From: Bolinopsis microptera
Lineage: Eukaryota; Ctenophora; Tentaculata; Lobata; Bolinopsidae
Direction: 5' to 3'
Assembly (NCBI RefSeq): GCF_026151205.1
Contig: NC_087083.1
Location: 6,364,460-6,428,459, forward strand
DNA: 64,000 nucleotides
In this document: piece by piece, positions 1-64,000 of the stretch
Numbering within the stretch: position 1 is the stretch's first letter
Layout: each line of letters starts with the position of its first letter
The notes under the pieces: model-generated
The model's database searches: none
Seen by the model: the letters and a program-made list of their open reading frames with translations, nothing else
Told to the model about the DNA's origin: nothing
Program-made: the position numbers and the translations under genes

Positions 1-60
1 TATACATAACAATTCGATGTTAAAATTTGTGCATGGGTACTTAAGGAGCTGGTATAAAAT
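1..60. repeat. Array unit, 3' tail of a copy cut by the window edge
   Basis: These bases match the end of the unit just before the landmark (the 'gtgcatggtactt' stretch and the 'taaaat' before the landmark), so the array continues to the left of the window. Confidence 0.9.
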
Positions 61-3000
61 GGATTTCCTTGTGCCGTAGATTCTATGTAGCAGTAGCTGA
101 GAATTATTAAAACCAGCAGTTCCGAAACGGCGGACCGAACGGCTGCGTTCTGCTATAAAATCTCGAGTTGATTACGCTAGTGGCAGTTTTAAAGTCTGGA
201 ATTAACGAACACCCGAGTGGATGGCCAGGACATTAGGTGTGGTACATTTATATCGACACACACTTAACCCTTCTCCAGCTACACGATTTCTAACTCCCCG
301 AATAACTCCTGTAAACTCGTGCTGCAGTGAGGCTAAGCTTCTCAATCATTGGGCCACTGGTATCCTACTTGATTGCAAGTGAAACATCGTATAGAAAACA
401 TTCCTGAATCAATATGATCAATCCCAGGAGTGCTATTTATAGACGCAGAAATTATTATGCATGTCAAGTGTCTGTGGCTACGATTTAATATCGTCATTAT
501 AATGCTGAAGTTGTCATTTGCAATCAGTCCGGTATGGTAAAATAATTTTAACAGATCATGATAAAACCGAAGGAGCGTCACTGTTATAATCAGCAAACCA
601 TCAACATACGCTATATTTCAATATTCAGGTGTCCTTGTCTTACTAAGTGTTGTATCTTGAGATAGGTTAAAATAATGTGTATTCATAGAATACAGGCCAA
701 CATAGATCACCACAGCGGTTACAGCGAATGTTGATCATCTGACTCTACACAGTGGAGGTGGTGGGTTCATGAGATTTGCAATATTGGTGCGTCACTTCAG
801 GAACCTGATTGTCAATCCCTAAAATCGTGTAAAATTAATTTGCCAGGTATTGGATAGTACTTCATTCCACCTTCAAGTTTACAAATTTGGGGGAATTTCT
901 GTCCTCATACATTCAGGTATTTTCGATATTTTTTGGACTAGAACACCGGCCTACACAGAATGAGGAGTATTGCGCCAAAAGAGAGGCCATGCGACACTAG
1001 GCCCTACAAACCTTTACAGATACCTTCCGACTTTATACATCAATATATCCAGCTATTGATCTCCATCAAAAGGGCAATTGATATCGGAATTGATCATTCA
1101 ATAAAAGGGTGTGACGAAGAGTGAGTACTTAGTATGCTTAAATAGATGAGGACGATGAAAAGTTGACGTGCACACCAGTTCAATACTCCCAAATCAACGT
1201 GACACTAGCTGCAAAGCACGCGTGACAGTGACCCAGCAACAGGAAGGTTTATCTAAAGCCGCGAGAGAAGATCAAAGAGTTGGAGACACGTGAGGCGTGG
1301 AGAATGGGGCACGACGACTACTTTTAACTGCCCAGAATGAAATTCTACTTAGTGGGTGGTCAAACGGAAACGTTCAAACCATGTTTCAGGTTTCAGTAAA
1401 TTCTGTAGCGTTCTGTTTTAGCGTTGGAGCAACTTATCAGGGGCACGAGCGAGACGACGCGAGGAGATGAGGTGACTAAATTTGTCACCTCGATAACTTG
1501 TCGTATATGGTCCATTTCAGTATTGTGTCCATATTACATCAATTACAACTACTCAGTACTCCTTTTTTCACCCACACCCTATTTTTCATCCCAACTCTTA
1601 GAACTCTATCTCCACCATACCAATAGTTCAGTTTAAGTGGACCAATTAAAAATGAGACCCTTAAAATATTAAGTCGATAAAAATCTAGCCTAGATTTTAG
1701 ATATTTAATGTGTTTATAGCACGGACCATCTGATGCAAATTATTTCCAAATTACGGGCGATTATCTTAAGTGTTTGGATATTAACTTCTAGGATGGATAA
1801 ATTTGGAAAGTTAAAATGTTTATGCGGAGTTTTCAGTAGGCAAATAATGTGATCTTTTTTTGTAGGTCTTTCACATTCTTTATATCACTTTTCTTATAAG
1901 CACAATCAAGGACACCAATATTGGTTAACGTATAAAAAGAATAATCTTCTACCAAAGTTTAGAAAAACTCGACTAAACAAAGAGATAAAATCGATTCTTG
2001 ATCAGTTAAGACTTATCTAAATATTGATTTAGTTTTTTATAGTTACAGTCGAGTTATTCAAACTTTGTTTAACATAACACATTGCAACAACGAGACGTGT
2101 AGGTCAACAATAGTATACAGCGACACCGCTCGGGTGAACTTACGTCACAAAAATTAAATAAGTATGAAACGAGATCTTACAATCCTGTTTACCATAATGT
2201 TTGTTATATAGAGTATTCTTTAACATCTTTATATTTATAACGTGTACAGTTAAAAATTAAAAATTCTTTCACTTGCGACCCAAAAATCATGTTTCCTATT
2301 TTACTGTTTAGATTCCGACTTTATCCCTGAAAAAACCATTAACTAAACAATTAATTAAATATTGAAGGAGAGGATTTAAGATCGAATCTTAAACATAAAC
2401 AAGGCCATCTCCATAATACGAAGATAATCATCAAGTGCAGGGTTGTTACGCACACACCCCTTTAACAGTCAAACTTTTAGGAACATGAAGATAGAAGATG
2501 CATATTGAAAATATGTCATTATATAGCATTTGAAAAAACATGCAACAAATAAAGTTAGTTTTAAAAGTTATTGCATGCCACAAAATCACAGACAGGCTCA
2601 TGTAACTTTGACTAATTATTAAATTAATTCCTAACATTAAGAATTTAGTCCCTACAGCTACAATTTTAACTTTTCTTTACAATTTCGTTTGTCCCGATCG
2701 ATTCTTAATGTTAAAGATTCGAATTAATATTGAAGTATCTATTTTAAAGATTTATCTGTTTGTTTGGACCTTTGTTAATCAAACAAGTCACCACATTCAT
2801 TTTTTCAGTTGATTAGCATGTTTAAAGTTCCTAGATAAAAAGATGTTCGTGGCCCACACGATTCGCCTAAAATTAATGATGTACAGTCGCTGGATTTCCG
2901 GAACACGAGGTTGTGCAGTCAAGTGGAGTGGAGTAGAGTGCTGAGCGTTGCAGTGATGAAATGATGACGTCAGATTTCACCGTCGACAACGGGCCTCTTG

Positions 3001-5416
3001 AATCTCCTGGCACCAGGGAGTAATTCACACATTTCCCTTGTGCTCCGTGTGTTGTCTATGGGTGGTGATGTAGCATCCTGAATTAAAACACTCGTCAGAG
3101 AGAGATTATTTTACATTGTGAGTTCATGTAAAACGATAGGGGTTGTGGATATAGAGATCAGTCGATAACCATACTCTTAATTCATATCAACGGAGTTCAA
3201 TTCGCTGTGAGTAAAACGAAATGAAGGAAACATCTTCAAACTAATATAATTTTCTTGTTGTACACGTTTATGTGAAAATGTCAATTTGGTTTTGTCTCGT
3301 GAAAATCGGGGTAAATGTCAAGTAGGTCAAACAATTTAAGTCACAGCTAAGTGAGTTTGCAATTTAAAACTACTTTTCTTCTTTGAGTACATAAAATAAT
3401 AAAATTTAACTGTACGCTATAGTATCTCAGTCAGTTTGAAAGGTCTGTACAATCTGTCCAAAGTAAGCGTTATATATTTGTGTTCGCCGTAGGTAAAAAA
3501 ATGATCGGGTCAAGAATATAGAATGTCAACTGATTTGAAAAACAGTTGGACTTCTTTGACAGGGTGTAGTCAAGTCGAAGTTCCGGCTAAATGAACTGCT
3601 AGAATTTGTCATGGCAGGCTTAAACAACAAGTCACCTGCCAATGAAAACAGTCACATGGTTATAACCAGCGCGCGGGCTTTGGGCTTTTTTTAACGACGC
3701 GCGCACTGATTGGCGCATGAAAAGACGAAACAGTATTACCGCGGATTCCTGCGCGCTTCTGCTTAATCTAACCATACAGTTGCAGATTGTAAGTTTAGTA
3801 GTAAAAGTGGGAAACGCTTCAAGAATTACCAATAATTCGGTCAATCTCAATTATCAATCAGTCGTAACAAAAAAACCACAAAGGCAGTAATTAGGTTGCC
3901 TAACTAGTTCCTTCAAATTTCTGTCGGTTTAACATTATCATACAGCTCCATGAAAAAGCAATTATAATCTGATTATAAAGTGACAAACTTGACAAAAACA
4001 TTAGATTTATTCGCATTAATTTTGCCCTTAATTCTATAACCTGTCACAGTCTTTTTTCATCGTTGATCTTATCGCGATAAGCGCTTCAATGATCCCGGTC
4101 ACTTTGATTCGAGAGCAATCAGCTCGACAAACATCTGATTCGTCTCCAATTTACCGTCAAGGAAGTCAAGTTGTATCTGTAGGTGGTAATTGTTACTTTT
4201 GTAACAGTTATTGTACGCAATTTCTGTACTGACGGGGTGAAAGGCGGGTAAGTGCTTGTCTTGACTTCGAGCACGTCATTTGCTCTATAGCGAGACAGCG
4301 TATAAATAAAAAGAAAAAATATTGCAGGAATTCATTGTAATCATTGTAATACGTTTTAACTTTAGGTATTCTACGTAATTACATTTCTTTTGCTTGTAAA
4401 TAATTTCACATAACTACAGCCACTAGCGATGTTTGCAATTCAATACTAAATGAACTGTTGTGCTACAAAACGCAATGATCTCGTGATCACGGAACATGAT
4501 TGTGATATTATTTACAAATGCTCTCAATTGACTACCAAAAATACATAAACAAGGCCCACTAATTCATTTACATTAACTGAACTTTAATACACGATTTTAT
4601 AAAGCAATGAAAAAAACCTGCATATTCTGTCCCTTTTATTAGTATCCAGGTAAATTATCGAGTATAATATTTTGAAATTGTGCGGGATAGCTTAATCAGT
4701 CGTGTCTATGTTTAGCCCCACTTATACGATTATTCATAGATAGTCTGTTAGTGATGTCTGTTAAGAGTATGAATTATGAATTGCTTTTTAGAGACAAGGT
4801 TGAATGGGTAGAATTATCTCTGATTTCCTGTCGAGTCTTGGGACTAATCCTGTTACAAAATACTAAAATTGCTCTAAATTCTGTTCAAGTATTAATTGAC
4901 ACACAAGTAGTTTCCTTGTGAAATGTTTCCCTGAATTGTAGCTAAATCTCGAAAATGTCATCTTATATTATAGCAGGGGAGTAAAAAAGGTCATCACAGC
5001 TTACAGGGCTGCGTCATCGTTATTTAGAGGTTTAAGAGGGGTACGATAGGATTCTATTACGAGATTAAAACTCGCAGGATGCACAGACAATCGCGAAATA
5101 TCTTGTCCGCAGTCACACGATTTCTTATGTCTTGTAAGCCATGAATCAGCGATTAATCAGAAATAATAAAATTGGCAGTGGATAGTGATGGATGAAAAAC
5201 AATCAATTTAGCCTGATCTTTAACGCAAAATCTGTTGAATTTTTTGTTGTCCATCACCATAATTTTTATATTGGCTTCAGTGGTGAATGGTGGCAGTAAA
5301 CCTGCTATATGAATCAACGTGAAAGACTTGAAAAGTAGCAGTTCACACTGGAGTTTTAAACAACCATTCGGTGTTAAACATTTGTGCTTGGTACTTAATG
5401 TAGCTGTGAATAAAAT
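61..5416. repeat. Array unit copy 1
   Basis: First full copy in the window, 5356 bases. It carries all unit landmarks, including the TGACGTCA-containing block near 2960 (here with one substitution after the box) and the GC-rich block near 3667. Confidence 0.95.
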
Positions 5417-8400
5417 GGATTTCCTTGAGCCGTGATTCTTGAAGCAGTGCTGAGAATATTTAAAACCAGCCAGTTCCGAAACGCGACCCAGAACGCTGCG
5501 TTCATGATAAAATACATTCGTGTTGATTACTTAGTGCAGTTTTAAAGTCTGTGGAATTACGAACACCGAGCTGGGATGGCCAGGACATTAGTCTGGTAAA
5601 TTTATATCGACACACACTTAACCTTATCCCTGTACCGGAATTTTCTAACTCCGAAACTCCTGTAACTCGTGCTGCAGTGAGGATACAGATTCTAATCATA
5701 TGGCACTGGTATCCTACTGATTGCAACGCTGGAAAATCCCGTATAGAAACATCCAGAATCAATATGATCATACCAGGAGTGTATATATAGACGCAGAATA
5801 TTATTAAGCAGTCAGTAGTGTCTAGTGTCTTCGCTATAATATCGACATTTTAATGCGGCAGTGTCATTGCAATTCGTCCGGGTATGAGTAAAACAAATTT
5901 TACAGATCCTGATAACCGAAGATGCGTCACTGATTCATCAGCAACCAGCACATACGCTATATTTCATATCAGGTGTCATTAGTCTTACTACGTGTTGTAA
6001 TCCTTGAGATTAGGTTTAAAATAATGTTTATTCAATTGAATAAGGCTAATAAATCACAACAGCGGTTACAGCGATGTTGTACATCGGACTCTACCACTGT
6101 GAGGTGGTGGATCATGAGATTTGCATATTTTGGTGCGTCACTCTGGACTGATTGGTTCAATCACTAAAATGTGTAAAATAAATTTGCCAGTATTGGATAG
6201 TACTTCATTCCACCTTCAGCTTACAAATTTCTGGGGAATTTCTGTCTATACATTCCAGTATTTTCCGAATATTTTGGGACTAGAAACACAGGGCCCTACA
6301 CATGCAAGGAGGAGTATTCGCCAAAAGAGGAAGGCATGCGACACATCAGGCCTACAAAACTTTTACAGTTACCTTCCGACATTATACATCAAATATATCC
6401 AGCTATTGATCTCCATCAAAAGGGGCCAATGATATCGAATTGATCATTCAATATAAAGGAGTGGTGTCGAAGAGTTAGTACTTAGTATGCTTAAATAGAT
6501 GAGACGATGAAAGTTGCACGTGACACAGTTCAATAACTCAAATCACGTGACACTAGCTGCCAAAGCCACTTGACATTGACCCAGCAAAACAGGGAAGTGT
6601 GTATCTAAAGCCGCGGAGCAGTTCAAAGAGTTGGAGACGTGAGGCGTGAAGAATGGGCCACGACGGACCTACTTTTAACTGCCCAGAATGAATGAGGGAC
6701 TTAAAGTGGGGTGTCAACGGAAACGTTCCACAACATGTTTCAGTTCAGGAACTTCTGTATCGTCTGTTTCAGCGTTGTAGAATTATCCGCGGCAGAGCGA
6801 GACGACGCGAGGAGATGAGGTTGATAAATTTGTCACTCGATAATTGGCGTAATCTGTTCCCATTATCAGTAATTTGTCATATTACATAATTACAATACTC
6901 AGTACTCCTTTTTCACCCCACACCTATTTTTCATCCAACTCTAGAAACTCCTATCTCCACAATACCATTGTTCAGTTTAAGTGGACCAATTAAAAATGAA
7001 AGAAGACCTTAAAATATTAAGTCGATAAAAATCTAGCCTAGTATATTTAGAAATTTAATGTGTTTAATAGCACGGACCCATCTGATGAAATTATTTCCAA
7101 ATTAGGGCGATTTCTTAAGTGTTTGGATTTAACTTCAGAAGGAAAAATATTGGGAAAGTAAATGTTTATGCGGGATTTCAGGTAGGCAAAATAATGTGAT
7201 CTTTATTGTAGGTCTATCACATTCTTTATATCACTTTCTTTATATTAGCACAATCCAGACACCAATATGGTTAACGTATAAAAGCAAAATTTCTACCAAT
7301 AGTTTTGAAAAATCGACCTCAACCCAACAGAGATAAAATCGATTCTTGATAGTTTAGAAATATCTATATAATATAGATTTAGGAGTTTATAGATCAGTGA
7401 GTTATTCAACTTTGTTGAACAATAAACATTGCAACAAACGAGACCGTGTAGGTCCTCACAATAGTATACAGCGACACCTGGCGGTGAACTTACGTCCACA
7501 AAATGTAATAAGTTATGAAACGAGGATCTTTAACAAATCCCTGTTTACCATAATTTTGTATATAAGTATTCTTTAACATCTTTATATTATTACGTGTGCA
7601 GTTAAAATAAAATTCTTTCTCTCCGGGCGACCCAAAAATCATGTTTCTAAATTACTGTTTAATTCCGACATTATCCTGAAAACATTAACTTCAACAATAA
7701 AGTAAATATTGAAGGAGGAATATAGATCGAATCTTAAACATAAAACAAAGGCCATCTCATATTATACGAAAGATACAATCATCTAGCAGGGTGTACACAC
7801 AACCACCCCTTTACAAGTCAACTTTAGAAACATACGGAAGGATTGAGTGAATATTGAAAAGATGTCATTATATAGCATTTGAAAAAAACATGCAACAAAA
7901 TAAGTAGTTTAAAGGTATTTCATTCCACTAATCACACGACAGGTTCATGTACTTTGATAATTATAATAATTCCTAACATTAAGGAATTTAAGTCCCTACA
8001 CTACAATTTTAACTTTTCTTTACATATTTCGTTGTCCCGATCGATTACTTAATGTTAAGATTCGAATTATAATTGAAGTATCAATTTTAAAGATTTATCT
8101 GTTTGTTTGTGACTTTGTTAATCAAACCAAGTCACCACAATCATTTTTCTGTTGATTAGCAAGTTTATAAGTTCCCTAGATAAAAAGATGTTCGTGGCCA
8201 GCACGATTCGCAAAACTTAATGAAGATCAGTCGCTGGATTTCGGAACACGATAAGGTTGTGCAGTCAAGTGGAAGTGGAGGTAGAGTGCTGAGGCGTTGC
8301 AGTGATGAAATGATGGACGTCACGTTTCACCGTCCGACACGGCCTCTTGAATCTCGCTGGGCACCAGGTTAATTCACAACCATTTCACCTTGTGCTCCGT

Positions 8401-10753
8401 GCTGTTTTGTCTATGGGGTTATGTCGCATCATGAAATTAAAACACTCGTCAGAGAAGGAGTTTATTTTAATTGTGAGTTCTGTAAACAAGGGGATAGGGA
8501 TCATAGGATCAGTTCGATAACCATGCACTTAATTTCATATCATACGAGTTTCAATACGCTTGTGAGTAAACGAAATGAAGGAACATTTCAAACTACTACT
8601 AATTTTCTTGTTGTACACCCGTTTATGTGAAATGTTCAATTGTGGTTTTGTCTCCTGTAGAAATCGGGTAATGGTCAAGTTAGTGTCAAACTAATTAAAG
8701 TCTCAGCTAAGTGGTTTTGCATAAACTACTTTTACTACTTTGAGTACATAAATAATAATAATAACTGTAAGATTATAGATATCATACAGTCCAGTTTGAA
8801 GTCTGTTCTATCTGCCAAAGTACGCTTATTTATTTGTGTTCGGCCGTAGTAAAAAATGCTCGGTGTCATAGAATAAGATGTACCTGATTTGAAAACAGTT
8901 GGACTTCTTTGACTGGGTGTAGTCAAAGTCGAAGTTCGGCTAATGAACTGCAGTAATTGTCACTGGCAGGCTTTTAAACAACAAGTCACCTGCCACTGAA
9001 CAGTTCTCATGGTTCATAAACCAGCGCGCGGGCTTTAAACGACTCGCGAACTTGATTTGAGCATGAAAAGACGTAACTGTATTACCGCGTATCTCCAGCG
9101 AGTTGCTTAATCCAAACCTACAGTTGCAGATCTGTAAGTTAGTCGTAAAAGTGAAACGCTTCAAGATTTACAATAAATCGTTCAATCTCAATTATCATTC
9201 AGTAGACATAAACCACAAAGCAGTAAATAGGAGCCTAACTAGTTCCTTCAAAGTTCTGCGGTAAAATTATCATACAGCTCCAGGAAAGAAAGCCATTCTA
9301 ATCTGATTATAAAAGTGACAAAAACATGCCTGAACAAACAATAAGATTAATCGCATTAATTTTGGCTTAAGGTTCTTAACCCTGTCACAGTCTTTTTTCT
9401 CGTTGTTCTTATCGATAAGGAGATTCATTGATCCGTCACTTTGATCGAGAGCAAATCTCTCGCAACATCTTATTCGATACTCCTATTTACCGTTCAAGGA
9501 AAGTCAAGTCTGTTATCTGTGGTTTGGTTAATTGTTCTTTTGTAACAGTTATTGTACGTCAATTCTGTTTACAGCGGGGGTGAAGCGGTAAGTGCTTATC
9601 TTGACTTCTAGCCCGTTCATTTTTCTCTCTATAGCGAGACAGCGAAATAAAAAGAAATATTGGCAGGAATTCACTGTAATCATGTTAAATACGTTTTAAC
9701 TTTAGGTATTCTACGGTAATTACATTTCTTTATAGCTTTGAAACATATTGCACCATAACTACAGCCACTAGCCGATGTTTGCAATTCAATACTAAATGAT
9801 CGTGTGCTACAAAACGCTAATGAATCTCGAGACACGGAAATGATTGTGATTTTAATTACAATGTCAAAGACTCAAAAATCATAACAAGGCCACTACTTCA
9901 CTTTACTTAAATTAACTTTATACACGTTTTTATAAGCAATGAAAAACCTGCCTTATTTCTGCTTCCCTTTTATTAGTATTCCAGGTAAAAATTTATTCGA
10001 GTTATATATTTTCCGAATTTTGTCCCCGGGATAGCTTAATCAGTCGTGTCAAGTAGCCCACTTTAACGTTATTCAATGAATAGTCTGATGTGATGTCTGA
10101 TAGAGTATGAATTACTGAATGCTTTTTAGAGACAGTGGTTTAATCGAGGAGAATTATCTCTGATTTCAGTCGAGTCTATGTCTATACTGTTAAACCAAAT
10201 TTCTAAATACTCTAAATTCTGTTAAAGTATTATCTGACACAATTCCAAGTAGTTTCCTGGTGAAATGTTCCCTGAATGTAGCTAAATCTCGATAAATTGT
10301 CATCTTATATTATTGCAGTGGAGTATCAAAGGTCAGCAAAGCTACAGGGCTGGTTCATCGTTATTTAGAGGTTAGAGGGGTCTGATAGGATTCTTAATAC
10401 GAAGATTATTAAAACTCGCCGGATGCACGAAATCGCGAAATATCTTGTCCGCATGTCACACGTTTCTTTATAGTCTGTAGCCATGACTCGCGATTAATCA
10501 AAATATAAAATTGGCAGTGAATAGTGATGGAGAAGAAAACAAATCTACAATTTAGCTGATCATTAACGCAAATCTGTGAAATTTTGTGTCATCACAATAA
10601 TTTTTTTATTTGGCTCAGTGGTGACTGGTGGCCAGAAAACTGCTAATATGATCATCGTGAAAAAGCTTGAAAAGTAGCAGTTCACACGGAGTTTTAAACA
10701 ACAAATTCGTGTTAACATTTGTGCATGTACTTTAAAGTAGCTGTGAATAAATT
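5417..10753. repeat. Array unit copy 2
   Basis: Full copy of 5337 bases, the shortest. It has the longest uninterrupted version of the candidate small exon (8421-8561). Confidence 0.95.
8421..8660 (+). other. Candidate small exon plus intron inside the array unit (copy 2 as representative)
   Basis: In this copy an ATG at 8421 opens a frame across the segment that, in the consensus of the copies, begins MSHPEIKTLVREE and stays open for about 46 codons. It ends at a donor-like 'tgtgagtaaa' (GTGAGT from 8562). An acceptor-like 'gtctcctgtag' ends at 8660, giving a possible intron of about 99 bases. The donor block and the acceptor block are kept in nearly all copies despite the noise. A TGACGTCA-type box lies about 110 bases upstream of the ATG. 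I do not recognise the peptide. About 46 open codons could occur by chance, so this is a candidate only. Confidence 0.25.
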
Positions 10754-13700
10754 GGATTTCCTTGAGCGTGATTTTGAAGCAAGTGCTGAGAAAAATATTT
10801 AAAAACCAGCAGTTCCGAAACGGCGGCCAGAGAACGCTGCGTTCATGCTAAATCATCTTCGAGTTGATTACTCTAGTGGCAGTTTTAAAGTTGGGTATTA
10901 CGACACCCGAGCTGGATGGCCAGGACATTAGTCGTGGTACATTTATATCGACACACACTTTAACCTTCTCCAGATACGGAATTTCTAACCTCCGAAAACT
11001 CCTGTAACTCGTGCTTGCAGTGAGGCTACAGCTTCTCCCCCCCCCCAATCAATTGGCACTGGTTTATCCTACTTGGATTTGCAACGCTGGAAATCCCGTA
11101 TAGAAACATTCCAGAATTCAATATGATCAATCCCAGGAGTGCTATTTATAGACGCAGAAATTATTAAGCAGGTCAAGTGTTCTAGTGTCACGTCTATAAT
11201 ATCGTACATATAATGCTGCAGTTGTCATTGCAATTCGTCCGGGTATGGTATAAAATCATTTTAAAGATCCTGATAACCGAAGATGCGTCACTGATATCAA
11301 TCAGCAAACCATACATACGCTATATTTCAATTATCAGGTGTCCTTGTCTCTATACGTGTTGTATACTTGAGATTAGGTTTTAAAATAATGTTTAATTCAA
11401 TAGAATAAGGCAACATTAAATCACCACAGCGGTTTCAGCGATGTTGAACCTATGGACTCTACCACAGTGGAGGTGGTGGATCATGAGATTTGCATATTTG
11501 GTGCGTCAACTTCTGGATCCTGATTGGTCAATCACTAAAAATGTGGAAATCAAATTTGCCCAGGTAATGGATAGTCTATTCATTCCACCTTCAGCTTACA
11601 AATTCTGGGGAATTTCTGTCTCAAACATTCAGGTATTTTCCGATATTTTTTTGGGACTAGAACACGGCCCTACACAGCAATGAGGAGTATTTCGCCAAAA
11701 GAGTAGGCATGCGACACATCAGGCCCTACAAAACTTTTACAGATACCTTCCGACATCTATACATCAAATTATCAAGCTATTGATCTCCATCAAAAGGGCA
11801 ATTGATTTCGAATTGATCATTCAATTTAAAGGGTGGTGGACGAAGTGTTAGTACTTAGTATGCTTAATAGATGAGGACGATGGAAAGTTGCCGTGCACAC
11901 TGTTCAATACTCCAAATCACGTGACACTAGCTGCCAAAGCACGTGACCAGTGACCAGCAATCAGGAGTGTGTATCTAAGCCGCGAGAGAAGATCAAAGAG
12001 TTGGAGAACGTGAGGCGTGGAAGAATGGGGCCACGTCGACTACTTTTAACTGCCCCAGATGAAAATGCACTTAAAAGTGGGGGTCAACGGAAAACGTCAT
12101 AACATGTTTCAGGTTTCAGTAAACTTCTGTATCGTCTGTTTCAGCGTTGTAGCAACTTATCGGGCAGAGCGAGACGACGCCGAGGAGTTGAGGTTGTTAA
12201 ATTTGTCTCTCGATAAACTTGTTGTAATCTTTTTACCATTATCAGTAATTTGTCCATATTACATAATTACAACTACTCTGTACTCTTTTTACCCACACCC
12301 TATTTTTCATTCAACTCTTAGACTCATATCTCCACCATACCATAGATTTCAGTTTTAGTGGTCCAATTAAATGAAGACCTTAAAATAATAAGTCGACGAT
12401 AAAAATGTCTAGCCCTAGATTTTAGATATTTATGTGTTTAATAGCCACGGACATCTGATGCAAATTTATTTCAAAATTACGGGCGATTATCTTAAGTGTT
12501 TGGATATTAACTTCAGGAAGGATAAATATTGGAATGTAAATGTATTATGCGGAGTTTAGGTTAGGCAAATATGTGATCTTTATTTGTGGTCTATCAAATT
12601 CTTTATATCACTTCTTTATATTGCAACTTCAAGTCACCAATATTGGTTTACGTATAAAAGCAAATTCTTCTACCAATAGTTTGAAAATCTCGACCTCAAC
12701 CCAAACAGAGATAAAATCGGATTCTTGATCAGTTAAGAATATCTAAAATATTGTTTTAAGTGTTTAGTAGATTCAGTCGAGTTATTCATTACTTTGTTTA
12801 ACAATTAACACTTTGCAACAAACGAGGGACGTGTTGGTCCACACAATAGTATACAGCGGGACACGCGGTGAACTTACGTCACAAAAAATTAATAAGTTTG
12901 GAAATGAAACGAGATCTTTACAAATCCATGTTACCATAATGTTTGTATTTAAGTATTCTTAACATCCTTTATATTTAAAAGTGTACAGTTTAAAATAAAA
13001 ATTCTTTCTCTTGCGTCCAAAAAATTTCTTGTTCCTTAATTACTGTTAATTCCGACCATTATCCTGAAACCATTAACTTCAACATTTAAAATTAAATATT
13101 GAAGAGAATAAGATCGATCTATAAACATAAAACAAGGCCATCTCAAATATATACGAAAGATACATCATCAAGCGGGGTGTACACACAACACCTTTACAAG
13201 TCAAACTTAGAACATAGAAGATAGAAGATGAATATTGAAAAATAGTCCATTATATAGCATTTTGAAATACATGCAACAAATAAGTTAGTTTTATAAGTTA
13301 TTTATGCCACATTATCACACGACAGGATCATGTACTTTGACTAATTATTAATTAAATTCTAACATTAAGACTTTGTCCCTACAGCTACAATTTTAACTTT
13401 TCTCTTTACAATTTCGTTGTCCCGATCGATACTTAATGTTAAAGATTCGAATTAAAATTGATGTACATTTTAAAGATTTTATCTGTTTTGTTGTGACTTT
13501 GTTAATCAAACCAAGTCACCACAATCATTTCAGTTGATTTGCAAGTTTAAAGTTCCCTAGATAAAAAAGATGTTTTCGTGGCCAGCACAGATTCGCCTAA
13601 CTTAATGAAGTCCAGTCGCTGGATTTCCGGAACCGAAGGTTGTGCAGTCAAGTGGGGTGGAGTAGAGTGCTTGAGCGTTGCAGTGTGAATGATGACGTCA

Positions 13701-16154
13701 CGTTTCACCGTACGACTCGGCCTCTCTGATCTCGCTTGGGCACCAGGAGTATTCACAACATTTACACCTTGTGCTCCGTGCTGTTGTCTATGGGGTTATG
13801 TCGCATCCGAAATTAAAACATCGTAGAGAAGAGATAATTTTAATTGTGAGTTCTGTAAAACAAGGGGATATGGATCATAGAGATCAGTCGTAACATACAC
13901 TTAATTCATATCAACGAGTTTCCATACGCTGTGAGTTAACACGAAATGAAGGACATCTTCAAAACTACTACTAAGTTTCTTGATTGTACACCCGTTTATG
14001 TGAAATGTTCAATTTGGTTTGTCTCCTGTAGAAAATCGGGTAAAGTCAAGTAGTCAAACAATAAAGTCACAGCGAAGTGGTTTCGCAATATAACTACTTT
14101 ACTACTTGAGTACATAAAATTAATAAAATAACTGTAGCATATAGATATCATACCAGTCAGTTGAAGTCTGTACAATCTGTCAAAGTAAGCTTATTTATTT
14201 TGTGTTTTATTGTCTTTTTTTTTTTGGCACGTCAGTTAAAAATGATCGGCGTTTCTAGAATAAAGAATGTACCTGATTTGAAAACAGTTGGACTTCTTTG
14301 CAGGCGTGTACGCAAGAGTCGAGTTCCGGCTAAATGAATGCAGTAATTGTCACTGGCAGGCTTAAACAACAAGTAACTGCCAACTGAACTGTTCACTTGG
14401 TTCATAAACCAGCGCGCGGGCTTTTTATACGACGCGCGCATGATTTGCGCATGAAATGACGTAACAGTATACCGCGTATTCAGCGAGTTGCTTATTCCAA
14501 ACCTAGTGACAGATCTGTAAGTTAGTCAAGTAAAAGTTGGAACGCTTCAAGCATATACCAATAATTCGGTCAATCTCAATTTCAATCAGTCGCACAGAAA
14601 CACAAAGGGCAGTAAATAGGTTGCCTACTAGTTCCTTCAAGTTCTGTCGGTAAAATTATTCATAACTGCTCCTAGAATAGCAATTCTAATCTGATTATAA
14701 AGTGTCAAACTTGACAAAAACAATAAGATTTAATCGCATTAAATTTTGCCCTTAATTCTTAACCCTGTCACAGTCTTTTTTCTCGTTGATCTGATCGATA
14801 AGATGCTTCAATGAGTCCGGTCACTTTGATCAGAGGAGCAATCAGCTCGAACATCTATTCGATACTCAATTTACCGTCAAGGAAAGTCTAAGTTGTATCT
14901 GTAGGTTTGTGATTGTTACTTTTGTAAATGTTATTGTACGTCAATTTCTGTCGCGGGGTGAAGCGGAAAAGTGCATATCTTGACTTTAGCACGTTCATTT
15001 TCTCTATAGCGAGGAAGCGAATAAAAGAAAAATTATTGAGGAATTCACTGTAATCATGTATACGTTTAACTTTAGGTATTCCTACGGTATTACATTTCTT
15101 TAGCTTTGATATATTTCAAATAACTGCAGCCACTAGCCAGATGTTTGCAATTCTCAATACTAAATGATCTGTGTGCTACAAATAAACGCAATGATCTCGC
15201 GACACGGAAATATTGTGATTTTAATTACAAATGCTCAAATGACTCCAAAAATACATATACTAGGCACTACCTCACTTTACTTAACTTAACTTTAATACAC
15301 CGTTTTATAAAAGCAATGAAAAATACTGCATTTTTCGCCTCCCCTTTTATTAGTATCCTGGTAAATTTATCGAGTATAATATTTTGATTTGTTGCCCCGG
15401 GATGCTTATTCAGTCGTGTCTAAGTGATACCCACTACCAGTTATTTCAAGAGTGTATGATTTGATGATGATAAGAGTTATGAAGTACTGAATTGCATTTT
15501 AGAGACAATGTTTAATCGGAAGGATTATCTTGAATTCGACGTGTTAGGTTAATCCTGTTTACAAAATACTAAATACTCTAATTCTGTTCAAGTATTTTCT
15601 GACACAATTCCAAGTTGTTTCCTTGTGAAATGTTCCTGATTGTAGTTAATCTTCGATTAATGTCTATCTTATATTTTAGCTGTGGACGTAATAAATTGGT
15701 CATCACAGCTACAGGGCTGCGTATCGTTATTTAGAGGGTAAGAGGGGTCGATAGGATTCTAAGTACGAAGATTTTAAAACTCGCTGGTTGCACAGAAATG
15801 CGCGAAATATTCTTGTCGAATGTCACTCGATTCTTATAGTCTGTAGCAATGACTCGCGATTATATCAAATATTAAATTTGGCAGTGGATACGTGATGAGA
15901 AAAAATCTTTTTAGCCTGTCTTTACGCAAAATCTGTGAAATTTTTGTGCTTCACTATATTTTTGTTATTTGGCTTTCAGTGGTGAATGGGGGTTGGGGGC
16001 AGGGGGGGGGGGGGGAAAAAAAATAAAACCCGGGGCTTTTTTTTTATATGAATCATCGTGAAAAGACTTGAAATAAGTAGCAGTTCACACGGAGTTTTGA
16101 AACTAAATTCGTGTTAAACTTTGTGCTGGTACTTTAAAGTAGCTGTGATAAATG
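10754..16154. repeat. Array unit copy 3
   Basis: Full copy of 5401 bases. Its extra length comes from low-complexity insertions: a T-rich insertion around 14207-14228 and a G/A/T run around 15988-16048. Neither is present in the other copies. Confidence 0.95.
15988..16048. other. Low-complexity G/A/C/T homopolymer block replacing unit sequence
   Basis: Where other copies read 'ggtggcagaaaacctgctaa', this copy has successive runs of G, A, C, G and T. Such stepwise homopolymers are typical of failed base calling or a failed consensus, not of biology. Confidence 0.7.
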
Positions 16155-19100
16155 GGATTTCCTTGAAGCCGTGATTCTATGAAGCAGAGCTGTGGAATAT
16201 TTAAAACAGCAGTTCGAAACGGGACGGGACCAGAACGGTGGTTCCATGCTTAAAACATCTCGAGTTGATTACTCTAGTGGCAGTTTTACAGTCTGGAATT
16301 TACGAACAACCGAGGGCTGGAAGGACAGGACGATTAGTGTGGTTATCATTTATATCGACAGACACACTTAACCTTCTCAGATAACAGGGAGATTTATAAA
16401 CCCTCCCGAAACTCCTGTAATCGTGCTGCAGTGTGGCTACTGCTTCTAATCATTGGCACTGGTATCCTACTTGATTGCAACGCTGGGAAATCCCGTATTA
16501 GAAACCATACAGAATAATATGATCAATCCAGGAGTGCTATATATAGACGCAGAAATTATTAAGCAGTCAAGTGTCTAGTGTCTACGCTATAGTATCAGAC
16601 ATTGTAATGTGCAGTTGTCATTGCAATTCGTCCGGGTATGGTAATATCATTTTAACAGATCTGATAACCGAAGATGCGTCACTGATATCATCAGCAAACC
16701 TTTCACATACGTATATTTCAATAATCTGGTTGTCCTTGTATTACTAGTGTTGTATCCTTGAGATTAGTTTTAAAATAACTGTTTATTCAATAGAATAGGC
16801 AACATAAATCACATACAGCGGTTACAGCGATGTTGAACATCTGACTTACCACAGTGGAGGTGGTGGATTCATGAGATTTGCAGATTTGGTGCGTTCACTT
16901 CTGGAACTGATTGGTCCAATCCTAAAATGTGTAAATTAAATTTGCACAGGTATTGGATAGTACTTCATTCCACCTTCAGCTTACAAATTATGGGGAATTT
17001 CTGTTTCCTCAAACATTCAGGTATTTTGATATTTTTGGGATAGAACACCGCCTTACACGCAATGAGGAAGTATTTCGCCAACTAAGAGAAGGCATGCGTC
17101 ACATCAGGCTACAATAACTTTTACATAACCTTCCGAATCTATTGTTTTTACATCAATATATCCTGCTATTATCTCCATCAAAAGGGCCAATTGATATCGA
17201 TTTGATCATTCCTTTATAAAGGGGTGTGACGAAGAGTTGTACTTAGTATGCTTAATAGTTGAGGACGGATGAAAGTGCACGTGCATCCAGTTATAGTCTC
17301 AAATCAGTGACACTAGCTGCCAAAGCCAAGTGACCAGTGACCCAGCAACAGGAGTGTGTATCTAAGCCGCGAAGAAGAAGATCAAGAGTAGGAGACACGT
17401 AGGCGTGGAAGAATGGGCCACGACGATACTTTTAACTGCCCCAGAATGAAATGCACTTACATGGGGGTCAACGGAAACTGTCAACCATGTTTCAGTTTCA
17501 GTAAAACTTCTGGAATCGTCTGTTTCAGCGTTGTAGCAACTTATCCGGGCAGAGCGAGACGACGCGAGGGAGATGGGATTGATAAATTTGTCAATCGATA
17601 ATTGTCGTAATCTGTTCCCATTATCAGTAATTTGTCATTTTAATATTACAACGACTCAGGTACTCCTTTTTCACCCCACATCCCTTTTTTGCTTTCCCAA
17701 CTCTTTAGGAAACCTATCTCCACCATACCATTTAGTTCAGTTTAAGTGGGACCAATTAAAATGAAGACCCTTAAAATATTTTAGTCGATAAAAATCTAGC
17801 CTAGAATTTTTGATATTTAATGTGTTAATTGCCACGGGACCATATGATGCAATATTTCCAAATTACGGTCGATATCTTAAGTGTTTGGATATTAAACTTC
17901 AGGAAGGATATTTGGAAAGTAAAATGTTTTATGCGGAGTTTAAGGTAGGCAAATAATGTGATCTTTATATGTAGGTCTATCACATTCTTTATATTCACTT
18001 TCTTTATTTAGCACAATCCAAGACACAATATTGGTTAACGTATAAAGCCAAAATCTTTACCAATAGTTGAAAAACTCGACCTCAACCCAACAGAGATAAA
18101 ATCGATTTCTTGATAGTTAAGATTTATCTAAATTTGGTTTATTGTGTTTTTGATAAGTCGAGTTATTCAACTGTGTTTAACAATTAACACATTGCAACAA
18201 CGAGTCGTGAGTCCACACAAGTGTTATTACAGCGCCACCGCGGTGAACTTACGTCACAAAAATATAAGTTATGAAACGAGATCTTTACAAATCCCTGTTT
18301 AACCATAATGGTTGTTATTAGTATGCTTTAACATTCCTCTTATATTTATAACGTGTACAGTTAGAAAATAAAAATTCTTTCTCTTGCGACCCAAAAATAT
18401 GTTTCCTAATTACTGTTTAATTCGTATTATCCTGAAAAACCATTATACTTCAACAATTAAAAGTAAATATTGAAGGAGGAATTAAGATCGAATCTATAAC
18501 ATAAACAGGATCTCAAATATAGAAAGATACATCATCAAGAGGGTGGGTGTACACAACAACACCCCTTTACAGTCAAACTTTAGAACATAGAAGATAGAAG
18601 ATGAATATTGTGAAAAATTGTCATTACTATAGCCTTTGAAAAAAAATGCAAACAAATAAGTTAGTTTAAAGTTATTTCATGCCACAAAATCACACGACAG
18701 GACGTTTCATGTAACTTGACTAATTATTAATTAAATTCCTAACATAAGAATTTAGTCCCTACTGCTACCAATTTTAACTTTCTCTTTATCAATTTCGTTG
18801 TCAGATCGATACTTAATGTTAAAGATTCTAATTAAAATTGAAGGTATATTTAAAGATTTATCTGTTTGTTTGTGATTTGTTATTCAACCAAGTCACCACA
18901 ATCATTTTTCAGTTGATTAGGCAAGGTTTAAAAGTTACCTAGATAAAAGATGTTATTCGTGGCCAGCACGATTCGCCTATAACTTAATGAAGTCCCTGTC
19001 GATGGATTTCCGGAACACGAAGTTGTGCAGTCAAGTGGAGTGAGTAGAGTGCTGAGCGTGCAGTGATGAAATGATGACGTCACGTTTCTCCGTCCGACAC

Positions 19101-21509
19101 GGCCTCTTGAAATTCGCTGGGCACAGGAGTAATTCAAACATTTAACCTTGTTGCTCCGTGCTGTTGTCTATGGGGTTATGTCGCCCTGAAATTAAAACAC
19201 TCGTCAGTGAAGAGATAATTTTAATTGTGAGTTCTGTAAAACAAGGGGGATATGGATTCATAGAGATCAGTCGATAACCATAAACTTAATTTCATATACC
19301 GAGTTTCAATATCGCTGTGAGTAACACGAAATGAAGGAACATCTTCAAATACTACTAAATTCTGTTGTACACCCGTTTATGTGAAATGTTCAATTTGGTC
19401 TTTGTCTCCTGTAGAAATCGGGGTCATTGTCAAGTAGGTAAAACAAGTAAAGTCACAGATAGTGTTTGCAATATAACTACTTTACTCTTTGAGTACATAA
19501 AATAATAAAAGAACGTAAGCATATAAGATATCATCCAGTCAGTTTGAAGTCTGTACAATCTGTCCAAGTAAGCTTATTTATTTGTGTTCGGCCGTCAGTA
19601 AAAAATGATCGGGTCAAGAATAAAGAATGTCACATGATTTGTATAAAACCGTTGGGACTTCTTTGACAGGCGTGTAGTCAAAAATCGAAGTTCCGCTAAA
19701 TGACTGCAGTAATTGTCGCTGGCAGCGTAAACAAAAGTCACTGCCAAGCTGATCAGTTCAAATGGTTCTTAACCAGCGCGCGGGCTTGTTAAACGACGCG
19801 CGCATGATTTGCGGCGATGAAAAGACGTAACAGTTATTACGCGTATTTCTCCAGCGAGTTGCTTAATCAAACATACAGTTGCAGATCTGTAAGTTAGTCA
19901 GTAAGTTGGGAAACGCTTCAAGAATATTCCAATAAATTCGGTCAATCTCAATTATCATATCAGTGTACAATCCGCAAAGGCTAGTAAATAGGTAGCCTAA
20001 CTGTTACTTCAAGTTCTGTCGGTAAAATTATCATACAGCTCCAAGAAAAGCATTCTAATCTGATTTAACGTGACAATTACTGACAAAAACAATAAGATTT
20101 AATAGCATTATTTTGCCCTTAAATTATTTACACCTGTCTCGTCTTTTTCTCGTTGATTCTTATCGATAAGGCTTCAATGATCCCGACTTGCTCGAGAGCA
20201 AATTCAGCTCGCAACATCTATATTCGTTACGCCAATTTACCGTCAAGGAAGGTCAAGTCTGATCTGTAGGTTTGGTAAATTGTTAATTTTGTAACAGTTA
20301 TTGTAACGTCAATTCTGTTACAGAGGGAGTGAAGCGGAAAGTGCTTATCTTGACTTCTAGCACGTTCATTTTCTCTATAGCGGAGGACAGCGAATAAAAG
20401 AAAAAATATTGCAGGAATTCACTGTATCATGTTAATACGTTTTAACTTTTGGTTATTTTACGGTTATACTTTCTTTAAGCTTTGGAAAATATTTCACTTA
20501 ATACAGCCACTAGCCGGAATGTTTGAAATGCAATACTAAATGAAATGTGTGCTACAAAAAACGCAATGATCTCGAGACACGGTAATGATTGTGATTTTAC
20601 TTTACAAATGCTCAAAGACTCCAAAAATACATAACAAGGCCACTACTTCACTTTATTAACTTAACTTTTAATACACGTTTTTTCTAAAGCTATTGGAAAT
20701 CATGATATTTCTGCTCCCTTTTATTTGGATTCCAGGTAAAAATTTATCGAGTAATATTTTGAATTTTGTGCCGGGGATAGCTTAATCGTCGTGTCTAAGT
20801 AGCACCACTTAAAACCGTTATTCAAAGTATAGTTCTGATAGTGATGTACTCTACCACTGATAAGAGTATGGTAATTACTGAATGCATTTTAGAGACATGG
20901 TTTAATCGGGAAGAATTATCTTTGATTTCAGTCGAGGTCTAGGACTAATCTGTTACAAATATAATACTCTAAATTCATGTTCAAGTATTACTGTACAATT
21001 CCAAGTAGTTTCCTTGTGAAATGTTCCCTGCTTGTAGCTAAATCTCGATAATGTCATCTTATAAATTATGAAGTGGAGTAAAAAGGTAATCACAGCTCAG
21101 GGCTGCGTCATAGTTATTAGAGGTTAAGAGGGGTCCGATTGATTCTAAATACGAAGGATTAAAAACTCGCAGGTTGCACAGAAATCGCGATTACTTGTCA
21201 GCATGTCACACGATTCTTTATAGTCTGTAAGCCATGACTTTGAGCGATTAATCAAAATATAAAATTGGCAGTGAATAGTGATGGAAGAAAACAATAATTT
21301 AGCCTGATCATTAACGCAAAAATTCTGTTTGAAATTTTTGTGTATCACAATTAATTTTTTATATTTGGCTTCAGTGGTGGATGGTGGCAGAAAACCTGCT
21401 AATATGATTCATCGTGAGAAAGACTTGAAAAGTGCAGTTCACACGGATTTTAAACACAATTCGTGTTAATCATTTGTTGCATGGTACTTAAAGTAGCTGG
21501 AATTAAAAT
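16155..21509. repeat. Array unit copy 4
   Basis: Full copy of 5355 bases with all unit landmarks and no large private insertion. Confidence 0.95.
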
Positions 21510-24500
21510 GATTTCCTTGAGCCGTGATTTATGAAGCAGAGCTGTGAACATATTAAAACCAGCAGTTCCGAAACGGCCGGAACCCAGTACGGCTGCGTTC
21601 ATGCTAAACATCTTCGAGTTGATTACTCTAGTGCAGTTTTTGAAAGTCTGAATTTACGAACACCCGAGCTGGATGGCCTGGACACATTAGACGTGGTACA
21701 TTTATATCGGTCACAACACTTACCTTCTCCAGCTACGGAATTTCTAACTCCGAAAAACTCCTGTAACTCGTGCTGCAGTGAGCTACAGCTTCTCCAATCA
21801 TTGGCACTGGTATCCGACTTTGATTGCAACGCTGGAAATCCCGTTTTGAAACATACCAGAATCATATGATCAATCCCAGGATGCTATATATAGTAAGCAG
21901 AAATTATTAAGCAGTTCAAGTGTCTAGTGTCTACGCTATAATATCGACATTATAATGTGCAGTTGTCATGCAATTCGTCCGGGTATGGTAAAATCATTTT
22001 AACTGATCTGATACCGAAGATGCGTCACTGATATCTACAGCAAAACCATCACATACGCTATATTTCAATATCAGGTGTCCTTAGTCTTACTAGTGTTGTA
22101 TCCTTGAGATTAGGTTTTTAAAATAATGTTTATACATAGAATAAGGCAACTTAAATCTCCACAGCGGTTACAGCGATGTTGAACATCTGTCTTCTACCTA
22201 GTGGAGGTGGTGGATCATGAGATTTGCAATTTGGTGCGTTTCACTTCTGGATTCCTGATTGGTCAATCATAAATGTGTAAAATAAATTTGCATCCAGGTA
22301 TTGGATAGTACTTCATTAACCTTCAGCTTCAAATTCTGGGGAATTTATGTCCTCAAACTTTCAGGTATTTTCCGAAATATTTTTGGGACTAGAACACCGG
22401 CTACACAGCAATGAGGAGTATTTCGCAAAGAGAAGGCACATGCAGTCACATCAGGCCCCTACAAACTTTTACAGATACCTTACCGACAGCTATACATCAA
22501 TATATTCCAGCTATGATCTCATCAAAGGGCCCAATTTGATTTCGAAGGGATCATCAATATAAACGGGTGGTGACGAGAGTTAGTTCTTAGTATGCTTAAA
22601 TAGATGTGAGACGATGAAAGTTGCACGTGCACCACAGTTCATTACTCCAAATCACGTGAACACTAGCTGCCAAGCCACGTGACAGTGACCCAGCAAAAGG
22701 AGTGTGTATTAAGCCGCGAGGAAAGAGATCAAAGGTTGGTGAACGTGAGGGCGTGGAAGAATGGGGCCACAACGACTACTTTTAAACTGCCCCAGCCCTG
22801 AATGAATGCACTAGTGGGGAGGGTCAACGGGATAACGTCAAACCTGTTTCAGGTTTCAGTAAAACTGCTGTATCGTCCTGTTTCAGCGTTGTAGCAACTT
22901 ATCCGGGCAGTGCGAGACGACGCAGGAGATGAGGTTGATTAAATTTGTCACTCGATACTTGTGTAATCTGTTTACATTATCAGTAATTTGTCCATTTTCA
23001 TAATTACAACTCTCAGTATCATTTTTCACCCCACACCCTATTTTTCATCCACTTCTTAGAAACTCCTATCTCCACAATACTATAGTTCAGTTTAAGTGGA
23101 CAATTAAAAATGAAGACCCTTAAATATTAAGTCGATAAAAAAAATCTAGCCTAGATTTTAGATATTTAAGGTGTTATTAGCAGGACCAATGATGCAAATT
23201 ATTTCCAAATTAGGGCGTAAGCTTAAGTGTTTGGATATTAAATTCAGAAGGATAAATATTTGGAAATAATGTTTATGCGGAGTTTCAGGTAGGCAAATAA
23301 TGTGATCTTTATTTGTAGGTCTATCACATTCTATATATCACTTTCTTTATATAGCACAATCAAGACCAACAATATTGGTTAACGTTTAAAAGCAAAATCT
23401 TCTACCAATGTTGAAAAATCGGACCTCATCCAACAGAGATAAAATCGATCTTGATCAGTATTAAGAATATCTAACTATTGATTTAAGTGTTTTAGATCAG
23501 TCGAGTTATTCAAACTTTGTTTTAACAATAAACACTTTGCAAACAAACGAGACGTGTAGGTCCACACAATAGTATACGCGGACACCGCGGTGAACTTACG
23601 TCCAAAAAATTAATAAGTTATGAAACGAGATCTTTACAATTCCCGGTATACATATAGTTGTATATAAGTATTCATTTAAACATCCTTTATATTTATAACG
23701 TGTACAGTTAAAAATAAAATTTCTTTCTATTGCGAACAAAAAATAATGTTCCTAAATTACTGTTTTATTCGACATTATTCCCTGAAAACCATTAAAAAAA
23801 AAATCTTTTTCAACTATTAATTTAAATATTTGAGGGAGGAATTAAGATCGAAAATCTTAAACATAAACAAGGCATCTCAAATTTATACGAAAGGATACAT
23901 CATCATAGCAGGGGTGTACACACAACACCCTTTACAAGTCAAATCTTTAGAACATAGAAGATTGAAGATGAATATTGAAAATATGTCAATTATATGCTTT
24001 GAAAAACATGCAACAAATAAGTTAGTTTAAGTTATTTCATGCCACAAAAATAACACGACAGGTCATGTAACTTTGGACTAATGATTAATTAATTTCCTAA
24101 CATTAAGTGTTTAGTCCCTACAGCTACAATTTGAACTTTCATCTTTACAATTTCGTTTGTCCCGATCGATACTTAATGTTAAAGATTCGAATTAAAATTG
24201 AAGTATCATTTTAAGATTATTGTTTGTTTGTGACTTGGTAATCAAACCCTAGTCACCACAATCATTTTTCAGTGATAGAAAGTTTAATAGTTCCCTAGGA
24301 TAATAGATGTTACGTGGCCAGCACGATTCGCCTAAACTTAATTGAAGTCCAGTCGCTTGATTTCCGGAACACGAAGGTTGTGTGCAGTCATGTGGGAGTG
24401 GAGTAGAGTTGCTGAGCGTTGCAGTGATGAATATGATGACGTCACGTTTCACCGTCCGACACGGCTCTTGAATCTCGTGGGCACCAGGAGTAATTCAAAA

Positions 24501-26888
24501 CATTTCCCTGGGCTCCGTGCTGTTGTCTTATGGGGTTATGTAGCATCCTGAAATTAAAACATCGTCAGAGAAGAGATAATTTTAATTGTTAGGTTCTGTA
24601 AAACATGGGATATGGATCATAGAGATCTGTCGATAAACCATACCTTAATTCATATCAACGAGTTCAATTACGCTGTTGATTAACACTAATGAAGGAACAT
24701 CTTCAAAATATTACTAAATTTCTTGTTGTACACCCGTTTATGTGTAATGTTCAATTTGTTTAGTATCCTGTAGAATGAAATAGGGTAGGTAAATGTCATG
24801 TATGTCAAACAATTAAAGTCACAGCTAAGTGGTTTGCAATATAAACTACTTTAATACATTGAGTACATAAAATAATAAAATAACTGAAGCATATAGATAT
24901 CATTCCTGTCATGTTTGAAGTCTGTACTATCTGTCCAAAAGTTAGCTTATTTATTTGTGTTCGGGCCGTTCAGTAAAAAAATGATCGGTCGGGTCACGAT
25001 ATAAAGGAATGTCACTGATTTGAAAACAGTTGGAATTCTTTGGACAGGCGTTGTAGTAAAGTCGAAGTTCGGCTAAATGAACTGCAGTAATTGTCACTGG
25101 CAGGCTCTTAAACAACAAGTCACCTGCCAAACTGAACAGTTCCAATGGTTCATAACCAGCGCGCGGGCTTTTTAAACGACGCCGCGCACTGATTTGCGCA
25201 TGAAAAGAGTAACAGTTTTACCGCGTATTCCAGCGAGTTGCTTTATCAAACCATTACTGTTGTGATCTGTAAGTTAGTCGGTAAAAGTTGGGAACGCTTC
25301 AAGAAATATACCAATAATTTCGGTCACATCTCATTTTCAATCTGTGTACAAAAAACCACAAAGCAGTAAATAGGTAGCCTAACTAGTTCCTTCAAAGTTT
25401 GTCGTTTTAAATTATCATTACAGCTCCAAGAAAAGCAATTTAATCGGATTATTAAAGTGACAAAACTTGACCAAAACATAAGATTTAATCGCATTTAATT
25501 TTTGCCCTTAATTCTTAACCATGTCACTGTCTTTTTTTTCTCGATTGATCTTATCGGATAAGTGCTTCAATGATCCCGTCACTTTGATCGAGAGCAATCA
25601 GCTCGGCAACATCTTATTCGATACTCCAATTTACCGTCAAGGAAGTCAAGTCTGTATTTTGTAGGTATTGGTAATTGTTTACTTTTGTTACATGTTATTG
25701 TTACGTCAATTTTGTACAGCGGGGTGAAGCGGAATGTTGCTTATCTTGGACTTCTAGCACGTTAATTTTCTCTATAGCGAGTCCGAGAATAAAAAGAAAA
25801 ATATTGCAAGGAATTCTCTGTAATCATGTAAATACGTTTTTACTTTAGGTATTCTACGGTAATTACATTTCTTTAGCCTTTGAAAATATTTCACATAACT
25901 ACGCCACTAGCCGATGTTTTGCATTTCAATACTAAATTGAACTGTGTGCTACAAAAACGCAATGATCTCAGACACGGAAATGATTGTGATTTTATTTACA
26001 AAATGCTCAAATGGACTCAAAATACATAACAAGGCCACACTTCACTTTACTTAAATTAACTTTAATACACGTTATTCTAAAGCAATTGAAAAAACCTGAA
26101 TATTTCTGCCTCCCCTTTATTAGTATCAGTAAAATTATCGAGTATAATATTTTGAATTTTGTGCCCCGGGATAGCTTACTCAGTGTGTCTAAGTAGCCCC
26201 CACTTAAACCGTTATTCAAAGATAGTCTGATAGTGATGTCTGATAAGAGTATGATTTTAATGATTTGCATTTTAGAGACATTGGTTTTATCGGAAGAGAA
26301 TTTTCTCTGATTTCAGAGAGTCTAGGACTCAATCGGTTACAAAATACTAAATACTTAAATTCTGTGCAAGTATTATCTGACACAATTCCAAGTAGTTTCT
26401 TGTGAAATGTTCCCGGAATTGTAGACGAAAATCTCGATAAAGTCATCTTATATTATTGCCTGGAGTAAAAAATAGTCATCACAGCTTACAGGGCTGGTCA
26501 TCGTTATTTAGAGGTTAAGAGGGGTCCGATTGGTATCTAATTACGAAGATTAAAACTCGGCAGGTGCACTGAAATCGGCGAAATATTTGTCCGCTTGTCA
26601 CCGATCTTTATAGTCTGTAAGCCATGACTCGCGATTAATCAAATATAAATTGGCAGTGAATAGTGATGGAAGAAAACATATCAATTTAGCCTGTATTAAC
26701 GCCAAAATCTGTGAAATTTGTGACATCACAATAATTTTTTATATTTGGCTTCAGTGGTGACTGGTGGCAGAACCTGTAATATGAATCATCGTGAAAAGTC
26801 TTGAAAATTAGCAGTTCACCACGGGTTTTGTAAACAACAATCGTGTTATACATTTGTGCATGGTAATTAAAGTAGCTGTGAATAAAAT
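21510..26888. repeat. Array unit copy 5
   Basis: Full copy of 5379 bases. The segment after its start (21531-21869) stays open for 112 codons on the plus strand, longer than the same segment in other copies. Confidence 0.95.
24436..24446. promoter_or_regulatory. CRE-like palindrome TGACGTCA in the array unit (copy 5 as representative)
   Basis: The sequence 'atgatgacgtcacgtttc' contains the palindrome TGACGTCA, the consensus site of CREB/ATF-type bZIP factors. It recurs at the same place in most copies (for example near 13695, 19076 and 29786). The rest of the block is not obviously promoter-like, so function is inferred from motif identity and position only. Confidence 0.35.
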
Positions 26889-29800
26889 GGATTTCCATGA
26901 GCCGTGATTCTATGAAGCAGAGCTGAGAAATATTTTAAAACCTGGCAGTCGAAACGGCCGCCGGACCAGAACGCTGCGTTCTTGCCTTAAACATCTTCGA
27001 GTTGATTACTTAAGTGGCTGTTTTAAAGTCTGGAATTACGAACACCGAGCTGGATGGCCAGGACATTAGTCGTGGTTCATTTATATTGCGACACACAATT
27101 AACATTCTCCAGATACGGAATTGTCAACCTCCCGAAACTCCTGTAATCGTGCTGCAGTGAGGCTACAGCTTCTAATCTTGGGCACTGGTATCCTAATTGG
27201 ATTGCAACGCTGGGAATCCGTATAGTAACATACCAGAATCAATATGATCATCCTGGAGTGCTATATATAGACGCAGGATTATTTAGCAGTCAAGTGTCTA
27301 GTTCTACGCTTAATATCGGTATTATATATGCTGCTGTTGTCATTGCAATTCGGTCCGGTATGGTTAAATCATTTATCAGATCCTGATAACCGAAGATGCG
27401 TTCACTGATATCATCAGCAAACCGTCACTTACGCTATATTTCAATATCAGGTTGTCCTTAGTCTTACTACGTGTGTATCCTTGGAGATTAGGTTTAAAAT
27501 AATGTGTATTCATTTAGATAACAGGAACTTAAATCACCACAGCGGTTACAAGCGATTGTGAACATCTGTTCTACCACAGGGAGGTGGTGGATCATGAGAT
27601 TGCATATTGGTGCGTCACTTCTGGACCTGATTGGTCAATCACTAAAATGTGTAAATAAATTTGCCCAGGTATTGGATAGTAATTAATTCCACCTTCAGCT
27701 TACAAATTCTGGGGAATTTCTGTCCTCAACATTCAGGTATTTTCAGAATATTTTTGGGACTAGACACCGGCCCTACACAAGCAATGAGGAGTAATTTCGC
27801 CAAGAGAAGGCATGCGACACATCAGGCCCTACAAAACTTTTACAGATACCTTCCGACATCTATACATCAATATATTCCAGCTATTGATCTCATAAAAAGG
27901 CCATTTGATATCGAATTGATTCATTCAATATAAAGGGGTGGTGTCGAAGAGTTAGTATAGTATGCTTAAATAGATGAGGACGATGAAAGTTGCACGAGCA
28001 CACGTTCAATACTCCAAATCACGTGACACTAGCTGCAAGCACGTGACAGTGACCCAGCAAACGGAAGTGTGTATCTTGCCGCGTGAGATGATCAAATGTG
28101 TGGAGACAGTGAGGAGTGGAAGAATGGGGGCCACGACGACTACTTTTAAACTGCCCCAGAATGAATGCACTTAAAGTGGGGGTCAACGGAAACGTCCAAA
28201 CCATGTTTCTGGTTTCAGTAAACTTCGGTATCGTCCTGTTTCAGCGTTGTAGCAACTTTATCCGGGCCGAGCGAGACCGACGCGAGGAGATGAGGTTGAT
28301 AAATTAGTCACTCGATATTACTTTGTTCGTAATCTGTTCCATTATCAGTAATTTGGCATTTTACTTAAATTACAACTACTCAGTATCCTTTTTCCAACCC
28401 ACACCTATTTTCATCCAACTCTTTGAACTCCTATCTCCTCCATACATAGTTCAGTTTAAGTGGACCAATTAAAAATGAAGACCCTTAAAAATATTAAGTC
28501 GATAAAAATCTAGCCCTAGATTTTAGCTATTTAATGTGTTTAATAGCACGGACTTCTGATGCAAATTATTTCCAAAATTACGGGCGATTATCTTAGTGTT
28601 TGGATATTAAACATCAGGAAGATAATATTGGAAAGTAAATGTTTTATGCGGAGTTTCAGGTAGGCAAATATGTGATATTTATTTAGGTCTATCACATTCT
28701 TTATATCACTTTCTTTATATAGCACTATCAAGACACCAATTAATGGTTACGTTATAAAAAGGCAAAATCTTCTACAATAGTTTGAAAAAATCTCGACATC
28801 AACCCAACAGAGATAAATCGATTCTTTGATCAGTTAAGAATATCTAAATATTGATTTAAGTGTTTATAGATCAGGTCGTCGAGTTATTCAAACTTGTTTA
28901 ACAATACACATTGCAACAAACGGGACGTGTAGGTCCACACAATGTATACAGCGACACCGCGAGTGAATTACGTCACAAAAATTTAATAAGTTATGAACGA
29001 GATCTTTACAAATCCACTTGTTACCATATGTTTGTTTATTAGTATGCTTTACATCCTTTATAGTTTATACGTGTACAGTAAAAATAAAATTCTTTCTCAT
29101 GCGACCCAAAATCATGTTTCCCCTAATTACTGTTTATTCCGAAATTATCCCTGAAAACCATTAACTTCAACAATTAATTAATTATTGAAGGAGGAATTAA
29201 GAATCGATTCTTAAACATAAACAAGGCCATCTCTAATATATACGAATGATACATCATCAGCAGGGTGTACACCCACAACACCCCTTACAAGTCAAAATTT
29301 AGTAACATAGAAGATAGAAGGAAGAATATTGAAAATATGTCATTATATGCATTGACAAACATGCAACAAAATAAGTAGTTAAGTTATTTTCATGCCACAA
29401 TACACACGACGGATATGTAACTTGACAATTTAATTAAATTCCTAACATTAAGAATTTAGTCCCTTATGCTACATATTTTACTTTCTCGTTCATTTACGTT
29501 GTAACCGATCGATACTTAATGTTTAAAGATTTTCGAATTAAAAATTGAAAGTTTTCATTTTAAAGATTTATCTGTTTGTTTGTGACTTTGTTAATCAAAC
29601 CAAGTCACCACAATCACATTTTTTCAGTTGATTAGCAAGTTTAAAAGTTCCCTAGATAAAAGATGTTCGGGCCAGCACGATTCGCCTAAACTTATGAAGT
29701 CACAGTCGCGGGATTTCCGGAACACGAAGGTTGTGCAGTCAGTGGAAGTGGAGTGAGTGCTGAGCGTTGCTAGTGATGAAATGATGACGTCACGTTAACC

Positions 29801-32329
29801 GTTCCGACACCGGCCATTTGAATCTCGCTGGGCACCAGGAGTATTTACAACATTTCACTCTGTGCTCCGTGCTGTTGTTTGAGGGTTATGTCGCCATCCT
29901 GTAATTACATCAATCGTCAGTGAAGAGATAATTTTAATTGTGGTTCTGTTAAAACAACGGGGATATGGATCATAGAGATCAGTCGAAAACCATACACTTA
30001 ATTCATAGAAACGAGTTCAATCGCTGTGAGTAATCACGAAATGAGGAACATCTTCAAACTACTACTAAAATTTCTTGTTGTACACCCGTTTATGTGAAAT
30101 GTTCAATTTGGTTTTGTTCTCCTGTAGAAATCGGTGTAAATGTCATGTAGGTAAACAATTAATGTCACAGCTAAGTGGTTTGCAATAAACTACTTTCTAC
30201 ACTACTTTGAGTACATAAATAATTAAAATAACTGTAAGCATTTAGATATCATTCCAGTCAGTTTGAAGTCTGTACAATCTGGTCCAAAGTAGTTATTTAT
30301 TTGTGTGTTCGGCCGTCAGTAAAAAATGATCGCCCAGGTCAAGAATAAAGAATGTCACTGATTTGAAAAACTGTTGGAACTTTCTTTGACAGGCGTGTAG
30401 TCAAAAGTCGAAGTTCGGCTAAATGAACTGCCAGTAATTGTACACTTGCAGGCTTAAAAACAAGTCACCTGCCAACTAACAGTTCACATGGTTCATAACC
30501 AGCGGCGCGGGCTTTTTAAACGACGCGGCACTGATTTGCGATTGGAAAAGACGTAAAAATATTACGCGTATTCCAGCGGTTGCTTAATCAAACATACAGT
30601 TGCACGATCTGTAAAGTTAGTCAGTATATAAGTTGGGAACGCTTCAAGGGGGGGGGGGGGGGGGGGGGGCGGGGGGGGGGGGGGGGGGGGGGGGGAGGGG
30701 GGGGGGGGGGGGGGGGGGGGGGGAGGGGGGTGGGGGGGGGGGGGGGAATATACCAAATACGGTCAATCTCAATTATCGCAATCAGTCGTACAAAAACCAC
30801 AAAGGCAGTAAAATAGTAGCCTTACTAGTTCCTTCTATGTTTCTGTCGGTAAAATTATATACAGCTCCAAGTAATGCAATTCTAATCTGATTTTATAAAG
30901 TGACTAAACTTGACAAAAACATAAGATTAATCGATTAATTTTTGCCCTTATTCTTAAACCCTGTCACAGTCTTTTTTCTCGTTGATCTTATCGATAAGAG
31001 CTTACAATGATCCCGTCACTTTGAACGGAGCATCAGCTCGCAACATCGTATTCGATACTCCAATTTACCGTCAAGGAAGTCATGTCTGTTCTGTAGGGTT
31101 GGTTAATTGTGACTTTTGGTAACGTTATGTTACCGTCAATTTCTGTCAGCGGGGCGAAGCGGAAAGTGCTAATCTTGACTTCTAGCTCGTGCATTTTTCT
31201 ATATAGCGTGGGACAGCGAATAAAAGAAAAATATTGCAGGAATTCACTGTAATCATGTAATAGTTTTAACTTTAGGTAATCTACGGTAATTACATTTTTT
31301 AGCTTTGAAAAATATTTCACATAACTACAGCCATAGCCCGATTTTTGCAATTCATTACTAAATGAATGTGTGCATACAAACGCAATGATCTCGAGACACG
31401 GATAGGATTGTGATTTTTAATTACAAAATGCTCAAATGGACTCAAAAATACATAATCAAGGCACTACTTCACTTTACTTTCAATTAACTTTAATACACGT
31501 TTTTATAAAGCAATGAAAAATCCTGCATAGTTCTGCTCCCTTTATTTGTATCCAGGTAAAATTTATCGAGTATATTATTTTGAATTTTGATGCCCCGGAT
31601 AGCTTAATCAGTCGTGGTCCTAAGTAGCCCACTTAACCGTTATTCAAAGATGTCTGATAGTGATGTCTGATAAGAGTATGTATTACTGAATTGCATTTTA
31701 TGACAATGGTTTAATCGGGAAGGAATTATCTCTGATTTCAGTCGATGTCGAGTCTAGACTAATCCTGTTCAAAATACTAAATTACTCTAAATCTGTTCAA
31801 GTATTATCTGACACAATTCCAAGTGTTTCCTTGTGAGATGTTCCCTGGAATTGTAGCTAAATCTCGATAAAAATCGTCATCTTATATTATGAAGTGGAGT
31901 ATAAATTAGGTCATCACAGCTACAGGGCTGCGTCATCGTTATCTTAGTGGTTAAGAGGGGTACGATAGGATTCTAATACGAAGATTAATACTCGCAGGTT
32001 GCCGCCGAAATCGCGAATTATCGTGTCCGCATGTCACACGATTATTTATAGTCTGTAAGCCATGACTCGCGATTAATCAAAATATAAAATTGGCAGTGAA
32101 TAGTGATGGAAGAAAAACATCAATTAGGCCTGATCATTAACGCAAAATCTGTGAATTTTTGTGTCATCAACAATAATTTTTTATCTGTGGCTTCGTGGAG
32201 ATGGTGGGCAGAACCTGCTATATGAATCATCGTGAAAAGACTTGAAAAAGTAGCAGTTCACACGGAGTTTTAAACAAACATTCGTGTTTAAACTTTGTGC
32301 ATGGTACTTAAAGTAGCTGTGAATAAAAT
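26889..32329. repeat. Array unit copy 6, with a 99-base G-rich insertion
   Basis: Longest copy (5441 bases). The excess is explained by the near-pure G run at 30648-30746. Without it the copy would be about 5342 bases, like its neighbours. Confidence 0.95.
30648..30746. other. 99-base near-pure poly-G insertion, probable artefact
   Basis: A run of G with single c, a and t interruptions sits between 'gcttcaa' and 'aatatacca', which are adjacent in every other copy. It makes a poly-Gly frame on one strand and a poly-Pro frame on the other; neither is a gene. Confidence 0.8.
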
Positions 32330-33432
32330 GGATTTCCTTGGCAGTGATTCTATTGAAAGCAGAGCTGAAGAAATATTTAAAACCAGCAGTTCGAAACGGC
32401 CGGACCCAGAGAACGCTGCGTTCATGCTAAACATCTCGAGTTGATTCTCTGTGGCAGTTTTAAAGTCTGGAATTTACGAACACCCGAGCTGGATGGCCAG
32501 GACTTTAGTCGTGGTACATTTATATCGACAACCACTTAACCTTCTCCAGTACCGGAATTTCTAAACTCCCGAAATCTGTACTCGTGTGCAGTGAGGCTCT
32601 GCTTCTAAATCATTGGCATGGTATCCTACTTGATTGCAACGCTGGAAAAATCCCGTATAGTAACATACCAGAATAAATATGATTCAATCCCAGGAGTGCT
32701 AAATATAGACGCAGAAAATTTTAGCAGTCTGTGTCTAGTGTTCATACGCTATAATATCGACATTATAATGCTGCAGTTGTCATTGCAATTCGTCGGGGTA
32801 TGGTAAAATCATTGTAAAGGATCCTGATAACCGAAGTTGCGTCACTGATATCATCAGATACCATCACATACGCTTTTTAAATATCAGGTTGTCCTTAGTC
32901 TTATACGTGTTGTATCCTGAGTTAGGTTTAAATAATGTTATTCAATAGATTAGGGCAACATAAATCACCACAGCGGTTACTGCGATGTTGAACATCTGAC
33001 TTACCACTGTGGAGGTGGTTGGTTCTGAGATTTGCATATTTGGTGACGGTCACTCTGGAACCTGATTGGTCAATCACTATAATTGTGTTAAATAAATTTG
33101 CCCAGGTATTGGTTTGTACTTCATTCACCTTCAGCTTTACAAATTTGGGGAATTTTCTGCCTCAAACATTCAGTATTTTCCGATTATTTTTGGGCTAGAA
33201 CACCGGCCTACACCAGCTAATGTGGAGGTATTTCGCCACAAAAGAGAAGGCATTGCGACACATCTGGCCCTACAAACTTTTCAGATACCTTCCGACATCT
33301 ATACAATCATTTATCCAGCTATTGATCTTCCACAAAAGGGCCTCTTGATATCGATTGATCATTCAATATAAAATGGGTTGGTGACGAAGGTTAGTACTTA
33401 GTATGCTTAAATTAGTGGAGGACGATGAAAGT

Positions 33433-33497
33433 TGCACGTGCACACAGTTCATTACTCCAAATCACGTGACACTAGCTGCCAAAGCCACGTGACAGTG
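33433..33497. promoter_or_regulatory. Cluster of three CACGTG boxes in the array unit (copy 7 as representative)
   Basis: Within 65 bases lie 'tgcacgtgca' (33434-33443), 'tcacgtgac' and 'ccacgtgac'. Three CACGTG palindromes are spaced about 28 and 24 bases apart. The cluster is at the same place in the other copies (for example near 6540, 28020 and 38820), each with a few errors. CACGTG is the binding site of bHLH-zipper factors. Regulatory use is inferred. Confidence 0.35.
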
Positions 33498-35975
33498 AAC
33501 AGAACAGGAAAGTGTGTATCTAAGCCGCGAGAGAAGATCAATGAGTTGGAGACACGTGAGGACGTGGAAGAATGGGGCACGACCGACTACTTTTTAATGC
33601 CCCAGATGAAAATGCATTAAAAGTGGGGGTCAACGGAAACGTTCAACCATGTTTCAGTTTCTGTAAACTCTGTATCGTGGTTTCAGCGTTGTAGCAACTT
33701 ATCGGGGCAGAGCGAGTCGGACGCGAGGAGATGTGGTTGATAAATTTTGTCACTCGATAACTTGTCGTAATCTGTTCCCATTATCAGTTATTTGTCATAT
33801 TTCATAATTACAATACTCAGTGCTCCTTTTTCTCCCCAAACCCTATTTTTTCCATCCAACTCTTAGAACTCCTATTCTCCAACATACCATAGTCAGTTTA
33901 AGTGACCAATTAAAAATGAAAGACCCTTAAAATACTTAGAGTCAGATAACATTCATCTTAGCCATAGATTTTTTAGATATTTCATGTGTTAATAGCACGG
34001 ACCATCTGATGCAAATTATTTTCCAAAATTACGGGCGATTATCTTAAAGTGTTTGGATAATTTAAACTTCAGGAAGGTTTAAATATTGAAAGGTAAATGT
34101 TTATGCGGAGTTTAGGTAGGCAATATATGTGATCTATATTTGTAGGTCTATCACATTCATTTATATCACTTTCTTTATTATAGCACAATCAGGACACCAA
34201 TATTGTTTACGCTATAAAAAGCAAAATCTTATACCAATAGTTTGAAAACTCGACCTCAACCCAACAGAGATAAATCGATTCTGATCGTTATGAAATCTAA
34301 ATTATTGATTTAGTGTTTATAGAATCAGTCGAGTTATTCAAACTTTGTTTAACAATTAACATTGCAACAACGTCGACGTGTAGGTTCCACACCAATAGTT
34401 TACAGCGACACCGCGGGTGACTGACGTCACAAAATTAATAAGTTATGAAACGAGATCTTAAAAATCCTGTATACCCTAATGTTATGTATATGTATCTTTA
34501 ACATCCTTTATATTTATAACGTGTACCAGTTAAATAAAATTCTTTCTCTTGCGACCCAAAAAATCATGTTCTAAATTACTGTTTAATTCCGACAGTATCC
34601 TAAAACCAATAACTTCAACAATTAAATTAAATATTGAGGAGGAATTAAGCTCGAAATCTTAAACATAAACGAGGCATCTCAATTATATTCGAAAGATACA
34701 TCATCAAGCAGGGGTGTACACACAACACCCCTTTACAAGTCAAACTTTTAGAACCCCATGAAGATAGATGATGAATTTTGATAATTTTATTTATTATATA
34801 GCATTGAAAAAACAAGCATCAATATAAGTTAGTTTTAAGATTATTTTCTTGCCACAAAATCTACACGACAGGATCATGTAAACTTTGACTAATTATTAAT
34901 TAAATTCCTTAACATTAAAGAATTTAGTCCCTACAGGGGGCTACATTTTAACCTTTCTCTTTAACAAATTTCGTTGTCCGATCGATACTTATGTTAAAGA
35001 TTCGAATAATAATTGATGTTTCATTTTCAAAGGATTTATCTGTTTGTTTGTGGCTTTTGTTAATCAAAACAAGTCACACAATCATTTTTCAGTTGATTTT
35101 GCAAGTTTAAAAGTTCCTAGATTAAAAAGATGTTCGTGGCCAGCACGATTCGCCTAAACTTCATGAAGTCAAGCGCTGGATTTCCGGAACTCGTAGGTTG
35201 TGCAGTCAAGTGGAGTGGATGTTGAGTGCTGAGCGTTGCAGTGATGAAATGATACGTCACGTCTTCACCGTCCGACCCACGGCTCTTGAATTCGCGGGGC
35301 AAAGGAGTAATTCACAACAATTCACTTGTGCCCGTTCTGTTGTCTATGGGGTTATGTCGCATCCTGAAAATTAAAACACTCGTCAGAGAAGAGATACAAT
35401 TTTAATTGTGAGTTCTGTAAATCATGCGGGCGATATGGATCATAGAGATCAGTCGATAACCATACATTAATCATATCATCGAGTTCATACCGCTGTGAGT
35501 AAACACCGAAAATGAAGGGAACATCTTCAAACTACTACTAAATTTTCTTGTGTACACCGTTTATGTGAATTGTTCAATTGGTTTTTGTCTCCTGTAGAAA
35601 ACGGTTTAATGTCAGAGGTCCTAACAATTAAAGTCCAGCTAAGTGGTTGCAATAAACTACTTTACTACTACTTGACCCCTGACATTAAAATAATAAAATA
35701 ACTGTAAGCTCTATAGAATTATCCATACCAGTCAGTTTGAAGTCTGTACAATCTGTCCAAAGTAAGCTTATTTATTTGTTGTTCGGCCGTTTCAGTTAAA
35801 AAAAATTGATTCGGTGTCAAGAATAAGAATGTCACTGATTTGAAAAACAGTTGACTTCTTTGACAGGCTTGTAGTCAAAAGTCGAAGTTCCGGCTAAATG
35901 AACTGCAAGTAATTGTCACTGGCAGGCTTAAACAACAAGTCACCTGCCAACAGAAAGTTCACTTGGTCATAACCC

Positions 35976-36008
35976 AGCGCGCGGGCTTTTATAACGACGC
36001 GCGCACTG
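35976..36008. other. GC-rich inverted repeat in the array unit (copy 7 as representative)
   Basis: An 'agcgcgcgggc' segment is followed about 14 bases later by 'gacgcgcgcact', so GCGCGCG and CGCGCGC can form a short stem. The block stands out in an otherwise AT-rich unit and is present in every full copy (near 3667, 9028, 14410, 19777, 25160 and 30505). Confidence 0.4.
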
Positions 36009-37695
36009 ATTTTGCGTGAAAAGAGTAACAGTTTTACCGCGTATTCAGCGTGTTGCTTAATAAACCTACATTGCAGATCGTAAGTTAGTCAGTAAAAGTT
36101 GGAACGCTTCAAGGATATACCAATAATTCGGTCAATTCAATTATCACATCTGTCGTACAAAAACACAAAGGCAGTAAATAGGTAGCCTAAACTAGTTCTT
36201 CAAAGTTCGTTCGGTAAAATTATCATACAGGCTCCAAGAAAAGCAATTCTAATCTGATTATATAGTGACAAAATTGACAAAAACAAATAAAGATTTATCG
36301 CATTAATTTTGCTTAATTCATTAACCCGTCACAGTCTTTTTTCCTCGTTGATCTTATCGATAAGAGCTTCAATGATCCGTACTTTGATCGAGGAGCAATC
36401 AGCTCGCAACATCTTATTCGATACTCCATTTACCGTCCAGGAAGTTCAAGTTGTATCTGTAGGGTTTGTAATTGTTACTTTGGTAACAGTTATTTACGTC
36501 AATTTCTGTCAGCGGGAGTGAAGCGGAAAGTGTTATCTTGATTCTAGCACGTTTCATTTTCTCTATAGCGAGACAGCGAATAAAAAGAAAATATTGCAGG
36601 GAATTTCACTGCGTAATATGTATATACGTTTTAACTTTAGGTATTCTACGGTAATTACATTTCTTTAGCTTTGAAAATATTTCAATAACTACAGCCACTA
36701 GGCCGATGTTTGCAATCAATACTAAATGTACTGTGTGCTACAAAAACGCAATGATCTCGAGACAGAAAATGATTTGTGATTTTTAATTACAATTGTCAAA
36801 TGTCTCCAAAAATACATAAACAAGGCCTATTCAACTTTACTTAACTTTAACTTTTATACAAGTTTTGTAAAGCAATGAAAAAACCGGCATATTTCTGCTC
36901 CCTTTTTATTAGTATCCAGGTAAAATATCGAGTATTATATTTTGAATTTTGTGCCCCGGGATAGCTTTATCAGTAGTGTCTAAGTAGCCCCACTTAAACC
37001 GTTATTCAAAGATAGTCTGATAGTGATGTCTGATAAGAGTATGAATTACTGAATTGCATTTTAGAGAACAATGGTTTAATCGGGAAGAATTATCTCTGAT
37101 TCTGTCGAGTTAGGACTAATCCTGTTACAAAATACTAAATACTCTAAATTTCGGTTCTAGATATTAATCTGACAACAATTCCAAGTAGTTTTCCTTGTGA
37201 AAAATGTTCCATGAATTGTAGCTAAATCTCGATAAATGTCATCTTATATTATAGCAGTGGAGTAAAAAATGGTCATCACAGTACAGGGGCTGCGGCATCA
37301 GTTATTTAGAGGTAAGAGGGGTCCGATAGGATTCTAATTACGTAGATTAAAACTCGCTGGTTGCTCAGAAATCGCGAAATATCTTGTCCGCATGTCACAC
37401 GATTTTTATAGTATGTAAGCCATGACTCGCGATTAATCAAAATATAAAATTGGCAGGATTAGTGATGGAAGAACAACCAAACTATTTAGCTGATCATTAA
37501 CGCAATATCTGTGGAATTTTTTGTGTCCATCACAAATAATTTTTATATTTGGCTTCAGTGTGTCTGGTGGCAGAAAAAACTGCTATATGAATCATCGTGA
37601 AAAGACTGAAAAAAGTAGCAGTTCCACACGGGAGTTTAAACAACAATTTGTGTTAAACATTGTGGCATGGTACTTAAAGTAGCTGTGAATAAAAT

Positions 37696-40649
37696 GGATT
37701 TCATTGAGCCTGATTCTTATGAACAGCAGGAGCTAGAATATTTTGAACCAGCAGTTCCGAAACGGCCGGCCGGGGACCCAGAACGCTGCGTAAATGCTAA
37801 AACATCTCGAGTTGATTACTCTTGTGGCAGTTTTAAAAGTCTGGAATTTACGAAAAACCCGAGTGGATGGCCCAGGACATTAGTCGTGTACAATTTTTAT
37901 CGACACACATTAACCTTCTCCAGCTTCCGCGAATTTCTAACCCCGAAAATCCTGTAAACTCGTGCTGCAGTGGGCTACAGCTGTTGTCTTATCATTGGCA
38001 CTGGTATCTACTTGATTGCAACGCTGGGAAATCCCGTATAGAAAATACCAGTATCAATATGATCAACCCAGGAGTGCTATATATGACGCAGAAATTATCA
38101 GAGCGCCTATAAGTGTCTAGGTCTACGCTATAATATCCGAATTATAAAGCTGCGTTGTCATTGCAATTCGTCCGGTATGGTAAAATCATTTTAAAGATCT
38201 TTATAACCGAAGAGGCGTCATGATATCATCAGCAAACATCACATACGCTATATTTCATTATCAGGTGTCCTTGTTTTACTACGTGTTGTATCCTTGAGTT
38301 AGGTTTATTTAAAATAATGTTATATTCAATAGAATAAGGCTACATAAAATCACCACAGCGGTTAACAGCGATGTTTGAACATCTGACTATACCACAGTGG
38401 AGGTGTGTGGATCATGAGATTGGCATATTTGGGTATATGCGTCTCTTCTGGAACTGATTGGTCAATACTAAAATGTGTAAATAATTTGCCCAGGTATTGG
38501 ATAGTACTTCATTCCACCTTCAGCTTCAATTTGGGGAATTTCTGTCCCTCAAACATTCAGTATTCTTTCCGAATATTGTTGGACTAGAACACCGGCCCTA
38601 CACTGCATTGAGGAGTATTTCGCCATAGGAAGGCATGGCGACACATCAGGCCCTACAAAACTTTACAGTTACTTCGACATCTATACATCATATATCCAGC
38701 ATTGATCTCATCAAAAGGGCCATTTGATATCGAAATTGATCATTTAAATATAAAGGGGTGGTGACGAAGAGTTTGTCTTAGTATGCTTAAATAGATGAGG
38801 ACGATGAAAGTTGCACGTGCAACACAGTTCATACTCCAAAATCACGTGACACTTAGCTGGCCAAAGCCACGTGACAGTGACCAGCAACAGGAAGTGTGTA
38901 TTCTAAGCCCGCGTGAGAAGATCAAAAGAGTTGGAGACACGTGAGGCGTGGAGAATTGGCCACGACGACTACTTTAACTGCCCCAGATTGAATTGCAATT
39001 AAAGTGGGTGTCAACGGAAACGTCAAACCATGTTTCAGGTTTCAGTAAACTTCTGTATCCTCATGTTTCAGCGTTTTTGTAGCAAATTATCGGGCAGAGC
39101 GAGACGACGCGAGGATATGTAGGTGATAAATTGTCATCGATAACGTGTCGTCAATCTGGTCCATTATCAGTAATTTGTCCATATTACATAATTACAACTA
39201 CTCAGTACTCTTTTTCTCCCACACAACTATATTTCTATTCCAAACTCTGAGAAATCCTTTTCCACCATACATAGTTCAGTTTAAGTGGACCAATTAAAAT
39301 GAAGACCCTTAAAATATTAAGTCGATAAAATCTAGCCCTAGATTTTAGTTATTTAATGTGTTTAATTAGCACGGACCATCTGATGCAAAATTATTTCCAA
39401 TTTACGGGCGATTATCTTAAGTGTTTGATATTTAACATCAGGAAGGATATATATTGAAAGTAAATGTTTTATGCGGGTTTTCAGGTAGCAATTAATGTGA
39501 TCTTTATTTGTAGGTCTATCCACATTCTTTATATAACTTTTCTTTATATAACACATCAAGACACAATATTGGTTAACGTATAAAAGCAAAATCTTCTACC
39601 AAGGTTTGAAAAAACTCGACCTCAACCAACAGAGTAAAAATCGATTATTGATCTGTTAAGAATATCTAAATATTGATTTAAGTGTTTTAGATCAGTCAGT
39701 TATTCAAACTTTGTTTAACAAATAACACATTGTACATACCCGAGACTGTAGGTTCACACAATTGTTATACAGCGACACCGCGGTGAACTTACGTCACAAA
39801 ATTAAAAGTTATGAACGAGATCTTACAAATCCCTGGTTTCCTTATGTTTGTAATAAGTATTCTTTAACCTTCCTTTATATTTATAACGTGTACAGTTAAA
39901 AATAAATATTCTTCTCTTGGCGACCAAAAATCATGTTTCCTAAATTACTGTTTAATTCCGACCATAATCCCTGTGAAACCATTACTTCAACCTTTTAAAT
40001 TAAAATATTGAAGGAGGAATTAAGATCGAAATCTTAAACATAAACAAGGGGCCATCTCAAATATATCGAAAGATACATCATCATGCAGGGGCTGTACACC
40101 AAACCCCTTTACATGTCAAAATTTAGACATAGAAGATAGATGATGAATATTGAAAATATAGTCAATTATATAGCATTGAAAAAACATTGAAACAATAAGT
40201 TAGTTTAAAGTTATTTCATGCCACAAAATCACACGACAGGATCATGTATCTTTGACTAATGATTAATTAAATTCCTAATCCATTATGAATTTAGTCCCTA
40301 CAGCTACAATTTTAACTTTCTCTTTTCAATTTCGTTTGTCCCGATCGTACTTAATGTGAAAGATTCGAATTAAAATTGTAGTATCATTTTTAAAGAATTT
40401 ATCTGTTTTGTTTGTGACTTTGTAATCAAACAGTCAACACAATCATTTTTCAGTTGATTAGCAAGTTTAAAGTTCCCTAGATCACAAAGTTGTTCTGGCC
40501 AGACGATTTCGCCTAAACTTAATTGAAAGTCTGTCGCTGGATTTCCGGAACACGGAAGGTTGTTGCAGTCAGTGGAGTGGAGTAGGTGTGCTGAGCGTTG
40601 CAGTGATGAAAGATGGACGTACACGTTTCACAGTCCGACACGGCCTCTG
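37696..40649. repeat. Array unit copy 8, partial (right end of the array)
   Basis: This copy follows the unit for about 2954 bases and stops inside the block that follows the TGACGTCA box ('cagtccgacacggcctct'). From about 40650 the sequence is unrelated to the unit. Confidence 0.95.
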
Positions 40650-41120
40650 AGCATGAGCCACGATATTGAAACTTCCAACAGCAATATCTCTACTTGCACT
40701 GCTTAATGTACAACTACTAGTGGTACTGGTATCTTATCGGACATTATTTGACTGGACATTGCGTGAACGGACATAATTGTCAACGGACATATTTTTTCCC
40801 AATTTTAGGAGATATTAATTCTTCAGTCGATTTTTAGTACAGTAAGCAAAAAACAATAGCGAATGTTGGTAAAATTTACTCTAATGATAGACATTTAAAT
40901 TTACTGTATAACTATAATAATGATTAACATTTTTTTCCCAAAAAATATTAACTTTAAATGCGGTTATATTATTACCACTTATCATGCAAAACAATTTTCA
41001 TCTAATTTACGTTATTTAACTTTAAGATTAACACGGCCTAATGTTCAATTCAAATCACTCCTTTATGGTAAAAATCGACTTTAAAAGTTGACATAATTAG
41101 CACTATAAACTTTAAGCTTC

Positions 41121-41180
41121 ATGACGTCACCAAATTCAATGATAATGACGTCACCAAATGCAATGATAATGACATCAAAA
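41121..41180. repeat. 24-bp tandem repeat carrying TGACGTCA, about 2.5 copies
   Basis: The unit 'atgacgtcaccaaattcaat' plus 'gata' is repeated twice and then partly a third time, with TGACGTCA becoming TGACATCA in the last copy. Confidence 0.8.
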
Positions 41181-41479
41181 ACTTTATCACTCACCTGGAG
41201 TTAAGGTCCAGGAAAAAATATTTTCCAAACATGGGATTCAAAATGGCAGTCTCTTTTATATTTGAGTTGTCTGGATACCATACGTTTTCGGAGCTGCTTT
41301 TCTTGAAAGAGGAAGACAACAGGACCACAGAACATACCTTTAGTGCGTCTCTCTAAGTGGAAGGGAGGTGAGCAAGGAGAGAGGGAGGATTATGTTAATA
41401 CCGTCACTCAATCAGGGCCACAGCTCGGTGACCGACAACTAATACTATAAAGAACCTCTCATTCCGGGCTCCCACAGGT

Positions 41480-41525
41480 ATCACATCACATGGCCCAATC
41501 AGTGACGTATAATTTGTGATGTGAT
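41480..41525. promoter_or_regulatory. 11-bp inverted repeat enclosing CCAAT and CRE-like motifs
   Basis: Arms 'atcacatcaca' and 'tgtgatgtgat' are perfect inverted copies. The 24-base loop contains 'cccaatcagtgacgta', a CCAAT box beside a CRE half-site. It lies downstream of the dioxygenase gene on the minus strand, so it is not obviously its promoter. Confidence 0.35.
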
Positions 41526-41704
41526 CCATATTCTTACAATCCTAACAGCCGAATAACCAAGAACCTAGGTAGGGTTCACATGACAGTTTAGTAAGTAGCT
41601 GTGTATTATGAAGTGTATTAAGAATTGTTCAAGCTCTCGGTTCCTTTTATTCTGACCACCACCATTTTTACCACCATGATGGCCTTTCCCGTTTACTTGT
41701 TCGC

Positions 41705-42872
41705 CTAAATAAATACTTGAGTCCGGTACAACATTCGTGGGGTCCGGCCATCAGGTCCCTCTACGCTTTTAGTTCCAGCTTTATGCATCACCGCTAAATT
41801 ATCCCATATCATGAGATCACCCTTCTTCCAGTAGTGTGTGTACTTCTCACTTTTCTCTGTTACTTCCCGCCATGAGTCAGTTAAGTGAGGGGCGAACCCC
41901 TGTTCAGTTATCAGAGTATGGGTCATGTAAGCGCATGTTCTTAGTTCTACCGTTCTCAGGATGGCGGTGTATGCCTCTATGTCTCTTGACTCGGGGAAAC
42001 AGTAACAAGTCTTCCTCCTTGCTTTTTATTAAATCTGGGATCTCCCAAACAGAAACTGTAAAAACGGAGTCTGAAAGATGATGCTTTATCCTTTTGGAGA
42101 GTCGTTCAAATACCTCGCAGTTGTCGAGGAACAGTGTTGTTGAACGGTTTTCTGCAACTTCGTCTGCGTACATAATACTGGCCATGTACCCATTCTGCTG
42201 AAAGTCTCCATCTTTGTGCCAGTAGCAGCCGAAACAATTTGTTTTTCCTTTCCATGTTCCATTTGACCAGTAATTCGTAGCTCTTTGAATCAACGAACTG
42301 GACTCCTACGGACCCTTCTACCCTCAGTCGGTGCTGGTGGACTATGAAATCGCTATCAGAAACGCAGTCTCCAACGTCTGGCCTGGTACTACCTTGAGAG
42401 GATGCTGGTTACGCTGAAATACGAATAATTATGCCTTTATTGCAAAGTTCAGTAGGGATCACATCAAAGTGGTTCGGTCTAGATATTAGCGGTAGTGATT
42501 CAGTCCGGTAGTGATTCAGTCCTGAAATATACCTCAATCCCTACCAATAGTGATTGGTAGGGATTCAGTCATGTAGTGATTCGGTCCGTTCACCAAGTCC
42601 ACCTGCTGTTTCCTGGTCAAGTTTTGATTCACAATAACCACAACACCGTTTTTGACCAGCTTAGATTTTATGAGGTTAACATCTTCAGTGCTAAGGCGAG
42701 TAACATCTTGAAGACCACTGGTTATTACGTAGCCCATATCTGCACTGTTTTCAACCAGCTTGCAATAAGTTTCCTCTTTCGCCGGCACAACATTTTCATT
42801 ACAGTTACTGTAAACTACGCTCATGATTAACAGTGCAGAAATAATCGCTATCATCGATTTCCTTGACCACAT
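41705..42872 (-). CDS. TauD/TfdA-family Fe(II)/2-oxoglutarate-dependent oxygenase, two exons, frameshifted
   Basis: The reading frame starts at ATG 42872 with a hydrophobic N-terminus (MIAIISALLIMSVVYSNC), which suggests a signal peptide or anchor. Exon 1 runs to about 42594 (donor gtgaac). Exon 2 resumes at 42305 after 'ccgtag', which keeps phase 0. Exon 2 has the iron-binding HxD (WHKDGDF, His at 42217-42219) in the family context 'FGCYWHKDG'. The C-terminal part has 'WKKGDLMIWDN', the distal His in 'LAVMHKAG' and the 2-oxoglutarate-binding Arg in 'RMLYRTQ'. Between HPENGRT (about 41960) and MTHTLITEQG (from 41926) the frame shifts by one step and no intron fits. This is either a real lesion or a single consensus error. 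The substrate is unknown; the family oxidises taurine, carnitine precursors and other small acids. The fold assignment is firm; activity is uncertain. Confidence 0.75.
42488..42590. repeat. Short imperfect repeats of 'gtagtgattcagtcc' in the dioxygenase intron
   Basis: 'Agtgattcagtc' or a close form occurs at least three times, together with the local inverted pair 'ctaccaatagtgattggtag'. All lie in the predicted intron. Confidence 0.6.
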
Positions 42873-43906
42873 TCTCTACCCTTATTGAATACAAATGATG
42901 TTATTTATGCTTTTTATGAGACCGATTACTTCAAAATCCAACCGCAATTTCGTGGAATATAATTTAAAAAAAGTGAAAAATTGCAACTTTTATAGTACAG
43001 CTGTTATATATGATCGTAATTGGATGACGTTAACCCATTAGGGACGAAGAGTTTTAAATTTTACCGATTTTGATGCCGTTTAACACACTAGGTCACTTCA
43101 CAGCAAAAATGAGATATGGAAAAAAGCAAATCTGTATCTCGTTTATTTTCAAAGATACAGCGATGGACAAAAACGACCTACTCGTCCGGGCTATTAGTAT
43201 TATGTTCATAAAATTAAACATAATAAAGAATAAAGATTCGGCTGAATGACAGGCTAAGCGCCGCCCAGTAACCGGGTCGCAAACGACTCATCACGCTTTT
43301 TCGGCTATCACTTCTGAACCAAAGACGTTAGGATAAAATAAAAACTGTAGCATAAGACATAGCATGCTGACGTTTATAACGTGTTACGAATGACACTACT
43401 ATTTGTCGTCCATTGTTGATGGACTAACATTGTTACTTCTTTAATTCATACTTAATTCATACTTCGAGTATCATCCATAAAAAATATTTACCACACTTAC
43501 AAATTTACGCCATTCATAGCAAAATATACGTCTACTGAGCTTGTTTACAAGATTAAAATCGGAAAGTTTGACCAATTATATCGCTAAAATCACTACAAGA
43601 TAAAATCACAAAAACTAGTATCTTACAACAATAATCTCAATCCCGTATAGTAGGCACGGGTTACTTTTATGATATTATTAAATATTACGTTTATTTACAT
43701 CATGATTTATGGGAAAAATTTCCGGTCCTATGCAAATATTTAGTTAAGGAAGCTGAATTGTACATAGTATGTACTAAATACTGTAACCAAGGACAAAAGA
43801 AAATCGCGATTATTTAGGCCAAAAATCGATAAGATAATCTATTTGCAGAGTAAAGTTAGACCTCGCCAGAACGGAACTCGATGTTCTACTTCGAATGTAT
43901 ATAGTA
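42873..43906. other. Intergenic, no gene seen
   Basis: AT-rich unique sequence between the dioxygenase 5' end and the left end of the long inverted-repeat element. No convincing frame, RNA gene or repeat was seen apart from a short doubled 'ttaattcatac' near 43441. Confidence 0.5.
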
Positions 43907-44580
43907 CAGTCAAATCCGTCCTAATTTAAGCCTTTGTCGGACAAAATTCGCAACAAAGCGATTTTAACGGGATATGGTCGAGACAGGTCCCAGGACTCAT
44001 TCCAGAGAGTTCCCAAAATCCTCGACTTCAGGAAAATCCACAATTACCACTTTTTTACCACCTTTTTACCACTTTGGTTTTCTGTAAATAAGTCACGTTC
44101 TGAATATCCTAGAAGACTCTAGTTTAAATCATTGTGTTAAGAAAACAAAAAAGAACAACTTTTTCTTTAACAACTTTTTCAAAAATAAATTATTTAATTA
44201 ATTAATTAAATAATTAATAAATTTTCAAATATTTCAAAAATATATTTTCATAAAAAATGTTCACGATTACATTCCACGTATAATGAACTAATTTTTATAA
44301 AAATTTTCACTTTCAATATTTTGGACTTGTAAAATTTTCGAAATTTGTAAAGAAAAACCACTATTTACCACTTTTTACCACATCGAATCTCCGCTAATAA
44401 AACGACTTCTGAATTTCGTAGAAGGTTCTAGATTGAACCAATGTGTTCAAAATATAAAAGAAAACAATTACTTTTTATATGACAACCTTTGGATTAGATA
44501 ATTAATTGATTTATCAATTAAATAATAATTAATTTTTTTAAAATTTCAAAATATAATTTTTATCAAAAATATTTGCCGTG
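43907..44580 (+). repeat. Left arm of the long inverted-repeat element
   Basis: Matches the reverse complement of 47040-47716 with few differences up to about 44510 and more loosely after that. The arm is itself made of two diverged direct repeats: a 'ttaccacttt' block, then 'agaagactctag' or 'agaaggttctag', then 'tgtgtt' and an A-rich tract, first near 44040-44160 and again near 44340-44470. Confidence 0.85.
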
Positions 44581-44674
44581 ACGTAAAACGTAAAATGAAT
44601 TTACTTGAATAACAGAACATACACCGTCACATAGATTAGATAACAGATTAAAAAAATCCAGATAAATGGAATAA

Positions 44675-44992
44675 ATGGTAAAATATCCAAATTTGTACGA
44701 TACTATTATAGCTTATAACTATTTACACAACATATCTCTCGACTTAGTGTTGTGCTTAACTAGATTGTTAAACTGGTTTGTTTGGAAGCTTCAGCTTTAC
44801 TTTATGTTGACTTCTCTTCGTAAAAAAGTTGAATCTGCTAAAAATCGAGGACTAAAATCACACGAAATAGTTAATATTTTGACAAAAGAAGAACACATCG
44901 TGTGCCTGATACTGTACGCGTGCAGATTCTATGTAAGTAGCTGTCAACTAATATACAATAATAGTAATCTGTTTTTACCGTTTTACTTTTAA
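44675..44992 (+). CDS. Unassigned 105-codon open frame inside the long inverted-repeat element
   Basis: Starts with ATG at 44675, just inside the left arm. It has a hydrophobic first half (LDLVLCLTRLLNWFVWKLQL) and a more polar centre with 'KKVESAKNRGLKSHEIVNIL'. I recognise no domain. Frames of this size are not rare in AT-rich DNA, so it may be spurious. Confidence 0.2.
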   Translation: MVKYPNLYDTIIAYNYLHNISLDLVLCLTRLLNWFVWKLQLYFMLTSLRKKVESAKNRGLKSHEIVNILTKEEHIVCLILYACRFYVSSCQLIYNNSNLFLPFYF

Positions 44993-45432
44993 GTTTTATG
45001 TCAGCGGAGAGCGCAACTAGAGGCATTCTTAACCAATACAATGTTTTAATTTACCAGGCAAATGAGGAGTTAGTTTCGGTGAATAGCTTTAAGAGGGCGA
45101 ATGATCGACAATGTAAATTTGTATGGAATGAAATATGGAAAGGGTTGCTGTTCCCGGCCCAGGTACTATTTAAACTATTTATCTTTTAAGTAAGTACACT
45201 AACTTTTAAACTATGCCCAGCAAATTTGAAACGGATACGTACAGTCCTATTCTTTATCCTGACGCCTCTCATACCTTGTATAAATAAACAAATCAATGCA
45301 CCACAGGTTGGATCAACAACCCCTGGTCACTGAACGAAATTAAACGGCAGTACAACGGCATGACTGATTCAGCTCAGAGTGACGTCTTGTGTTTATTATT
45401 GCAGACAGTGACCATAGACCAGTTCCAAAGAT

Positions 45433-45507
45433 TCATATCTAGCCTAGCGGTTAGAGCATCAGCCTTCTGCGCAGAAGGTTCAGGGTTCGAATCCCAGTGT
45501 CACCTAG
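45433..45507 (+). repeat. tRNA-like head of a SINE or tRNA pseudogene
   Basis: It has an A box 'tagcctagcgg' at 45440-45450 followed by 'ttagagc', and a B box 'ggttcgaatcc' at 45484-45494: the two internal RNA polymerase III promoter elements at tRNA spacing. The anticodon loop would read TCT (Arg-like). The acceptor ends do not pair, and the D, anticodon and T stems each have a mismatch, so it is not a working tRNA. The sequence continues into unrelated DNA to about 45640, as in a SINE body. Confidence 0.6.
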
Positions 45508-45646
45508 TCTAGGGAGTATCTAAGGATCCATTGGATCTATGCGATCTCAACGGTCGACTCAACCGAATGATAGGAAACTTAATTGAGGGTTAAATGAGGA
45601 GGGGTACCTGTTAAAAGTTCAAGAAACTTCCTAGGATACCCCTTCA

Positions 45647-45868
45647 GTGCATACTGTAAACATAGTGCTATTAACTATTATATCGGCCAATGAAGAGGAG
45701 TCCGTTGTAACAGAGTCAGGACCATCTTTAGTCCACGAACACAGTTTAAACAAATGTCCATACTGTAACGTAGAGATCGCACCAAATGATAAATCCTCAA
45801 ACCGGATTACAGACATGCTAAGTTATTGTGCGGGGGAGGGGGGAGGTGGTATAGTACACATACGTTAG
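45647..45868 (+). CDS. Unassigned short open frame with a CPYC motif
   Basis: A 73-codon frame with a polar middle and 'LNKCPYCNVEIAPND', which resembles half of a zinc-binding site. It sits between the SINE-like head and the PIN-like fragment inside the long inverted-repeat element. No family is recognised, and the frame is closed by a G-rich stretch. It could be part of the element's degraded cargo. Confidence 0.2.
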   Translation: MHTVNIVLLTIISANEEESVVTESGPSLVHEHSLNKCPYCNVEIAPNDKSSNRITDMLSYCAGEGGGGIVHIR

Positions 45869-45934
45869 GCTCTTATTAAGTTACTAATTCGCTCGCCCAA
45901 AAATTTCACGTGACTTTCTCCGTAGCTTAGTGCA

Positions 45935-46027
45935 CTAGATTCCCACTATCGGAATCGTTCTGAATAGCCGATCCATACCTACTCCGTGGATCCGACTGGT
46001 GGTGTCTGATCCAGTGAAAGCGTGGCA
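45935..46027 (-). repeat. Inverted partial copy of the PIN-like coding segment
   Basis: Bases 45981-46027 are a perfect reverse complement of 46400-46446. The similarity continues, with differences, for another 45 bases on the outer side (the 'atcgttctga' and 'agccgatcc' words). A piece of the downstream gene fragment is therefore present in opposite orientation about 370 bases upstream. Confidence 0.8.
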
Positions 46028-46139
46028 CAGAAATCGTGCAGAAAGCCCAATTACGGTATCCTAGCACCCTGTCACGTGATAAGCGATTAGGTAATTATTG
46101 ATAACCCAATCAATTTCGCTAACGAGATAAACAAATTGC

Positions 46140-46996
46140 TTGATAACTTCGTCATTTTCAATCCGTTTCGCACATCGTTTTGCAGATGTTTTGATTTGCA
46201 GAGAGGCAGTTGAGTGGTCTAATCAAGTTGATGTTTCTGTAATTTGTGATGATACTGATTTGCTTGTCATTTTACTGCACATGACAAAACACTTTGCATT
46301 TGACCACCAACTGTTTCTCACCACCAAAAGCTACATCTATGACTTTGAGAAAATTCAAAGTGCGACTGGTAGGAGGTACGTAAACATGATACTGCTGCAT
46401 GCCACGCTTTCACTGGATCAGACACCACCAGTCGGATCCACGGAGTTGGTAAGGATAGGCTCTTCAGAACGATCGCATCCATCGATGAAAGTGTAATAGA
46501 TGCTTTTTATTCGGCAAATTCTACACCAGCTACCATAAAGCATGTCGAAGAACTTTTGATGCTGCAGCCGATTTCATCAAAATCGAGATCACTAGATGAA
46601 GCTAGACTTTCAGTTCTTGAACAGAAGTCGCAATCTTTAACAGCAGACATCAAGTGAGAACAGCTCCCGCCAACATCTGGGGCAGCTGAACAACATTCTT
46701 ATCGTGTTTACCATCAGCTGCAGGCGTGGGATAAGAATGACCTAGATCCGATAAGCTGGGGATGGAAGATGAACAATAGGGCGCATGTACCAGTGACCAC
46801 TCTTATGAGTACAGCTCCGAAAAAGCTCATTCAAAAAATCAGTTGCAACTGTTTAAAGTCAGGTTGTGGCAATGCTTGTTCATGCAGAAAAGCAGGAATA
46901 CATTGTGGATCAACCTCAAATGTCAGGACAATTGCACCTATGTGCCAGCTGAGGACTCATAAGTTAGACTCTTATCTAGTATATATGGTTATATAA
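46140..46996 (+). pseudogene. Broken PIN-like nuclease-domain / Cys-rich C-terminus protein gene (repetitive family)
   Basis: The N-terminal part reads 'DVLICREAVEWS' and then 'VICDDTDLLVILL', 'KSYIYDFEKIQ' and 'LLHATL'. This is the order seen in a multicopy animal family with an acidic PIN-like core (as I recall it). After about 46412 the same protein continues in the next frame with 'SDTTSRIHGVGKDRLFRTI'. An in-frame TGA lies at 46655-46657. Beyond it the family continues: 'QLPPTSGAAEQHSYRVYHQL', 'DPISWGWKMNN' and a Cys-rich tail 'CNCLKSGCGNACSCRKAG'. One frameshift, one stop and a shortened Cys tail make it a pseudogene. It lies within the long inverted-repeat element, so it may be cargo or a nested insertion. 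The exact function of the family is not known to me. Confidence 0.7.
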
Positions 46997-47039
46997 AGTA
47001 CCACTTCGATTTCCCGATTAATTTAATGAAAATTTGTTA

Positions 47040-47716
47040 ATTATTCGTGATATGTAATTTTAAAATATTTTGATCAAAAATAATTTGTATAATTTTTGAA
47101 TATTTGTTTAATAATCGAATTAACTAATTAATTAATTATCTAATCCAAAGGTTGTCAGATAAAAAGTTGTTCTCTTTTATATTTTGAACACATTGGTTCA
47201 ATCTAGAACCTTCTACGAAATTCAGAAGTCGTTTTATTAGCGGAGATTCGATGTGGTAAAAAGTGGTAAATAGTGGTTTTTCTTTACAAATTACGAAAAT
47301 TTTACAAGTCCAAAATATTGAAAGTGAAAATTTTTATAAAAATTAGTTCATTATACGTGGAATGTAATCGTGAACATTTTTTATGAAAATATATTTTTGA
47401 AATATTTGAAAATTTATTAATTATTTAATTAATTAATTAAATAATTTATTTTTGAAAAAGTTGTTAAAGAAAAAGTTGTTCTTTTTTGTTTTCTTAACAC
47501 AATGATTTAAACTAGAGTCTTCTAGGATATTCAGAACGTGACTTATTTACAGAAAACAAAAGTGGTAAAAAGTGGTAAAAAAGTGGTAATTGTGGATTTT
47601 CCTGAAGTCGAGGATTTTGGGAACTCTCTGGAATGATTCCTGGGACCTGTCCCGACCATATCCCGTTAAAATCGCTTTGTTGCGAATTTTGTCCGACAAA
47701 AAGACGGATTTGACTG
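47040..47716 (-). repeat. Right arm of the long inverted-repeat element
   Basis: Inverted counterpart of 43907-44580. It carries the same two-part internal duplication and the same tract of 'ttaattaattaa' palindromes. The outermost 14 bases are identical in inverted form to the left end. Confidence 0.85.
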
Positions 47717-47718
47717 TA

Positions 47719-49706
47719 CTAATACTCATATACGAAATATTATTCGTATTTTTTCAAAGATTTTCTCTTTCAAAGATTTTCTGGATACTACGTTTGTTCA
47801 TGTTTCATGCTACCGACCCTGATCATTATGGGCTTCTGACTTCCGTACATACATACATATGAACATGCAGGGTAAAACCAGCTTGGTAATAAAATGTCTC
47901 GAAAAACATCACCGATGCTTTAAACATGGACAATTGTCTAGTTGATCCTGTAACTAGGCTAAAAAATTCGACAAATTGTATATTAATTAGGATCAATATA
48001 TAATATCAATGACCGTCTTAAGTGTGCTTAATCACTGCACTCGAATGCCAAGACGTTTCTAAAATAACCCCGGCAGCTGAAAAGACATTAGTTCGATGTA
48101 TTTTTGAACGCTAATTCCCAATTATCTGTCCGTCAGAGCTCATGCGATAATTAAATTAAATTAATTAAATTTAAATAAATTAAATACCGTAAGCGTAGAG
48201 GAATTAATCGCCGTAATCCTAAACTCATAGCGATTTGGATTTCTCGTTAACTACTTTAAGTGAGAAATAAAACTTTAGTTAGTCCTCTCGAATAAAATAT
48301 TACACACATGCTACTGTTTGCGCTACCAACGCATTATTTGGACCAATATACCACAGCCAAGTGATCCAACAGTGACGTGGTCATGACCACGTGTGTGCAT
48401 GATACAGTGACGCGTTATCACTAATAAAACATCAATAAAGTTACATTATAGAAATAAGTTATTGTCACGAGAATAAGTTACGAGAATCAGTCATGAATTG
48501 TTTGTTTGGACTTGTCACAGCCATGGTATAAAAAAAGGGTGCGTGTGTATACATGTGGCACGAATAACACGTTTACAATATTGAACCCGAAGCTTTCATG
48601 AATTTATACAAATAGACATAACTAAGCGTGATCTAGCTAGAGGAAAGTGATTCTCATGTTAATCTCACACTATACAGCAAGAGGTTTAGCACACTATTCC
48701 AATAATCCTGCACTCTGTATAGACTGCATGTACTGCAGACCCAGACAGCGAGATATCAGAATTTACATGATTATATAATTATAATAGAGCTTTATGTGAT
48801 GAGTTAAGCTACACATATGCAGTATAAACCACCCCCCCAAAAAAAAAAAAACCCCAAATTGAATAACCATGACATTAACCAAGTGAGCTGCTTACTGCTT
48901 ACTGCTATGTGTCTGCCTGAGTCTGCACTGCATGCGTTAAACTTGGAGCTGAGCATGATCTGTCCAACTGAGAATCACATACTGTATGATTCACATGACA
49001 ATCGAATATAAATAACTGTCTTTGTCTTTTCTTATTTTGATCCGAAATATTTGTTCATCAAGCTCTGTTTTTATTGTTTCTTTCATTATGTCCATTCTTC
49101 ACTTTTAATATGACTAGTGACTAGTCATTCCATAGCCATTATGTCGATTTAGCACCCGCCCACTCAAGAATTGCAGCCGCAATTGATCAAGTCGGTTGAA
49201 AGGATGAGAGAAAAATACGAATTTAGAACTTGTTTTGGTTAAATGTAATAATATCTTCCTATCATCCTTTTCAATCTACTGCATTCGAATAACCTTCCAA
49301 TTTCCGTGTATCAATTTTTGAACAAAAATGGTGTTAGCTTGATTTTCCGCATTCTAAAAACTTTAAAATTTAATGATTATTAAGTGAGTTTCATACAATT
49401 TGTATCAATGGATAACATCGCCTTATTACGACGACCCGGGCCCATACAATGAACTTTAAACTTTAGTAATGAATGTTTTAATGAGATTTATTTAAAACCT
49501 ATAACGTAGCTATAATACGGTAATGCGGTAATGCGGTAACCGAACGGCGAACACTCACCTAAACTTATAACTGTTATCATAAGTGTTTTAATGGTAAATG
49601 GTGCCGTGAAGCTAGGATTGATTTGTCTGACTGTTATGAACTTATAAACGATCAGTTTTATAGTTTATAAACTACTACTAAATTATCTCGAGAGTCGCTA
49701 TAGTTA
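47719..49706. other. Intergenic, no gene seen
   Basis: AT-rich sequence with a 'ttaaattaaatt' low-complexity patch (48152-48188), a 'gtggtcatgaccac' palindrome near 48377-48390, a C7/A12 homopolymer junction at 48831-48852 and a 'taatgcggtaatgcggtaa' doublet near 49520. No supported gene or RNA. Confidence 0.5.
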
Positions 49707-49708
49707 TA

Positions 49709-49835
49709 CAGTAAAACCCCGAGTTTATTTGCTGCAAACCCCGGTTTATCGCAGACCCTGATTTACTGCAAACTCTGATTTATCACGGAATCCACATTTT
49801 CCCTTCCAACTCCGCGGTAAATCCGGGTTTTACTG
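49709..49835. mobile_element. 127-bp pogo/Tigger-like MITE
   Basis: The ends 'cagtaaaacccc' and 'cgggttttactg' are inverted copies flanked by TA on both sides (49707-49708 and 49836-49837). CAGT termini with TA target duplication and no coding capacity are the features of pogo/Tigger-type miniature elements. The interior has several variants of 'gcaaaccccggtttatcgc'. Confidence 0.8.
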
Positions 49836-49837
49836 TA

Positions 49838-51917
49838 ATAAGTTAATATAAACTACTGTGCGCCGATGAGAGGATCAGTGGTAGATCGATATCTCTGCGC
49901 TACACACATCTCACTAGGTATACTTAGTGGCATCTCTCTCGGGCTCCTATGGTCAGGGTGCCCTTTACTAACGGGGAGCGAGATCGGACAGGGAGTGTAT
50001 CGGCACTATGGTTAGATCTGGAGGAATACATAGCCTGTACGTGCAGTCATATGATCGGCTTTTAAGGTTGGGTTTCTCAGTTTGATAATTTTTCTCACCA
50101 AACTGTCAGACCGAAGACAATGCCACAAGGGACGACTAACTCATATTTCATGTCTATATCAGAAAATAAAGAGGGAAATTGTTAGGGCAAATCTATTTAT
50201 ATATTTTAGGCTGAAATTCAGGTGCCAGGCAGATCCTACTGTCGCTAACATTCCTATATATTGTCTTATAGTTATTGTACGTGATGAACATATGATGAAA
50301 TAAGAAGTTTAGTGCTGAAACTCAGCCAGGATAGTTGCTCAAACACGATGGAAATGGTTTAAACGGTGAACTGTAGAACTACAATAGCACCATCCACTAA
50401 ACTATCCAAGGCTGGGAAAGAAACGCAGTGGTTGGGTGGGGGTACCTGCACACGTCTCATTCGATCTCCCACAGGGAACCGTTGTCTGGCGCATGTAATT
50501 TAGTCTTTAAAGAATCTAAACTTATGGTATAACTTCAACTATAACTTAAATACGAATGTATCTATATTATAAGTAGTATTTGTTTTGTGAGATATCTAGA
50601 CTTGGCTAAATGACGGATATTATTTGTGTACTATTCTATCAGATCTCAGCGCGACTTAATCAGGTACTCTCAGTTAACACATACAACCGGATATTATACC
50701 ATTATTATGGTATATATCTCATAATAATAAATGTTTCAGCTTAATTACTGACAGACTTAAATTCTTGGAGATTAAGTTAGAATCCATTGACTCGTTTCTC
50801 ACGAGTAATTTATCAGAAGCTCGAGATTCCGTTACTAAGCACTTTAATGTCTTCACCCGCATTCCTACTTACATGAAGAAGATATTCCAGTGCTGGCATG
50901 TGTTTCGAGGCCTTATAACTAAACAATTTCCCGGTGCACCTCGTTACGTTTTTTCTGATCTACGTCAATTTTTTTTTTTTTTTTTTATTTAACATGTTTC
51001 TAATACCTCTAATATAGGTCCTTTTATAGCCTGTGAGGTAATGGAGGTCAATCCGATACATATGTCAAATCTACCCCAATAACAGTGGCATTCCTGTTTT
51101 GCATGAGACAGTGTATAGGGTTCCTGAACAAGTTTTTATGTTGAACGCACTAATATCTTATCAAGTGTAAACTATAATATTAATACATCCATGATACAAT
51201 GAGACTTTCACATAATATTGGACTCCGCATCTTAATTCTATAATTATTTGTTAAAGCTTTTAATGATATGTTCAGTATTCCCAAACTAGCTAATAAAGCA
51301 TAAATTCTCAGGCGAGGTTATGTAAGACGAATGGTTTCTTGTTCAGTAACGATAAAGCTATAAGTGATTTGCTATACGGGGCGTTTTTACCATATAGACA
51401 CGAGAGTTGGATGGAGACAATCTGGTGGATTGAGCGGAGGATTGCCAATAGGAGCGTACCATATTGCGGTATGGTGTTGCGGGCTAAGTAACAGTAATAC
51501 CAATCCCGATATAGGTCAGGGTCACCAAATACCGATCATAGCTATTGGACGACATAAATACTGGGTCGTCGCCTGGCGGTAATGATTGTTGTGTGTGGTG
51601 TTATTAGCTTAGTAATGGACAGTTCGTTGGACAGTTTCATTGCATTTATTTCTCAGTTTTTTCGCCCTTTTTTCGAGGACACACGAAAAAGTGGAATTCA
51701 AATAGTGTCCATTATCTCTATATTGTTGGCTTTTTTTGAGAATTGTTATGGCTTCTTGAACTAATTGATTCGTACAAACAACAGTTTATGCCTACCACTA
51801 TCAGTCGCTTTTGATTGCCTTATAAAGTTTAAAACAAATCTAAGAGTAAGCTTTACTCTTGATCTAAAACCTGTAATATTTGAAATTGTCCCTATATTTG
51901 TGTACCCTTCCAGCAAT
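49838..51917. other. Intergenic or 5' flank of receptor gene, only unassigned short frames
   Basis: No recognisable gene. A partial inverted pair ('cagccaggatagtt' and 'aactatccaaggctg') lies near 50332-50415. Open stretches at 50765-50992 (about 60 polar residues ending at a T-run), 51364-51582 and 51582-51764 have no family I know; the last is hydrophobic and could be chance. A T18 homopolymer sits near 50970. Confidence 0.4.
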
Positions 51918-54860
51918 ATGAACCCAGAAGAGGGATTATATTTCAACAAAAGTGGTTGCAGTATTTGCGACCCAACTGCAGGTGGTAGTTGCGAGATTGT
52001 GTGTGATGAGGTGGCAGATCTTGATGCTGGGAATAGTAAGTGTTTTCTTCAAATAATCAAGTTTCAATCTTAAAATGACCCTAACTTACGGTATCACTAA
52101 ATTCTTAAACCAAATGATGTTTTACTGATAGTAAAAGTCTTTTACAAAAACCTTGCATCTTAAATTTTCTGTAATCTCCCATAGAGACAGTCTATATAAA
52201 AAATGCGTAATTGTTCCTGAAACATTTTGATAAAATCTCCCAGGTTCATCTGGTGATGGGCGTAGTAGGATTTATAGTGAACACTCTAGCTCTCTACCTC
52301 TTCTACAAGATGGGAAAACAGAAGCCATACTACATTGTCATTGTGTTTGAAACCTTTACCGACCGTGGTGTGCCTGACGGCTCTTACAGTGCTTGTTTCT
52401 TACTCTCCGGTTAGATTCCAATATTAATATGTTGATTTTATTACTCTCCGGTTAGATTCCAATATTAATATGTTAGATTTTAATACTCTCCAGTTAGATT
52501 CCGAATATTAATATTGGTAGATTTATATACTCTCAAGGTTAGATTTCCCAATAAAATGTAGATTTTCTTTTCAGCTTTACTGTGTAGCTTTACAAAGGAT
52601 ACATATCAAATACACATCCAACTGACATTGTAAAGATCCCTAACTACCCTTAAACACGTTAAACGTTTTAAAACCGAAATTTTAACCACATATGGTAAAT
52701 TCTAAACGTTGCCGCAAAATTAAATCATCTCAGATCGACTTTAAATAGTCCACTGGTTCAGAATGAGATTTCGACACTATAATTGTATACTACAAAAAGA
52801 ACGCTGATAATTTAAATTCTTGCTCTAAAAACATGACGGAATTACAATCCAACCTCCAGGAAGAGACGACTGGTTCCAATCCCTGTCACCGCTGTGTTGA
52901 GATAGCAGAATGGTATGGAACTGGAACATGGTCATCACACCCCTCCTCCTCAGTGTAGCTGGACTGATGAGGCTACATGCTGTCTACTATCCGCACAGTG
53001 CTTCCTTGACAGGAACAGTAGACTGGTTAGTACTGAGTTAACTTACTTATACAGGTCGTTCTGACTTCTGAAGGTTGTACACTGTACACTGTACACTGCA
53101 CTGTACACTGCACTACATTGTACAGTGTACACTGTACACTGTACACTGTACACTGTACACTGTACACTGTACACTGTACACTGTACACTGACAACCTTCA
53201 GACTGTACAGTATACAGTATATGGCTCCTAAACGTTATATTTATACGCTATTTAATTTACAAACTGAATCCTTTGCGTTGCAAAACATTACGAATGAATT
53301 GGTACGGTCTGAGATTGTTGAATAACATTATTTCAGGTGGTTGGACTTTGTGTTATCGCATATATCTACGGAGTTGCTTACGCTTTCTTTCCGTACTACT
53401 TCGACAATTTCAAATACGAATTCAAAAATGTGTAAGTCAATTTCTGATTTCTAGAACAAATCTTATTTCGTGATATTACTGACTTTGACCAATCACTATT
53501 AGCATTGTAGTAATATCATTATTATTATTCCCAATTCTAATACATTATGCTTGTTTACAACGACTGTTTGATGAAAATCATAATTCTCTCCAGTCGAAGT
53601 AACTGTGACTTTGTACTCGATGCAGAGGGAGATAATGCTGAAGAGATCGGATCATTATATTTTGCACTGATGGGGCCTATTCCAATGTTTCTGTCCCTCC
53701 TTCTTATCATAGTTACCAACTCAGTTATTGTCATCTATATTATGAAGCGTTATAAGGTAATTAATATGGATTTATGTTTTTCTTGGATAATCTTAAAGTG
53801 GTTGCTTTGAATGTCTGATGTCAAATCTAAAAAGCTATCATGTTTCAGTATAGGTAGTTAAGTATTTTAGTTTAATCATACATCTGATTCGTGTACCCAG
53901 TTGCTTTTATAAATTTATGATCTGGTTAAAATTGTGCAGTCGTCATGGAATCGAAAAAAGTCCAGAAAGTCCAGAAAGCAAGGTAGCTTTGGAAGCTTCA
54001 TTATAAATATGGACCAGAAAGTTCAAAGCAAGCAAGTTGTAAGTTAAATTAATAATTTATCTACCAATTTGTACTGTACAATGTACAATTATTATGTACA
54101 ATGGATTCAAATTATCATATAAAACGACTGTAAAAAATACTGGTAACTAGGCACCATTTTTTAAAGGAAATTTTTAAAATTTCAAACTGATATGGTGCAA
54201 GTAACTTAACAATACAATTTCAGATAGTATCACTATTGATGATGACCGGATGGTACATGATGTGTTACTCTATCATTATATTCTGTAACTTCAAGAATTT
54301 CTTTAGCTACTGGAGAGCATACTAACACTGACATCGGAGTGGTGAGCTATATCTTTTTAATAATATACTCTTTAATAAATACATGTTACATTGTATATAT
54401 TATAATACAATAAACTACTCATTACTAGTTTATTGTAAGACTGCACAGGATATGCAATATATTTCAGTTTTTACAATGCAGTTCACTTTTGGTTTTAACT
54501 TTCGAATATGAATGTCAAAATCTGAAGAATATTTTAAGCAGTACAACTACAAGAACCTTATAATATAATCTTTATCATATCCGTAAATAACAAAACCTGT
54601 TTCAGACTGAACAAAGCTCCACCTATTTCTACGCTACCTACAACTTCTTAGCCTACCTCAACTCGTTTGTAAACCCCTTTATTCTATTAACGACGGGGAG
54701 TAGCTTTAGACAGGAACTCGGCAGACTTTCTCTCAGAATTAGAAATAAATGTGGTCTGATCAGTCATAAAGAATCCAGAGCAGCAAGCCTACAAGACACT
54801 AATAATGCAACGCTGAGGAGGACAAGCTTGCCTCTGATTCAGGAACAAGGGGAAATTTAG
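51918..54860 (+). CDS. Class A (7TM) G-protein-coupled receptor-like gene, multi-exon, with reading-frame lesions
   Basis: A short N-terminus (51918-52035) has an NKSG glycosylation site and several Cys. TM1 is in an exon from 52244 (VVGFIVNTLALYLFYK, with the conserved Asn). The TM3 end and loop 2 lie in about 52910-53017 (LLLSVAGLMRLHAVYYPH, MRL in place of DRY). TM4 is 53337-53431 (GLCVIAYIYGVAYAFF), TM5 53594-53756 (LSLLLIIVTNSVIVIYIM), a basic loop 3 at 53940-54038, TM6 54224 onward, and TM7 plus tail 54606-54860 (YLNSFVNPFIL, an NPxxY variant). Exons 4 to 7 join in phase with GT-AG ends. TM2 appears only in a shifted frame after 'KPYYIVIV', the first exon does not join TM1 in phase, and a TAA at 54323-54325 cuts loop 3 before TM7. 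It is a degrading gene or one with consensus errors. The ligand is unknown. Confidence 0.7.
52400..52567. repeat. 42-44-bp tandem repeat, four copies, overlapping the end of the TM2 exon
   Basis: 'Tactctccggttagattcca' plus an AT-rich remainder is repeated from 52400, 52441, 52484 and 52528 with growing divergence. The first copy contains the stop of the TM1/TM2 exon frame, so the repeat may have arisen by duplication across the exon edge. Confidence 0.85.
53068..53201. repeat. Heptamer (gtacact)n microsatellite flanked by an 11-bp inverted repeat
   Basis: About 110 bases of repeated 'gtacact' are bounded by 'ctgaaggttgt' (53068-53078) and its exact inverse 'acaaccttcag' (53191-53201). The tract lies in the receptor intron between the TM3 and TM4 exons and could extrude as a hairpin. 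Confidence 0.85.
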
Positions 54861-54889
54861 GAATGTGACCTCCACGCCGCCGAGGATAT

Positions 54890-55946
54890 TAATCAAGCTC
54901 AACCAACATCATACCAGAGCTTCAACCAAATTATACCACTTAATAACACATTAGACCAACCTCAACCAATTAACAATTCAACACATTATACCAGCTCAAC
55001 ATATTAATTACCAGCTCACCACATTAGACCAGCTCAACCACATTAGACCAGCTCAACCAAATTAGACCAATTCAACCAAATTAGACCAACTTAACCACAT
55101 CAGACCAGCTCAACCATATTAGACCAGCCCAACCAAGATGATACAGCATAATATAACACATCAGACCAGCTCAACCATATTAGACCAGCTCAACCACATC
55201 AGACCAGCTCAACCACATTAGACCAACTCAACCACATAAGACAGCTCAACCACATTAGACCAATTCAACCACATTAGACCAACTCAACCACATTAGACTA
55301 GCTCAACCACATTAGACCAGCTCAACCACATAAGACCAGCTCAACCACATATGACCAGCTCACCACATATAATCAACTCAACCACATTAGACCACTCAAA
55401 CCACAATTAACCAGCACAGATCAACCACCTAAAACAGCTCAACCACATAAGACCAGCTCAACCACATAAGACCAACTCAACCACATTATATCAACTCAAC
55501 CACATTAGACCAGCTCAACCACATTATATCAACTCAACCACATTAGACCAACTCAACCACATTATACCAGCTCAACCATATTATACCAGCTCAACCACAT
55601 TAGACCAGCTCAACCACATTAAACCAGCTCAACCACATTATACCAGCTCAACCACATTAGACCAACTCAACCACATTAGACCAGCTCAACCAAATTATAC
55701 CAACTCAACCACATTATACCAGCTCAACCACATTAGACCAACTCAACCACATTAGACCAACTCAACCACATTAGACCAACTCAACCACATGATATCAACT
55801 CAACCACATTAGACCAACTCAACCACATTAGACCAATTCAACCACATTATATCAACTCAACCACATTAGACCAACTTAACCACATTAGACCAATTCAACC
55901 ACATTAGACCAACTCAACCACATTAGACCAACTCAACCACATTATA
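54890..55946. repeat. 19-bp minisatellite, about 55 copies, directly after the receptor stop codon
   Basis: The unit 'ccagctcaaccacattaga' recurs with variants (ccaactcaacc, ttatatcaactc, acataagacc) over about 1.05 kb. The period of 19 is not a multiple of three, so it is not a protein repeat. It begins within 40 bases of the TAG at 54858, so it would be in the 3' UTR or just beyond. Confidence 0.9.
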
Positions 55947-57140
55947 AAGACCAACATGTTACTTTCACACAGAAGCTCCCTTAAAAAAAAAAATGTGAAA
56001 TCTGTTTTGCCTTCTATCCGGAGATAGAGATAAGAACCGTTAGCGAAACACTTTCTCAGTTCCCGACATCACAAGGGACCAAACAGAAATATTGATCATA
56101 AATTTTAATCTGATCGTCATATGGGACAAACATGGGATCATCAAAATGTCTTTTCACTATGCTGAGCAAAAGTAGCCCGATTGGAAATGGCTTTATAACG
56201 AGTGAAACTCGCGAAACTGCGCAAGATCTTCTCTCAATTGAAAGTAGGGACTACCATGGGTCCTTTGTGCGATTAAATGACTAAAAAGGAAAATCAGTCT
56301 CATAGAAAACCGCTGAGTTTAACTAAACATTTTTCATGACGATTTGGTAAAACATCCATTACAACAGCAACTTTTATAAATGTATTATACACATAATGTA
56401 TTATGTTGGAACTTGAAGCTGACTAAACCAAACTTAACACCTCCACAGTCCACGTCTTTTTGCTAAACTTTCTGTTTTCTTTTTCCATTACTGCTACCAT
56501 GATTTTTTAACCTCAAGATGTGATTATTGCAATCTTAAAAATTAAAATTTATGAAGCATTTCACTTGTTGAACTGCTAACATTTTGGCTGCATGATTTAA
56601 AATAAAAATGTTATGTTCAATAGAAAATCATGAATGCTACAAATATACATTATACAACTACAGTCAACTACTACTGTCAGCTAGAAAGTTAAAATCTAAA
56701 TCGAATCTAAATTGTTTATCATAATGAAAGTCACATCAAATCGTCAATACTTTGCTAACGGTAGGATAAATCTAAAATCGGGATGAGTGTTATCAAGATT
56801 ACTGATTCAAATTTCTATCCTAAGTAATACTAATACTGCTAACAAGTCAATCAAAGTGAGCGAAAGGATATGTTATCTACTGTGTAGTTGTAAAACGTAC
56901 ACTCTCGACTACTAAAAACTGAAAGAAATAAAACATAAGATAGCAGTCAGCTTTAGTTCATAACCGGCGCCAGTCTGAGTAAAGTTTCTGTTTGAATTGT
57001 TTAGGCCAACGAAAATCGCGATAAAAAAGCCATGCACATTATCGACGATTTTCCTGTGTCAGTTGAGAAAATGAAATCTTAGTGGACTATAATACCATTC
57101 TTCCATTTTGCTTGAAGTTAAAGTTTCAAATCTTTCTTGA
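55947..57140. other. Intergenic between the two convergent receptor genes, no gene seen
   Basis: AT-rich sequence with an A10 run near 55982 and no convincing open frame on either strand. It separates the plus-strand receptor with its minisatellite from the end of the minus-strand receptor pseudogene. Confidence 0.5.
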
Positions 57141-58520
57141 TCAAAGACTCGAGTCATTTATTTTGGGCGGAACCCTTGGAGTACCGTTTATATCAGGGGA
57201 TGTTGTGTTTCTTATGGGAGAAAGAGCAAGAACGGTGTCTTGCTTGTTAAAAGTATTGGAGAAAGTAGTTTCCTCTCTGGCGACACTCTTGTTAGCCAGG
57301 ACGCTACTCATCACTGACAGGCTGGTGTGACCCCGAGTAAGAGCTGCTGAAGATTTCCTGTAGGCCCCATGCATGGACTTCTTGAAGTAGGTATTCATAT
57401 TTTGGCCTCTTGCCAGGAAGATGCAAGGGTTGATCCCAGAGTTGGCAATGCTTAGTCCTGATGTGAGAAGGTAGAGAACAAAGCATGCCCATCGCATACC
57501 AATTGGGCTCTCAATGATGCGATCAGCAATCGTGTAGTCAGCTACTCCTTTGAGGGCGGAGAGAGAGATTGCAAGCCTGGGAGTGAAACAAATGAGAGTG
57601 GAGACGGTAGTCTAAAGGATTGTGATAGCACCATCTCAACTTGATTAGCAATGTAGATTTCATAGCGGGATAAGATGAGTTATGAGCGTGATGTTAGGGA
57701 TGTGATGGTGAATTGGAATTACAGGAATGTTACATGTGACAATCCTCTCCATCCACGATCAGTAAGCCCAGTTGTCGAAGTTTTCAATTTCAGTGACTCA
57801 TTCCAGTGTGCTTATGAATTCATATTGCCCTATGCGAGTAAGGGCACGATGGTGTAAGGACATGTTCCACTGCAGACGAAAACAGGGTATAAGCAGAGCA
57901 CGAACAGAGGGAACGAGGTAGCAGAGTAGAGCTAGAAGACCAACTTTTTGTGTTTCTTCTGAAGGTGTGAGACGACGGAGAGACATCGACACCAACTCCA
58001 TCACCATGAACAGGAACATTAGAAAAACGTATCAACAGGAAGTTACCTTTAATTCAAAATATTAGCGTCTCTAAATTTCATTAATTGGGCCTTTCCGATT
58101 ACTCAAACATCGAAACAATAGTTGTGTTTCTTAAGTTTAGGAATGCTATGTGACAAGCTAACTTACCATGTGAAAAAATTCTAAAAAATATACCAATAAC
58201 ACTAGTTTTAAATAAAGAAGTCCCAAAGCCTGGGATATTTTTAGTGGCACATTATAATAATCAAACACTACCTCAAGATTGAAAGGGCAGAAATAACACT
58301 GAAAACAGTAAAGTAATGGGTTAGAAGTGAAGAAGTTGACAGCCTGAACGTTTTATCAGCATTTTGGAGGAGGGGTCCAAGAGTGAGAACCGATTCCAAT
58401 CCACGACAACAGAGTGCAATAAAGAGAATAGTCGTGATTATCTTTTCTCTGTTTCTTGATGAAGAAGAAGAGTCCCGAAGCTGGTTAGCGAAGATTATCC
58501 CAACCACAGTGAAAATGAAG
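57141..58520 (-). pseudogene. Class A (7TM) receptor-like pseudogene
   Basis: Read on the minus strand, exon A (about 58520-58272) gives the end of TM1, TM2 (IITTILFIALCCRGLESVL) and TM3 (LLTHYFTVFSVISALSIL). It joins in phase at 57995 to 'SWCRCLSVVSHLQKKHKK', which occupies the DRY position as CRC. That frame stops at TAG 57932-57934, while TM4 (KVGLLALLCYLVPSVRALLI) continues in the next frame. A TM5-like stretch is interrupted by TAA at 57719-57721 and 57680-57682. The last exon, 57611-57141, is open and gives TM6 (TLICFTPRLAISLSAL), TM7 (LSIANSGINPCIF, an NPxxY variant) and a Ser/Thr-rich tail of about 95 residues. No start codon or 5' exon was found. Three independent lesions favour a pseudogene, with the caveat that the last exon is intact. 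It converges on the plus-strand receptor. Confidence 0.65.
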
Positions 58521-58765
58521 TTTTAAACCACCAACAAATTTTTTATCCGAAACATGTTTTTATGGGTAAGGTAACACGGGCACTATAGTACGATTTTTCT
58601 GTCACATCTTTAAACGCCGATCATCTTAATTTATGAAGTTGAAGGTGCTGGAATTGGGATACTGTTCCGGCATCGAGCGTCACGTGAGTTCTGACGTCAC
58701 AACTCACGTGACGTCATGTGTCTAGGACTCAATAAAGAGTAGTTCTATAAACCCACCGTCCCCAG
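58521..58765. other. Spacer between the receptor pseudogene and the sphingosine kinase exons
   Basis: 245 bases holding the perfect CACGTG/TGACGTCA palindrome listed separately. No upstream sphingosine kinase exon is visible here. Confidence 0.5.
58678..58713. promoter_or_regulatory. 13-bp inverted repeat of E-boxes around a TGACGTCA core
   Basis: Arms 'cgtcacgtgagtt' and 'aactcacgtgacg' are perfect inverses, and the 10-base centre is 'ctgacgtcac'. It combines two CACGTG boxes and one CRE and lies about 50 bases before the first recognisable sphingosine kinase exon. Confidence 0.5.
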
Positions 58766-61700
58766 GGAAATATTAGACCCTAATTTCGACTTCACGGCTC
58801 TTAACGACGTGGATTCAGATTCGGACGGAGACTCGCAAGATATCGACTCTAAAATACCGGACCGGAGTCGTGTTGTTTCGGAGTCTGTTACTTTACAGGT
58901 TTGTTGGTGAATAAATGTGGAGGGGGGGGGGGGGGGGGGTGGGGGGGGGGCAATGTATTGGTATTTGGTCGCTGGGGTTCTGAGACAATACCAGTCTACA
59001 TCGATGTTTGATTTGTCATTCTATACCAACAGTCGGAAATCATTAAAATGTGATATGTAAGATATCGCTAGCGGCTTACCTAGAGCAGTTCCCACTTAAT
59101 CATTACTAATAATTAACTAATTAATGATTAACTTATTACTAATTATAGGAATCTTCTGACACGTGTCAGTGTAAGAAATGTGTCCCAGTACCTGAACTTG
59201 ATCCCGTAGCTCTTCAACAAATAACTGATAGTATCGAGAATATTGGGCTGAACAGTGATATACCGGACTCTTGGAAATTGGTGAGATATTGTTTTCTTTC
59301 TTGGTTCAAATTGTATTGATAAATTGGCAGGAGATCATTATTAGCTAACTTGGTCTCCAATTGTGATGCGTTTTTCGTACCTAATGTTTACAGAGGATGT
59401 TGGGCATTTGATCTACATTTTCTGTCGTGAAATTATGAGAAGCTTGAATAAAATTGATGGAAATATTCTAGCAACTCCCAAAACACAGCTCACTAACAAC
59501 TATTATAAGAGGGGTTCTTGAAACATATTTATAAACATATTTATAAATGATACATCAAGTGATGTCACATTTTAACACCTTTTAACACATTTTAACACAT
59601 TTTCACTAACAACTCTTTTACTCCCAGATAGATGGTAAATTCTCAACCATAATGGCGTTCAAGTTAACCCACCTTGCTCTAAAGTTTCAGTGTGCCAAGA
59701 AAATGAAACTAGACTGCGGTTTTGTGCACCTAATGCACTCCCAGGGCCGCTCCAAAAAGGTATGATGACGTCACGTGAGTTGACATCACGTGACGTCACA
59801 ATTCACGTGACGCCACGTGTTTCACGCTCACTCACTCACATTTCCCCGCAGTTAGAGGGAAAGTTCTCCTCGGTAAACGCGTTTTCTCGGACCCACCTGA
59901 CTTCCTCAATCCAAGTTACGGAGCTGGATATGCCGTTAGATTGTGGATATTTGTGGTTTATGTGGTCGGATAGTAATAACGAAGGTTACAATAGACAGGT
60001 GGGATGAAGCATTGAACGCAGGGTGTCCAGGGACATCTTATTTTCAAAATAACCTGGACACCCTGAGTGTGTCATTGTTTTTACAAAGCATGAAAAATGG
60101 GATTTGTGCGAGTTTGAAATAAAGCGTTTTGACTTTTGAGTGAAATCAACTCCGGTTTGTGTCAAAGCATCACGGATTTAATTGAAACGGGATTGGTTCA
60201 AAGCACAACAAATGTTATGTTCGCTGGTTTTATTACAAAGTAAGCATTATTACAAAGTTACCATTATTAAAAAGTAAGCATTATTTCAAAGAGCAAAGTA
60301 AGCATTATTACAAAGTAACCATTATTACAAAGTAACCATTATTACAAATTAAACATTGACGATCAGTTATTTAATATATATAATCACGGAACTTCAGCCA
60401 ACAAAGCGGCAAAGCCCCCCTTGTTTATTCTGAGAGTTAGTGTCTGCTGAAGTGTGAGCTGAAATGTCAGTTTTGTGTTCTGCACACTAAAAATGTGGGA
60501 TTGAATGTTCGGTGTATGACTTGTGAGTAATGGGTATGTAGATTGTGGGATTAGGACCTGAAATGTGTGTTATTAGTGATCTCAGCATTTGAATGTGAGC
60601 TTTTGTGATCACAATCACTCCTCACTCTTCAGCGCCAAAACGAAATTGTGGTCTATGAATATTGGTTCTAACAGTTTTATGGGATTGTGCATCCGATCTC
60701 CTATCGGTTGAAATTTCGCTTTCTTCGAAGGACAATGCACAAAGCACAGTGCACATTGCACAATTTAATGCACTTGATCTATTCCTCTGTTTATCGAATT
60801 TAAAAAACTCATTTGTATAAGGTCTTTATCATCACATCGTTTTTATCATCTTCCCTAAAGCACCCAAATATTTGTAAGTTATTTAGTTTTTGATGCGTTA
60901 ACCTCTACAAACCTATATTTTAAAAACCGTATTTTAAATTTTTTTTATTATCTTCAGGATTTTTACCAACTGTTGGTGAATAACTGCACTCCTGAATGTA
61001 ACGAAACAAGGACCATTCACTTTGAAAAGGTAGAGAGTTTATCATTGATTTCAAATTGTGGATATCTCTCGATATTCGTGAAATATCATTATTTTTACAG
61101 TATTTCTAATATCAATCAATTTATCATCCAAAAGTTTGTACTAAGAGTTCTAGCATCAAAAATAGCAATAAATGTAGCATATTACTGGTACTAGAATTAA
61201 GTACCAAAAACCACCCCTGGGTGTATAATGTATACTTATAGTTTATACTGTATGCATGCTGTACTGCATGCAAACATCTCCCTTCAGATCATTTTATTAA
61301 TCCTGTTTTTACTTCTAGAGCCCCCACTTGTTAATTATAGTTAATTATACTGGAATGATTCTTCGGAATTTCGCTGGATTGTACAACTTTCGTCTTGGTA
61401 GATTCCAAACACAAGGAAATTTTCCTTCTGGTTGGTAATATACTCAATGATGGAAGTATAGTGTATTGGCTATGCCCCGCTTACTAGTTTAGCTCTTTCT
61501 AGTCCCCTGCTACACGGCATGTAAACAGGGATTGGCTAGTTAGAGGCGGTCCGTGTAGGCCTTACACTGTGCTTTCAGCAATACTCATAGTTAATTATAG
61601 TTAATTATAGTTAATTATAGTTAATTATAGTTAATTATAGTTAATTATAGTTAATTATAGTTAATTATAGTTAATTATAATTAATTATAGTTATCCAGCG

Positions 61701-61882
61701 TCCCACTCAGTATTTATCTCACTACATTCTCTCTTCAGGTAAGAGCGTTCAGGCTCGAACCAGAACTCTCGGAATCAGGAGCGTACGTTACTATTGACGG
61801 TGAACTGGTACCGTACGAACCGCTACACGCCTGTATATTCAAGGGCATCGCTCGAGTCATCTGCTTACCATTAATGGATTAA
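58766..61882 (+). CDS. Sphingosine kinase, C-terminal half, six exons with a duplicated exon pair
   Basis: Exons: 58766-58898, 59149-59280, 59628-59759 (A), 59852-59998 (B), 60958-61029 and 61739-61882 (TAA). Internal junctions are GT-AG and phase 0; the first exon enters after 'ccccag' with one leftover base. The end is diagnostic: 'VRAFRLEPELSESG', then 'TIDGELVPYEP', as in the lipid-kinase C-terminal lobe of sphingosine kinases. Upstream, 'IPDSWKL' followed by 'GFVHLMHSQG' matches the family's 'SHW...GVMHLFY' region. The first two exons encode the variable acidic loop (DVDSDSDGDSQDID) and a CQCKKC motif. The enzyme phosphorylates sphingosine to sphingosine-1-phosphate at membranes. The ATP-binding GGDG-type N-terminal half is not found in the window; the minus-strand receptor pseudogene lies where it would be expected. 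Product length from these exons is 203 residues with exon A, or 208 with B. Identification is firm; completeness is not. Confidence 0.85.
58921..58950. repeat. Poly-G tract in a sphingosine kinase intron
   Basis: About 29 G residues with one T. It may be real, but G runs also appear as probable artefacts in the array, so its length is unreliable. Confidence 0.6.
59628..59759 (+). other. Sphingosine kinase alternative exon A (44 codons)
   Basis: Phase-0 exon from 'cccag' to 'gtatga'. It shares with exon B the residues GKFS at positions 3-6, AF at 10-11, THL at 14-16 and MxLDCG near position 26. Its 'GFVHLMHSQG' is closer to known family members than exon B, so A is the likelier ancestral form. 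Confidence 0.8.
59767..59797. other. 12-bp palindrome in the 92-base intron between alternative exons A and B
   Basis: Arms 'gacgtcacgtga' and 'tcacgtgacgtc' are perfect inverses around a 7-base loop. In RNA this would form a strong hairpin eight bases after the exon A donor; in DNA it is a doubled CRE/E-box site. Confidence 0.75.
59852..59998 (+). other. Sphingosine kinase alternative exon B (49 codons)
   Basis: Phase-0 exon from 'ccgcag' to 'gtggga', paralogous to exon A with a 5-residue longer variable centre. Either exon alone joins exon 2 to exon 5 without a frame change. It keeps the LDCG motif but replaces 'FVHLMHSQG' with 'YLWFMWSDS', so isoforms would differ in this part of the lipid-binding lobe. 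Confidence 0.8.
60019..60065. other. 13-bp inverted repeat just downstream of exon B
   Basis: Arms 'cagggtgtccagg' and 'cctggacaccctg' are perfect inverses separated by 21 bases, starting 21 bases after the exon B donor. It could form an RNA hairpin in the intron. Confidence 0.75.
60231..60350. repeat. 17-bp tandem repeat (attacaaagtaaccatt), about 7 imperfect copies
   Basis: The copies alternate 'aagcatt' and 'aaccatt' endings, with one insertion of 'agagc'. It lies in the sphingosine kinase intron between exon B and the next exon. Confidence 0.85.
61588..61693. repeat. 10-bp tandem repeat (agttaattat), about 10 copies
   Basis: Perfect decamers except one a for g near the end. Two isolated copies of the same word lie about 260 bases upstream (near 61331). 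It is in the last sphingosine kinase intron. Confidence 0.9.
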
Positions 61883-61899
61883 GAGACTTTGTTGTGGGA

Positions 61900-61999
61900 G
61901 GTCACGTGGTATGGTGTGTGACGTCACGTGATATGGTGTGTGACGTCACGTGATATGGTGTGTGACGTCACGTGATATGGTTTGTGACGTCACGTGACA
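61900..61999. repeat. 22-bp minisatellite of fused CRE/E-box (gtgacgtcacgtgatatg), four to five copies
   Basis: Each unit contains TGACGTCA overlapping TCACGTGA. It begins 18 bases after the sphingosine kinase stop codon. The same compound motif occurs in the exon A/B intron and before the first recognised exon. Confidence 0.9.
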
Positions 62000-62477
62000 T
62001 TGAGTGTGTTTCACTTGATTCTGATAGTGATATATTATTGCGTTTATACGTTGTTCACTTGTATTATAATATGTAGTTAAATGTGGACACTTTGTTTATG
62101 AAAGCTTTTTACAACAGTTTGGTAGCTCAGCTTTAAATTTATAAGTTCGTACTACGAACTTCGTAGTCGCATAATACTATTAACAGCATTATTGATAAAG
62201 AGAAATTGATTTTTTAGGGTTTCCAAATATTGGAAAAATTGTACTGTTTTGAAGTAATAAGATGATAATATGTACATAACGATTTTTTTGTAATTGATTA
62301 ATTAATCAAAAATTTAATAGTCTTGAATAAAAAGTAACGAGATAAAATTCATTGTGACAGAAAGTTAATTATCAAAATTTGACATTGCCAAGACTAGTTT
62401 TATTTAATAATATTACTATAATTACTAATATTCAATAATGGTAATCTTTCTTCGCTCTTATGAGTGGGTCGATCATA

Positions 62478-62649
62478 TAGTTTGATAGTTGGTGACGAAG
62501 TGAGAGTCTCCAGTCAGTGTTTCAAAACAATTAGTTGTCGACGCGGTTTCAATAACGTTACAATAACTTACATAGTATATAGCTGCAATTTACAATGTTA
62601 AAATAAACTATCAATACCAGATCTCACTTCGTCACCATCTGTCAAACTA
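62478..62649. repeat. Inverted-repeat segment, possible MITE remnant
   Basis: 'Tagtttgatagttggtgacg' (continuing 'aagtgaga') is matched in inverted form by 'tctcacttcgtcaccatctg' (continuing 'tcaaacta') about 115 bases further on, with two or three differences. No clear target duplication was identified. Confidence 0.55.
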
Positions 62650-62677
62650 AATATTCAATAGTATTACTATTATTAAT

Positions 62678-62817
62678 ATTCACAGTCCTTTCAAATTCAA
62701 CAGATTTTGAATTCGAGAACTGATTCTCCATTATATTTAAGTCTGTATAATATCATTTTCAGTGATTAACTTTCGAGTACTCTGCATTTATAAAAAGATA
62801 CAAAAAGGACTGTGAAT
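62678..62817. repeat. 140-bp segment with perfect 14-bp inverted ends, possible MITE
   Basis: Ends 'attcacagtccttt' and 'aaaggactgtgaat' are exact inverses. The interior is AT-rich and non-coding. The flanks show no obvious duplication, so the element type is open. Confidence 0.5.
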
Positions 62818-63169
62818 GGCACTACATTTTTCAAGAATTTCTATTTTCTAGAATTTCAACCTCCTAGATTTTCCTACACTTTCTGGATTACAACTTTATT
62901 TGTTGTTTCACTTAATAGTAATACGAATATGTGGTATAATTTGTAACTGTAGTGTGATTGTTAAGAAGATTATATTCGTACGCATTGTCATATTTTGTCA
63001 GATCAAGAGTTTCAATTTTTAATCAAGAGTTTTCAATAATTAATTAATTTTCATAACACATGTAATTGTAAACAATAAACATTCTGGTTAAATTAATTTT
63101 TGACTTCACAGTAATATAACTAAAATCATCTGTTATAAAACAAGAAATGCGGCCACTTTTCTTTTGTGG

Positions 63170-63658
63170 ATGGGCGCCACTATAGCTCCAGAGGTGGACG
63201 AGGTTGTCGTGGTAAATGTTGTTCAGATCGCTGAGATGGGCGCCTATGTCAAACTACTTGAATACGATGGACAGAAAGGTATGATCCTCATGTCTGAGTT
63301 CTCGAGAAAGCGTATCAGGTCTATAAACAAGTTGGTGAGAGTGGGAAGGAACGAGTGTGTCCTGGTGACCAGAGTGGACCAAGATAAGGGGTATATTGAT
63401 CTCTCCAAGAGACGAGTCGTACAGGAGGATATTAAGAGGTGCGAAGAAAAGTACTCTAAAGCTAAAACAGTTAACCAGATCTTGAGACATGTTGGGGAGC
63501 TGCTAGATTATGAGGATGATAAAATGTTAGAGGAGCTGTACAAGAAGACCGCGTGATGCTTTGACAAGAAATACCCCACAAGTGGAAGATCACACGAGAT
63601 GTTCAAAGAAGCCGCTCAAAAACCTGAGGTCCTCGATAAGCTGGATATTGATTTGATT
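63170..63658 (+). pseudogene. eIF2-alpha-like (translation initiation factor 2 subunit alpha) coding block with in-frame TGA
   Basis: From '[11 protein letters not shown]' the frame follows the S1 domain of eIF2-alpha: '[13 protein letters not shown]', '[20 protein letters not shown]', '[13 protein letters not shown]', '[11 protein letters not shown]' and '[13 protein letters not shown]'. The stress-kinase target Ser is kept (TCG at 63302-63304, before RKR). At 63554-63556 a TGA stands where the family has an invariant-looking Trp (T-A-W-V-F-D). The same frame continues in good agreement for 34 codons ('FDKKY', then 'MFKEAAQKPEVLDKLDID') to a second TGA at 63659. The C-terminal two thirds of the protein are absent. 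The start is uncertain: ATG 63170, or a splice acceptor at 'ctatag' (63185). There are no introns in 480 bases. It may be a truncated retrocopy or a gene fragment. The family role is to bring initiator tRNA to the ribosome. Confidence 0.75.
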
Positions 63659-63661
63659 TGA

Positions 63662-64000
63662 AACTTTTACAAAATAGCAAATATACAAATGTACAGCAAA
63701 TCGAACAAACATATAAAATGGGCCGAAATGTATAAATGCTAATGCTATAAAGCGTGGGTCAGTGAAACAAGTACAGAGGACAACTTTTAAAACACGAGGT
63801 TTATGGCCGCCCAAAGTCTCAATAACGTCACCTCCACCTAGTAATAAAATTATGAAATATGAAGTGTGAAACAAATTATGAAATATGAAGTGTGAAACAA
63901 TCAAGAAATAACTCGTATATAAATTTTAAAATTGTCTCTCAAATACAGATAACGTCCGAAAACTATTAAGATACACAATACTCATTCAAATACTGATCAG
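63662..64000. other. Downstream of the eIF2-alpha-like block, no gene seen
   Basis: AT-rich sequence, including a perfect 26-bp direct duplication at 63848-63900 ('aattatgaaatatgaagtgt' plus 'gaaaca'). No poly-A tract follows the second stop, so a recent retrocopy tail is not visible. No gene was found on either strand. Confidence 0.5.

Follow-up and report, generated by a model that had tools for sequence, protein, structure and literature searches.

An exon of a sphingosine-kinase-like C-terminal domain in Bolinopsis microptera appears to have been duplicated in tandem, giving two neighbouring exons that are termed A and B here; the sequence supports this duplication well. Of the readings considered, mutually exclusive splicing of the pair is the likeliest inference, and the chances are judged to be about even that a transcript carries A or B and not both. 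The analysis covers 64 kb of genomic DNA, the whole of which is called the window, and only the C-terminal part of the kinase seems to be recognisable in it.

Gene model and reading frame

The exons of the model are as follows.

58766-58898, forward strand: exon 1 (predicted), encoding an acidic linker, with an open frame ending CAG/gtttgt
59149-59280, forward strand: exon 2, 132 nt, phase 0-0, from the linker to the ..DIPDSWKL motif, which precedes the lipid-binding core, with GT-AG borders
59628-59759, forward strand: exon A, 132 nt, phase 0-0, stop-free, with borders ..tcccag/ATAG and AAG/gtatga
59852-59998, forward strand: exon B, 147 nt, phase 0-0, stop-free, with borders ..cccgcag/TTAG and CAG/gtggga
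60958-61029, forward strand: exon 5, 72 nt, phase 0-0
61739-61882, forward strand: exon 6 with the stop codon, carrying the AFRLEP..DGEL block common with human SPHK1

The five introns of the model are of the GT-AG type, and GT or AG is found at 11 of 11 exon borders. The initial annotation had claimed that A and B are phase-0 exons and that each can by itself link exon 2 with exon 5, and this is borne out by the GT-AG borders, the stop-free exons and the in-frame products. Phase-0 symmetry is not peculiar to A and B, being found at both ends of exons 2 and 5 as well. The frame is kept, with one stop at the very end, in each of the forms 1-2-A-5-6, 1-2-B-5-6, 1-2-A-B-5-6 and 1-2-5-6, so the sequence gives no proof of exclusion. 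The tandem duplication proposed earlier therefore stands, whereas the mutually exclusive use proposed with it is an interpretation, the frame being kept also with both exons in or both out.

That all four combinations are in frame would also suit independently regulated cassette exons, with A, B, both or neither included in varying mixtures. This is considered highly improbable, in that a product with neither exon would lose part of the lipid pocket and one with both would have a disturbed domain. Exclusive use of A or B is favoured on the grounds that each supplies the same piece of one domain and that the intron between them is the shortest of the five.

The exon pair

A and B are paralogous, as the initial annotation had it. 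Their translated sequences are identical at 17 of 44 residues (39%) and similar at 26 of 44, with an E value of 4e-12 for the single comparison (BLASTP). The Smith-Waterman score is 83 against a shuffle mean of 17.2 (z 19.9), and none of 2000 shuffles was as good. LDCG, THL and GKFS are motifs common to both, and exon B differs from A by a one-residue insertion and a longer loop ahead of the splice to exon 5. When A and B are used as tblastn queries against the whole window they find each other reciprocally (E about 3e-7 and 4e-7); no third copy of the exon was found in the 64 kb, the next matches having E values of at least 0.47. The two exons are thus adjacent, homologous, of like length and in the same phase, as tandem duplicated exons are.

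The differences between A and B are unevenly spread over the codon. Among 43 codons, 24 first, 12 second and 27 third positions differ, the second position being the most conserved, with fewer differences than the third (Fisher p 0.002) and the first (p 0.016); the alignment was made at the protein level, which biases this test toward conserved second positions. In a simulation in which one copy drifts freely and the other is frozen (n = 2000 per divergence level), drift to 49% divergence gave no run of 2000 with second-position change so low, and 162 of 2000 were stop-free. At 28% divergence, 1157 of 2000 runs agreed with the observed second-position count, and 356 of 2000 contained no stop. 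The codon pattern fits protein-level selection on both copies, without proving it.

Likeness to sphingosine kinases

Compared with the C-terminus of human SPHK1, A-5-6 scores 57 and B-5-6 scores 45, and in each case 0 of 2000 shuffles were as good. Exons 5-6 without A or B reach the same 45 (2 of 2000 shuffles as good), and exon B alone is at chance level, with a score of 24 that 318 of 2000 shuffles attain; the B form therefore owes its likeness to SPHK1 to exon 6 only. Exon A alone scores 37 (9 of 2000 shuffles as good). It corresponds to human SPHK1 residues 254-297 and aligns without gaps over 254-291. Exon B has a Trp where human SPHK1 has His286. With a provisional SPHK2 C-terminus, z values are 19.5 for A-5-6, 16.5 for B-5-6 and 13.8 for exons 5-6, and both A and B contribute, 0 of 2000 shuffles being as good for A alone and 4 of 2000 for B alone.

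The joined exons gave no match in PDB (phmmer), Pfam or NCBIfam. The assignment is thus pairwise and remote, resting on the pairwise comparison and the AFRLEP..DGEL block. The name sphingosine kinase given in the initial annotation is upheld for the C-terminal lipid-binding domain, where likeness with the AFRLEP..DGE block was found (in the B form only exon 6 aligns), and it does not extend to the catalytic domain, which was not found in the 64 kb. A pattern search for an orthologous pair returned 0 A-form matches in viral contigs and 32 B-form matches in prokaryote contigs, none of them confirmed, neither collection consisting of animal genomes.

These scores bear on a further reading, in which only one of the exons is used, more likely A as the closer to vertebrate kinases, and the other a leftover of the duplication event, skipped or included at noise level. 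The chance-level score of B against SPHK1 beside that of A speaks for it, as do the inserted residue, the longer loop and the Trp in B. Set against this, B has an open frame of 49 codons between canonical splice borders, the LDCG, THL and GKFS motifs are common to both exons, B alone matches the provisional SPHK2 C-terminus, and the second codon positions are conserved to a degree that drift did not reproduce at 49%, though it often did at 28%. Use of one exon only is rated quite unlikely.

The lipid pocket and the swapped segment

The C-terminal domain of sphingosine kinase is described as a beta-sandwich core with three lipid-binding loops, and the lipid site as a J-shaped cavity in which loops are packed on the beta-sandwich (PMC8135045). 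The match of exon A, SPHK1 254-297, is part of the wall of this lipid-binding J-channel. A docking study lists 25 SK1 residues around the inhibitor PF-543 (PMC10599685), and 7 of these 25 contacts fall within the swapped segment. They are L259, L261, L268, M272, A274, F288 and V290 in SK1, and the residues in A and B are, in the same order, T/S, M/N, L/L, F/I, C/V, M/M and S/S. Of the seven docking-listed pocket contacts, four therefore differ between A and B.

One of three residues by which the pockets of SphK1 and SphK2 are said to differ is Met358, in the long numbering (PMC11859825). It would be equivalent to Met272 by a constant offset of 86, taken from other residues. A difference in lipid preference between the A and B forms is plausible from the position of the swapped segment, with its seven pocket contacts and four differences.

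The catalytic half

The ATP-binding DAGK_cat domain has the motifs SGDG, PxGSGN and WGxxAD. The patterns P.G[STA][GAS]N and WG..[AS][DE] have no occurrence in six frames of the 64 kb. GDG is found 10 times in six frames, none with kinase-like flanks as judged by eye; 3 of the 10 are preceded by G, A or S (forward strand, 46755, 52249 and 57597). GSGN is present once (minus strand, 13634), and strings of the NPxxG and YRG types are present three times each in the window, all without kinase-like context. With a provisional N-terminal half of human SPHK1 as query, tblastn gave 11 rows at E up to 50 in the 64 kb, the best having an E of 3.4. The N-terminal DAGK_cat domain of sphingosine kinases was thus not found within the window and may lie outside it. 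Either the rest of the gene is more than 58 kb to the left, or the locus arose by partial copying or by an assembly join.

The most serious rival to mutually exclusive splicing is that the locus represents a C-terminal fragment, formed by partial copying, translocation or assembly mis-joining, and not a complete kinase, in which case the choice of exon would have no enzymatic meaning. The tblastn and motif scans for the N-terminal half are in keeping with a fragment. Exon 1 is entered in phase 2 and no in-frame ATG was seen in its translation; the phase-2 entry calls for an upstream exon, and none was found. Two neighbours also look broken, an eIF2-alpha-like sequence with an in-frame stop and a TauD-like gene that apparently needs a frame change. 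On the other side, the form 1-2-A-B-5-6 has 252 codons without an internal stop, where the chance of 254 random stop-free codons is ~1e-8; the splice dinucleotides are intact at every exon border; and the upstream half could sit past the left end of the window. On balance a fragment is regarded as unlikely.

Neighbouring sequences

Several other elements are present in the window.

63104-63661, forward strand: eIF2-alpha match without visible introns (PDB 1kl9, E 5.7e-48, 122 residues), followed by an in-frame TGA
41705-42875, minus strand: TauD-like dioxygenase frames, where by eye a frame change between 42025 and 41904 seems to be needed for homology
57141-57611, minus strand: GPCR-like fragment (NSGINPCIF, by eye; no Pfam match), on the opposite strand and just upstream of the kinase model
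54591-54857: weak 7TM match (PF10323, E 0.0083; PF00001, E 0.053; both below the curated cut-off)
54896-55944, forward strand: 19-nt tandem repeat of about 55 copies, directly after the weak 7TM match
45440-45497, forward strand: marginal Rfam tRNA match of 29.5 bits (gathering score 29; E 0.045), where ARAGORN calls none

The open frame behind the TGA at 63104-63661 resembles eIF2-alpha as well, we presume, and the stretch is probably a processed pseudogene. The element at 45440-45497 is perhaps a tRNA-derived repeat.

The intron between A and B

The intron that separates the two exons displays two hairpins.

59760-59851, forward strand: A-B intron, 92 nt, the shortest of five (the others are 250, 347, 959 and 709 nt)
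59766-59798, forward strand: perfect 13-bp hairpin with a 7-nt loop, starting at the 7th intron base after the exon A donor
59804-59819, forward strand: second hairpin, 6 bp

The computed folding energy of the intron is -30.7 kcal/mol (z -3.05), and 1 of 200 shuffles was as good. The 13-bp stem has a pair probability of 0.59-0.66 when the intron is folded by itself, against 0.93-0.998 within a 441-nt context. Perfect stems of at least 12 bp with loops of 3-15 nt are found at 7 places in the window, two of which are in the kinase-like gene; such stems give 13 rows in the window against 4 rows in total in 10 Markov-chain sequences of the same length.

Four candidate branch points, chosen by eye as yUnAy, are located 64-78 nt from the exon A donor in linear distance and 14-28 steps from it through the helices of the predicted fold. 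A steric limit for the distance between donor and branch point has been proposed near 50 nt (PMC7969005). Since the linear distances exceed this limit, exclusion would depend on the hairpins forming and on the shortening of the path counting as modelled.

A length of 92 nt is enough for many functional animal introns. Together with the preserved frame, this speaks for a reading in which transcripts always carry A and B and the segment is repeated in tandem in the protein. This reading is nevertheless held to be very unlikely: a second copy of the SPHK1 254-297 segment would have no obvious place in the beta-sandwich fold.

Two other devices of exclusion were rejected. U12-type donors read ATATCC or GTATCC, and as no donor of this type is present in the model, incompatibility of U2 and U12 splice sites was dismissed. 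Removal of the double form by nonsense-mediated decay was likewise dismissed, A and B together being in frame.

The palindromic element

The hairpins of the A-B intron belong to a palindromic element that is repeated in and around the gene.

58677-58721, 59765-59820 and 61893-62008, forward strand: the ACGTCACGTGA element at three places, before exon 1, in the A-B intron and behind the stop codon
58678-58713, forward strand: perfect 13-bp hairpin before exon 1, formed by an element of the CACGTGACGTCA type as in the A-B intron
61893-62008, forward strand: 22-nt tandem repeat of the palindromic element, immediately following the stop codon

With at most one mismatch, ACGTCACGTGA is found 13 times in the window, where 0.53 matches are expected; 11 of the 13, including all 7 exact copies, are within 58677-62000. 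An 18-nt part of the upstream element (58700-58717) is exactly complementary to 59765-59782, and the complementarity of the A-B intron element with the post-stop repeats extends over 34 nt (76%). Computed duplex energies are -71.5 kcal/mol for the upstream element with the intron, -90.4 for the intron with the repeats and -75.7 for the upstream element with the repeats. The intron element could thus bind one of these distant copies in place of forming its own hairpins, which counts against exclusion by the hairpins.

Pairing of the docking-selector kind was set aside, though not disproved. A and B would not be kept apart by either long-range pairing, and in the minimum-energy fold computed for the 3,361-nt model transcript the local hairpins persist at the positions examined. 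The element combines CACGTG and TGACGTCA cores, which we take to be known types of transcription-factor sites. Its copies could equally be sites that act at the DNA level or a spreading repeat.

Proposed use of the pair

The reading preferred here is that A or B, and never both, enters the transcript, which would give two versions of the C-terminal domain with different sphingosine-channel walls. The short, hairpin-folded intron would bring the exon A donor too near the exon B branch point for A and B to be joined, and regulation would then set whether A or B joins exon 2 to exon 5. The weakest step is the last, that the two forms might prefer different long-chain bases or bind membranes differently. 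Taken as a whole, the proposal is tentative and rather doubtful in its entirety: a single gene would provide two enzymes with different lipid channels by exon swapping, where vertebrates have the separate genes SPHK1 and SPHK2, and the choice would be imposed by the 92-nt intron, which is shortened by hairpins and made up of a palindromic element that has its exact copies, within the window, in this gene only.

Comparison with known systems

Tandemly duplicated exons are found in about 10% of animal genes, by a 2002 survey quoted in PMC9013439. Of 6,541 human candidate exons, 1,399 were confirmed to be mutually exclusive by one junction read or more, and many others were left undecided (PMC5740500). 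In the sphingosine kinase literature on splicing and exon duplication, a pair of the A/B type was not found among the matches listed, one of which, PMC8640068, proved to be unrelated. The probable mutually exclusive pair is thus ordinary in kind, and its occurrence in a sphingosine-kinase lipid pocket appears to be new.

With human SPHK1 and SPHK2 (the latter in a provisional sequence), the locus shares the C-terminal domain from the W..GDF/EDF segment via HL to AFRLEP..DGE. The two pocket types of vertebrates come from separate genes, whereas here two exons are found in one gene; the human enzymes also differ from this locus in that its catalytic half is absent from the window.

Two known arrangements resemble the proposed exclusion. 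OGDH exons 4a and 4b are a duplicated pair between which lies an intron whose branch points are too close to the donor of the first exon (PMC7969005). The branch points there are mapped, at 25-41 nt from the donor, whereas the by-eye candidates here are more distant and the path is shortened only by predicted hairpins. Dscam-type clusters with competing structures likewise have tandem duplicated exons and complementary intronic elements (PMC6071210), but here no pairing of docking and selector sequences that is specific to A and B was found, the elements being placed before exon 1, between the two exons and after the stop.

Helminth coq-2 exons 6a and 6e are also two alternative internal exons in one metabolic enzyme, where the swap alters the substrate tunnel and the product, and mutually exclusive use was found by RNA sequencing (PMC7434440). 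That enzyme is a prenyltransferase, its exons are of equal length at 134 nt, not a multiple of three, and transcripts and lipids were measured, whereas the A/B pair is known from sequence alone. If the exclusive use of A and B is confirmed, the specificity of a signalling-lipid enzyme would be set by splicing, in parallel to coq-2, and comparing the natural A and B forms would reveal the J-channel residues on which lipid preference depends.
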